From the NCBI RefSeq assembly GCF_024713975.1, contig NC_091099.1:13435501-13499500 (forward strand): a stretch of 64,000 bases of DNA. The letters run 5' to 3'. Made by a program: the position numbers and the translations under genes. Below, piece by piece: positions 1 through 64,000 of the stretch. Position 1 is the first letter of the stretch. Each line of letters opens with the position of its first letter. This stretch comes from Paralichthys olivaceus (lineage: Eukaryota; Chordata; Actinopteri; Pleuronectiformes; Paralichthyidae). The notes under the pieces are model-generated. The model was not told the DNA's origin, ran no database searches, and saw only the letters and a program-made list of their open reading frames with translations.

Positions 1-632
1 GCATGACTCCTTATGAATGAAAGGAAATACAATTATAGGAGAAATATTTGAAACGGAATCAATACATTTGAGAAAATAAGTCAGCTGATGATGTTAAGGT
101 GTGGTGTCATGCGAACACATTGTCGTATTGTGTTTACATATACATAAAGTCGGAGGACTAAATATCTAAAGTAATGTGAAGAACAGCAGTAAGTGTGTGA
201 GGGACAGTGTGAATGAGTGAGTGAGTGAATAAATGTGTGTTTACAGTGTGTGCTGTCTTTGGTATGGAAGACCATGTCACCTAATGTTTTTTATAAATAA
301 ATAAATGAATACAACATGATTCCAACTTTTATTATATATAACACATTTACAAAAGTATTCTCATAATCTTCCATAACATTATGAAATAATTAAGTCACTC
401 AACTGTATTTGAAACATTTACATTCATCAAACTGAGGTACATTTACTAAAGGTGTGTCCCTTTCAATGGCTTTTTTTAAAATAAATAAAAGCCAAATCTC
501 TGAATTTATTTTCAGTATAATACATGACAGATGTGCATTCAGCTTTACATTTTTAAAGGAATTGTCACACAATATATAAACACAGAGATTGAACAGTAAA
601 AAAAAAAAAAAACAGGTGTGTATTTTTCTTCT
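1..632. other. 3' flank of the nucleoside transporter
   Basis: No gene is supported here. The stretch holds the probable 3' UTR of the minus-strand transporter. On the minus strand an AATAAA-type signal lies near 328-333 within an AT-rich tract, and an A-run occurs at 599-612. Short open frames here have no recognisable content. Confidence 0.5.
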
Positions 633-3600
633 TTACAGACAAACGTTAGAAGAATTGCAGCACTGGCAACATTGCGAGAAAAAATCAGTGGCGTTTGCAA
701 CTGTGCCCCAGAAGCCTTCAAATGAGATGGTCCCATTGTTTACAGTGCTGTAAAAGAAACCATTCTAGATGTAAATACAAATTTAAAAATCTATGAATCC
801 AGTCAGATTTGTGTTTCAATCAAATGTAAACGTGTACCTTTCAAAGAGGTCTTGACAGCAGGTCTGAATGTTTCCATCCATGGCATTGAAAGCAGACTCT
901 TGGAACAGTTGCACACAGTCAGGCGGGGGTACAAAGAGGATCCCTGAGAAGAAGAGTAAAACTTCACTGCAAGATGCTCTTTAGATGCAGTAAAAACAAA
1001 TACTCAATATAAAAAAATTCGGAAAGCTCTTACCTGCAATGCAAGCATTTACAAGAGACACACACGTCCCGGTGATCATAGCTCTGAACACAAGAGACGA
1101 GATATCGCTTCTTTTTGACGGGCATATGGAAGCTTTTGTGAAAGAAAACAGTGCGTCAAAAAACATCCCTGACACTGAACCAGGGTAAATATATATATGG
1201 AATGGAATGGTAAAATACTTACAGAGGCCACCAATCACAATTCCCAGAGAGCTAAAGTTGGCAAACCCACATAGAGCATAAGTGGTGATTATTTCTGATC
1301 GGACCTGAAAGAGAAAAAATGTTTGTTCAGTGCCTCTATACTTTTTTATTTGAACTTGTTTATTATTGTAAAGCAAACGTACGTTGTCATTTACTTACAG
1401 ATATCCACTCAACGTCATAAAGTCCACTGAGTCTGTTGCTCTTCAGTTCAGACAACTTCTCATAAGCCACAAACTCATTGATGAAGAGCTTTGTGCCGAT
1501 TAGTTCGGCCACAATGAAACAATCTTTGTACGGTACACCCATCATGAAGGCCACAGGCATGAACACATAAGAGCAAATCAACTGTGAATACAGAAATACA
1601 AAAGTTCATTTGTTAGACTCACATACATCTCCATAAGTAAATACATGTCAGAATGATGAATTAAATTGTGAGTTCAAGTTTAGGTATATCATAGTTTTGC
1701 TAACTCATACCTGAAATGTGATGTCCGGATATCCCACCATGCCTCCAAACCAACTCAAAGATGCATTTATGAATGCAAGGATGGCAAGAAAGGCGATCAA
1801 GTTTGCTGCGATGTTGGCAACGAGACCTATGGAAGCAGAAGCTCCATTGCTTGCAGCCTCCAGGATGTTCTGCTCATCTCTAGGAGGGTTTAAAAAAAAA
1901 AAAAAGATTTGACACCCCAAACAGAATAAGCGTTATAGCTAAGCATTGGCTGAAGAAAAGCCTAAAACTCTTACAAAATCACATTTTCAGATTTTTATTT
2001 GGATCCGCACCAAATTGCACTCACTCATCAATACCAACCCAAAAAACCTGAATCCACCCCCAGGTCCAGTTCCTCTGTACCTTTTGCGTAATCCTGCTAA
2101 CTAACAAATGCCAGTGAACATTATTGAAAGGATTGAGAAGAAAATAGGAAACACATATACACACCCACAAGCCACCTTGATGTTCTTCTCATCCTTGAAG
2201 GGACTCTCCTCTGTCTCTGGATAAGACAGTTTGGAGATGGCCAGGGCACAAGGAGCAGCCATCACAGAGGCTGAGATCAGGGACGACGCATCAATCTGCA
2301 AAATACAGTGAAACATCAATTAATGCAGGAAGCTATGGTGGAGTAAATGACTAACATAATTATTTACTGTTGAAATAATAGAACTGCAAATCAGAAAACG
2401 TCCAAATATTTGTTTTATTTTATTTTGTTTTAGTGTTATTTTTTTCTTATACAGTTCAATTAATTCTAACACAGTTAAACCACCAGTATTAATCCTCATA
2501 ACGTAGATGTAATGTTTTGTGTCTTCTTTTTACTGTAGTAATGATCATGTGAGAGTCAAATGTTTCCTCTCCGACCAGAGTTTTTTTTTCAGTTTCAATG
2601 TAGTTGATGCTAATTTGTATTTTTATCTTCAATCAATAAACTACCTGAAGATGGTTTTGGCAACAGAACATTATTAACCACCTCCAACAGACTGGCTTCT
2701 CTCCAGTGAGCTTCAAACCTGTTTTTGGTACAGCCTGTCATGCCATAACAGTTAATTATTTTCAGGAACAAATGATTAAATTCAGCTACAGGTTGAGTTC
2801 CAAGTCGTACCAAACAGGCTGTTTTGTTTTCTGTGGGGAGTTCTGTTTAGAGAAAACTAATATTTCCTTTGGAGTCCCCCAAGGTTCAGTCCTGGGTCAT
2901 CTGAGATAAGGTTCTGATGCCCAAAATAAAAATGAAAAGTTGCATTGGGAGGAAGGATTACAAAAATGAAAGCCAGTAACTGAGAACTTGAGAAAACTCA
3001 ACTTGAAGAGAAGCTTTGTTTCAAATAAAGATAGTTAAGTTGTTTAACTCAATATTATTTGCTGTTTAAACTTGCTTTATCTTTTCAAATAAACACACAA
3101 TCCCACATTAGTATAAGTTAAGTCAACATAAATTCATACAAATGCCATTTTCAGTTAAGTGGACTAGTGTTTTTACACAGTTTAATTTACTTCTCATCTT
3201 GGCTAATTGACAATTCGTCACATGACTTGTATTCACACTGAAGTAACAACTTTCATATGCTGGGCGTTCTCAGCAACAAGAACTTCAGGTACAAACATGT
3301 GGAAGACCTTATTATTATTATTACGTGCTCGTATCAAAACTGTTTATTCTCACCCCAAATAAGATGAATGTCCCCATGACACTGCCTGCTATTGTGGCAA
3401 ATCCACCAGTCATGACAGCATGGATCTCAGATTTGGTCATGTCCTTCAAATAGGGGCGGATCAGCAGCGGTGCTTCAGTCTAACGCACAAAAAACAAAAA
3501 AAAAGAATAAAAGTAAAGATTGTATTACATTGATTAATTTGTTATAAAACTTCAAAACGAAGTCATAGAAGATTGTGTTGTGAAAAATGAGGCCCAGACC

Positions 3601-6537
3601 TGGCCAACAAATATGTTGCCTGCAACACTCAAGGTCTCTGTGGGAGAGGTTCCCATCGTTATCTGCATTACCCATGAGATCTGCGGGGAGGGAGACACAT
3701 GCTCTTAGTCACAGTGTAACTCTGCAGGAGTAAGCAATACACACCTGTGTAGACCTGCAGCAACATGTATAGTGTTTTTGATGTGCAGGATATGTTTTAA
3801 TTTTACTTTACCTTCAATATGAGCCACTGCATTATCCCCAAAAAGTATAGGATGGACATGATGCTGCTGAAGAACACAACAATGGGCAAAGCCTGAGGAT
3901 GAAACCCCAAACTAAAGTTAAACACTTTTAATTTAAATATTTTATAACATGAATCATCTCATAATTATATTATGAGATTTTTATCTTAACCTCTTACTTG
4001 AAAGGCAAAAATGCCTGTGATCAGATCCCCGAAAACAAATAGCGACCCTTCTTTGGTGTATTCGAGGAATATCTGTAATTATAAGAGAAAGAAACATGGG
4101 TTATATTATCCAAAATAATCATTCATTCACTGACTCGTTTAAATTATGATATGCTATAATTACTTGCTTAATTATACTTTAGAATACTTAATAACGACAG
4201 TGGGTGAATGACAGATTAAAGTGATTAACAGACCACATGCCTGTGCACACATTCTGCTGATTCAACCACACGGATGACCTAAGACTGAGGGCGAACGGCC
4301 CAATAAAGTAGCTTTCAAGATAAGAATAACCATGTATGACAGATAAAGAATATTGTGAGTTAGTAGATAAGGAACACTGTGTGTCATACGAGTAAAGTCT
4401 GTTGAGCAAATCAAGAGTTTCCGGATCATGTATGATGTGACTGGCAAAAAATATATTTCCCATTTAAACTACTCTTGTTATTTATTAGGCATTCTATTTA
4501 CATTTAGGTGAGTTGCATATACATCTGACTCATTAACTGTGATATATGTTGAATATAATATAGACATTTTTGGATTGATATTATACAAATAGATAATATT
4601 CGCAATAAAAGGATGGATTTTTATAATATACAAATACTGCAGAATGCACCTTTTCACAGACCTTCTTACAAACAGTGTTAATCATCTGCTTCACCAAAAG
4701 AAACCATTCAAGTGAAATACCTTCACTTGATTCCCGAGCCATTCGAAAGCTACGAGTCCAGGCTGTGTTCTTATAACAAAAAGGCCAATGCAGAACTGCA
4801 TCCCGAGACCCCAAAACACAGGCCTCCATGTCACCTGAGAAGACAATTAGACAATCAGCGTATGAGGGAGTCTCCATAAAAGCCTAGTGTTATTGGACGG
4901 AAGTACTTGTGCTAAACCTTAAGATGATAGAGGCACAAGGTCAATGTGATATCCAGTCTCAGCAAAACAGAGCACAGATAACTTGTGTGCGGGAAAAACA
5001 AAGCAGGTTTCGAAACAGCAAAGTAATTGTATTTATAATCCCTGAGTAGAGTCACTGATTGATTCAGTGTAAAACTCACCGCCGTCCTGTGCGCTGACAA
5101 GAGGAATACAAGCAAGACAAACATGCACACGCCTCCAAACGATATCAGCTGCTCAGGACGATGTCTTGTGTCTAGGACAAGCCACAACACGAGCAGGGCC
5201 ACGACTGCTAGAATGAAAATCCTGCAAAACACAACACAAACAAAATACTACATATTCACTCATGAACAGATTCCACTGTGAGCACATGACAAACACATGA
5301 CATCCACTCACCATTTTATCCATCTCAGGTTGGATTTGAAGCATCTGACTGCAGGACTGAAACACCGACTGATGCTTTCTCCCTTGTACTCCTTCACAAG
5401 TTCATAACTCACAACCAAAACACCCAAACTGGTCAGGACTACAAGAGCAATAGCCCTCTGGAAGTCCAACACACAGGCTGCGATGAAGTAGGCCACGTAA
5501 CCTAAAGAATAAAAAAAGTGTTGGATCAAATATTCCTGTATTCACATGAATATTCATATCTTCTGAATTCATATCATAAAAAATATATCATGAACAGGTA
5601 ATAACACTGAATAAACTTCTACAGGCTGTAAAATATATCCCAAATTATGAGATTTTTAAAATACCTGCCCCAAGTATTCCCAGCACGATGTATTTGAAGG
5701 TTGCTGAGTGAGACTTGATGTAATCCTCTGTGGCGTTGATCGGCTTTGTAACTTGGCTGAAGTACAGAGCAAAATAGAAGTCAGGTCTGATTCTGAACAA
5801 AACAAATATTTTTCTCTTTTAAATATCCCTCTCTCAAGTGAATACATCTTGTCTTTTTCAAATACAGATTCATTATAAAGTAATAAATATTTGCCCCAAG
5901 ATTGTTAATTGTGCACATGCCCTTTTATTTACATTGCTTTTAAACATGATTGAAAATTGCAAAGGCATGATACTGTACACCTTCTGTAATGCACAGAAAT
6001 ATTGTTAATTTTGCTGTGATGATATTTGTTATATTTAACCTGACACACCTTAAGTATGATCCCAGTCCCTTTTTGTTGTTTTTATTCTGCTTTTTGAAGC
6101 TGTCAGCATGAGTAAAGATGTCCTCCTGAGAAAATAAGGACATTACATTTTTTTAAATGATCATATCGTGTCATTTTCTTTAAAATTGAAAAGCGATACG
6201 TACCTCTATCTCAAAACCCTGGTTGTCCACGCCGTTTCCATTGGCATGGGTCACATTTTTCAGCCGGACGCCGTTGATTTCAGCTGGAAAACAGAACAAC
6301 TGTTAACTTCTGTGCGACAGCTTTTAGGACAGTAGCTGCAGCCTGAACAACAAGCAATGGCAACACATGTAACAAGCTGCGTCTCTGTGTGCTCTGTCAG
6401 ATAAAAAAAGAACCTTAAAATCATTCCTCTGACTCCCGGAGGCTTATCTTGTGAGGAGTGCTGAACAAAAACACCAGTTCACAAGTGCAAAACAAATAGC
6501 TTAATTCAAGGGAAAGCAGAGCTAATGGCTTACTCAT
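633..6537 (-). CDS. slc28a1: Concentrative Na+/nucleoside cotransporter, SLC28A1-like, complete
   Basis: Plasma-membrane sodium-coupled nucleoside importer of the CNT family. Coding exons, in gene order, are 6537-6534, 6283-6204, 6125-6049, 5756-5665, 5501-5312, 5221-5080, 4834-4721, 4072-3998, 3892-3812, 3680-3600, 3479-3354, 2295-2165, 1879-1711, 1581-1399, 1304-1223, 1132-1034, 943-838 and 747-633. They sum to 1947 bases, or 648 residues, against about 649 for human CNT1. The first coding exon carries only ATG plus one base, and the reading continues as MTEINGVRL. After a soluble N-terminus come many hydrophobic segments. CNT signatures include [52 protein letters not shown] and [14 protein letters not shown]. 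The C-terminal tail is Cys- and Asn-rich with NxT/NxS sites. Pairing with znf592 supports slc28a1, but the four known selectivity positions read like CNT3 (see findings). Confidence 0.93.
1981..2110. repeat. Fragment of an unnamed fish interspersed repeat
   Basis: The stretch in this transporter intron contains 'gcaccaaattgcac' and 'ttttgcgtaatcctgctaac'. It resembles the inner and distal parts of the repeat at 54045-54630, which begins 'agaatggcactaaatagag' and ends near a 'ttttttgcataat' motif. The family name is unknown to me. Boundaries are approximate. Confidence 0.5.
2700..2915 (+). repeat. Non-LTR (LINE) reverse-transcriptase remnant
   Basis: A short plus-strand frame in a transporter intron ends in [15 protein letters not shown]. 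This is the conserved [12 protein letters not shown] block of non-LTR retrotransposon reverse transcriptase. The residues just before it, around [12 protein letters not shown], fit the preceding RT segment. Only this scrap remains, antisense to the host gene. Family (L2, Rex or other) cannot be decided by eye. Confidence 0.6.
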
Positions 6538-6744
6538 TGTGAGTCCTCCTTAACCCAGCTGTCAAATGCTGTGCTGTAAAATACACTGCGGGAAAATATA
6601 CTCTGCCCTCCATGAAACGTCTTATCATTAATTAACAGACATGTGACGCACTGCTCTGATCTGTCTCAGGAAGTCCATGACAGTGTCACAATGCAACACA
6701 AATGATTTTTGATTTTTATGAAGCAACTTTGGATTAGACGTGAT

Positions 6745-6785
6745 AGATATATACTTTATTGATCCCAAAGGAAATTCAAGATGCC
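6745..6785. repeat. Short fish retroposon-tail motif
   Basis: The segment 'ctttattgatcccaaagg' resembles the 'ctttattgatccccgagg' motif common in fish interspersed repeats and often found at the 3' end of non-LTR or SINE copies. Only about 40 bases are recognisable. Confidence 0.4.
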
Positions 6786-8034
6786 GAACACTTTCATCAT
6801 TTGCCACATCGTGCCAACAGTATTTTTGATAAGATGGGGAGCAAATATTTACTCTTTATTTGAAATGATCAGCACACCTCACTTCAAGTAAACTTGTTTT
6901 ACTGTGACAAAAATGCCAGTTCTTCAAACAATAGTTTTGAAGAATAAGTATTTCGAGTACTCACTGCAGATAGACTTGATGTCTGTTATAAATGCTATCT
7001 GCACTATTAAATTTATAGCAGTGTAATTGCTTCCATAAAGACAATTCATTATGGGAATATTATTGCAGCTATTTGTTGCACCTGCTGCAGTTCAGGTCTG
7101 ATATGAAAAACAGCTCAGATTCCTTAGAACACAGAGTTCTTCCATGGTTCATAACTCTCAATGTGGGCTCAGTCTGTCTGCATGAAGGAGATTAACACAA
7201 TTGAGGATATTTGTGTTCACTAAGTTGTCAGAAAGTCTTTGCAGACCCTGAAAATTCATTAGTGGATGTTAACGACCCAGGTACATATTTTGCAGCGTAA
7301 CATTGAACGCCTCGGCTCGCTAAATCAAGACTTTCTTTTTATGAGCAACATCAACTCATTTCCAGGAACAGACCAACAGACTCATTTGAAAATATAGAGA
7401 TAGCTTGGGAGATATAATTGTTGATGACAGTATTGGATTCAATACAAAAAACAATTTCAACCTAGATTTAGAAAACATCTCACTATTCTGTTCTTTGTTC
7501 CTTTTTATCCCTTTATTACATGCATGGTTATTTAATCTCTGGCAAGTACATTTAAAAACATGTTTAAAATACTTTGTTTCCCAAATGTATTTTGTTTCAT
7601 CTCTCAAATAACTTGCGGTAATCACTGCTGTATTTGGACAACATATACTTACTGATATATCTGTTCATTACATGTGTTACTAAGGCTTTTTTATTTTTAT
7701 CTAATGCAACAGTGCCTCAGGCCTGTGTGTCTGTAAACTTTATCGAAGCCTATCTTATGAACAACGTTTGATACCATTTAATCCATGAAGAAATCAATAC
7801 CCAACTAAAACACATACACACTATTTTATTAGAATTTCCATTTATTGAGGACGGCAATGTTTATGCTGGAAAAGATCCTGAAGAGATGACAAAAATGAAT
7901 AAACACTCACACTCTCTCTTACTCACACACACAGTTATGTGTCAGTGACTTCAGAGGACATTACAGTGACTTGTGATTTCCTGGGGGACTTGCTGAACTA
8001 TAACTCAATCCATAATACAGTAGTAATACCTGGA

Positions 8035-8035
<1 letters not shown>

Positions 8036-8068
<33 letters not shown>
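8036..8068. repeat. (CA)n microsatellite
   Basis: Uninterrupted CA dinucleotide run of about 16 units in intergenic sequence. Confidence 0.95.
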
Positions 8069-8071
<3 letters not shown>

Positions 8072-9116
8072 CTATAAACTTGACAGGAGTGGTTCTGACA
8101 AGCAGGTATGGAGAACAATGAACCCGAACTCTCTCAATCATGTCTTGCAGGATATCAAAACCTACCTCGCTCACCCAAACATGTATTGTGTCCCACCTCA
8201 GAGGCTCCTGCGGTCATTGATTCCCCCAGAAAACACAGAAGCTGAATATGCATGTTTACTCCAAACAAGTAGTCTCTGCATCTGGACAGTCCTCCTCAAT
8301 TCACAGACAGTAATTTATAGTGGCAGGTGGCAGGGCAGCTGCCCTTAAATGGGCCACAAATTGTAAATACCACTGGGAAACTGGGGCATGTTTATTTACG
8401 GTTCCAAATTACAATGCGAGCTGGGGCCTTTCACATCATCTAACTGGCAAATATTGTGCCACATCCATTTATTCATCTATCTACACCAAATTCCACTTAA
8501 CCTTATTTGACCAGGAATACCCAGTCAGTGTCAACACTTCCTACCAGGAAGAGCTTGGGTACATTTATTAAAAACAAGCAGTAAAACAAAACCTTATCTC
8601 TGTCCTTAAAGCCCCAGTGATTTACCAGATTGTACTAACAAGAGCAAACATTGGGGCTGATGCCTGGTTTCCTTTACTTACATCCTGACTTTAAATGAAC
8701 AGAACACTCACTGAAGCACCAACACAATGGAATGGAGGATACTAAGCATGAAAACAAACATGTTAAGATCAACATGCACCTGGTGAACATGACTATGATT
8801 TTGGTATTTTTCTGAAAGCTTTACCTGTAAAATTAGGCCAAAGACAACTCAGTGAACATTGCCGTAATCTTACTGTTTTCATATTTTTGCAATGGACAAC
8901 ATTTTACACTATTATCACCATTTCCAAGCTGTTTGAACGCAATCCATTTGATTTCTTTTGAACTTCAGACTTTTATCAGGCGTGTGGGGGGGGGGGGGTA
9001 TCGAAGAGAAGCTACTGACTGGCATCGTGCGAATTGTATGATTTTTTTCAAGTTAACACACATACATAGAAAAACACAAAGGGTGTTCTCGTCATATTTC
9101 TTATCATATTAAGCTA

Positions 9117-9325
9117 CAGCCGCTGGTGGCTCAGGAGGAAGGCCGGTGGTTCGATCCCCAGCTCTGCCAATTCCAAGGTACTGAACCCCAATTTGCTATG
9201 ACAATTATGTGTAGTAGAAAAAAACACTGTGCATTGAAGCACTGTGTGAATACGACTTGTGCTGTAAAGTGAAAATCTATTGAATATAATGGAAAACTGA
9301 TATATAAATACAGCCCATTTACCAT
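9117..9325 (+). repeat. tRNA-derived SINE-like element
   Basis: The left part carries an A-box-like 'tggctcaggagg' (near 9126) and a good Pol III B box 'ggttcgatccc' (9148-9158). They are followed by 'ctgaaccccaatttgct' and a right part ending 'cccatttaccat'. This arrangement resembles a common fish tRNA-related SINE or non-autonomous repeat. The A-to-B spacing is shorter than in a tRNA gene, suggesting an internal deletion. Confidence 0.55.
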
Positions 9326-9339
9326 AAGCTAGTGAGCAC

Positions 9340-9900
9340 TATAACTTTGTGGAGTTTGACTAAAGACTACATAAAAATGAACGACATAACTTCTTCTCAA
9401 AAGTGAAGCCAAAACATCTTGCCCCCTGGTGGCTGGCTGCAGTACAGGTTTTAAATCCCACCTCCTATATGTCAATAGTTGGGAGACTGACGGAACTAAA
9501 AACTCAAGTCCAAGTCAAACAAACTTTTCTCAGAGATGATTTCTATCATTCTAGGTGAATTAGTTCTCTTCACACTATTGATTGTTCAAGTGTCAACTTT
9601 TCCAGTACGTTTGATTTCAATTGGTTATTTGATCACGCAAAAAGGGGGTGAAATGTCATGATTGACAGCTGAGACTGACTCCTGATTGGTCGAGCGTGTG
9701 TGCTGACAGGGCCTCGCCACTGCGGCTCCATCCCCTTTGCTAGCAACACCATCTCTGGCTCCAAATGTGAGAGATGGCTGAGTTACCATCCTTTTGGCTT
9801 CTTACCTGGATATTGGAGGAGGTGGAGACGCTTTGTCCATGTTTATGTTCAGTCAGTGAGCTTCACAAGCTTTGTCCTACATCGCTGGGGTACCACTTTA
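9340..9900 (+). repeat. Probable fish interspersed repeat, class uncertain
   Basis: The stretch contains 'gccccctggtggctggctgc', 'catgattgacagctgagact' and 'ggaggaggtggagacg'. I recognise these as parts of a repeat dispersed in fish genomes whose far end usually carries 'ttatatacagtctatg'. A fragment of that far end is seen separately near 31220. Termini and class are not resolved by eye. Confidence 0.4.
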
Positions 9901-10059
9901 ATAAAATATATAATATGAGCAAGATTAAATGCCCTGAGGTTTAAGCAGACATGGATGAACAATGGCAGCACCAGTGATCAGTTAGGGGCCCCTTTGCTCC
10001 TGATGGCCCCATGCACATGTTTCATATTTGATTTTGGTGTTAGCTTGATGCTTTCCCTT

Positions 10060-10789
10060 TCTATTTGAGACAGACGCAGTACAGCCATCGTCAGTGTGTT
10101 TGCAGCAGCTGAACCACACTATATCTCCTCCTGCTTCTCCTGATGGACCACAGACCATGATGAGTCGCCTTTCGCCTGTAAGACAACGCCGTGGGTTCGA
10201 CGCCCTCCTGTCGCAGGAAGAGGAAAACGAAGTTGACGCTAGTAGCTTGTAGCTTAGCCATGAAACCCTGCCGCGGCCAAACCTAGCTCCCCAACGCTCC
10301 GCGCATTCACCTAACAGCCTATCTAGCTAATCTGCTGGAGCTGTATAACGCCACCGGGTCCGATGGTGAGCGAACTTTTGCTTCCACGTGGTTTTATCTT
10401 TGAGTTTGGAGACATTATTTGCGCGCTAGCATGTTGCTAAGCTAGGTTGCCAACCCTATAGCTTGGCCCCTTTATAGCCACTTCGCTAACTGACACGGCT
10501 AACGTAAACATCAATACAACTCGTGTTGCCCAGCCTCACGGTTCAGAGTCGTGTCAGTTTAATGTCAAATCACTTGTTCTGTCTTTGGAGGTTTATGTTT
10601 TTCTTCTACAATGTATCCACGGCTCATATTCGCAACGATTAGCTTGCCATGCTAGCTGGAGCTGGCGTTTTGACGTCAGCCAGCTGCTAAGCGGGTGTCT
10701 GACAGAAAGTAGAGCAGGGACGGGTTTTAAAGAGTGCAGTAGAAGCTAACCGTGCGTGTTTTTCTGCAGGTTTGTGAGACTGTTCAGCC
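10060..10789 (+). promoter_or_regulatory. znf592: znf592 promoter region and 5' noncoding exon
   Basis: The sequence becomes CpG-richer than its surroundings. A good donor (gtgagcg) lies at 10366. The matching acceptor (tttctgcag) ends at 10769, 20 bases before the znf592 ATG. This suggests a noncoding first exon ending at 10365 that is spliced to the coding exon. The transcription start is not determined. Confidence 0.55.
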
Positions 10790-13700
10790 ATGGGTGACAT
10801 GAAAACCCCCGATTTTGACGATCTCTTGGCCGCCTTTGACATCCCAGATGCCACAGGGTTGGATGCCAAAGAGCCCATCCAGGGGAGTCATGAGGAGACG
10901 GACAGTCAGCTGAAGCACACGGGGATATGTCTGGATGACGGCTTGTTGAGCAACCAGGCGGCCACAACATCAGACATACCTGTTGTGAGTGTTATTGTGA
11001 AAAACACAAGTCGCCAGGAGTCGCTGGAAGATTTTGGTGAAAGGCTTCACTCAGGATCCGCACTGCAAAACGGATTCAGGGGACAAGGGACCTCAATTGA
11101 CCCTGTTCAAATAACCAACTCTGGCTTCTCCAAAGCATTAGCCTCCGCCCTGAATGGGGAAAGTTCAAGAGAGTTTATCGGGAGGGCGCCTGTTCAGGCC
11201 AAACCTGATCGAAGAGCAATATTTTCAGAGTCACTTTCTAATTTTAGCCCCATTTCCAGTCCTGAGTCTGAAGACGCTAAGAGTAGTCGAGATGAAATGC
11301 ATCCTAAACAGGAGAGACCCTGTTTCCCAGAGGCTCCAGTGTTGGTGGAGCCTTCAGTGCCAGACATTGGAAAAAGTTTGGACCTCAGCATGTTTGATGA
11401 CTGTCCAAAGGACTCTGATATTCCCAAGAACACTCAAAGGAGCGGAGCGGATGGTAGTAGGAGTGAGGAGCCGTCTGACATCTCCGGCAGCAACGAAATT
11501 GAATTAACACCTAGAGTACACAGTGCACTTCCCCCGTCAAGCTGTAACCAGAACTTTATTGAGACCAACTGCAATTCAGGAACCACGATGGATGTTCCCA
11601 ACTGTTATTCTCTTGCTAAATCTCATACATCTAAGTTGTCCTCTTGCCTGGAGGCTTTGGTTGCCCTGAATGCTAGAAAAGATCCCAGCGAGCCGACGAA
11701 TCCCAGAGAGACACTGTCAGCTCACAATGACTGCATGAAAGCCAACCCCAAGGTACCCATCTCCCCACGGAGCCCCAGAAGTCCACTAGAAGCTGTGAAA
11801 CGTTTAATGAAACCCCCCGATAGCCCTGTTAGCATCTGCAGTGATAGCAGTGGCAAAGCATCTCCTGCAGTGGCATCTGGGTCACCCCCTTTAATACCCA
11901 GGGTCAGAATTAAGACCATCAAAACCACAACTGGACAAATCAAGCGCACGGTGACCAGTGTGCTGCCTGATTCAGAAACAGATGAAGTTCATTCTACTTA
12001 TGAATCCTCTCCATCTCAGAGCATGATTAGTGAGGACTCTTACTGTAACATGTCTCCTCATCAGAGTGCGGCTGCTGATGTTGGAATACAGAATAAAAGC
12101 TCCACGACTAGTGCATCTTCACCAAAAGTTTTATACAAGAAATCCGAAGCAAACTCCAGAAGGTCAGGCACAACACAGTCTACGACAGCATTTCATAATA
12201 CTGGCAGTCCTGTCAAAAGATCTGGTGCACATCAGGGGCAGAAACCAAAGAGAGTGTCAGCCACAACAGGCCAAACAACCAGCACAAACTTCCTTCCCAA
12301 AGCGATGCACTTAGCTAGTTTGAACCTGGTCCCTCACAGCGTTGCTGCTTCAGTAGCTGCCCGCTCCACCTCTCACCAACAAAGCCAACACACACTCTCC
12401 TCCACCGTGTACAGCACTGTCCCGCTGGTGCATCAGGTCAAAACAGCCAACCCCTACCCTCGCACATCCATTCCTAACACAGCAGCAGGAACCTTAAACA
12501 GACTGTTGAACAATGCCAACCCTGTGCCTACGTACATGCCCAACCTAAACCCCCCCCCCGAGAGCAATATCAACCTACCGCCACGCGGGTACTGCTGCCT
12601 CGAGTGCGGCGACTCCTTCGGGGTGGAGAGGAGTCTTGCGTTTCACTACGGCAGGAGGAGCGTTCACATTGAAGTAGGATGTACGCACTGTGCAAAGACG
12701 ATGGTGTTCTTCAACAAGTGTGCCTTGCTGGCACATGCCCGGGAGCACAAAAACAACGGCATGGTGATGCAGTGCACGCAGCTCCATATGAAACCCATAG
12801 CAGAGGAACAAATGTTTGCACCCCTGAGCACCGAACCTGTAAATGCCGACTCGTACGCCTCGCCGTCACCCTCAGCTAAGAGCCAAGCTGTTCTGCCCTT
12901 ATATCCAGAAAACGTCATCCGCCACAGACTCCGATGCTTGGAGTGCAACAAGCAGTTACCTGACTACAAAGCACTTGCAGGACATTACCAGAGACCGTCA
13001 GAAGATGTGGAAGAACTAGTGAGTCTCAGCAAAATATTTAATGCATAAGTTTTTATGTATTTTCCAATTCATACTCTTCTCTCTTGTTTTCTTCTTTAAC
13101 ACAGATATGTAAGGTGTGTTCAATGCTGCTACCCAACAAGTGTAGCTTCAGAGCTCACCAACGCATCCATGCACACAAATCCCCTTACTGTTGTCCTGAG
13201 TGTGGCGCCCTGAGTCGCTCTGCAGACATACAGAAGCACGTCAAGGAAAACTGTCTGCACTACGCACGCAAGGCTTGGTACAAGTAAGTTTCCAAGCATG
13301 AAATGCTTTATTAAAAAGTCTCAGCCACGTACAATACAGTGTTACAGAAATGTCCTAATTTTTCCCCAGATGTCTTCACTGTGATATGGTTTTCAAGACC
13401 TTTCAAGGACAAAAGGCTCACATCGAAGAGAAACACTGCGCTGTCTTTTACAAGTGCTCCATGTGTCCGGTTGCCTTAAAGACGTCTGACAGCTGTGAAG
13501 TGCATTTGAAAAATAAACACGGCGCTAGCAAATCAACTCCTCAGTAAGTTTACAACACATAAAGAGTGACTGTAAAAAGAGAAATGGCACATTTTGTTTT
13601 ACAGTTTGTTTTAATGGTTTTCTCTTTGGTCTGCAGGTTAATCTTTAAGTGTTCTTGTGAGACCATCTTCAAGAAAAAGCAGTCACTGTTTCAGCATTTT

Positions 13701-16278
13701 CATCAGAACGCTCACAAGCGTGTCACCTGTGTGTTCAAGTGTCCAGAATGCAACTCAGTCTTTCCACAAAAGCAGTTATTAATGCAACACTTCAAGGTTT
13801 GTTTCTTTGTACACTATAGTTCAGATATGTTAATTGGTTCAGCTAATTTAGTTTTCTGTATTCACATGAAAATTGTACATTGAAACTGTGCATCAAAGTG
13901 ACATTTAACTGAGTCTTTGGATGAATGATTATTTTGCAAAGCTCAGCTACTGAATATATTGTTAACATATGTATTTTCTGTTTTGCAGAGTGAGCACATT
14001 GGGAACACGACAGCAGAGACAGAAAAGAACAGCAGACAGGGCGCCCAACAACAGAAGAGTCACAATCCCGTCAAACCCTCAGAGAGTCCCAGAAAAAAGG
14101 CTGAGCAAGACAGCAGACCCCGTGTGAAGCCCACTGGCTGGACGTGTGGGAAGTGTCTCCAGTGGTTCCCCGAGAGAGAATCATATGTTTCTCATGCGAA
14201 GACCAAACACGGCAAGGTAGGGGGATCATGCATTTTATATTATATAATATATAAAGAGGTCCAGTGACAAATGAGACCTCCTATCTTCAAATTAAACATT
14301 AAACTGGAATGGCACTGAGTAGATACCTCCTCTAGTAAAGAGTTATCCACACAGACAACAATCGTTCCATCAGCAGACAGACAACAGATCGTGGGATAAA
14401 ATACCTCCCGTCTAGTCTGAAGAATGTTGGTTGGGAGATATAAAATACATAAAGCAATGAATTCTGCATTTTCCCTCTGAAAACCGTATCAAAATAAACC
14501 ACCCCAATAGTGTGAGTGGTATTTCTGGTTCCTGATTTAAAGTGGTGAACTCTGAGGTTTTCCACCCCAGTTGATTTGGCAACACCTGGTAATGGAAAAT
14601 GCAGTTTGATACCACAGCTCACAGCATTCTGGGGGACAGCAAAGCAAACTGTCATCATGTTTTAATCAAGAAATCAGAAAAGAATTGGCCTTTTTCTAGT
14701 GTTCTGTTAACAACCTCCATCTTTTTATGAGTCTAACTGAAAGGAAGTAGCTACTTGAAGGTGTGTCCTCTAGCTCTTCATCCAGTGACCCACAGTGGCT
14801 TCACTTCTTCTTACTCCTTTACTTCCTGCAATATTTCAAACGGCAGGAAATGAGCATTGACTTGTTTTGAAGAGCGATAAATGCTAAAATTGTGTTTCGC
14901 TACTTAAATGCTTTTAAAGGGAAGCTGCTGCAATAGGAAATGCTCAGTTTGCACCGTCAGCAACTTGATACATTTTCTCCTAAAATGTTGCCACAGACAC
15001 ATATTGTCAAAATATAAAAGTATTTCCATGGTCTCAGTCTACATTTTGTTAGCTCATGCGGTGATACATCCTTGCCTCCTTGACGTCTGCCACCGACCAG
15101 CCACTCTCCTTTCAGCAGTGCGGCATGTATGTGCTGAAAGGAGAGATGACTTCAGTGAGCCCTGCTGCAGAGGTCAGAGTAGGTGCTGATAGACTGGATG
15201 GATGCTGCCAGTCCATGAGATGAGCTGCTGATGTCTTGACTTCTGTTGGGAATTTCAAATTATACCTAAAAGTTATGCCAAAGTTTTCCCTTGTTGCGCA
15301 TTCTCAGCCACCTCATTTGTTTTTAACTTTTTTTAAATGATTTCTCCTTTGACAGGCGGTGAAGAAGTATCCATGTAGACACTGTGAGCAGTCCTTCAAC
15401 TCCCCAACCAGTCTAAGGAGACACATTCGCAATGACCACGATGGAAAAAAGAAAAATTACACTTGTTGGTAAGATTGTTATATTTGGACATGAACTAATC
15501 AGTGTTGTCTCAAATAGCTTATGACCAATCTGCCTTTTTTAATTAGGTATTGTACGGACACAAAGAAAATATTCACCTCAAGTGTGATGTTGAAGAACCA
15601 CATCAGTCTAATGCACGGAATCAAAAATCCTGATCTTGGCTTGATGCCGAAAACAGCCACCCAGGAGTCCAAAAAGGCTTTGGGCAAGAAGGTACAAAAC
15701 AAAATGAAAAAACTTACAAACACAAATGGTATTGATGATTTTTTTAAGTGTGTGACCTCTGTGACTTTCAGGGACTTGTGTCAGAAAGACCAGCTGTCGG
15801 CAAACAAGGGAAGCAGGATCTCACGGGGAGTCTCGAGGCTCCGTCAGCGAAGCGTCTGAAAACTCAGTTCCGCTGTTCAAAGTGTGGTTTCATCACAGGC
15901 GACAGTACACAGTTCCAGCAACATATACCTCAGCATAAAACTGATGAAAACACTCCCCAGTGCCTTCACTGTGGCCTGTGTTTCACATCTGTGCTGTCTC
16001 TCAACAGACATCTTTTTATTGTACACAAAGTCAAAGACCCAGGAGAAGAGGGGATGGAGGAACGAAAAGAGAAGGAGGTGGAGGTTAGGCAGAAGGAGCA
16101 GGATAATCAGCCAGTCAGATCTGCAGAGACTGATGAGGTAAATCATTTGTTACCACAGCTACATGAAATCGAACCGTCACAGGTAGAAGAGCCAGCGAGT
16201 CTGCACTTTGACAGGACCACGGACTGTAATTTAAAACTGAGCGCTCACTCTCACGCGCCAACAGTCTCTCTGCGGTAA
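10790..16278 (+). CDS. znf592: Zinc finger protein 592, complete
   Basis: Nuclear C2H2 zinc-finger protein of the ZNF592/ZNF687 family, whose mammalian members join chromatin-associated Z3-type complexes with ZMYND8. Exons: 10790-13018, 13105-13283, 13370-13543, 13637-13796, 13989-14216, 15356-15468, 15547-15691 and 15772-16278. Total 3735 bases, 1244 residues; human ZNF592 is 1267. The family-defining start [20 protein letters not shown] is present. [41 protein letters not shown] and [12 protein letters not shown] match ZNF592 rather than ZNF687. The large first exon encodes the Ser/Pro-rich region and the first fingers ([11 protein letters not shown]). Later exons carry further C2H2 fingers, including [26 protein letters not shown] and [14 protein letters not shown]. 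The C-terminus after the last finger is acidic and shorter than in human. Confidence 0.96.
14301..14660. repeat. Interspersed-repeat fragment in a znf592 intron
   Basis: The motif 'aaactggaatggcactgagt' starting at 14301 matches the start of the repeat at 54045-54630 and a copy at 25214. The remainder of this 1.1 kb intron has no coding signal. How far the repeat continues beyond about 14345 is uncertain. Confidence 0.35.
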
Positions 16279-18299
16279 CGACAACCGCCTCGACACCTCT
16301 TGAAAGTCTCAGTGATGTCTTCAGTGTTCCTTGTGAACTGTTTTTCATGTAACGAGGGGTGCTTGACATTAATGCATGGAGGTGGTACAGAGAGTCTGGG
16401 CCTCTTCGTTTTCAAATTGTCTCATGTTATTCAGTATATTCAAGCAGATCCTTAACATTTAAAAACAAACAGTATTTTCATAAACGAGACAAATTATTAT
16501 TCATATTTTACAATGTATTTAACTTTGCATGTTGGTAATGTATTCATCTTGCCTTCCAAGAATACAGCAAGTGCACTCATATTACAGCTGAAGCCTTTTC
16601 TTTCTATTACTTTGTTTCTTTGTTTGTTTTCATCCACCCCAACTGGAGACTCAGGAACGTCTTGTTAGTTTTTAGGTCTCGTATTGGTTGATGTAACAGT
16701 GACGGTGGATTTTCGCTTTTTGTAACCAACTGTAAATTTAAACGGCTTAAATGTTGTCTGAAGTATTTAACGCTACACATTATTACCTGAATGAGATTCA
16801 GGTTGCAGTCTTTATGTTGACCCTGTTGCAATTATTTTTGCAGTACGCTAGAATTTGAGTCGCCATTTATCAGAAAACAGTGCAGTTTGGTATTGGTTTA
16901 AAATCAGTCCTTCTGCATTTATGGTTAACAGTTCTTTTTTAACAAGTATCCTGTAAGGTCAGCTACAGAAATAAGGCTATACAGAAGAAAAAATGAATTA
17001 ACTTTGACAATTTGAGCTTTCTGAAATGCTTTTGTCTTTTACATTGAATTGAATGTGTTTGATTTGTGGGTTCATGTGTTGTCCCAGATCTGGCCTTTTT
17101 TCTTTCTTTTTTTTTTAAATAAGATTTTTATTTGAATGAGCATTTTTAAGTGGAGAGGTATTGTATGTTGTGGCGCAGCAGTATTGAAAATACCTCAAAT
17201 TACCAGAAGTGTATTTTTAGGCAAGTGAACGGTCGATGTTATGTCAAATCAGGGTACATTGTTTTGGATCATCCAGAGCAGGCATGGAAGTGAAGTATGG
17301 CTGCATATTGGAGACGAAGTTTTAGAAATCAGGACCTGGTAACAGGAAGACACTCATAATGACAATAATAATAATAATGACGAAAAAACACAGGAATTTC
17401 TTGAATCCATAATGACATCAGACAAAAAGAAATAGTGTTGTTTCTTCTCACTCATGTCCTGGTTTGTAAAGCAGCACCTGAATGTTTTGTATTGACCACG
17501 TGACGGTTCCTACCTCCATGGTAAATGGCAGTGATTGTTAAACGTTGAAAGGCTTTTGAAGAGTCGCAGGTAATCTCAGTGCAATGTAAAAATGAGTATT
17601 ATTCAATTTTATAAATTATTTTGGGAATGATAGTGAGGATATTTGGTCATATTGACTCAACTGGTGAGGGAACTTTTCTATGTAAGTGCGACATGAGCTC
17701 TCTCATTTCTGTCTAATCTTTAAATCACCACGCTGCAGCTGTCAGTCTGCAGAGGCTGAAAAGAACGATTCTTTTGTAATGCTTGTCGAGAGAGATTTGT
17801 ACTTTTGATACTGTGTACAGTGAGGACTTGTAAAGGAAAGTAACATGTGTACATACAGTAGCCAATGAACCCTAGATTCACAACATTTCTTAAGCCATTA
17901 CACCTGTTCAGCATGCACTGGCCCATGTGCCTTGCTGTTATGTTTACGTAAAGTACTTACAAATAAATCGGTGCATTTAATGACAAATCTGCTTTGTGTT
18001 GTGGTCATGTGTCACAGACCTGTGTCTGTATTGAACTGCTGGATGCTTGGGAGGAAAGTATCGGTATTAAGGCGTGATAATTAGTGGTTTTGCATGGAGG
18101 TCACATACTTGTCATCACAGCAAGTCAAAATGACACAAGGCACTCGAATGTGCATCCAATAAGAAAACAGCTGCAGATGTGTGACTTCATTTCATTAGAA
18201 TATTAAGCCCATCCTTTCTCACTATAACTGCTTGTCCAGAAGCAGAGCCAAGAGACTTTTAATTAACTGACATCAGGTTGTGACAAACACGTCGGAGGA
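16279..18299 (+). other. znf592 3' UTR and intergenic sequence
   Basis: AT-rich sequence with no further coding frames. A canonical AATAAA at 17962-17967 is the likely polyadenylation signal, giving a 3' UTR of about 1.7 kb. From there to nmb there is about 0.3 kb that should hold the nmb promoter. No TATA element is obvious. Confidence 0.55.
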
Positions 18300-18867
18300 A
18301 TGACAGGCAATGTGACCAGAATCTGCAGAGCAGGACTCCTGTCTTCTTTCATCCTCATCTCTCACTTTGCCATGACATCTTCAATGACTTTTGATTTGAC
18401 TGAGCTGAGAAATAAAGTTTCAAAGATCAAGATGAATCCCAGGAGCAATCTGTGGGCAATGGGTAAGAGAAAAAACCATATAATATATAATCATATATTT
18501 GATATTCCTAATGTGTACTTTTAATGGTTTTCATTGAGATTGTGTGTTTTGATCACTAAGGGCATTTCATGGGAAAGAAAAGTGTTGCGGATGGTTCTTT
18601 TATGGAGTCGGCTTTTGAAGATGTAAATGTTCCAGCTGATGTCAGAGCTGCCAGTCCTCTGCACACAGTGGAAGACCTGCAGGCGCTGATCATTCAGATG
18701 CTGGAAACTGCTCTGCACACTAGAGAGAAACAGACTCTGAAACGTTCGTTCATTTTTATTATTAATATTATTTTTACTGTTATTGCTATTACTGTCATCA
18801 ACTTTACAACTTACTGTCTTTTTTTATTATTTTAGAGTTGGAGGAGACCCTGCCTGAGGAGCACTAA
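18300..18867 (+). CDS. nmb: Prepro-neuromedin B, complete
   Basis: Secreted bombesin-family neuropeptide precursor acting through Gq-coupled NMB receptors. Exons 18300-18462, 18561-18743 and 18836-18867 give 378 bases, 125 residues. The start ATG is followed by a hydrophobic signal segment (GLLSSFILISHFA). The mature peptide reads SNLWAMGHFM and is followed by GKK, the amidation glycine plus dibasic cleavage site. The preceding SKIKMNPR resembles the human SKIRVHSR context. The first intron falls in the Gly codon inside the peptide, between NLWAM and GHFM. The C-terminal propeptide ends LEETLPEEH and is poorly conserved, as usual. The NLWA...GHFM core with the SKI- context fits NMB rather than GRP, and pairing with znf592 matches human 15q25. 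A polyadenylation signal lies at 18992-18997. Confidence 0.93.
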
Positions 18868-18991
18868 CCAGCATCAGGGTAACAATATGACGAAGAAGAA
18901 AAGGAAACAAGTGCTGATATATTTCTGTTTTTCTGCACTGCTTTACTCTTGGATCTATTTATTTGAACCTTTCATTGATGTGTCATCTGTT

Positions 18992-18997
18992 AATAAA
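18992..18997 (+). promoter_or_regulatory. nmb: nmb polyadenylation signal
   Basis: Canonical AATAAA 125 bases after the nmb stop codon. Confidence 0.7.
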
Positions 18998-19457
18998 CTA
19001 ATAGAAGCCAGTTCAGTTGTCAAATGATTTTTTTCCCACCTAAAACATATTGTTTATTGGTTTATTGGAATAGCAAAGAATATAACGAAAGTATATGGTT
19101 GATTTCAAGATATTTTTCTACACAATGATAAATACGTAAACAAAATCAGTTGTGTTTTTTAGCGCCACCCCTGCTGGTTGTCTTCATAACCACTTTATTT
19201 ATAGTATCTGGGTGAAAGAGTCATGATCCTCGCTGTTCAGATGATGACGGGTACATGCTTGTTTTTATATTTCTAGCAAACACGTGAATAATTAGGATAA
19301 CTGAATATTTTGTTACTGAACCCAGTTTGATATAGACTCCGATCCAGGAGATGGCGGTAATGCGCCCGAGCGTTGTCTGCCAACCGCCATTAAACACCGA
19401 GAAGAAAGTGTCATCCCTCTTCATGTGTCCAGTTTATTTTGAAGAGGCGCAGCAGCC

Positions 19458-22400
19458 ATGCCGCTGATCGTGATGTGCGGGTTCCCCTGCAGCGGGAAAA
19501 CACGACGGGCAGAGGAGCTGAAGGTTCACTTCGAACACAGCTCGAAACTCAAGGTTCACATTGTGGGAGACGAAGCTCTGGGTGTTGACAAAAACTGTGT
19601 TTACGCAGGCAAGTGAATCCAACTTCCTGTAGCCATCTGGTGTATCGTTGAGTTTCTGTGACTCTGTCCACCAAAGCCTTCACGTTTTTAATTCAACTGA
19701 AGCATCTTAGTCTAAACGGAAGCTAGTTCAACTGGTGGAAGAGCAACTTTGGGATTAGTTGGTTAAACGACCTGTTGTCAAAGTAGATTCATCTCTGTAG
19801 TGATGTTAGGTTTCCCGACGACTGACTATAATACATCCTGACGACATAGACAGAGATGGAGTGCATGTGTTCATTGAGAAGCTGGGCAGCATTAAATTCG
19901 TGTTATTTTGAATAGGGTTTGGTGTGAAGTGTCCCCATCATTGGGCTTTGATGCAGGATCCAACTCTTATCACTGATCAGGATTAGATTTGAGATATTCT
20001 CCCTTCATAACAAAAGTGTAATATATGTCAGTAACAGTGTCCTACATGACTTAGTGTTAGTGTATGGGGTTATTCAATCAGCTGTTTCCATCTTTTTAAA
20101 ATATTCCTTCAGTCTGATACATTTTATCATCAAAACATTTCAACTTTTCGGTTCCAGTTGAAGTTGAACTGTTAGTCTTTCCATACAGTCTGTTACAGGC
20201 TGAATGAAAGGGTCTCAGTATATAATATATATCACTTCACGTTCTGAATCAGGGTTTCTTTCGGATTTCTGCAGCAACTTAACCTTGTTGTGTTTGTCCC
20301 AGATTCCCAAAAGGAGAAAAATGTCCGAGCCTCTCTGAAAGCTGAAGTAGAGAGGTGAGTCTCAGACAGAGGATCCATCACTGATGTTTTGCTGTCACTG
20401 CCACTTTTTAACATTCGATATTTTTTTGTTGTTTAGAAAAGTCAACAAGGACGACGTTGTCATTTTGGACTCATTAAATTACATAAAAGGTAAATCATAC
20501 GATCAGTAGTTTGCTTTTTAATCCCTGTGATTTATCTGTGCTTTCACATTTAAAACTGAAATACCTTCCAGGCTACCGCTATGAGCTGTTCTGTCTCATC
20601 AAACACACACAGACACCACAGTGCCTGGTGAGTGTACTAGAAATATCACTATCTGAATGAAGTCTAGCTGAATATTTGAAGTCAAAGCCTTTATGCTCTC
20701 TCTTATTGAAGGTTTACTGCTTGACTTCAGATGAACAGAGCTCGTCGTGGAATAACAGTCGAGATGCTGCTGAGCAGTACACACAGGACATGTGAGTGAG
20801 AGACCTCTGCACATACAGAGTGGGTACATGTCCATCTGTCACGTAGGGTTACAAATGTCTTCATGCTCTTTTATCTTTTTTTATATTTCGTCTCCTCTAG
20901 CTTTGACGCGTTAGTTCTTCGATTTGAAGCTCCAGACTCCAGAAACCGATGGGACAGTCCTCTCTTCTCCATCCTAAAAGACGATACGCTTCCGTTTGAA
21001 GCCATCTCCGACGCACTTTTCAAAAGAAAAGCACCCCCACCTAACCAGTCTACGCAGAGTGTAAGGGACACCCATGCTTTTTCTTTAACACACATGCAGA
21101 TTAATTTCCTGCCATTCTACCGTTTTGACTGCCTGCCTGAATATTTCCTTGTCTCTTCACAGCAACCGCTGTCGTCTGCAAACTTCTTGTACGAGTTGGA
21201 CAAGACCACACAAGACGTCTTAATGGTATGTTTTAATTAAGTTCTTTTTTGGGTTGTTTGTCCATTTATCAGTCTCTTAGGTTTCTTTCTAGTTGTCTAT
21301 TGTTTTTGCTTTTCCCATTTTGTTTTGAGGAGTAGGGCCAGGCAGGATAAAATATGGAGGAAGATTTTTTTTTTAACTTTTAGTTTTTTTCATGCCTGGC
21401 CCTGATACTCGTCTTTGCAGTGTTTTGCATCATATTTCCAGATCGACAAAGTGAGATTTGAAAATACTTGTGTACTCAGTGTGGGCTTTTCAGTGCATAG
21501 AAAATGAATGCAGGTACTATTACTCACTGGTCTGATGGCATGAACCCTTATAGGTTGTATCTTTCCAATGTCCACTGTCCACCCCATAATAAAGAAATTC
21601 ATTCAATGCTTTTCCATTGCATTCAGTGGTGCATGTCCTCCCTCTGCACATGCTGACGTCAAGGCTACTACGTAAATGTTGTGTGTTTGTGTCTCCTGTT
21701 GTGTGAACACCTCTGTCCCTGTAATTATGTATCCATCTATTGACATCTGTGATGTCATGTGGCTGTTAATGGCTTTCAGACAATAAGAAATTAGCTGCTC
21801 TGTCAGCTTGATTTTCTATTGAGTCCAGCAGTAAGTTCCCTGAAATAGTTTTGTTCATTTTAGCATTTTCTTTACATGGACCGAAAGGTTTTTCTTCAAA
21901 CACTAGTATTTTACACACATTTGCTGTTAATTAAATGAATAAGACAAAAAGTTCGGACTCAGTTTGCACTATTGGACTCCCAACAGTCCAAAGCCTCGGG
22001 GAAGTTGTATTTCTCAGTAGGAACATTCACTTCTGTATTTAGTGTGTTTAATAAAGGTCATTTTCAAATTTTCAGGCAATTTTTAACGCACAGAAGACAA
22101 GTGTTCCCGGGGATCTCATATCAGTTCCAGGAGCTACAGAAAAGATATCCTTTCTCACATGAATACATTGTTATTTAAAACTCAATTTTCTTGTCCCATT
22201 ATGCAGCTTGTTTGGTGGATACTTTTTCATGTTTGAATCCCTGCGTGACGTCACGCGTCCAGGTAGCAGTGATCTGTCACGGCTAATGACCTGTGACTCA
22301 TTTCCATTATCTGCCTCCCTAAAGGAAGTCATTCCCTCACCAGTGGGAGGAAAAGCACTCTATATCAAATGACCTGTCTGGGGATGATGGATGAATGCAT

Positions 22401-22906
22401 GTCCATCAAAGAGCTCAGAAGAAAGCTGCCAATCACTGTTAAAGGTCTTGGCTGTACTAAAATACTGTGTGTGCGTGTGTGTGTGCGTGTGTGTGTGTGG
22501 TGCGTGCGTGTGTGTGTTTGGTGGAGAGAAACCAAATTACATTAGTTGATTTTTATTGGCAGCTGATGTTCGTCACACTGTCTCAATAGCAAACACCTTT
22601 TCTCCTTTTAAAGGCGTTGATCAAGAGCAGAAACCACCTTTCACATTCCGCACTTTGTACTGTGTAGTTTGTGTTCCTCCTCTCGATACTGTTGTGGGGG
22701 AGGATTTTCTGTCTTCATGTGAGAACAGCTTGTACTCAAACGTCCTTAACCTGATGACAAACATCGAGCTCACCAGGGGCATCAACATGGCGGAGCTGCG
22801 GAAACTACGGCGCCAGTTCATCAGCTACACCAAGATGCACCCGACAGAGAACACGGGACAAATCTCCAACATGTTTGTGCAGTATTTAAATAAGAGCATT
22901 CACTGA
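19458..22906 (+). CDS. kti12: KTI12 homologue (Elongator-associated, tRNA-modification factor), complete
   Basis: KTI12 is a P-loop protein that binds tRNA and the Elongator complex, needed for wobble-uridine modification. Exons: 19458-19608, 20303-20354, 20437-20489, 20572-20627, 20712-20791, 20901-21060, 21163-21225, 22076-22144 and 22763-22906. Total 828 bases, 275 residues. Human KTI12 (about 354) has extra residues before the segment corresponding to FDALVLRFEAPDSRNRWDSP. The start MPLIVMCGFPCSGKT contains the Walker A motif GFPCSGKT. Family blocks are DDVVILDSLNYIKGYRYEL, FEAPDSRNRWDSPLF, APPPNQSTQSQPLSS and LRKLRRQFISYTKMHP. Two introns are non-canonical: intron 1 is GC-AG and intron 8 is AT-AC. 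Human KTI12 is a single-exon gene, so the fish gene keeps a multi-exon structure. Confidence 0.95.
19609..20302 (+). other. kti12: GC-AG intron 1 of kti12
   Basis: The exon ends in cag and the intron begins gcaagt, the optimal GC-AG donor. Splicing to the acceptor ending at 20302 gives VYADSQKEKN, matching the human VYGDSAREK. The nearest GT donor, five bases downstream, puts the next exon out of frame. Confidence 0.85.
21334..21403. repeat. Inverted repeat in kti12 intron 7
   Basis: The 11-base arm 'agggccaggca' (21334-21344) has its exact reverse complement at 21393-21403, separated by an AT-rich 48-base loop with a T-run. It may be a tiny MITE or chance. No target duplication was found. 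Confidence 0.45.
22145..22762 (+). other. kti12: U12-type AT-AC intron 8 of kti12
   Basis: The intron starts ATATCCTTTC, matching the U12 donor consensus ATATCCTTT. It contains TCCTTAAC at 22743-22750, matching the U12 branch site, and ends in AC 12 bases after that site. Joining AAG to ATCGAGCTC gives ATEKIELTRGINMAEL, which aligns with human TTEHLRFTRPLTMAEL. No GT-AG pair keeps this alignment. Confidence 0.93.
22468..22518. repeat. (GT)n-rich microsatellite
   Basis: Imperfect GT run with GC interruptions, inside the U12 intron of kti12. Confidence 0.85.
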
Positions 22907-22938
22907 AAACTTTTAGCACTGGCCTGTTTTTTGTTCCA

Positions 22939-22944
22939 AATAAA
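22939..22944 (+). promoter_or_regulatory. kti12: kti12 polyadenylation signal
   Basis: Canonical AATAAA 33 bases after the kti12 stop codon, implying a very short 3' UTR. Confidence 0.7.
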
Positions 22945-23983
22945 TTGATGTAAATATTTATTGTCTGTGTGTTATTGGCCATTTTAGATAAATCTACTCA
23001 CATCTGAAATACCAAAAACAGAACATTTTAATGAGAATAAATTACAGTCATTACCAGAAATAGAGTATTAAAGAAAGTACAAATACTTGTACCTGTGTGT
23101 TTCTTGACACAACAGAGAAAAAAACGGAAACATAAAACAAAAATTGCAATGTACTTTTTTCCATCCTTAGAAAAATGGAGTTGCTCAGTTTGGTGATTAA
23201 ACACCAAGGAAGATAGATGGTTGGATAAATGTACTTTATTTTTCTGTTTTATTGGATCTACTCCAAACCTAAATGGGTTCTTCTTTGTGTCATACTCCAC
23301 CAGCACCACGAACTTCCCTGTGCATAATTTAAAATTCCAACCAATTAGACTAATATAGCTTGAGTCGGTAAATTGAACATGTTCCAAAGTAGGAGTGAGC
23401 TTTAATTCCCCGTGTGTTGTGTTTGACCTCTGGGTGATAAGACTGACTAACACAGTTGTATTCCCTTGTTCAAAAGCTGCTTATACTTATAACTCAGTGG
23501 AATTTGAGAGGAGAGGAAATATCGCTGAGTCAAGCTTCAAAGATTTTCTATTATGTAAGACGATTGCGAGGAGAAGCTAGAACAGGAAGGGGTTTACAGA
23601 AATGTGCATGTACAGTACTTGGTCTGCTTGTTAACCGATTACTGTTTGTTACCTCACTGGAATGATGTGAATGATGTCTGACTTTGCAAAAAATACAGTA
23701 AAATGCAGGAGAATAATGGACCTAATGTGCAGATATTTACATGTAACAGACAGAAAAAATTGTGACAATTGCAATTAACAACCATTTTATTGAATCAAAA
23801 AACAAAATATACTTTTTCACACATTTTTCAATGAATTTCACAAGAAGTCTGCCTCACAAAGAAAACCAGGAGCAGCAGCAAGGAGGCAGCAAGTTTTACA
23901 AAATTATAGACAATGCAAATAGAAAAATAATGGAAACTGATCTAACAAAGAGACAATAACAAATAAACCATTATTTTCAGTTG
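22945..23983. other. Convergent gap between kti12 and the hydroxylase gene
   Basis: AT-rich sequence between two converging genes. The right part is probably 3' UTR of the minus-strand hydroxylase, with a minus-strand AATAAA at 23786-23791. A frame at 23028-23453 on the minus strand has no recognisable motif and is not called. Confidence 0.5.
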
Positions 23984-24820
23984 TTACCATGATCTCACAA
24001 TTTTTTTCTTCAGAGGAACGCTGGTGCCAAAGATGATGTCCCAGTGACTGAAGAAAGGAGCGTAGTTGCTGTTCGGCTTCTGGTGGTGCATGTCATGAGC
24101 CGGAGCACCACCCAGCAAACCAAAAGGCACCAGGTGGTTGAGGGTCCAGGGCAGGTCGTAGCCTATGTGGTCTTCCACGGACATCCAGATGCTGAGGACC
24201 GTGATGCACCATGTTGTCAGCGGGTGACACTTTAAAGCAAGAGGGTCCTGGTTGCTCCACAGTCCCACAGTCATCAGCTCTGGGATGCTGAGCTGCTCGG
24301 TCGACCAGGAGAAGGGCGCAGCATATTCGTGGTGGATGGCGTGGATCCAACGATAAAGCTGTGGATGCTTGTGATGTATGAAGTGCCAAATGTAGTACTG
24401 CGTGTCAAAGACGAGTAGCACAGCCAGTCCATCAATGAAAACCTCACACAGAGTAGGAGCCTCATGTGGCAGTGTTGGTGCAGGCAATATGAACATGCCG
24501 ATTATTACAGATGGAATAACAAAGAAGATGTGGTTATACAGCGCCTTGCAGAAGCTCTTCACCATCATCCCCACTGTTGGCTGCCTGTCTGGTTGGATCT
24601 TGTACTGATACATGCAAGGCACCTTTTCTCCCAGCAGGTCCAGCAAAGCAAAAGGTATACTGAAGAAGAAATAACTGGAAAAAGCAAGTAAGACTGGGAA
24701 AAAAGGAGATGAAATGAGAGGCAGGTGGTGAAAAAGCAAATAATCCCAGAAAGGCTGCAGAAGCCTGTCTGAGGGTCTCAGGGGAAGGGGCTGCAGAGGC
24801 AGCACACTGATGTTCAGCAT
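23984..24820 (-). CDS. ch25hl: Cholesterol 25-hydroxylase-like protein (copy 1), complete
   Basis: Membrane di-iron enzyme of the fatty-acid hydroxylase superfamily. CH25H makes 25-hydroxycholesterol in the ER, but the substrate of this paralogue is inferred. Single exon, 278 residues, as usual for the intronless CH25H family (human about 272). N-terminal hydrophobic segments (FPVLLAFSSYFFFSIPFALL, NHIFFVIPSVIIGMFILP) precede the three histidine clusters HFIHH, HAIHH and HDMHH that bind iron. SVEDHIGYDLPW and FFSHWDIIFGT match the family. It shares the KIQP and HHQKPN segments with the second copy on the opposite strand at 32928-33761. Which zebrafish ch25hl member it matches is not decided. 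Confidence 0.93.
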   Translation of the reverse strand: MLNISVLPLQPLPLRPSDRLLQPFWDYLLFHHLPLISSPFFPVLLAFSSYFFFSIPFALLDLLGEKVPCMYQYKIQPDRQPTVGMMVKSFCKALYNHIFFVIPSVIIGMFILPAPTLPHEAPTLCEVFIDGLAVLLVFDTQYYIWHFIHHKHPQLYRWIHAIHHEYAAPFSWSTEQLSIPELMTVGLWSNQDPLALKCHPLTTWCITVLSIWMSVEDHIGYDLPWTLNHLVPFGLLGGAPAHDMHHQKPNSNYAPFFSHWDIIFGTSVPLKKKIVRSW

Positions 24821-24846
24821 CTTGGTGCAAGTAGAACGAACACTAC

Positions 24847-24869
24847 CGCTGCTGCTGCTGCTGCTGCTG
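24847..24869. repeat. (GCT)n trinucleotide run upstream of the hydroxylase ATG
   Basis: About seven GCT units lie just upstream of the minus-strand start codon, probably in the 5' UTR as CAG repeats. Confidence 0.8.
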
Positions 24870-25213
24870 AAAGTCTCATGATCGCCACAAAGTTCTGCCT
24901 TTATACAGTAGAGTCCAACAGAAGAGGCTTTGCTCTCATTTGGAGCAGATCAGCACTTTTCCCCCTCCTGGCAGCTCAATGTTGACATGCAGACCTTCAA
25001 AAGAAGATTAGCAAAAGCATTCAAGCACAAGCATTAGACACAACAAATTGATAAGCTTGAGACTCATGATATCAACCAGTACAGATGCATAGGACAAAGG
25101 GCAAAAAAACTTTTTGTAAAAGGGAAATATGGACACACTTCCACAATTCTCAGCTTTCTTATCCGAGTAGCACAATCGATTCTTATTTCGTTGAAGATAC
25201 ATTTCTCATTTTA

Positions 25214-25262
25214 AAACTAGAATGTCACTCAGTAGAAGTCATACCTCTAACAGTGCCTTTGT
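25214..25262. repeat. Interspersed-repeat fragment
   Basis: 'aaaactagaatgtcactcag' followed by 'catacctctaacagtgcc' matches the start of the repeat at 54045-54630. Confidence 0.45.
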
Positions 25263-25992
25263 GAAACCACATTTGAATTCACAGTCTGGATTTTTTTATT
25301 TAAAAAAAATAAAAATCAAGATTCATGAATTGTTCTCTGATAAACAAAAATGTTAAACCCCACACATGTTAACCCTTAGATGCATAAGTGGGGTCAGAAA
25401 TGACCCCGAGGGTTGTTATTCTTCAAAATCTCTGAAATTAAAAGTTTTTACACTTCCATATTCCAGGTATTCCTCATAAAACATGTTTGTGACTTGTGGC
25501 CATTTGAATTTTTTTAAATGTTTTTATACATTTTAACAAATTGCAGTTTTTGTGTCACTACCCCAGTTTTTCATAAGTGGGGTCAAAAATGACCCCAAGC
25601 ATTTCCTACAGAATCTCAAGGGTTTGCTTTGAGAACCTTTGATTCTTACCAACTGTGACTGTCAGGATACATTTTCTGTCCCACTTACTCATCTGATGCC
25701 TGCAGTCTCACCAGCAGGAGGCCAGTTTGACACAGCAGCATACATGTAAGTATGATCTTCATTTATCAACTCCATGACTTTACTGTGATAGAGTATCATG
25801 TTGGTCAACAAAGTAGACACTAGTTAGCTAACTACAAAATAATGTAAGTAGTAATGTTAGTACTCTGTTAGCTAGCTTAGTAAGCCATCTGATATTACTG
25901 CATTTGTTGTGTAGAGACTCACTGTATTCATAATTCCTTGTAATAAAAGCTAACCTGTTAAGTAACCTATGATATGATTATTGAATATTGAT

Positions 25993-26025
25993 TGGTGTGT
26001 GTGGGTGTGTGTGTGTGTGTGTGTG
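25993..26025. repeat. (GT)n microsatellite inside the piggyBac element
   Basis: GT run of about 15 units, with one interruption, between the donor-like site and the short transposase frame. Confidence 0.85.
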
Positions 26026-26149
26026 TACACACATGCATGTCTGTGCCTTTACTTACATATAAATGCACAGACATTTACTTAGATAGCTACATATTGATTT
26101 ATAGTTTTATGTGTCATTGTCTGTTTTATGTTTTCTCATCTAGACTATC

Positions 26150-26308
26150 ATGGCTACTTGGAGGCCAGCTAGGATACCCGAAGACCTTGCTCGAGATATG
26201 ATCCTGAACGGATGGGATGAAGAGCCCATCGGTGGGATTGACGCGGGATCTGACATCTCAGCTGTAGAGGATCCAGATGCTGGTCCTCCAGACAGATGGA
26301 CATACTAA
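26150..26308 (+). pseudogene. Remnant piggyBac transposase N-terminus
   Basis: A 52-residue frame, MATWRPARIPEDLARDMI..., continues into an acidic Asp/Glu-rich stretch ending DRWTY. An acidic region of this kind is usual at the start of piggyBac transposases. The catalytic DDD domain is absent. The assignment rests on position within the TTAA-flanked element and composition, not on a diagnostic motif. Confidence 0.5.
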
Positions 26309-26787
26309 CAATAATTTTTGAAGATTTTTGATATTATTTGTTGTGGGAAATTTTTATAAAAAGTTATAAATAAGCATGTTAAATGTAAAATCAGTCTTTT
26401 GTTTACCCAAATATAATAAATATAATCACCTTTAACCAAAATTAAAGACATTTTTTAAATTCATTTTTGACCCCACTCATGGAAGAGTGTAGGTATTGGT
26501 CGTTCATGCATCCAAGGGTTAAATAAAGTGAAAAATCAAATTCCCTGATCTGCAAATCCGAGATTTGATGGGTTCTTCTTTCAGTCATGCCCTACTACAC
26601 TTCACAAAATGTAATGTCTAATTTTGATTCAATCCACTACACAGCTTCCAATTTTAAATGCAGATCAGAATATTACATTAGAATGATCACAACATGATTT
26701 AATAAGGCAACACAAAATTTCATAGAAATCATGATTTGTGTATCATTATGTCAGTTCACCAATTAATACAATGCTCTTTTTCACCAG

Positions 26788-29700
26788 CTACTTCTTTTCA
26801 CTGGCTGCCTTCCTCGAAACCGTTTTGTTGGTGTTGACGTATTTGTGGCGATCATTTCTAAAGTGAAAAGAAACAAAATCCTCTGATTAACTTTTTAACA
26901 ACAGGAACGTGTTAATGTTTTAATGAGTAAAATATTTCGATTACTACTGGTATGTTTTCTTTAGTCATTTTATCGTTCAATAGAAGTACCTGTTCATTTT
27001 GGCTTTGTTTCTGCAGCCCAGTCCTCCCTCCCAGTGGCTGGTGCGAGCGCCTCTCGTCATCATGCTCCCACAGCTGATGCAAGGCCTCCCATTGCAGTAC
27101 GGCTGGAACAAAAGACATGGTTGAGTTTATATTTTAAAAAAGGAGTGAAAAACCTCACATACATTCCTGCTGGGACTAAAATTCATGACTGAAAAAATCA
27201 AGATGGCTTTCTTTTTCTCTACTTTTCACCCTTTCACCAAATAACTTCTTAAACATTTTTTTTACTTATGCAGGTTATTGAAACAAAATGACTGATGACA
27301 TGAAGGTGAATAATTAGGCTTACAAGTAAATGCAAATGTGAAATCTTTGGCTACAGCTTGTGACCTTTTTGAGATGTTCTTTGTAGTGAAGGTGGTGACA
27401 TAGAGATTGTAACTCAACAATCTACATTTTGTAGAAAAACTTTGATTGTTAGATGAAAGCCGAGACTCTTAACTTAATGCTCTTTTCTAATGTTAATCTG
27501 AATGGGTGTTACCTCGGATACCTAGACTACAGATGTCACGTCATGTCTGTAATTAACCTGTTCTTTGGCACAGTAGCCACAAATCATCCTGGTGGCGAGT
27601 TCCATGGGGTGGTCCTGGTCCTCATCGTGGCACACGTCACATGGGTAAGCTCGGCCACAGCAGGGAAACCTAAGAATGTGGGAACACAGATTTCACCGAC
27701 TTCTCCAAGTTCATCTCAGATATCAGAAACGAGGAGTTGGACACAGAAAGGATGTTACCTTAGCCAGCGATGGCTTTGTTTGTAATGTTTACATGCTCCT
27801 TTGTCTGGTAGTGGCTTCCCCTTTTGCACAGCAGGCTCTCTAATGGTCTTATAACTTACAGCACTTGAACCTGCACAAGGGGTGAGGGGGTGTGAGGCAA
27901 CAATGGACCAAGAGTTAACTGTGGAACTTTGTTGCTGTAAAACCTTTGTTGATAACAACTGCAGATGAGCTCTGACCTGATTTTTCAGCGCGGGGCTGAA
28001 TATACTGGAATCTTACACTCTCCGCCAGTATACTAAGTTTGGTGTGGCAGTGTTCACAGTTAAACTCTTTGGTTTGTCCATAGGAAAGATTCTGATTAGA
28101 AATAAAAACAAAAAAAATGATCAGAGCTCATCAAGTTATATTTTATCTTGTTGTGATTTCACAATGTTGATTTACACACGTGTTGGTTCAACATGTTTCA
28201 ATACCTGGACAGGGCACTCCTGGGAGCAGCTGAGGCAGCCCACAATGAGTTCACAATCCTGAAGCACCAGGTCAGCAGGTGTAACGTTGCGGAGGTCCAG
28301 GTATCCCAGGACGTCGCTGTAATGGTGCAGCATGCAGGGCCTGAATGCAGCGTTGATGCTTGTACTGCACTTTTCACATTGAGCTGCGCATGCTGTCCGG
28401 CCATTGAGAATCAGGTCTGCTGTTACTTTACACCTGCAGACGTGACACAAACAGCACAGAGTCAGGTTAACACCCGAGGATCTGCTCTTACTCTAAAAAA
28501 ACTGAATTATTGTTTTTTTCCTTTTGTTCTTTTTCTTTACCTATTACACTGAAGACAAACCGTGATCTTTCGGGCAGCTACGGTGGCTGTGTTCTCTCCC
28601 AGCCTCAGTCCCAGCACCTTCACCTCTGTGCCTCTGCGGGGATCACTGATCTTAATGTTCTCCACCAGATGACTGACTTCCTCCTCCTGCTCTTCATCAC
28701 AGCCTGAATGAGGCAGCTTTCCTCCGTCCACTGCACTCTCACCTTCTGTCATCTCTAGTTTTCCTTCACCACTGGTGTCCCCATCTGCATCAGGAGCAGC
28801 AGTGGTGTCAGAGGCAGGCTCAGAGGAGGTGTCTTTCACTGATTTTTCGCATACTGTTGCCTGGAGCTCCTGGTACGGTATAAACTGCAGTCCAGCCTTT
28901 TCTACGTCAATGTCTTTTTTTAACTGCAAAAATTCAAAATTCAAATGTTCTAGTTGAAGCATTTATTTAAATGACAGTAAATTCAAAAGGAAGACACAAC
29001 ATCAGTCATCTGCTGTTCACACAGGCTGTAGTCTCACCTGCCTGGCTCCTTCGGTGAACAGTCTCTCCAAACTTCGATCTAGCCAGCGCAGAAAAGGCCG
29101 GAAGAGCAGCTCTACCTTTCCCCGGAGCAGATTGGTTGCATGCTTGGCCTGAAGCCACTCCAAAGATGCTTGTTGTGTATGTCTGCTCAGACAGGAACAT
29201 TGTTAAAAAAGTGACTATAACTGTTATCAATCAACACCAATTGAAAATAAAGTGAAAATTATGTTTTACCTTGCCATAACTGCTGGCAGATCCTGATCCA
29301 ATGGTATATTCAAAGTGAAAATCTGAGGAAAACATATCAAGGTTGTTAGATTCTGTTGTCTGTGTTAGTTACATGAAAACATTAAAGAAAAAACTTTATT
29401 TAATTTACCTCCTGTGGGTAACTGTCTGGGAAGCTCACCATGATGTCAATTTCTTTCAGATCAAAAGGCTGTGGGTCAGAATGCAGAGTGTCATAATATT
29501 TCCAGGATACATACTGTATTCATTCTAATGGCAAGCTATATTATAAACTACTTTGGGTCAGTGGTTTTAAATAGAACATTGGAATACAGAATATAGTTTC
29601 CCAATAACTTAGTCAAATGAGCCAAAATTGTTAATCACTGCTTTACCCAGTTTCCTTTGTAACAAAAGGACTTCATTCGTTCTCAGTTTGATCCAAATCC

Positions 29701-30428
29701 TTTGTTTTTCTGTGCTACTTCACAATCTCACTGAGGCTGCTGTGAGTGCTACATTTGTCTAAGTATTACATAATAAACATAGCTCGAAGGTCATGGAAGA
29801 GCTGAGATAGGAGGAAGAAGAAACTATGTACCCAGTCTGGATCAGTGGCCTCCACAGTCATCCTGTAAAAGGTTACTTTGCCATCACTTCGTTCCTGAAT
29901 AATCAGCTGATCTTTGGGAAAACGCTTCTTCAGCTGCTTGATCTCTGTCTCACGTAGCTGCTCTGCCACGTCCTCAGTCAGGTCACACAGCTTGACCTCC
30001 TGGAAGATGCCGGGACGGGGCACTGGTTGCATCCTCTGAGCGGGTCTAATCTGATCGCCAGAAACAGGCAGGTCATCCACTGAGGGGAGCTGCGGTGGAT
30101 GCCAGAAGCGACATCTGTCCTCCATGGTGCAGTGGCCGGAGAGAAAGTAGCGGCAGGGGCGGCGGCCTGCGGCTAGGGGACCAGCAATGGACTTGTTAGC
30201 GTGACAAGGCCTGGGCCCCACATTTCCACCAGGGTCCTGGTGGACATCTGGCTTGTTGGGTGTCCTGTTAGTTTTCTTCTCGTGAGCACTGGTGTCATCT
30301 CTTACATGCAGAAATTTACATCTGTTGCCAAAACTACAGTGCCTGCCTTGAGAGAAGAAGCGGCACAGCGGCTGGGTGCGATGAACTGGTTCTGATTCAG
30401 GTGCATTTCCTTCCTCACCGCTCTCCAT
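26788..30428 (-). CDS. CCCH / RWD-like / CHY zinc-finger protein, complete
   Basis: I do not recognise a named gene. Exons, in gene order: 30428-29832, 29468-29409, 29322-29270, 29182-29038, 28923-28541, 28433-28205, 28091-27977, 27870-27759, 27669-27558, 27102-26990 and 26857-26788. Total 1989 bases, 662 residues. Two CCCH fingers (C-x8-C-x5-C-x3-H at LCRFFSQGRHC and C-x7-C-x5-C-x3-H at PCRYFLSGHC) open the protein. A segment with MVSFPDSYPQE, then paired CxxC motifs (VCLQCNRC, AAQCEKC, CEHC), follow. The C-terminus holds a CHY finger: GACKHYKQSHRWLRFPCCG, YPCDVCHDED, MICGYCAKEQ. The SYPQE segment fits an RWD-like fold. CHY fingers also occur in RCHY1/PIRH2, but no RING is present here. RNA binding by the CCCH pair is inference. 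ATG 30428 is preferred because an acceptor lies 12 bases upstream. Confidence 0.88.
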
Positions 30429-31049
30429 TGTTACAAAAACCTGAATAAGAGAATACAGTGACACTGATTATTGAAATGCAATTACTTCTTCTGTTTATAC
30501 ACAAACACTAAGGAGCATTGTTGTGTTTAAATAGGCAAGAATCACCCCAAAATACCCCTAAAATGCAGGAAAAAACTCTCAATCCTTTAAGCTCTTTAAG
30601 ATGAACTCATGTGGACATGAGTTGTGAACAGAGCGAATATGAATATCTAATTTGAAGGATCTGAAGAGAACCTAGGAAAAAGAAAGTCTGCATTATTTCA
30701 CAAAAACCAAACAAAGGAAAGGGTGAATGTTGTTCAACAGGAGGATCTGGTGACCCCCTGAAGTTTATTATTAAGACCCCAGATAAGAAATCAAACTGCT
30801 GCATTAACATCTCCTCCAGCTGATATAAGCACAGGGACTAAGCCAAGTAAAAACACATCTGAGGGGGGCCATGAACAAGGGTGTCCACATACCTTTGGCC
30901 ATGTAGCCTGTAAGCATAACATAATAGCAGTCAAACATTAGCTGCCTACTTAGCTAGCTAAACTTTACTAACAGTTGTCCAGGGGAACGATCTTAGCTCT
31001 GTTGTCACTTCATTCAAATCACTGATCATTAGTTATTGTTGAAAGAAAT

Positions 31050-31350
31050 GACGTTACCTAAAATACACACAAGGCTCCAGGCAAGAGTTAATTCCGCGGA
31101 AAGATAAAACCATAGATTTGATGGTTTGATCGCGAGATGTCAGCTGGATGTTTACGTGCGTGTGAAGTGTAGTGATGTTGCGTCATTACGTATGATATGA
31201 CGATTTGCTTTTTTACCTCTTTATATACAGTCTATGTTTTTTACCAATGATAAGCGAGGACCCGCCTCTACCTTGTCTTTGATTGGCTTACCGTCACGTA
31301 GCTCCCTAATTCTGACCAACCATCACGCTTCTTGCCCAAATGTGAGCCAA
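31050..31350 (-). promoter_or_regulatory. Probable promoter and 5' noncoding exon of the CHY zinc-finger gene
   Basis: On the minus strand a donor-like ttttag|gtaacg lies near 31060 and could splice to the acceptor just before ATG 30428. Upstream are an ATTGG at about 31280 and a CCAAT at about 31347, consistent with a CCAAT-box promoter. A 'tttatatacagtctatg' scrap near 31220 is a dispersed-repeat tail, not coding. Confidence 0.4.
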
Positions 31351-32927
31351 TCAGAGCCAAAGGCCGGTCTTCGCTTTCCTCGGGTGGGAAGTGTGAAAAC
31401 GAAAAAAGACCTTCATCGCCCTCTACAGTCTGGAGGGTCACTCTACACTTAGAACATTGAACTCAGCAGCTGAGAAAAGAGTCTCCTGTCTTATCCACAG
31501 ACTGTAAATAAAAAGTTTCTTATCACACAATCTTTATTAGCAGGTGGAGTTTGCCTAGTCATACATGTTCAAAAGGTCCAAAGTCCCTTCCTGACCTGTG
31601 AAAACAATTACACAAGAAAGAATACACAACTATTCTAACAATATTTTCACATAAATGTAAATTAATGTTACTAAAAATTCCACTAATTTGGGGGCATGTG
31701 ATTTGAATTTTCAGATGACTTTTGGAACTATGAGGTCTTTTGACTTGAAATGATGAGTTGATTGAACAGCTGAGAATTCTCTAAAAATGACTTAGGTTGA
31801 CAATTCAACCTAAATTTACTCAACTCACACTTTTCATTTTCTTAAAAAGCTATATTTATGAGCTGTTCAAACTCAAACTGATCTACATTGCAGCTGGCCT
31901 AGCCCTTGTGTTCACAAGATCATTATAATGCTCAGAAAAAAGATATATTTGAATTCCATAATGAAAAATAACTGGGCAAACTCCATTTACTGTTAAAGGT
32001 CGTGTGATGTGATCTGAGAGAAGTAGTAGAACAGCCATTGAATGGACCAAGATAGCTGTCACAACACATCCTTCCTCTTTTGCAGAGTAAGACATCAGTA
32101 GGAGCCTGTTAATCTGCTGAGATGATAAATTTCAAAAATGAAAATGATGCAAAATGAAGCGGTTTTACTTCCTCATAAATTCATGAATCACTTTATCCAT
32201 GTAATTCTTCATATTTTACATATTTTACATGAATATTATCCAAATTGTGACACATTAAAAAGGACATACTAGGTCCATCCATACTGCATCACTATAACTG
32301 CTCACTTGCGTAAACCTAACCTGTATTTGCATCCCTTTGTCTTTTTATATCACACTTCAGTATGTATTAATGTTTATTATATTATAATATATATTATATG
32401 TTCTAAACCTGACCCGTATTCATAATCCCATGTCCTTTTATACAATACTGCAGTTTATGTTCCTTAAATAATTTTATATAATCATGTATATATAATTTCT
32501 ATCATTATAAGTGTGGCTTGTATACTTTGTGTCTCCTCCTCCAAAATATCCCTGTCTCCTTTTTACTTTCTCATTCTTGGTTGGTCTTTATGTCTTTTAA
32601 TGACCAAGTGAACTACACACTCATTTCAGTGTGTTTGTACTTGTGTAAATGGAAAATAAAGTCACCTGAACTTGAACATGAACCGAAATATAGCTCTGAC
32701 AGAAAGTTTGAGCAAAGTAGAATTACTCATCCTGAACAATTTATCATGTGTTGAGGGGGTATGAATAATTTGTTTCACTGAGCCGCCACTTGACACCACA
32801 CAGTGAGCAAAGCACAAGCAGACACTCATTGTATAAAGTCTCTATCATAGTCGCTGTTTCTGGCTCAAACATCTACATCTCCATCCCACAGACAGTAAAG
32901 GATCCACCTTGTGATTTCTACTTCAGG
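31351..32927. other. AT-rich gap upstream of the second hydroxylase gene
   Basis: No gene is supported. The stretch includes AT-rich tracts with simple-sequence character around 32380-32480. It should carry the promoter of the downstream hydroxylase gene. An acceptor-like site (ctacttcag) ends immediately before its ATG, suggesting a noncoding upstream exon somewhere here. Confidence 0.45.
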
Positions 32928-33761
32928 ATGAATTATATGGATGTCAATGCAGATCTCTGGATGAGCTGCTTGGGAAACGACTCTTTGCTGCAGCCTGTGT
33001 GGGACAGTCTGAGGCTCAACTACAGAGAATATTTGAGATCTCCACTCTTCCCCATTGTTCTGACTGTGTCTTCCTACTTTATCTTGTGCCTTCCTTATCT
33101 TGTTTGTGACTTCATGGGGGACCGGTGGGCCTGGGTCCTGCAGTTCAAGATCCAGCCCAGTCGACGGCCGACAGCCTCCACATTGCTGCACTGTGCAGGA
33201 GTCACTTTATACAACCATGTGTTCCTAGTGCTCCCAGCATCAGTGGCCCAGTGGGCATGGAGGCCACCAGTTGACCTCCCAGACCAGGCTCCGTTCCTGA
33301 TGGAGCTGATAGCTGGAGTGATCAGCAATCTCCTGCTCTTTGACTTCCAATACTTCATCTGGCACCTGCTCCACCACAGGATCCGCTGGCTGTACGTCAC
33401 TTTCCACGCCATCCACCATAATTACACATCTCCCTTTGCTCTGGCCACTCAGTGTCTTGGCGGCTGGGAGCTGGTCACGGTCGGCTTTTGGACAACCCTG
33501 AACCCTGTGATACTGCGATGCCACCTTCTCACTACATGGGCCTTCATGGTGGTGCACGTCTACGTTTCTATAGAGGATCACTGTGGCTATGATTTCCCCT
33601 GGTCGACATCACGTCTGATACCATTTGGCATTTACGGAGGGCCCAGCAAGCACGATGTGCACCACCAGAAACCAAACACCAACTTTGCTCCACACTTTAG
33701 CCACTGGGACAAAATATTTGGCACACATGCTGATGTCAGCTTCTCTTTAGCTATAAAATAA
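32928..33761 (+). CDS. ch25hl: Cholesterol 25-hydroxylase-like protein (copy 2), complete
   Basis: ER-membrane di-iron sterol hydroxylase family. The frame is open from 32790. I choose ATG 32928 (MNYMDVNADLW) because it gives 277 residues, close to copy 1 and human CH25H, and because an acceptor-like site sits just before it. The next Met, three codons on, is an alternative. Histidine clusters are HLLHH, HAIHH and HDVHH. SPFALATQ, SIEDHCGYDFPWSTSRLIPF and FSHWDKIFGT are closer to human CH25H than the same parts of copy 1. Its coding part is a single exon and lies about 8 kb from copy 1 on the other strand, with the CHY zinc-finger gene between them. An AATAAA overlaps the stop codon. Confidence 0.93.
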   Translation: MNYMDVNADLWMSCLGNDSLLQPVWDSLRLNYREYLRSPLFPIVLTVSSYFILCLPYLVCDFMGDRWAWVLQFKIQPSRRPTASTLLHCAGVTLYNHVFLVLPASVAQWAWRPPVDLPDQAPFLMELIAGVISNLLLFDFQYFIWHLLHHRIRWLYVTFHAIHHNYTSPFALATQCLGGWELVTVGFWTTLNPVILRCHLLTTWAFMVVHVYVSIEDHCGYDFPWSTSRLIPFGIYGGPSKHDVHHQKPNTNFAPHFSHWDKIFGTHADVSFSLAIK

Positions 33762-37908
<4,147 letters not shown>

Positions 37909-39633
37909 AGGAGAACACATTCAATACCATAACACTCTCTGAGAATTTACATGTCTTCAGTGAGAGCATGAAAAAACATCCCCACACTAACCGCACTAAA
38001 GTTACTCACCATACCTTGCCCATTTTTTTCCAACAACAAAAAAAAGCATTTGACCAAAGTCTAATGGTCGATGAGATGCAGAAAGCCATCTTTGTTTCTG
38101 ACGATGGCATCAGGGTGTTAATCATCATTCTTACCAAACTTTAAAGTCATCTACGGAGTAAGATATGAACAGGGTCATTTCTTCATACATTAGTTTGCAC
38201 TGTGTATGGCTTTGAAATATTTTGTATTTAAACTTGTCATGTACTTGAATGAAAGAGTGTAAAATGTCACCCTGTACTTCCACTACTACTATTACTACTG
38301 CTTCTACTACTCCTCTTATACTACTACTTTAAGTTCTAATTATGACTTCTAGTTTCACCAGCAGTATTCTATCACTCCACAGAGTCAGTGGTAAAGCATT
38401 AAACATACCTGGTGTGGGATTAGCCGATCTTTCGTTTAAGAATCAAACCATGTAATCCCTTTTGGATATTTAAAGTACTCATACTGGAGACGAGATAGAT
38501 TTGTTCCTGTTCAGTTGTTTTGTTTGTCTCTGTTCCAACAATCTCCTGGAGATAGTTATAGGATTTGATTTGCTGATTATATAGGACCTGAGAATGTAAA
38601 TAAAATGTGAGGTGAAAGTTTGAAATGAAATGTTTTCTGGCTTAAGGATTTCCCAACTTTACAATAATATATATATATATATATTTTTTAGCCATTATGA
38701 CCGAAACCCATTCATTGGCTGGTTCCTCTGAAAGAACTGGTCTGCAGACAAGGTTCAAGTTTACCATGGGCTAAACATTTATGTAACATATACGTGTAAA
38801 TATAATTGGATTCACAAGACCTTATTATATCTTTTTACCGAACATTTTGTGACCACTGAATAAACACTGTGAGCCTTCATATGAGAAGAATATTGTGTTA
38901 AAAGGAGCTCGCTTTGGTAACTCGATAAAACTCGAGTTACTCGCAGTAACCAGACACCTGTGAACCAAAGAAAGAAGACTGCTCAGCCAAGTATAGAATA
39001 GTGCTCAAGTGCATTTCAGCTCCTTCGGACTGTTGTCGTTTGGTCCAATAGTACACTTCAAGAATAGTACTCCACAGTAATTTGACCATTAGAGAGAAAA
39101 AAATTGTGATGAGAGGCCTTAACATAATAACTTAATAAATGACAATGTTGGTGGTGCCTAAAATAATTAAAAACAGAATTAGTAAGACAAATAAATGCTC
39201 ATGCATAAACAAATGTTCTTTTTAGCTTTTTGAAACAAAACATTACACATAGGAATTATATACAAGATACAACATTCAGCCAAAAAGGTAGGGCTTAAAA
39301 TTTAAACAATTCAATTGACCCTATTTGAATGAACATAACGCAGTGCTACATATCAGTTTCAACCAGCTGTCTGGATTTTGAGGAGCGGTAAACACAACTG
39401 GCATTGGTATGTAAAGTTATATGAGTATGTGCCACAGCAATAAATAACTCTCCATTCTACAACCTTAGAGACAGTACACACTTTTAAATGATTATGATTG
39501 CATAGGTCTGTGTTAATTGCTGTCAGACAATCCTAAACCATAAGGTGACTTTAAAGAGTGGCACTTTTACTAGACGTTTTTAGCTGATGAAGTGTAGTTG
39601 TTATTAAGTCTTACATATGACTGTCAGGTGAAC
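37909..39633. other. Overlapping 3' regions of tspan3 and pstpip1
   Basis: The tspan3 3' UTR runs rightward with candidate signals AATAAA at 38599-38604 and 38859-38864. The left part of the pstpip1 3' UTR lies on the other strand. TAC-rich simple sequence sits near 38280-38330 and an AT run near 38666-38685. No further coding frame is supported. Confidence 0.6.
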
Positions 39634-42600
39634 TCATTCTTTAGCGAGGTAAGAGCCTGGAACCAGTCCAGCAAGGCTGTTTCTTTGCACCATCCACCAA
39701 CCGTCCTGACCTTGATCCGTAACAACCACAACATCCCCAGTAGAAACAGAAAGCTCGTCATCCCCCTGAACAGAGAAATAATGACTCGAGATTATTCTCT
39801 AAGTGAACAAGTGCCAGAACTTCTGTATGTGTCTCATGAAGAGAGTTTGACATCAGAGGGAAGATGCTGACCTGTGCTTCGTAGTCATATATGACCGTGT
39901 ACTCTTCACTGCTCAGTTGAGACACTTGACCAGGAATGGAAGCATACACTTCCTCTGACGTCTCTGCTGTGGAGATTATTGTGAGAAATAAGCATCAGTT
40001 CAGCTATTGTGTGGAGCCACTTAAAGGTGCAGTGTGTAGAATTTTGTGATATAGTGTTGAAATTGCATGTTGCAGCTGAACACCCCTCACCTCACCCTCT
40101 CCTTCCAAACATGTAAAAGAAACTGTGGTAGCCTTTAATTGTCATAAAAACTCAAAAGGTGTTTTAGTTTGTGGGAGATTGAGAGTCTTCCCTCCCTTCA
40201 CCTCAGGTTGGTGATTGTCTGTTGTGGCTTTTGGTGGCATAGTGAGTTACAAACTCCTGTTGTGTCGGTAATGTTTGTGGTAGTGTGCGTGTATATGCAT
40301 TTTAAATGCATTTCCTCTTTAATTTTTCAGTTACCCCTTGTTGCTGTAAAGAATAATAGCAGTATGTATCTCACAGTTGCTTCACACCCTGTGCTGAGAA
40401 TGATGATGTGCTTGTCACACTTTTTCACACTGTCATCTCAAAGGAGATCGAAGTGTTACAGTGTAATAACTTTTGTACTTTACCAGTAGCTTGTGCAACT
40501 GGCTCATTGATGCTCAGCTTGGAGCCCGTTGAACAATTTCCCTGCAAAAGACTTGAAAACCTACAAATAATATTGAAAGGATTCACAAATTAATACTTGT
40601 AGGAGAAAAAAAAATCATGCAGTAAATTCATTAATTGTCTTCATTGTCATTCATTGCTTGTGTCACCTTTTCATGACTCCAACAAATCCAGCACTGCCGT
40701 TTCTATCAGTTGTAGCGTCCCTATCGTAGTAATTCTGGTATTCAACTGGAGCTGGGGGGAAAAAAACTTGCTTTAATGCAAAATGCAACATCTTTTTCTA
40801 GCTGTGAGATAATATTCAAATTTCCAACTTAGAATATATTCAAATCCAAACCAGGAAGGCTGCAGGTTGTATGCCTTACCCGAGGGCGTCGAGCCAATGT
40901 AATTCATCTCCACAAAGCAGTTGTTGTCTGTAATGATGTCACACTTTTCCAGTGTGTTTCTCACATCCTCGTAACACTAGAGGAGCAGTTTCAATGAGAT
41001 TCCGTTATTTGCAATGTATTTGAAGGGCTTAATGAGGCAGCGTCTGGTACAGATGCGTAACAACGGCTGCACCCACCTCATCGTCTTTCACACTCTGCAG
41101 TGATAAGTGGTTGCAGTGCACCCACAAAGCGTTCCTCAGTATGCTGAGGCGGTCCTCTTCCTGCTGCTGAAACACCTGCACAACCGCAGCAAAAAGCAAG
41201 TCCCCAAGTAAATGATTAAATTGGGTTAGGGTTAAAACTTGTTTAAGTTAGATTCAATTTAGGTTTGTAAGTGGGTTAGGGTAAGTCTTTAGGAAATGTA
41301 CATATGTGTGTGTGAACTTATATCTTTGAGTACAATTGAGTGAGGACATTTTGGAACTATGAGGAGATATTTTCCTGTCCTCACTGTTTGAGGGTTAAAA
41401 CTTGCTTTAAGGGTTAGGGTTTGAATTAGTTCTTGGTCAGGGTTTGGCAATTAATCTGTTGTTAGGTTAAGGGGCGAGGGAATGCATTATGCCAATGAGT
41501 GCCCTCTAAAAGATAGAAGTGTGTGTGTTTCAACGACCATAAATTGCTGAATAATGTAGAATGGCTGCCTCCTCAGCGTGGCAGGAGGGAGGCTCAGTTG
41601 CCCAGAAACATTTTATATAGATGAGTGACTCATACCGTGTTCTGATAATAGGAAGTATTACACAATATCACTGACAAAACAGCACTCGGGTATTACCACT
41701 TTTGGTTCAAGTCTGTACATTTTAAGATGTGTTAAGCTCTAGTGTATATTCCTCAACTGATAAATACTATAGGAGGAGAAAAGCAGAACCTCTGTACTTT
41801 ACCTCACATGTGTTGATGTGTGTTGACTCCCATTCTTGACGGATATTGTCAAGCTGTTCAATGTTTGACATGTATTGTTTCTCTAAAGACAAAAAGAAAA
41901 CAATTTTTTAAAAGAGAAGGTACATATAACATTTATTATTATTACATATGCCAAAACCACAGTATATCGGTTTATATCTCAACCCATATCTATCTCCATG
42001 AAATGTAAATTAATGCGACCATTTTTAAAAAACAATGAATTGCAGTGTACTACAAAACAGATCAGATAAATGTTTTTGGTGGCATAGTAGATCTCATTAT
42101 TTTGTCCTTACCAGCTTCCTCAGCAGCTTCTCTGCACTGCTTAGATTTATTGTTCATCTGAAAAAGTAGGAAAATTATAAAATGACATAAACCTGTAGTT
42201 TTCCCAATAAACTGCAATGTTTTTTTGTTTGTTTAGTTCATTTTGTTACATGATTGATGCAAATTCCATTAAATAGCAAAACCCACAACAGAAATGATTA
42301 AATCAATGTCAAAAATGAATGAATTTCACAATTTCTCAAAGTGTTGTGGAGTAACTGGACCAACTGTCAGTGTGGTTTCAGAAATCGCATTTGCCAACAA
42401 CAGCAAAACTATATGTATGTTCTACTTAATGGTATTTAAGTGTGTAAAATACAACTGTATCTGAAGTTAGCATTTGCTAAAAACAAGTATTGATAATGAA
42501 GTGTTTTCAAATGTTAGGGACATTTAAATTGTGTACAAAAAGAATGAATAGCACATACAGTTGTATAGTCAACAATATAGTTACTACATTTTCTTATTCC

Positions 42601-45408
42601 TCTCATGAACATAAAAACTATTCTTCACCATTTCAATCATAAAAAATAATAAATGTGGCGCTTGCCTGAAAAATGCAAAGACTGAGACAGAAGTAGGGGG
42701 GATTTGGAGATGTGAAATGTATTAATTAATTAATTGATTAATACTTTAATTATATTAAAATATTATTATATTTACACTGGGATGTTTGGCTGTCACTGTG
42801 TACAATGCTTTATGAGCAGAGGTTGACTCTATAAGGCTGTTTTCACATACGTCTGCATAAAAGCGAATGTTTCTCTGCTGCTGGAAGCAAGATGTAGGAG
42901 TGAAGTTACAGTCGCTAGATGACAATGGAAGGATGACACACACGCACACACACCCCAGCAAAGATTTACCTTCTCTATCTGTTTGGGTGTCGCTGTGGGA
43001 GTGTTGCCCATCTTCTCAGCCGACTGCTCTGCCTCATCTGCCTCTCTGCAGCGCTGCTCGTAGCATTTTTTAGACTGGGAGGGAAGCAGAATAGAAACCA
43101 TATGAAACCAAAACACACATGCTTTGTTCATCCACACTTCTATGAACCCTTGGGGTGGGGGAGTGGTGGTGTGGAGGATGGCAGGAAAACAAACTGCAGC
43201 AACCAAGAGCTCACTTCCTTCTTCTGAGTAGAGAAGCATGGTATCGGGGTCCTTAATGTGGATATTCACTCTTCATATCTGCAAAACCGTCTTCCGCTCA
43301 CACGTCAGCAGAGCAATGCCTCTCTAATCACTTAAATTATACCTCCAACACAAAATATAAGCCTCAAAATTTAACTATATAATAAACATTTAATGGCTGA
43401 AAAGAGAGACAATTCTTGCACATTAAGATAATATGAATTGACCTTACTTCTATTGTTTTCTTGTAGAGGGAGACTTTAGTTTTCTGGACCTTCTCCATTA
43501 TGATTTCGAACTAAAGGATCATGTATACGTTCCAAAAAAAAAAAAAATAGGTCATTGTCATCATCAGAAAAAAATCTCTCTTTATAGATTTCCTGTGTAT
43601 GCAAATGAGAAAAATCATGCTTACCTTTTTCCTGTGTTCTTTCTGTCGGTCTCTGAACTGCTCCATCCTCTTCACCTCGTCTTTCAGGTGGCCAGAGAGC
43701 TGAATGTGCAAGTTTCCTATATTCTCAATTTCTAATAAATTACCAAAACACATCAATGAAAAAAAATAACTCGTGTATGGACGCCGTTAAACAATGATAC
43801 AGGAAACAAAAACTGTGCTCACGTTTCTTCATTTCATCGAAAGATATTCTCAAAGTGCTGTGAAAACAAAAGGAACACAGGGGGGCCTTAATATACTAAA
43901 ATGTAATGTACTGAAATGTAGAAGAGGAAGAAATACTGATGAGGGCATTGATGTTCAAATCCTACACCCCCACACTTACCAGATCTCATTTAACCCTCCA
44001 GCCTTGCGGGCGATGGTGATCAGTTCCTTGCCATATTTCTCCTCTGCCGTTGCCCTGCACAACCACAAAACAGGTGAACCACACGTCATCGAGGCCAATC
44101 TCTGCATTCATGTGCGATTTACCCAAATGTTTGAGCCCACCTCATTTTCAAGAGCTCCTCCATGTCTTTGCACGTCCGTCGGCCATCATTAAGCCTCTGA
44201 ATTATAGTCTCATACCCACAATTGCTGATGAAGTCCACTCCCTGTAGTTACACAGATACCAGACAATGTTCTCAGAGAAGCTTGCACAGTGTTCAATTTT
44301 GATGTAAAAGTCAAAAATCAATCTGGTAAATGCAAAATGTTTCATGTCAACTAGGAAGAACGTTTTGATGCTGCATATTGTTTGATATCTTAAAATAGAC
44401 CCACATGACCTATGCATAGATCCAAAGGACGATATGACGAGATATCATTGAATACTCACTGAGACTATTTTTGGTATCTCACGAACAATGGAAATTATTG
44501 CAGGGGGTTGCTGTGGTCTGAATAGAAAACCACCAAGCGAAAAAAGTGAACTTGAATAAAAGTATTTTGACTAATGTGGAAATAAAATTGATGCTGATAT
44601 TTCTATGATATGAGTGATTGACATTTTGCACAGAATTACTGATAACAGGATGTTAATAAAGAGGAAAAGGAAGCACAGTGCCGTGCAGTAAACCGAAGCT
44701 GCAGAGTTCGACTGATTGTTCATTCTCAGCAACCAGTTCTGGATTCTTTTTTCATGGTTACGGTGTTAAATTTGATCTGTGTCTGTAACAGGTGACATTG
44801 ACACTTTGAGTTTTGGTGTGCTGCACTGTCACACACAATTTAATAGGGTTTATGTACAGAAACAGTGCATCACAAACACATTAAAAGGAAAAGATTGGCC
44901 TGTACTGATCTGTATCTGAAGTGATGATAAAGATCAAACATTTGCCACCATGTTAGCTATAATAAGTTACTTATTGAGACTATTTTTGGTGTCTCATCTG
45001 CAATGGAAATTGTGGCAGGATGTTGCTGGGTTTTGAATAGAAAACCTTCATACGCAATTAAAAAAAGTTGCACAGACAAAGAAATCCTTAGCTTCTGTTT
45101 TTGAAACTGTAGAATGACTGCAAAGATAAAAAGCAGTGTTTTTGCTCACATCACTGAAATAAAAGGTAGTTACAGATGTTACAGATAATCCACCTGGAGC
45201 ATCTTAAGTGAAAACTGTCCAGACCAAATAAAAGGTATAGATACAGTAGAATGAAAACTTAAAAAAACTTTACCAAACATACTGAACACAAAGCTCATTT
45301 TACACCTCAGTCAAAACTCACGATCAACTTAAAAACACAACAAAAAGAGCGCGTATTCATAGCATGACACAAACTCACCCAGAAGGCATCTTTAAATTGT
45401 AAAGTCAT
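39634..45408 (-). CDS. pstpip1: PSTPIP1 F-BAR/SH3 cytoskeletal adaptor, complete
   Basis: Adaptor linking PEST-type tyrosine phosphatases, WASP and pyrin to the actin cortex, mostly in haematopoietic cells. Exons, in gene order: 45408-45379, 44241-44141, 44054-43980, 43858-43823, 43731-43625, 43510-43448, 43074-42970, 42157-42112, 41882-41803, 41175-41077, 40976-40880, 40751-40667, 40541-40484, 39966-39872 and 39765-39634. Total 1209 bases, 402 residues (human 416). The start [10 protein letters not shown] and [19 protein letters not shown] match the F-BAR N-terminus. The coiled F-BAR region continues through [13 protein letters not shown] and [15 protein letters not shown] variable linker with a conserved [10 protein letters not shown] leads to a C-terminal SH3 domain ([38 protein letters not shown]). 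The linker is shorter than in human. Its place between tspan3 and rcn2 matches human. Confidence 0.96.
40020..40175. mobile_element. Truncated fish MITE ('ttaaaggtgcagtgtgtag' family)
   Basis: This pstpip1 intron segment begins 'ttaaaggtgcagtgtgtag' and continues 'gaaattgcatgttgcagctg' and 'cataaaaactcaaaaggtg'. The 5' half is the same family as the fuller copy at 54106-54405. The right terminus is missing. Confidence 0.6.
41215..41530. repeat. 'ggttagggttaaaactt' fish interspersed repeat
   Basis: The segment alternates 'gggttagggt' motifs with 'gtcctcactgtttgagggtt' and 'gggaatgcattatgccaatg'. This combination recurs in many fish genomes as a dispersed repeat. It lies in a pstpip1 intron. 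Confidence 0.55.
44459..45060. repeat. Local duplication in pstpip1 intron 1
   Basis: Two related stretches, 44459-44546 and 44973-45060, share 'gagactatttttggt', 'caatggaaatt' and 'tgaatagaaaacc' in the same order and orientation. They are about 0.5 kb apart. Neither carries an exon: the coding sequence joins cleanly from 45379 to 44241. Confidence 0.7.
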
Positions 45409-45798
45409 CTTGGCAGTGGGGTAAAAACAGTCCCTGCTTCAGAATCCACTCAACTTTAAGTCACTTTACTAAACCCAGCAGGGAAACAGGCTGCTGCTGC
45501 TGCTGCTGCGGCTGCGGCTCATGAGAATGAAACAGATCATGACACATTCAGGAAACCAGCCTTAAAACAGCCACACACACTTACTAACTCATTTGATTTA
45601 AATGAGGAAGAGCTGAAACGTGTCAGGCTGATCCTCGTGTCATTTCACTTTGTTCAAAGGGACAAGGAAAAATGATCCATGGTGACATTTCTTCAAATAC
45701 ACAGCAAACAAACTCCAATTTCTTTCATGATAATTAACAGAAGTGTTGGTTTGAACATAAAAATGTGTGGAATTTAAAGAAGTGGTTTTACTGTATGG
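45409..45798 (-). promoter_or_regulatory. pstpip1: pstpip1 5' region
   Basis: Sequence upstream of the pstpip1 ATG. A (GCT)n run near 45492-45510 (CAG on the gene strand) is probably in the 5' UTR. No TATA box is evident. Confidence 0.35.
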
Positions 45799-46319
45799 CA
45801 GTGATTCTCAATCTGAGGTATCGACGGCCATGGGTGTCGCAAAATCATTTCTGGGGTCGTCAAAATGAAATGGCATATTTTAGACAGGGAATTGATTTTT
45901 ATATCAAATTGCCTTAACCAGTAATAAGATCTGCTTTAGAATGGATGTTACTGAGTGTGTTTGTGAGAGTCAAAGTCTGTGTGCACAGGAGTTAGAGCTT
46001 GGACAAAAATGTTTTACTTCACTCAACAAACTTAACAATTGGGAAACTGGCTTTATGCACTTAAAGAAACTTTCAAGAACGACCCCGTGAGCAGCCAGAT
46101 GTTGTGTTCTGGCCACACAACAGCTGCCTGATCGCTCAGCTGAAGAGAAAAAAATTTGTTTATCACACTACACATCATGTGCCTTACGACTAATTTACTC
46201 TTACAGTGAGAAGTCAAAAATGTAAAGCAAAGAATCATAGCAGACGACAGTGCAGAGATACACTTTCAGCAGACTGATTACACTGGGGGGTCATGACATG
46301 AAAATCTTGAGAACCACAG
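45799..46319. mobile_element. Non-autonomous hAT-type DNA transposon
   Basis: The left end is 'cagtgattctcaa' and the right end 'ttgagaaccacag'. These are imperfect inverted repeats of the CAGTGGTTCTCAA type seen in hAT/Charlie-like elements. Flanking octamers 'ctgtatgg' and 'ctgtcctg' may be a decayed 8-base target duplication. At about 520 bases it cannot encode a transposase. It lies between pstpip1 and rcn2. Confidence 0.65.
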
Positions 46320-46579
46320 CTGTCCTGTGTAATACAACATCTCTGCAACACACACTATTTTGAGAAGTCTCTATGTATATGAGGTTCTGAAAACCACTCT
46401 GGGCATTTTGCAATAAATGTTTCCTGTTATTTTGTCAATGTCATTTGCTTCTGCACGCTGATCACACTCCGATGTGGACATCTCTCTCCAGAGAGTGAAT
46501 CGCATGACTTACGTTACCGTAAAACTAGATCTACGTGGAATCAAATGATAAAACTCTACAACAAGCTTAGAAACTGCAG

Positions 46580-48467
46580 TTATAATTCATCATGTGATAC
46601 ATGCAGCTGTCTGCCATAGTCTGTCACTTCACTGTTCATGAACGTCTCTTGATTTTTCAAAACTTCCGCCTGTGAGATCTGTCCGTCTCCGTCGCTGTCC
46701 ATTTCCTTGATGAGGTGAAGAGCCTGTTGACAACAAAGAGGAACTTTTATCCTCATATCACAGATGATGAATAATAGGGATCCTCCAAATACATCATATG
46801 TATTAAAGCTCAATCCAGTTTTAACCTGTTTAGGTTTATCAAATGTGGCTTTACCTCTTCTCTTGCTGAACCGTAGCTGTTAGGCGCAACCCAACGGAGC
46901 TGCTCCTCTCGATTCAACCTGCCGTCCTTGTCTTGATCGTAGAGATCTTTAAACCGCACAGTTTCCTCAATCTCCCACTGTGAAGGGGGACCCTCTGATT
47001 AAGAATAATATAAAGTGATAACTCTGCATTGGTGATAAAAATTGAGTAACACATTATTCTATGCTTAAAAAAATCTCGGTGTCCTCACCATCACCACGGA
47101 GATCTCCAATAAATTCACTTAGATTGATGAATCCATCTTTATCTGTGTCATATTCACTCAACACATCTTCAATGGCGAAATCCTATTGGAGAAAATATTT
47201 AAATTATCTAACTGTGACATGAAACAGATATGAAACTCTTGTAAAAGGAAGTTAAACTTGTCTTACAGCCATGTGATCCACTTCAGACGGGTGTGTGAAG
47301 GCAAGAAACTCAGTTACATTAAGGCCGGGTCTGCCGTCCACATCGGCAAAGTCAAAGCGCCGTCTCTCCTTCAGGTGGAGCTAAAGGAGATATGAGCCTG
47401 TTTTAATTTCACATGGTTTAGGATGTGGCCCAGTATGAATATTTACTGAAGGATAAAAGTGAGCCTTACGTGTCTGAGAGACTCTTGCTCTGGATCCTCC
47501 AGCACGGTGCTGTCGTCAAAACTGATGAGCTGGTCGTGAGCAACCGTGTTGTATTCCGCCCATGTAACGGCACCATCTTTGTCAGTGTCAAACTCAGGGA
47601 ATCGCTCCTCTGCATCTTCCAGAGCATATTTTCTGTAGACGTGCTGAATCCACAGTGTAATCTCCTCTGTGGGAGAAAAAAAACACAGAGCAGGATGAGC
47701 ATAAAGTTTAAAAGAGCGCTATCAATATAATCAGCTGATGTGATATTGGTATCTGAACAATACACAGGAATAAATCAAATAAAAACTTTTATTTTACAGA
47801 ATATTCAATGCACAAAAGATTGTATTTTTGTAAAAAATAGTTTGTTTTCTTTATTATATTTTATTTCTGTTCTATACATTCGGTTGTATTTACACTTTCT
47901 TTTAATTTATAGTTCTTTTTAATAAAATGTGTGCATAAACTGTCAAGCCTCAATTACATTTATTTGTCATAAGGGTTTGATAAAAACATTTTAGGAATCC
48001 TTGCAAATTGTTTTTAGTATATATATATATATATATATACATATATATATGTATATATATATATATATATATATTGACCGATATATTCATCTTCACTATC
48101 TTTCTTAAAATTGAATGAAACATAAATGTACCTGCACTCAGCAGATTGTTGGCGTTTGTGTCGATCTTCTTTACAATTTCCATCATCTTTTTCCTCTGTT
48201 CTACAGGGCTAAGTTTCTTGATCTCCTCCGTGTCCTACAGGTGGAGGAAATCAGTGAAGCACAGAGTGAGCAGGTGATGAATGAAACTGAAGAGTGTAAA
48301 AAATAAATATATTAAAAATCAACAATGACCTCATCTCCCAGCAGGACATTCAGGTCGTGTTCAGGGTTGTGCTGCTGGCCAATATAATGATCCTCATGAA
48401 GATGCTTATGAGTTTGTCCAAGTCCAAACTGGAGAAACAGCAACAGCAGCAGTGCAGAGGACGCCAT
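46580..48467 (-). CDS. rcn2: Reticulocalbin-2 (ERC-55), complete
   Basis: ER-lumen calcium-binding protein of the CREC family. Exons, in gene order: 48467-48330, 48234-48132, 47666-47470, 47380-47267, 47182-47089, 46994-46855 and 46723-46580. Total 930 bases, 309 residues (human 317). An N-terminal signal peptide (ASSALLLLLFLQFGLG) is present. Six EF-hand loops follow: DTNANNLLSAEE, DTDKDGAVTWAE, DVDGRPGLNVTE, DTDKDGFINLSE, DQDKDGRLNREE and DSDGDGQISQAE. The first and third depart from the canonical loop and may bind calcium weakly. The protein ends in HDEL, the ER-retrieval signal. The gene is divergent from scaper, with about 1.55 kb between start codons, as in human. Confidence 0.97.
48017..48074. 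repeat. (AT)n microsatellite
   Basis: Long AT run with single C and G interruptions, in an rcn2 intron. Confidence 0.95.
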
Positions 48468-49740
48468 CTGCTGATCAACACAATGAATGCAACAAACAGC
48501 AAAAGGCTTTTAGTGGGTTAACGTCCCTGGTGAAACATAAAATGACCAGAGCTCAACAGAGTGACCCTGTGGCCATCTGCTGGTGAAAGTTCAGACAAAC
48601 TAAACCTAACGTGTGAGTCTCGATCGTGCTGAGTTATAATGAAACCGGACGACTTCACAGAAACTGGTCCAAAAAACAACTGACGCTGCTTTAGTTGTGT
48701 TTAGTTCCTGGTTGGGTTGAAAACGATTGAGAGAACAAGACAGAGACATTCCAGCAGATCTGAGGGTAAAACTGAAACATTAGTCTAATCAATAGAGACA
48801 GTTATAAACATCACAAACAAGCATTTCCTGAAGTTATTGAGACGATGCTGAAGATGATGTCAATGTGTTAACGTGAGAAGATGTTGTTATTACCGCGGGA
48901 GGTTCTCCACACAAATGATGACATCACTTACTCTCTTTTATTCTGGAGTTAAACACTTCCGGGTTTAAACTTCAAAATTAGTGTCATGTTATAATGGAAA
49001 CTACTGAATGAAGCTATTATAAGCACACACACACAAACACACACACATACTACATCCCACTACAAAATCTGAATACTTCTGGAATATGATGCTCCACATT
49101 ATAAACAGAAAATAATACATTAAATAGGTCTGGGGGTCTGACCTATTAGCTATTTATACAGGATCCACTGATGTTGATATTCTGCAGAAAAGGTGAATTT
49201 TATTAGACACATTAAAGTCAAACTGATGCCAACAGCCATATAATAATTTCTACCTTTTTAAAAAAGATTATAATGTTCAATTTTAATTGTACCCCTTTCA
49301 GTTATTCTGATTCAAATGTATGGTCATTTGTTGAAGTCTTATGTTACAGTTGTTTGTATGATTTTGTCCACACTATTTATGGCAATGTGGGGTAAGAAAA
49401 CATCTCTTTGTATTATGCTATGCTAGTTTAACTTAAGTTATCTGTAACTACAAATTGCAACAGGAGATGGATGAACATGGGAGTTTTGGAGCCCATCAGG
49501 GTCATTGTCCACTGGATAAATAGTAGAAATCCCACAAACTGTTACTATAAGCTGTGTACAGTTACAATTAGCGTAAGCATATGACGCCATAGCATGTAAT
49601 GATCGGCCCTCGGGAACTAGTGAACAGTATGAATACTGGTGTAGTGAGCTTGATTCTCTTCACTCGAAATGTTTTTATTCCCCAACAATGCTTTTATTTT
49701 GAAGGCTGGCTCACTGTTTGGTCTGTGTAGTTGACTTTAC
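48468..49740. other. rcn2 upstream region
   Basis: Sequence between the divergent rcn2 and scaper genes. It includes a short CA run near 49026-49046. No coding frame is supported. The rcn2 promoter should lie close to its ATG. Confidence 0.45.
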
Positions 49741-50021
49741 AAACAAACGTCCCGCCCAATCATCATGGTTGCCATGGTAGACCGTCTGAAGTTCCGCCCA
49801 GTGAGAATCTTTCCCACCCGTTATTCTGTATCTGATTGGCTGGTGCGCGTGTTGCTTCCGTGTCACTGTGAATTCATTGGATGGGCCCAACGCCAGTCAG
49901 AACTACAACTGAAAAGACTTCCTGGTTAGGTTGTCCTAGCCGTCTGGCATGAATGTCCATCAACTTTAACCGGAGACTTTCCTTTATCGCCGCCTGAGCA
50001 TTCAAAACGCACCGCGGGTCG
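49741..50021 (+). promoter_or_regulatory. scaper: scaper promoter with three CCAAT boxes
   Basis: CCAAT at 49756-49760 and ATTGG at 49835-49839 and 49876-49880 lie within 125 bases, followed by a GC-rich 5' UTR to the ATG. Multiple NF-Y-type boxes without a TATA box are typical of housekeeping promoters. Function is inferred. Confidence 0.55.
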
Positions 50022-50735
50022 ATGTCCAAAGACAACCGCCATGACGGTCGACGGCGCGGCGCCGGGCAGCACCGCCTCGGCCCCAGGGTTAGCCAAGGCG
50101 GGGACGGGAGGGAGAGGTCTGGCAGCAACAGCCCCGGCTCCTCGCATGGAGGAGGCAAAAGCAAGAATACACCCACATCCGCGTTGAAGGTGAGACACGG
50201 GTCGTTAGAGAGCTGGAAACCTCACAACAAAGATGTCCTGCTAGCAAGCTTGAGCTAAGTGTCTGGACCGTTGAGGAGGGGTTCGCCTAGCTAGCTGCTC
50301 TGCTAGTGAAGGAGCGTTTTTAGGTCACCTTACCCTCTGGAGGTGTGGTGTTGTCAGTTCTGATGGCCTCCTGGGTTCCTGAGATGTTTCTCCCTCCCTC
50401 AGTGCTGAGGATGATAAATGACCTTGTGAGATGTGTGATTGGGCTCAAGTGATCTGTGAAGTCTTTGTGTGTATAAATGTGTTCGTCATGTCATCATTAA
50501 AGCGTGGTTGTGACTTTAGGGGGAGTGGTGTGTAGGCTCACAGGAGACTGAAGTCTGCATCAGATGACAGATGACGAGGTATCCTGTGTGTTCTTATTGT
50601 GCCAGTGGCTAGCAAGTTTGCAGTGTGTGTTTCCATTTGCACACACAGTCAGACCATGTGTTTTGTTTTGTCGCCCCAGCAGCCCATGAATCATCAAGTG
50701 CATCCAGACCAATCAGATCCAGAGCATCACTCAGT

Positions 50736-50782
<47 letters not shown>

Positions 50783-53700
50783 ACTGTGCCTGCAGCTATA
50801 CTCTCATCACTGGCATCATTGGGGGGGCCAAGCGGCAGGCCTGCTGTGTGCACATGACTGCGCAGTGTTGTGGTGGAGAGAGAGCGAGAGATGAGAAACA
50901 GAGTGAGACTGGCGGCTCGGATGCAGAGCAGGGGGAGCAGTGCAGAGATGCTTTAAATATAGGAAGCTGCAGAAGAGGGTGCAAGGCAGACAGACAGCAG
51001 CAGCAGCAGCAGCAGGCAGTGAGGTGGGCCTAAGAAGTGGCCTGGGCCGCAGGGCACTTGTCCCTTTCAGTCGCTACTGGGAGAGGAGTTGACACAGCTG
51101 GGCAAGTTGCTATAGCAGTTTGGACTACACAGTAGGAGTCTATTTTGGTCCAGCCGTCAGATGACGATGTCACCTTGCACAAGTGGCACTGCTGGTGAGG
51201 GGGAACAGGTTGCCTGAAGTGGGCTGCAAAAGTATGTCAGGGGTGGACAAGGACGAGGAACCTACTCACAGGCTGTACTTCTACTCTGTATGTACCCTCT
51301 AATCTTTTAATTTTTCCTCTGTGTCTTTCCTAATGAGCTAGAGATCACCCTCTGTCTTGCTACTTGCAACTGTTTGTAGACCATGCCAAAGGGAAACCTT
51401 ACACTCGCCCCTTACTCAGCACAGTCTATAAAATAAGCACCCTCTCTAGTGCATGTGGAAGTAGGACTGCCTGGCCAGGGAATAAAGCAGGAGCTGGGCT
51501 TCACTGTCTATCTTATTATTCCACTGTGCAGACCAGGAGACAGCTTGTTTGCAGCTGATTAAGTGGATCAAGAGAGTGTTGCTTTAATCCCTTTTTCCCC
51601 CTCTGGCTGCCACTCTCAGACAGCCATCAGTTGTGAGAAGGGTATTTTCACAACACTCCTCCAAGGGGCTGTCAAGCTCAGGAAACATAGAGTAAATATC
51701 TACCGTGTATATGCACGATGGGGCATTGATGCTGACCCACCTCGCTAGTTCTTTCTCATTATCAGCAGAACCTGTGCTGTTTGATATTCTTTTTATCTCT
51801 TTGTAGCCTGGTTCTACTCGGCAGAATAAAGCACAGGCCACTCGACATGTTAAGAATTTTGCTCGGCAAAAGTAGGTCAGCTGGATATCTCCCTTAGGGA
51901 CATTAAATAGTATCTGACCAATACACGCATGCTGTTTCTACACGTGTTATGCCTAATGAGCCATGTTCACATTATTCTAATACCCTTGAAGTACAGTCTA
52001 AAACATTACATACATAAACAAAGGAGTAATTCTCACTTGTTTTCTCAAAGCCTTAGAGAAGAACTGTATCCCTCATACTGTGCATTCAAATGCAGGGATC
52101 ATGCAGGGATATGCTTTTTTGCCTGAATAGTGTTGCTTGTGAGAGACAGCCATGGACGAAGAGAACGGTTTGTTCCATGACTCATTCACTTAAGAGGAGA
52201 GCTAGCTCTCGATTTTTTTTGTGTCAGTCAGAGGTAGTGATGTATTTTAAATCTGAAACCACGTCTTACTGAAATAGCAGTGTTTTGGTCTGGATTTCTG
52301 TCACCCTTAAATTTAAATCATTCATGAACACTATAGAGAAGCAGTGCAGGCCATTCTGCTGGAAGAGGGAGCATAGTGAGTGGAGGATCCACAATGATGA
52401 GCATCTAGTTATTAGCTTCTGTATTGTTGTGTAACCAAATTGCCAGGAGTCAAACTGTAGTGATGTGAGATTACAAAGGCAAATGATACAGGGGACGGCA
52501 CAGGGTACATTGTGAATTGTGAAGTGTTTTGTGATTGCTTTGTAAAAATGCAGTTGTTATTATGATTGTTGAGATTTACAGTAACTTATGTTTCTCTGTG
52601 TGATGGGGATACAGGATACATGTTGATGCCATGTTTCATCTTCATTTTACATCAGTAAAAGCTGTGAAGAATGACATCTGCAGCATTTATTTTGGTCCAC
52701 AGTGTCTGCTGCACCCGAGGTTAAAGTCGAGCTCATTGATGCATATTCAATGTGTAGGTCAACCATGATGCATTCTGGGAACAAAGCGGGTTAAGAGCTT
52801 CTGCCTGTGACTGTTTCTTGTCAATTTTTACACAGTATGTTTAATGTGTGCTCTGCTGTGGCATCAACCCTTGCTCACACCCTCATACCAGGGTTGGACT
52901 AATATTTGAAACAACATATCGGAATGCTCTCTTGTGGAATAATGTAACCAAGTTTAGATTTTTATGAATTTACATTTTCTTTTTCTAGTCGCAATTAGTA
53001 CTTATTTTAAGTAATTGAAAAACTGAGTCAGGCTCTGTCCTCCAAATATGGTTAGTTCTGGTTAAAAAAAAAAAAGATGGATAAAAAGCCCAAAGTTGAG
53101 GCTTCAAAACAGCAGTTCACAAACCAATGGGTGACATCATGGTGGGTTATAGTATATCAGGCTTTTCCTATTCAGGAAATACTTGTTTTGGTGTCTTCAT
53201 AGGATTTGTTGACAATAATAAAAAAAAAATTTTTTTTTGACAAAACTAATTTAAACTGACCACAAATCAGGTTATTCAACTAATGTGATGATGTTTTTAA
53301 GTGGCCTCATTTCTGCCTTAAGCCCCATAATGTGACACAATATGTGGTGAACTTGGTGGACAACATGGGTCATCTCAGCCTCATGTCCATTATTCCACAG
53401 AAGTCACTTGTGTTTTTCTTGCAACATACCATGCAAAATTCCCTAATGTGATATTAGCCTTGTTTTTGGCCACAGATCATATCACATTGGAAGTCACTTC
53501 ATCTAATCGATCAGTTGCACATCTAATTGTGGTCTGATGTCTTCTGTCTCCCCTGCAGGCATCTTTCCAGCGCTCCAACAGCCATGACAAAGTGCGGAAG
53601 ATAGTTGCAGAAGAGGGCCGTGCTGCTCGAAATCTCATTGCCTGGAGTGTTCCCGTGGAGAACAAAGAGGAGGAAGGTCGGTGGCTGCACGCAAAACAAA

Positions 53701-56700
53701 CTCCGTGTCCACAGCCAATATATTATTATTTAGCTTTCTTTCTTTATTGCCATATGTTAAAGATTCATATAATAATCACAGGAGGAAATTGAGTGTAATG
53801 TTTTCATTTGTCAAACTGGGTGTTTCTGGTGATGTTTATTTTAGGTGTTTCTTTGGCTCAGTGGAAGATGTTTGCGGTGGAATAATTTATCAACTGCCTT
53901 ACAGTGACCACAGTGTTTGATCCTTCTCACAGACAGAGCTGCTAGATGCAACACAGTACCTGCTGGAACACAATGATCAAAGTTTACACCCAATTCACAA
54001 AATAGGCTTGTTTGTGATCATCCTTGTTATATGATCTTTGAATATTTAGAAAACTAGAATGGCACTAAATAGAGAACATACCTCATCCAAGGCCCACCAG
54101 TCCCTTTTAATGGTACAGTGTGTAGAATTTAGTGACATGTAGTGGTGAAGTTGCATGTTGCATGACATAGAACCTGTGGCAGCTTCAGTTTTCATAAAAA
54201 CTCTAAAGGTTTTTAGTTTGTCCAGTTTGAACGACTGTGAAAAACATGGCAGCCTCCATAGAGAGGACCCCCTTCGATGTAAATATAAAGTTTTTCAACA
54301 TGAAGGACAGATTCTAGGGTAAAGAAAACCACAATTCAAAAGATTTACATGCAGCACACTCGTGAAAACATCCCTTTCACCTAAATCTTACACACTGGAC
54401 CTTTAATTCAATCAAGCTGCGCCACATTTCGAACACTCATAGATATCTATCTTCTTTATGTGCCTGATTTTTTTTTTCTTCATTAAGATCCTTGAATTCT
54501 TTCTTGGAAATCAGTGAAAATGTCTGCACCAAAATTGTATTGGTTCTTCTCTGACCCATACCACATTCCTTCACCAAGTTTTGTGTTAATCCATCCAGCA
54601 TTTTTTGCATAATTATTATCTGCTTGACAATGTGGTATTGAAAGTTTCTCTCTGGACAACCTACTCAGAAATCCCCATCAGGGCCTTCTCATTTTTGCTC
54701 TGGCTCTCCCTCTCTCTCTTCAGAAATCTTTTAACTGCCACAGTTCAGTTTATTCCATATGTATGTTTGGTTTATAAAGATATGGCATAACTGAATACAT
54801 TTTGTCTTGTGCATCTCTTTACTGTTGCACGTTTGATACATTTCAGTCAAATCAACTCCAAAAGTGTTTTGATAAGAGACCATCAGAGCATGTTGATTGT
54901 TAACTAGACTGTGTGTTTAGACTTTGTTTATAAGCTTTTTTCTCTCTTTTACACATAGCAAAGTCCAAAAACAACACCAGTGGCAGTTCAAGGGTTCAGA
55001 GGATCAACTCTGGTCAACGAAGGAATAAGAAACAGGTTGGTAGAATCATCTGCATCCACCAGAGGGCACTGCTTGACAAGCTAACAGCTGTTGTAAGCTC
55101 ATGGAGAAGCTGAGTTCTTTTGATAAAAAGTTGTAAAAGCAGAATAGTACTAATTGTAGTGTGAAATGCTCTTGATTTCCAATCAATAACCTAACGTCCA
55201 GCAGTTGTTCTTGTGAAAGTTTGTAAAATTTGCAGAAAGATATTTGTTACTGTGCAAAAAGCTGCAGGAGACTCATGTGAACGTTACCAACCACACCACA
55301 CAAGTGAAATGCTATTTAACTACGTCTATCATTTTCTTTAAGTTGCCATGTATTTTGATGGTTTTCATTTTAATATTTAAAACCTTCTGACTCACTCTGG
55401 TAGAAAATACTGGGTTTATGTATGAAATCGCTCTAAATGCATGGTTGGTATTGGTAATATAAGTTAATACAACAGCTGCACTCCTTGTCTCAATAAAAGA
55501 AAGAAAAATGTTGTGGCTGCTGCATATGTAAACAGTTAAGAGATTTACATGACATTGTAATAACTTTGTTATTGTTACGATAATGTGTGGTTCATGCCCT
55601 GTCTCCACAGAATGCTGGTGTGGAGAGTAAAGGCACAGCCGGTGCCTTGTTGGACAAGGTGGCAGAAAAGAGCCCCACCAAAGCCAGACAGCCTCGGAAG
55701 GTGGACCTGCGAGCGCGGTACTGGGCGTTCCTCTTCGACAACCTGCGCCGAGCAGTGGACGAGATTTACGTTACCTGTGAATCTGATCAGAGTGTCGTGG
55801 AATGCAAGGTGAGGGTTTTTTTTCTTATTTAAACCCCAGCAGAAATGCTCCTTCCTGAATCAATCAATCAATGGGTTCGAGGTTTGACCTCACCAGAGAT
55901 TTAAGTGTGGTATGATTTATAAACACTAGAGGGGGGCAGAGATCAGAATTAAATTTCTCCCTCACATTCCTCCTGATTTCTGCTTCATGTCAGAGGGGCT
56001 CTCTGAAAGCTTGCTGGCAAGTGAATTATCACAGGCCTGGCTCAGTGGACTGAATATTGATGACAGACTGTAAACAGTACAACACTGTATTTGTGTTTTT
56101 GAAAAGTCTACACTTCATAAATTCCACCGTATTTCACACAATTGTCTTTTGTCCGTAATTATGTTTTTGTTTCGGTCTCGCTGTAGAATGCCACTGTGAT
56201 GTTGCTCCAGGGCACACTGGCATGATCCTGCTGGTCCTGTGTATTGATTATGCTGCCATGCTGCATTATGCTGAGCATGGTTCTGGTGACGCTCTGCGGT
56301 CAGTACTGTAGCCCAGTTCCCTGTGGTGTGGTCAGCTTGCTGTCAGTGCAACAGCGCAGCTCCCTGTGGTCTTATCAGCGTTGTTGTCACTTGGCCTGTG
56401 TCAGACATCTGGCTACGAGGTGTTTTTTTCCCCTCATACCACTGTATCGCTCCACACCCTAATGCTGTCTAATGGCCAGGGAGCTTGGTGCTGTTCATAA
56501 TCCCCCCCAACCAACTTTGCCTTAATGGACACTGATAGATGATGGAGTCATCTGGAGGGGAAGCAGAGTGCTCTGATAGCCCCTAGCCACAATCCCCCAG
56601 TGTGGCTGTGGGCTTCATTTGTTCTCAGCTAACAATTTTCCATAGAAAAACAAGTGCACAAAAACATAATCAACAGGAAGTAACGCCTAATCCTCTGCCA

Positions 56701-59700
56701 AGGCTGTTACTGTAATGCTTTGTGTCATTTAGAATGAGAACCTTGGCACTGACCTAATATAATATGTTTCCTGTTCAGAAGGAAATTGCTCAACCTGCAG
56801 TGATTCATGTATGATTATTAATAATGCCCACACCTATCTACTCCATGGCCCTGGGCTTAATTAGCTCCTATAAACTGTTCCTTTATCCCACCACCTGATT
56901 TATTAGACAGATCATGTAGAAAAGGAAAAAGAAAAGTATGCTGTGTTCTCATGTGGTTGGAATCAGTTGATTTTCTTTTATTCATGTTTGATATGAACTT
57001 ACAGAGGCAATTCTAAGTAAAAATAGTTGGGAAAAAAATCCCAGAAAAGTATGAAAACTGTAAATTATTTACCTGAGGTCAGTAATAGTGACCTAGGCTG
57101 TACCTATTCATTCTTGTCTGTGTGAGGACCACAGGCTTTTACTGCCCATCACCCTTTTACGGCAATGCCCCTGGAAGGTTAAACTTTTTGTCATTCCTCA
57201 TGAAATGTTATGTGAGGGTTGTATTTAGGTAAGTGTGCCGGTTAACATGCTGAAAGCTGCTTTATGGTGCCTTCAGTCACTGTTGGTTTATCTGTCAGAG
57301 GAGCAGCCTTCATTACCAAATGAACACCGGGCCACGGCAGCGGTCTCTGCCTGTTAACCAGCTCTAATCAGCAGACCTGCTGCTGGACACATCTTTCACT
57401 GGCCTGACTCGTCTATTAACTAAAAGCACTGTGAAGCTTTACTCTCAATTACCACTCCCTTCACGCTCCACATCAATCAGCTGTGTCTCCGTTTCATTAG
57501 AGCTCTGGGGAAAAAAAGCCCTGCACCGCCCGCCACCTCTGGAAAACTAACTCTGTTTGCAGATAATAAACGTTTGATACTTTGAATATTCCCGCTCTGT
57601 TCTTCCTCAAATGTTTCAATCATGCATTTGAGCTTGCACAAGAAAGTTTTTAGCAACACTCTTCATCATTTCAATAGTTATATATAGAAAAAGTTTTATA
57701 TTTTCCTGCATGTTCTACTTGAATAGTTTTGTTTTGTCACGCTAATTCCAGAAATGTTTTAACCTCTGACAGTCCCCAAGTAGCAAATAGCAAAAAATAT
57801 TTTAGTTTATACAGTTGGCAGGCTGCTGGCTGAATTGGGCTTCTCTGTGTGGAGTTTACATGTTCTCCCTGTGCCATAGTGAGTTTTCTCATTTTACTTA
57901 GCTTCCTCCCACAATCCAAAGACCTGCAGGTTGAGTTGGACGGTTGACCATATTTTCCGGGCTCCGTGTCCGCTGTGAGTTGTATACTCTTCCTGTCACA
58001 TGCACACGGTTCCATTCATTCTAAAAATAAGGGTCCACATTAGTCCATGCATTAAATCCCACATTCCATTCCAGTAGGTGGATATATTGTACCTGGAGCA
58101 TGTGCAGTTGATGTGTACAGTCAGTGCAGTCACGAATTAGGCAACACAAGGATGTCCTATGAGTTTGCCCATAGATGTGAATGTAAATGTTTGTTTGTCT
58201 CTTTATATCGGCCCTGTGATTGGTGACATGTTTGGGTGTATCCCAATGGCAGCTTGGATTAGCTCTTGCCCCCCTGAACCCTCGAAAGATATGCAACATA
58301 GTTTGTCGAGTGCATTTTGTTGGTATCAGATTTATTGCTGTTTACATTTTTATTGTCCAACAATATTAAGTGACTAGCAGAATATCTCTCTCCATTGTTG
58401 TTCGTGGTTCCACTCTTTGTGTCTTTGTTAACATTGTGCCGGGTATTCACTCTCCTCTTGTAACTCTGTCTTTAGGAGGTTTTGATGATGTTGAACAACT
58501 ACGTTCGGGATTTCAAAGCTCTCATCGACTGGATCCAGCTTCAGGAGAAGTTGGAGAAAACAGATGCCCAGAACAGGTGATCTTTGGCTTGTTTGTTTTC
58601 TTTTTCTCACCCTCTTCTTCTGTCTCTCACTTTCATTCAGTCTCCTCTTCGAATTGCTCCCTGTGGAAAAAAGTGTAAGTGCCGGTGTGTGGTCCCCTGG
58701 CCTTGAGTCACAAACAGAACAGATCAATAGCCTTGGCTTTAATTCAAAGTGATCCTGGAGTTTATTGGCTTCTCTTTAACACGGTGACCACTGCAACCGT
58801 AAATTGACTAAGAAATGAAATTCCCAGTGCTGTCTCCCAATTTGTTGTTTAAAGCATGCTGTTAATCAATAAGACAACCTGAAACTTTTATATGATCCAT
58901 TCATTGCATAAATTGCTGCAAGTGAATCAGCCATTTGACTTACTTGCCAAAGTTTGAGCCAAGCTTGTGTGTGGGTGTTTGGCAACTAGAAAGTATAATT
59001 AGTGTTTTAGTGTAATTGTAACCACTCTCACTTTGTTCAGGCCCACGTCTTTAGCATGGGAAGTCCGTAAGATGTCTCCGGGACGTCATGTGATGCCAAG
59101 CTCCTCGGCAGACAGGATGGTTCCTTCTTCAGGTGCACGTCGTACCCTCAGCTTTGGGTAAGCTCTGTCACACTCACTACAGCCATTGTCAGACATGAAC
59201 TCCAGAGAAAGTCTGGACTTTGCCTTTCACACATGAGCAACACAGTGGGATTCTCCACTCAGATGCATTCACAACAACACAGAAATCCCTGGATCATAGG
59301 CAAGGGGTGATGCAGCTGGAAGGGGCAGGACGTAACAAATCAATTCTGCAGTGGAATTCACGTGTTTTTGTTTACAGCACATTGATGCTGGCATTGGCTC
59401 TTATCACCAAAAGCGTTGCTGACATCTTTGTCAGTGTCTTCTGTGTATGGCACTTTTTTTTCATTCCGAGATATTTGTTTTCTTCTAGTTTCTTTCATTT
59501 TTGAGTCTGACACATGTTAGAAACATCATCAACAAGCATGCTTGTGCATCCTCCATAGGATCTCCTGCTGTTTTATCACATGGGCTTATTCGGACATTAT
59601 CCGGAGTTCAGTGCACGTCTGAACGCAGCATATTTCTTGTCCTATCCCAGTTTGGTTCACTGTGTTCTGTTACTATTAGGGATTCAATTAAGTTTGAATT

Positions 59701-62700
59701 TGTTTGATTAACATTGTATCATAAGGCATACTGCTATTAACCAATCCCTAGTTGTAATGGTGCTCTATGCTTGTTTTGTAAGTGCTTAGAAAAAACAAAC
59801 TATGTTATCAAGCAATACAGGCATTGATTGCAGAGGGTGAAGCATTTGTTTAATGCTATTTGTTGTCTCTCTCACTCTTCGGCCATAGAATCAGTTGAGG
59901 TGTAGATGAAAGTGTCAGTTAAAGACTGCTGAAGCATGGGTTCAATATGTGCACTGCTCTGTAATCGGATGCGGCAGGAAATGGATATTGATCATGATGG
60001 AGGTCCGTTGCCCAATGCAATTCCAGGCTATCTCTGAATGGAGAGTGCTGGGGGGAGGGAGACACTTTCCTTAGACCATTGAACTTTCTTTAACAGGCAG
60101 CACAGTAGAAGCTGCTCAGACTGGATTTAATTAAGCTGAAAATCCTACCTGTTGAAATTAAGGACTTCACTCAGTAGGTTCACATTTGCTTGTTTTCATT
60201 CATGATGTTTGTATGTGTCATTTTCAGCGGTCCTCCACCGTCATTGGCTGCAGCCCGGTTCTCCCACACAGGCCTCAGCTGGGCAGACCGAGTGAAGTGC
60301 ACTCAGTTCGTCCCCAACTCCAGTCAAACGACCTCATCTCTAGCAGAAAAACCCGGTAAGAAATTCTGCTCAGACTTACCCCACACAAACGTGGTTTGTT
60401 TTTAAAATGTAATCAAAATGTTTGCAGTATAACAATTAACATAAAATACAATACAAGTCCACAATGCCCAGGTCTGAAACAAGGAGAGACAAGGGCAAAT
60501 GTCCTAAAGGTAGTCCAAACAGTCCAGAATAACTAAATATGGAGAAAGTGGAACCTGTCCCTTCCTTTAGGGGTACAGGTCGATCAAAACAAGAATAGAT
60601 AAATAAAGACGAAAAAAATGTTTGATGGGAAAACTGACAGAATATCAGTCATTATATGTTTATAGAAAACACATATAGGTGCAAAATAGGAGCAATATAC
60701 ATGTACATAACTTCACATAACTTAGTTTTAAAAATTGTGTTTTCTTTACCTAACCATCTTGGTAACATGGTGGCGAAGTACATTTCCAATCTAGTAATAT
60801 TAGCTCTTTAGATGCAAACTTGCCTGTTTTGAGAGGCTGTCTGGTATCTGCAATCTGGTTGATTATCAATTCTGTATTCTGTATTGTATCTCTATTGAAT
60901 GAATCTATATTAGGATTTAATGGAGCAGCTCTGTGCATGGTTTCTTTCAAAACAGAGCACACAGTAACATATCTTTCTCTGCTTTATCGATTGAGTGCTT
61001 CATGTGTTTTCCAGGTAAAAAGGATGCTGAGGGCTGGGAGACTGTCCAGCGAGGACGCACTGCTAGGCCTCGCTCTGCTGCCATAGTTGCCAAGGTCAGT
61101 CCTGTCTTGGCTCAAGTCACCCCAAAAGAGGACAGTGCCAAGGACAACAAGCCACACCTGCCGCCGCAGCAAGAGCAGCAGCTCCAACCTCACTGTCCCT
61201 TGGACAATGACTCGACTAAGACGGACATTGAGCAGCGAGTCCCTGCAGATCCTGACCCCCCGGGGAGCGTTGGAGGTCCGGAAAATGGGCACACGATGGA
61301 GGTACTGAGGTTCAGTACATTGTGACGTCTTTCTCTCTGAGCAGTCCCTGGGTATCAATTATTCACGAGGAGCTGGGTAACAGTAGACCGTTTTATCAGC
61401 CACATTTGTTTTTGTTTTGGGCTCCATGGTATTCATAGACACTGTCCAGACAGACATATCAGTTTTAAGGCGATTGATTGTACACTGACATTTTAGAGGC
61501 AGAAAACCAATTTTCGCTCTCATTTTATAGTCTGTCAATGCCTCGAGACACACTTGGTAAGACTGTGTTATAGCAAACGGTTAATTTTGAAAAGCAAATC
61601 AGTGTTTCTTATCTATCTACTGAAATTGATCATAATTGGATGTACAGGGCATGTTAGTACCAGCTTCCCTGCATGATTTGTGTTACCAGCTGTGTGTTGA
61701 CTGGTCTGATTGTTGTTTTTTTGCCACTGCTCTCATGAATTGCTTGAAATATGCATGTTTTTAATTGAGTTTGCGTGTTTTTGTGTGTGACTGTCGGTGC
61801 AGCCCCCAGCAGAGAGTGTACAAGACTTGGGGCAATGTGTCGACGCACCCTGTGAGGACTCGCCTCCCTCCATAGCAGCACATACCCCTTCCCATGCCCC
61901 AGAGCCCGCCCTGTCCTCAGCCACAGTCCCACCAACAGATCTTACCTTATCAGTCCCGGTCCCCTCCCTGGCCCGCTGCTCTTCCCCAGATCCACCCCAG
62001 ACGGACGGGCTCGATGCGCTGTTGGTCTTGCGGGACAGCCTGGCTGAGGGGGGTGCGTCACGGGGCATGGTCACATCTGCTCCAGGACAGGCCGAGACTC
62101 CCATGGCAGCGGTGAAACTGGAGAGTGTGCTGGACCCCACAGAGCTTTCTACTGTGAGTGCTGAGAGATGGAGGAGCAGAGGGAGGGGAGGGCGGGAGGC
62201 CAGGGATTCCCCAAGGGTCCTTCACCGCCTAAACAAAGTCAATCTTAAGAAACTGCCAGACCAAATGTGCAGGCAGACTGCATAGCTCTGTGCAGTGTTG
62301 TTACAGCACCATTCACTGAAGAAAAGCTGTGTGTAGGTGGCTTTTGTAGTTGAGCAAGTGCTCCCCTGGTGTTGCCCCAAAAAAATAAGCTCTCAATTTG
62401 TTTTTAGTTATTTTGGCTTTTAGAATTCTATGCAAAAATATGCTGCTAAATGTAGTCTGAATTTCCAGTTTTTGTTCAACCCAGTTTGGAATCATTGGTA
62501 AACATCTTCTGGCTATATCAGCCACTATTGTTTTGCATTGTATAGTGAGTATAAACAGAGCTTCATTCAGTTAATCAAAGATAGCTACACCTCTAAGTTA
62601 GATACTGTCAGTGTCCTGCAGAAAACACTTCAGCTCAAATCCACAGCAAAGGTTATGACATCAAGTTTTTTCCACAGGATACATTTACACACCTCATCTA

Positions 62701-64000
62701 AAAAATGTTTAGCATCAGTTGAGCTCTAACTTACGTACTTCTGTAGCTGATTCAAAGTAGTTGCTGCCCTGGACTAATCTGAAAGTCATACTTTTATTAT
62801 TACCATGTCATGAAAATGTATAAACTCCCAAAACATTTAAAAAGTGGAAGTAAGTGGCCAGTTTCACAAAGCAGATCCATCAGTTGCCTCCTTCCACCAT
62901 CTCTTCATCCTCACAGTAAATGTGCCTTGCATGAATATGGAATGCTTCCTCACTTGTAATTCTTGTGGTGATTGTGTGGTACAAATTGTGACTGGGTTGA
63001 TTTGATGTTCCCCTCAATCTTTGAATCATGCACCCAAGTATGAGTCAGACCAACTGCTCAAAAAAAAATTTATTGTTAAAGTTACTGGTGCTAGCTCACC
63101 TGCAATGGAGTATGATGGTCACATGAAGAAAATAAATCTGAGATTATGAGGAAAGAAAGACGTAATGTAATTTAAAAAAGTCATAATATTATGAGAATAA
63201 AGAAAAAAAAATCTTAAAGAAAAAAGCAGCAAGGAGACCCCATGCTCACCGAAGTTGCACTCCCTCTGAATCTTGAACTGATCTGCGAAACCCCTTTGAT
63301 TATATCTCGCTTGAACTAATGAGTTAAAATATCAGGAATCTCCAATTATGTTGTGACTCTGGAGTTTGTTGGTTTGAACAATGTAATATAATGAAATGGG
63401 AAATGTGGGTGTGAGCTGCTTTCTGTGCCATTTGTTCAGCCCCAGTCCATGGCAGAGGTACTAGCCAAGAAAGAGGAGCTTGCTGACCGACTGGAGAAGG
63501 CCAACGAGGAGGCGATCGCCAGCGCCATCGCTGAGGAAGAGCAGCTGACCAGAGAGATTCTAGCAGAGAACAATGACCTGGAGACTGACAACGAAAGTGA
63601 CTTCTCTGTAAGATTCAGTCATTTATACTTCAGCATTTTTTAGGCATCAAGTACAAGTTTTGCTGTAGGTGTTTTACTTCACTGTATGTTGACATGAAAA
63701 CACAACTTATTACAGGCTAGCATTGGCAACGGAGGCTGTGGAGTCAATATTGACTGGAGCGATATGTTGGCAGATTATGATGGTATGGAGGTCAACATCT
63801 AAACATCAAACTTTCATTCTTTTTTTAATGATAAACATATTTATGTCTGTTTAATGTCTGTGCTTAACTTCCTTATAGCTCGGGAGCCATGGCGTCAGAG
63901 TACCTCATGGGGGGACATAGTCGAAGAGGAACCTGCTCGGCCTCCCGGACACGGGATCCACATGCATGAGAAACTGTCCTCACCCTCGCGCAAAAGGTTC
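50022..64000 (+). CDS. scaper: SCAPER (S-phase cyclin A-associated protein in the ER), 5' part, continues beyond window
   Basis: ER-associated cyclin A partner linked in human to retinal degeneration and ciliary defects. Exons seen: 50022-50189, 53559-53676, 54959-55035, 55611-55808, 58476-58576, 59041-59157, 60228-60355, 61015-61301, 61803-62153, 63440-63607, 63716-63782 and 63879 to the edge. Frames join throughout. Human-like blocks include ASFQRSNSHDKVRKIVAEEG, RARYWAFLFDNLRRAVDEIY, YVRDFKALIDWIQLQEKLEK, DAEGWETVQRGR, MAEVLAKKEELADRLEKANE and GDIVEEEPARPPGHGIHMHE. The first exon adds 56 basic Ser/Gly-rich residues before the point where human SCAPER begins (MMASFQRS). The exons at 61015-61301 and 61803-62153 encode a poorly conserved Pro/Ser-rich region. 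The coiled-coil, zinc-finger and C-terminal parts lie outside the window. Confidence 0.96.
50736..50780. repeat. (CA)n microsatellite
   Basis: About 22 CA units in scaper intron 1. Confidence 0.95.
50995..51015. repeat. (CAG)n run
   Basis: About seven CAG units in scaper intron 1, noncoding here. Confidence 0.9.
54045..54630. repeat. Fish interspersed repeat interrupted by a MITE
   Basis: The left part (to about 54105) reads 'aaactagaatggcactaaat' and 'ggcccaccagtccc'. The right part (from 54406) contains 'gatccttgaattctttcttg' and 'tggaaatcagtgaaaatgtc', and ends near 'ttttttgcataat'. The two halves form one copy of an unnamed repeat family split by the element at 54106-54405. Fragments of the family also lie at 1981, 14301 and 25214. 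Confidence 0.6.
54106..54405. mobile_element. Fish MITE with 'ttaaaggtccagtgtgta' termini
   Basis: The left end 'ttaatggtacagtgtgtag' and right end 'cttacacactggacctttaa' are imperfect inverted repeats. The inner sequence 'gtggtgaagttgcatgttgc' and 'tggcagcctccatagagagg' matches a widespread fish non-autonomous element. TTAA lies at each end, consistent with a TTAA or TTTAA target duplication. The element has no coding capacity. Confidence 0.7.
55809..58475 (+). other. scaper: scaper intron 4
   Basis: A 2.7 kb intron with no supported exon and few obvious repeats. A complex, non-repetitive stretch around 56740-56900 carries TAAT/ATTA cores (for example 'gggcttaattagctcc'). Another lies around 57380-57500. 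These are candidates for conserved regulatory sequence, unproven here. Confidence 0.4.

Follow-up and report, generated by a model that had tools for sequence, protein, structure and literature searches.

The last of the eight introns of kti12 in Paralichthys olivaceus, at 22145-22762 of the 64,000-nucleotide stretch of DNA analyzed here (the window), is predicted to be a U12-type AT-AC intron in a gene that probably occupies its original vertebrate locus; reading the splice signals from the genomic letters, we give this interpretation a probability of about 95%. The class of intron is already known, and kti12 intron 8 is one more, well-supported example of it, which may already be listed in an intron database.

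Predicted splice sites of intron 8 in the kti12 gene

The kti12 coding model extends from 19458 to 22906 on the forward strand and comprises nine exons, with 275 codons and a stop. Exons 1-5 are located at 19458-19608, 20303-20354, 20437-20489, 20572-20627, and 20712-20791, and exons 6-7 at 20901-21060 and 21163-21225. Exon 8 (AIFNAQ...GATEK) was placed by the gene model at 22076-22144, and the last coding exon, exon 9 (IELTRG...NKSIH stop), by the gene model and tblastn at 22763-22906. Kti12 acts in the Elongator pathway of tRNA modification. In a profile search, residues 1-271 of the 275-amino-acid product aligned with positions 1-271 of the 271-position Pfam KTI12 profile (PF08433) at 336.8 bits (cut-off 22), a full-length match that identifies it as a member of the KTI12 family. 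A PDB search with the product returned three sequences: two L-seryl-tRNA(Sec) kinases and 6qp0, which is titled a putative chromatin binding protein and which we take to be fungal Kti12. None of the three alignments spans the exon 8/9 junction. Searches for relatives in viral and prokaryotic contig collections gave 4 and 16 pattern hits, respectively, none of which was confirmed by tblastn, and Rfam gave no match at the gathering score over the whole window.

Six of the eight kti12 introns have GT-AG ends, intron 1 has GC-AG ends, and intron 8 has AT-AC ends. The donor of intron 1 (19609-20302) reads CAG/GCAAGT; inspected by eye, a GT four bases further on would break the frame. Intron 8 is 618 nt long, lies in phase 0, and begins with ATATCCTTTC, its AT being at 22145-22146. 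The 5′ splice site, ATATCCTTT at 22145-22153 on the forward strand, agrees with the U12 consensus RTATCCTTT at all nine positions and has a C at +5. The branch site, GTCCTTAAC at 22742-22750 (forward strand), deviates from TTCCTTRAY at one of nine positions, the first base being G where the consensus has T; within it, TCCTTAAC occupies 22743-22750. The last A of the branch motif, at 22749, is 13 nt ahead of the last intron base, and the intron terminates with the AC at 22761-22762 on the same strand. Fit to both consensus strings was measured by counting mismatches; the intron classes themselves are described in PMC7367187. The start of the intron, the branch string, and the terminal AC had each been given in an earlier note on this DNA, and the letters and coordinates proved exact.

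Removal of 22145-22762 joins ATEK to IELTRG in phase 0; a nearer AC, at 22757-22758, is absent from the acceptors that are in frame with the donor at 22145. The earlier note had described this junction as aligning perfectly with human KTI12. When a provisional human C-terminal sequence was aligned, the frame was preserved and the alignment was gapless across the junction, with one gap beyond it, but identity within TEK/IELTRG is limited to T, E, T, and R. A tblastn alignment with the model protein extends to 22153, past the end of exon 8 at 22144, and so tblastn by itself does not fix the exon 8 edge. The pyrimidine fraction at -20 to -4 of intron 8 is 0.59, as against 0.47-0.82 in the other kti12 introns; pyrimidine content ahead of the 3′ end therefore does not distinguish it from them. 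A TG repeat lies inside the intron at 22466-22517.

Intron 8 combines the following marks of an AT-AC U12-type intron: the 5′ site, a branch site near the 3′ end, terminal AT and AC, and in-frame joining of the exons. It shares its 5′ site, its branch site, the placement of the latter near the 3′ end, and its AC end with the U12-type AT-AC vertebrate introns of U12DB and IAOD, from which it shows no difference in kind. Table 2 of PMC7367187 puts the AT-AC share of U12-type introns at 22% in zebrafish, 12% in each of two puffers, and 26% in human, the range across the tabulated vertebrates being 12-26% with the exception of Xenopus tropicalis (8%). On these tabulated values, AT-AC introns form an uncommon part of the U12 class but not a rare one, which tempers their description in the earlier note as a small minority of minor introns. 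The intron set used in a zebrafish zrsr2 study, U12-type by context, numbers 662, and kti12 is not mentioned in the main text of that study (PMC9501576). In the main texts of one open-licence library, no paper that links KTI12 with the minor spliceosome or U12 was found.

Position of the motifs in the gene and in the window

The two U12 motifs were sought in the other seven kti12 introns. Their 5′ sites have 2-7 mismatches to RTATCCTTT, compared with none in intron 8, and six of the seven have at least three mismatches at the branch site. The remaining one, intron 6, contains the branch-like string TTCCTTGTC with a single mismatch, together with a 5′ site that has six; the branch motif alone thus cannot single out intron 8. 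In none of the seven do a U12 5′ site and a branch site occur together.

Across both strands of the window RTATCCTTT occurs once, at 22145, where shuffles give an expectation of 1.19, and TCCTTRAC-N5-20-AC occurs three times, where 3.39 are expected. At least one exact motif pair, either AT-AC or GT-AG in type and separated by 60-5000 nt, was present in 35 of 300 shuffled windows, with a mean of 0.13. A motif pair taken without regard to position is therefore not rare in 64 kb. When one mismatch per site was allowed, the window contained 37 candidate 5′ sites, six of them (22145 included) having a branch partner no more than 5 kb away, and among those six only 22145 has an exact 5′ site. The other five U12-like 5′ sites with one mismatch and a one-mismatch partner within that distance begin at 38827, 51784, and 52109 on the forward strand and at 62682 and 62656 on the reverse strand, and chance pairs of this kind are expected.

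The sole exact RTATCCTTT of the window sits where the exon 8 frame has to end. When the shuffle rates are applied to 31 bases at either exon edge and multiplied, the result is approximately 2e-7, a figure that assumes independence and a zone width of our choosing. The U12 reading is convincing because the motifs are located at the exon edges, and not because the pair is rare.

Alternatives to minor-class splicing

It is improbable that intron 8 is often kept in the mRNA and a shorter Kti12 made. Partial retention of minor introns occurs in many genes, and the frame of exon 9 is open upstream as far as 22550. However, read by eye from the exon 8 side, the retained intron encodes ISFLT and then an in-frame TGA at 22160-22162 on the forward strand, at intron codon 6, so that the product would be without its last 47 residues; such an early stop is still compatible with partial retention beside normal splicing. 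Because intron 8 is the last coding intron, a retaining message may escape nonsense-mediated decay. The earlier note had regarded retention with an open frame as evidence against its claim; the retained frame instead closes at this TGA.

A second alternative, that a conventional GT-AG or GC-AG intron spans the region and the AT-AC signals are coincidental, is very unlikely. Junctions were listed by pairing donors in 22077-22739 with acceptors whose last base falls in 22500-22799, with a spacing of no less than 60 nt and the frame open to the stop; the listing covers junctions that join exon 8 directly to exon 9. It contains 79 in-frame junctions, 29 of them GT-AG or GC-AG and 50 AT-AC by dinucleotide alone (22145-22762 among the latter), and a conventional intron is to that extent available. 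Every GT-AG or GC-AG donor precedes 22145, however, and each would thereby lose exon 8 residues, and, scored with a simple table of U2 donor frequencies, the five donors of these 29 junctions range from -3.7 to -11.6. Pfam scoring covered eight of the 79 junctions, of which 22145-22762 scored highest at 336.8 bits, whereas the three GT-AG/GC-AG junctions scored (3 of the 29) gave 316.2, 318.2, and 322.4 bits, 14-21 bits lower. With these scores and the sequence marks described above, the U12-type AT-AC identity proposed in the earlier note is upheld as a prediction of splicing. Among the five AT-AC junctions scored, the four others gave 335.5, 334.9, 330.6, and 327.2 bits. The two that come within 2 bits of the best, 22159-22773 (335.5) and 22147-22758 (334.9), are not separated from it by the profile, only by their ill-fitting 5′ sites.

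Least credible of all is excision of the AT-AC intron by the major (U2) spliceosome: such introns exist, for example SCN4A intron 21, but the U2-type AT-AC introns of sodium channel genes described in PMC2831892 carry a G at +5, where intron 8 has a C, and intron 8 in addition matches the U12 5′ site in full and the branch consensus at all but one position.

If intron 8 is U12-type, the U11/U12 particle would recognize ATATCCTTT and TCCTTAAC. In the minor splicing pathway U6atac takes the place of U11 at the 5′ site; it would then replace U11 at the intron 8 5′ site, and cuts at 22145 and 22762 would join the two exons in frame. From these signals we infer that intron 8 is excised by minor-class snRNPs, in which case minor-snRNP activity could limit Kti12 output in this animal.

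The kti12 locus and the single-exon human gene

Upstream of kti12 are a ZNF592-like zinc-finger frame (10778-13048) and a C2H2 zinc-finger frame (15748-16278), which probably belong to one znf592-like gene. They are followed, directly upstream of kti12, by a neuromedin B/bombesin-like peptide gene at 18300-18867, which has three exons and encodes 125 amino acids (Pfam Bombesin, 29.5 bits). The window also contains, on opposite strands, two long frames that run without interruption and encode a fatty acid hydroxylase domain (23984-24949, reverse; 32769-33761, forward), which presumably represent genes resembling those for cholesterol 25-hydroxylase, and a reverse-strand frame at 29766-30467 with two CCCH zinc fingers.

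A Xenopus tropicalis gene block described in PMC8233351 has the order ZNF592-SEC11A-bombesin-KTI12. ZNF592 (or a ZNF592-like gene), bombesin/neuromedin B, and kti12 are together both in that block and in the window, which is most simply read as retention of the ancestral KTI12 gene in both fish and frog. Human KTI12 is a single-exon gene within the second intron of TXNDC12 (PMC3192792) and is termed a retrogene in a review (PMC5408686). These accounts suggest that a reverse-transcribed copy within TXNDC12 superseded the original gene in the human lineage, and that all KTI12 introns, the minor one included, were shed in this way.

CCDC16 (ZNF830) offers a parallel (PMC2831892). Its U12-type intron was lost by retroposition in early mammals, a process held responsible in that paper for three of eight vertebrate losses, and, of the three retropositions of the gene, two took place in fish lineages. 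As with KTI12, the human gene is intronless, and a relative that has introns (for CCDC16, Drosophila CG11839) carries an AT-AC minor intron. The two cases differ in the repeated retroposition of CCDC16; the fish-like kti12 keeps its introns, and human KTI12, with its single exon, is located within TXNDC12.

The earlier note had tied KTI12 expression to the minor spliceosome. Because human KTI12 has a single exon (PMC3192792), that dependence would apply to the fish gene and not to the human one: the fish-like kti12 appears to be minor-spliceosome dependent, and the human gene cannot be. As a tentative and rather doubtful generalization, Kti12 may depend on the minor spliceosome in fish, and probably also wherever else among vertebrates the ancestral locus was kept, the human lineage having been freed by a single-exon retrocopy that replaced its parent. 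If so, fish minor-spliceosome mutants would show a wobble-uridine modification defect, and human patients would not show one through KTI12. A Kti12 effect that people lack could then be present in zebrafish models of minor-spliceosome disease.
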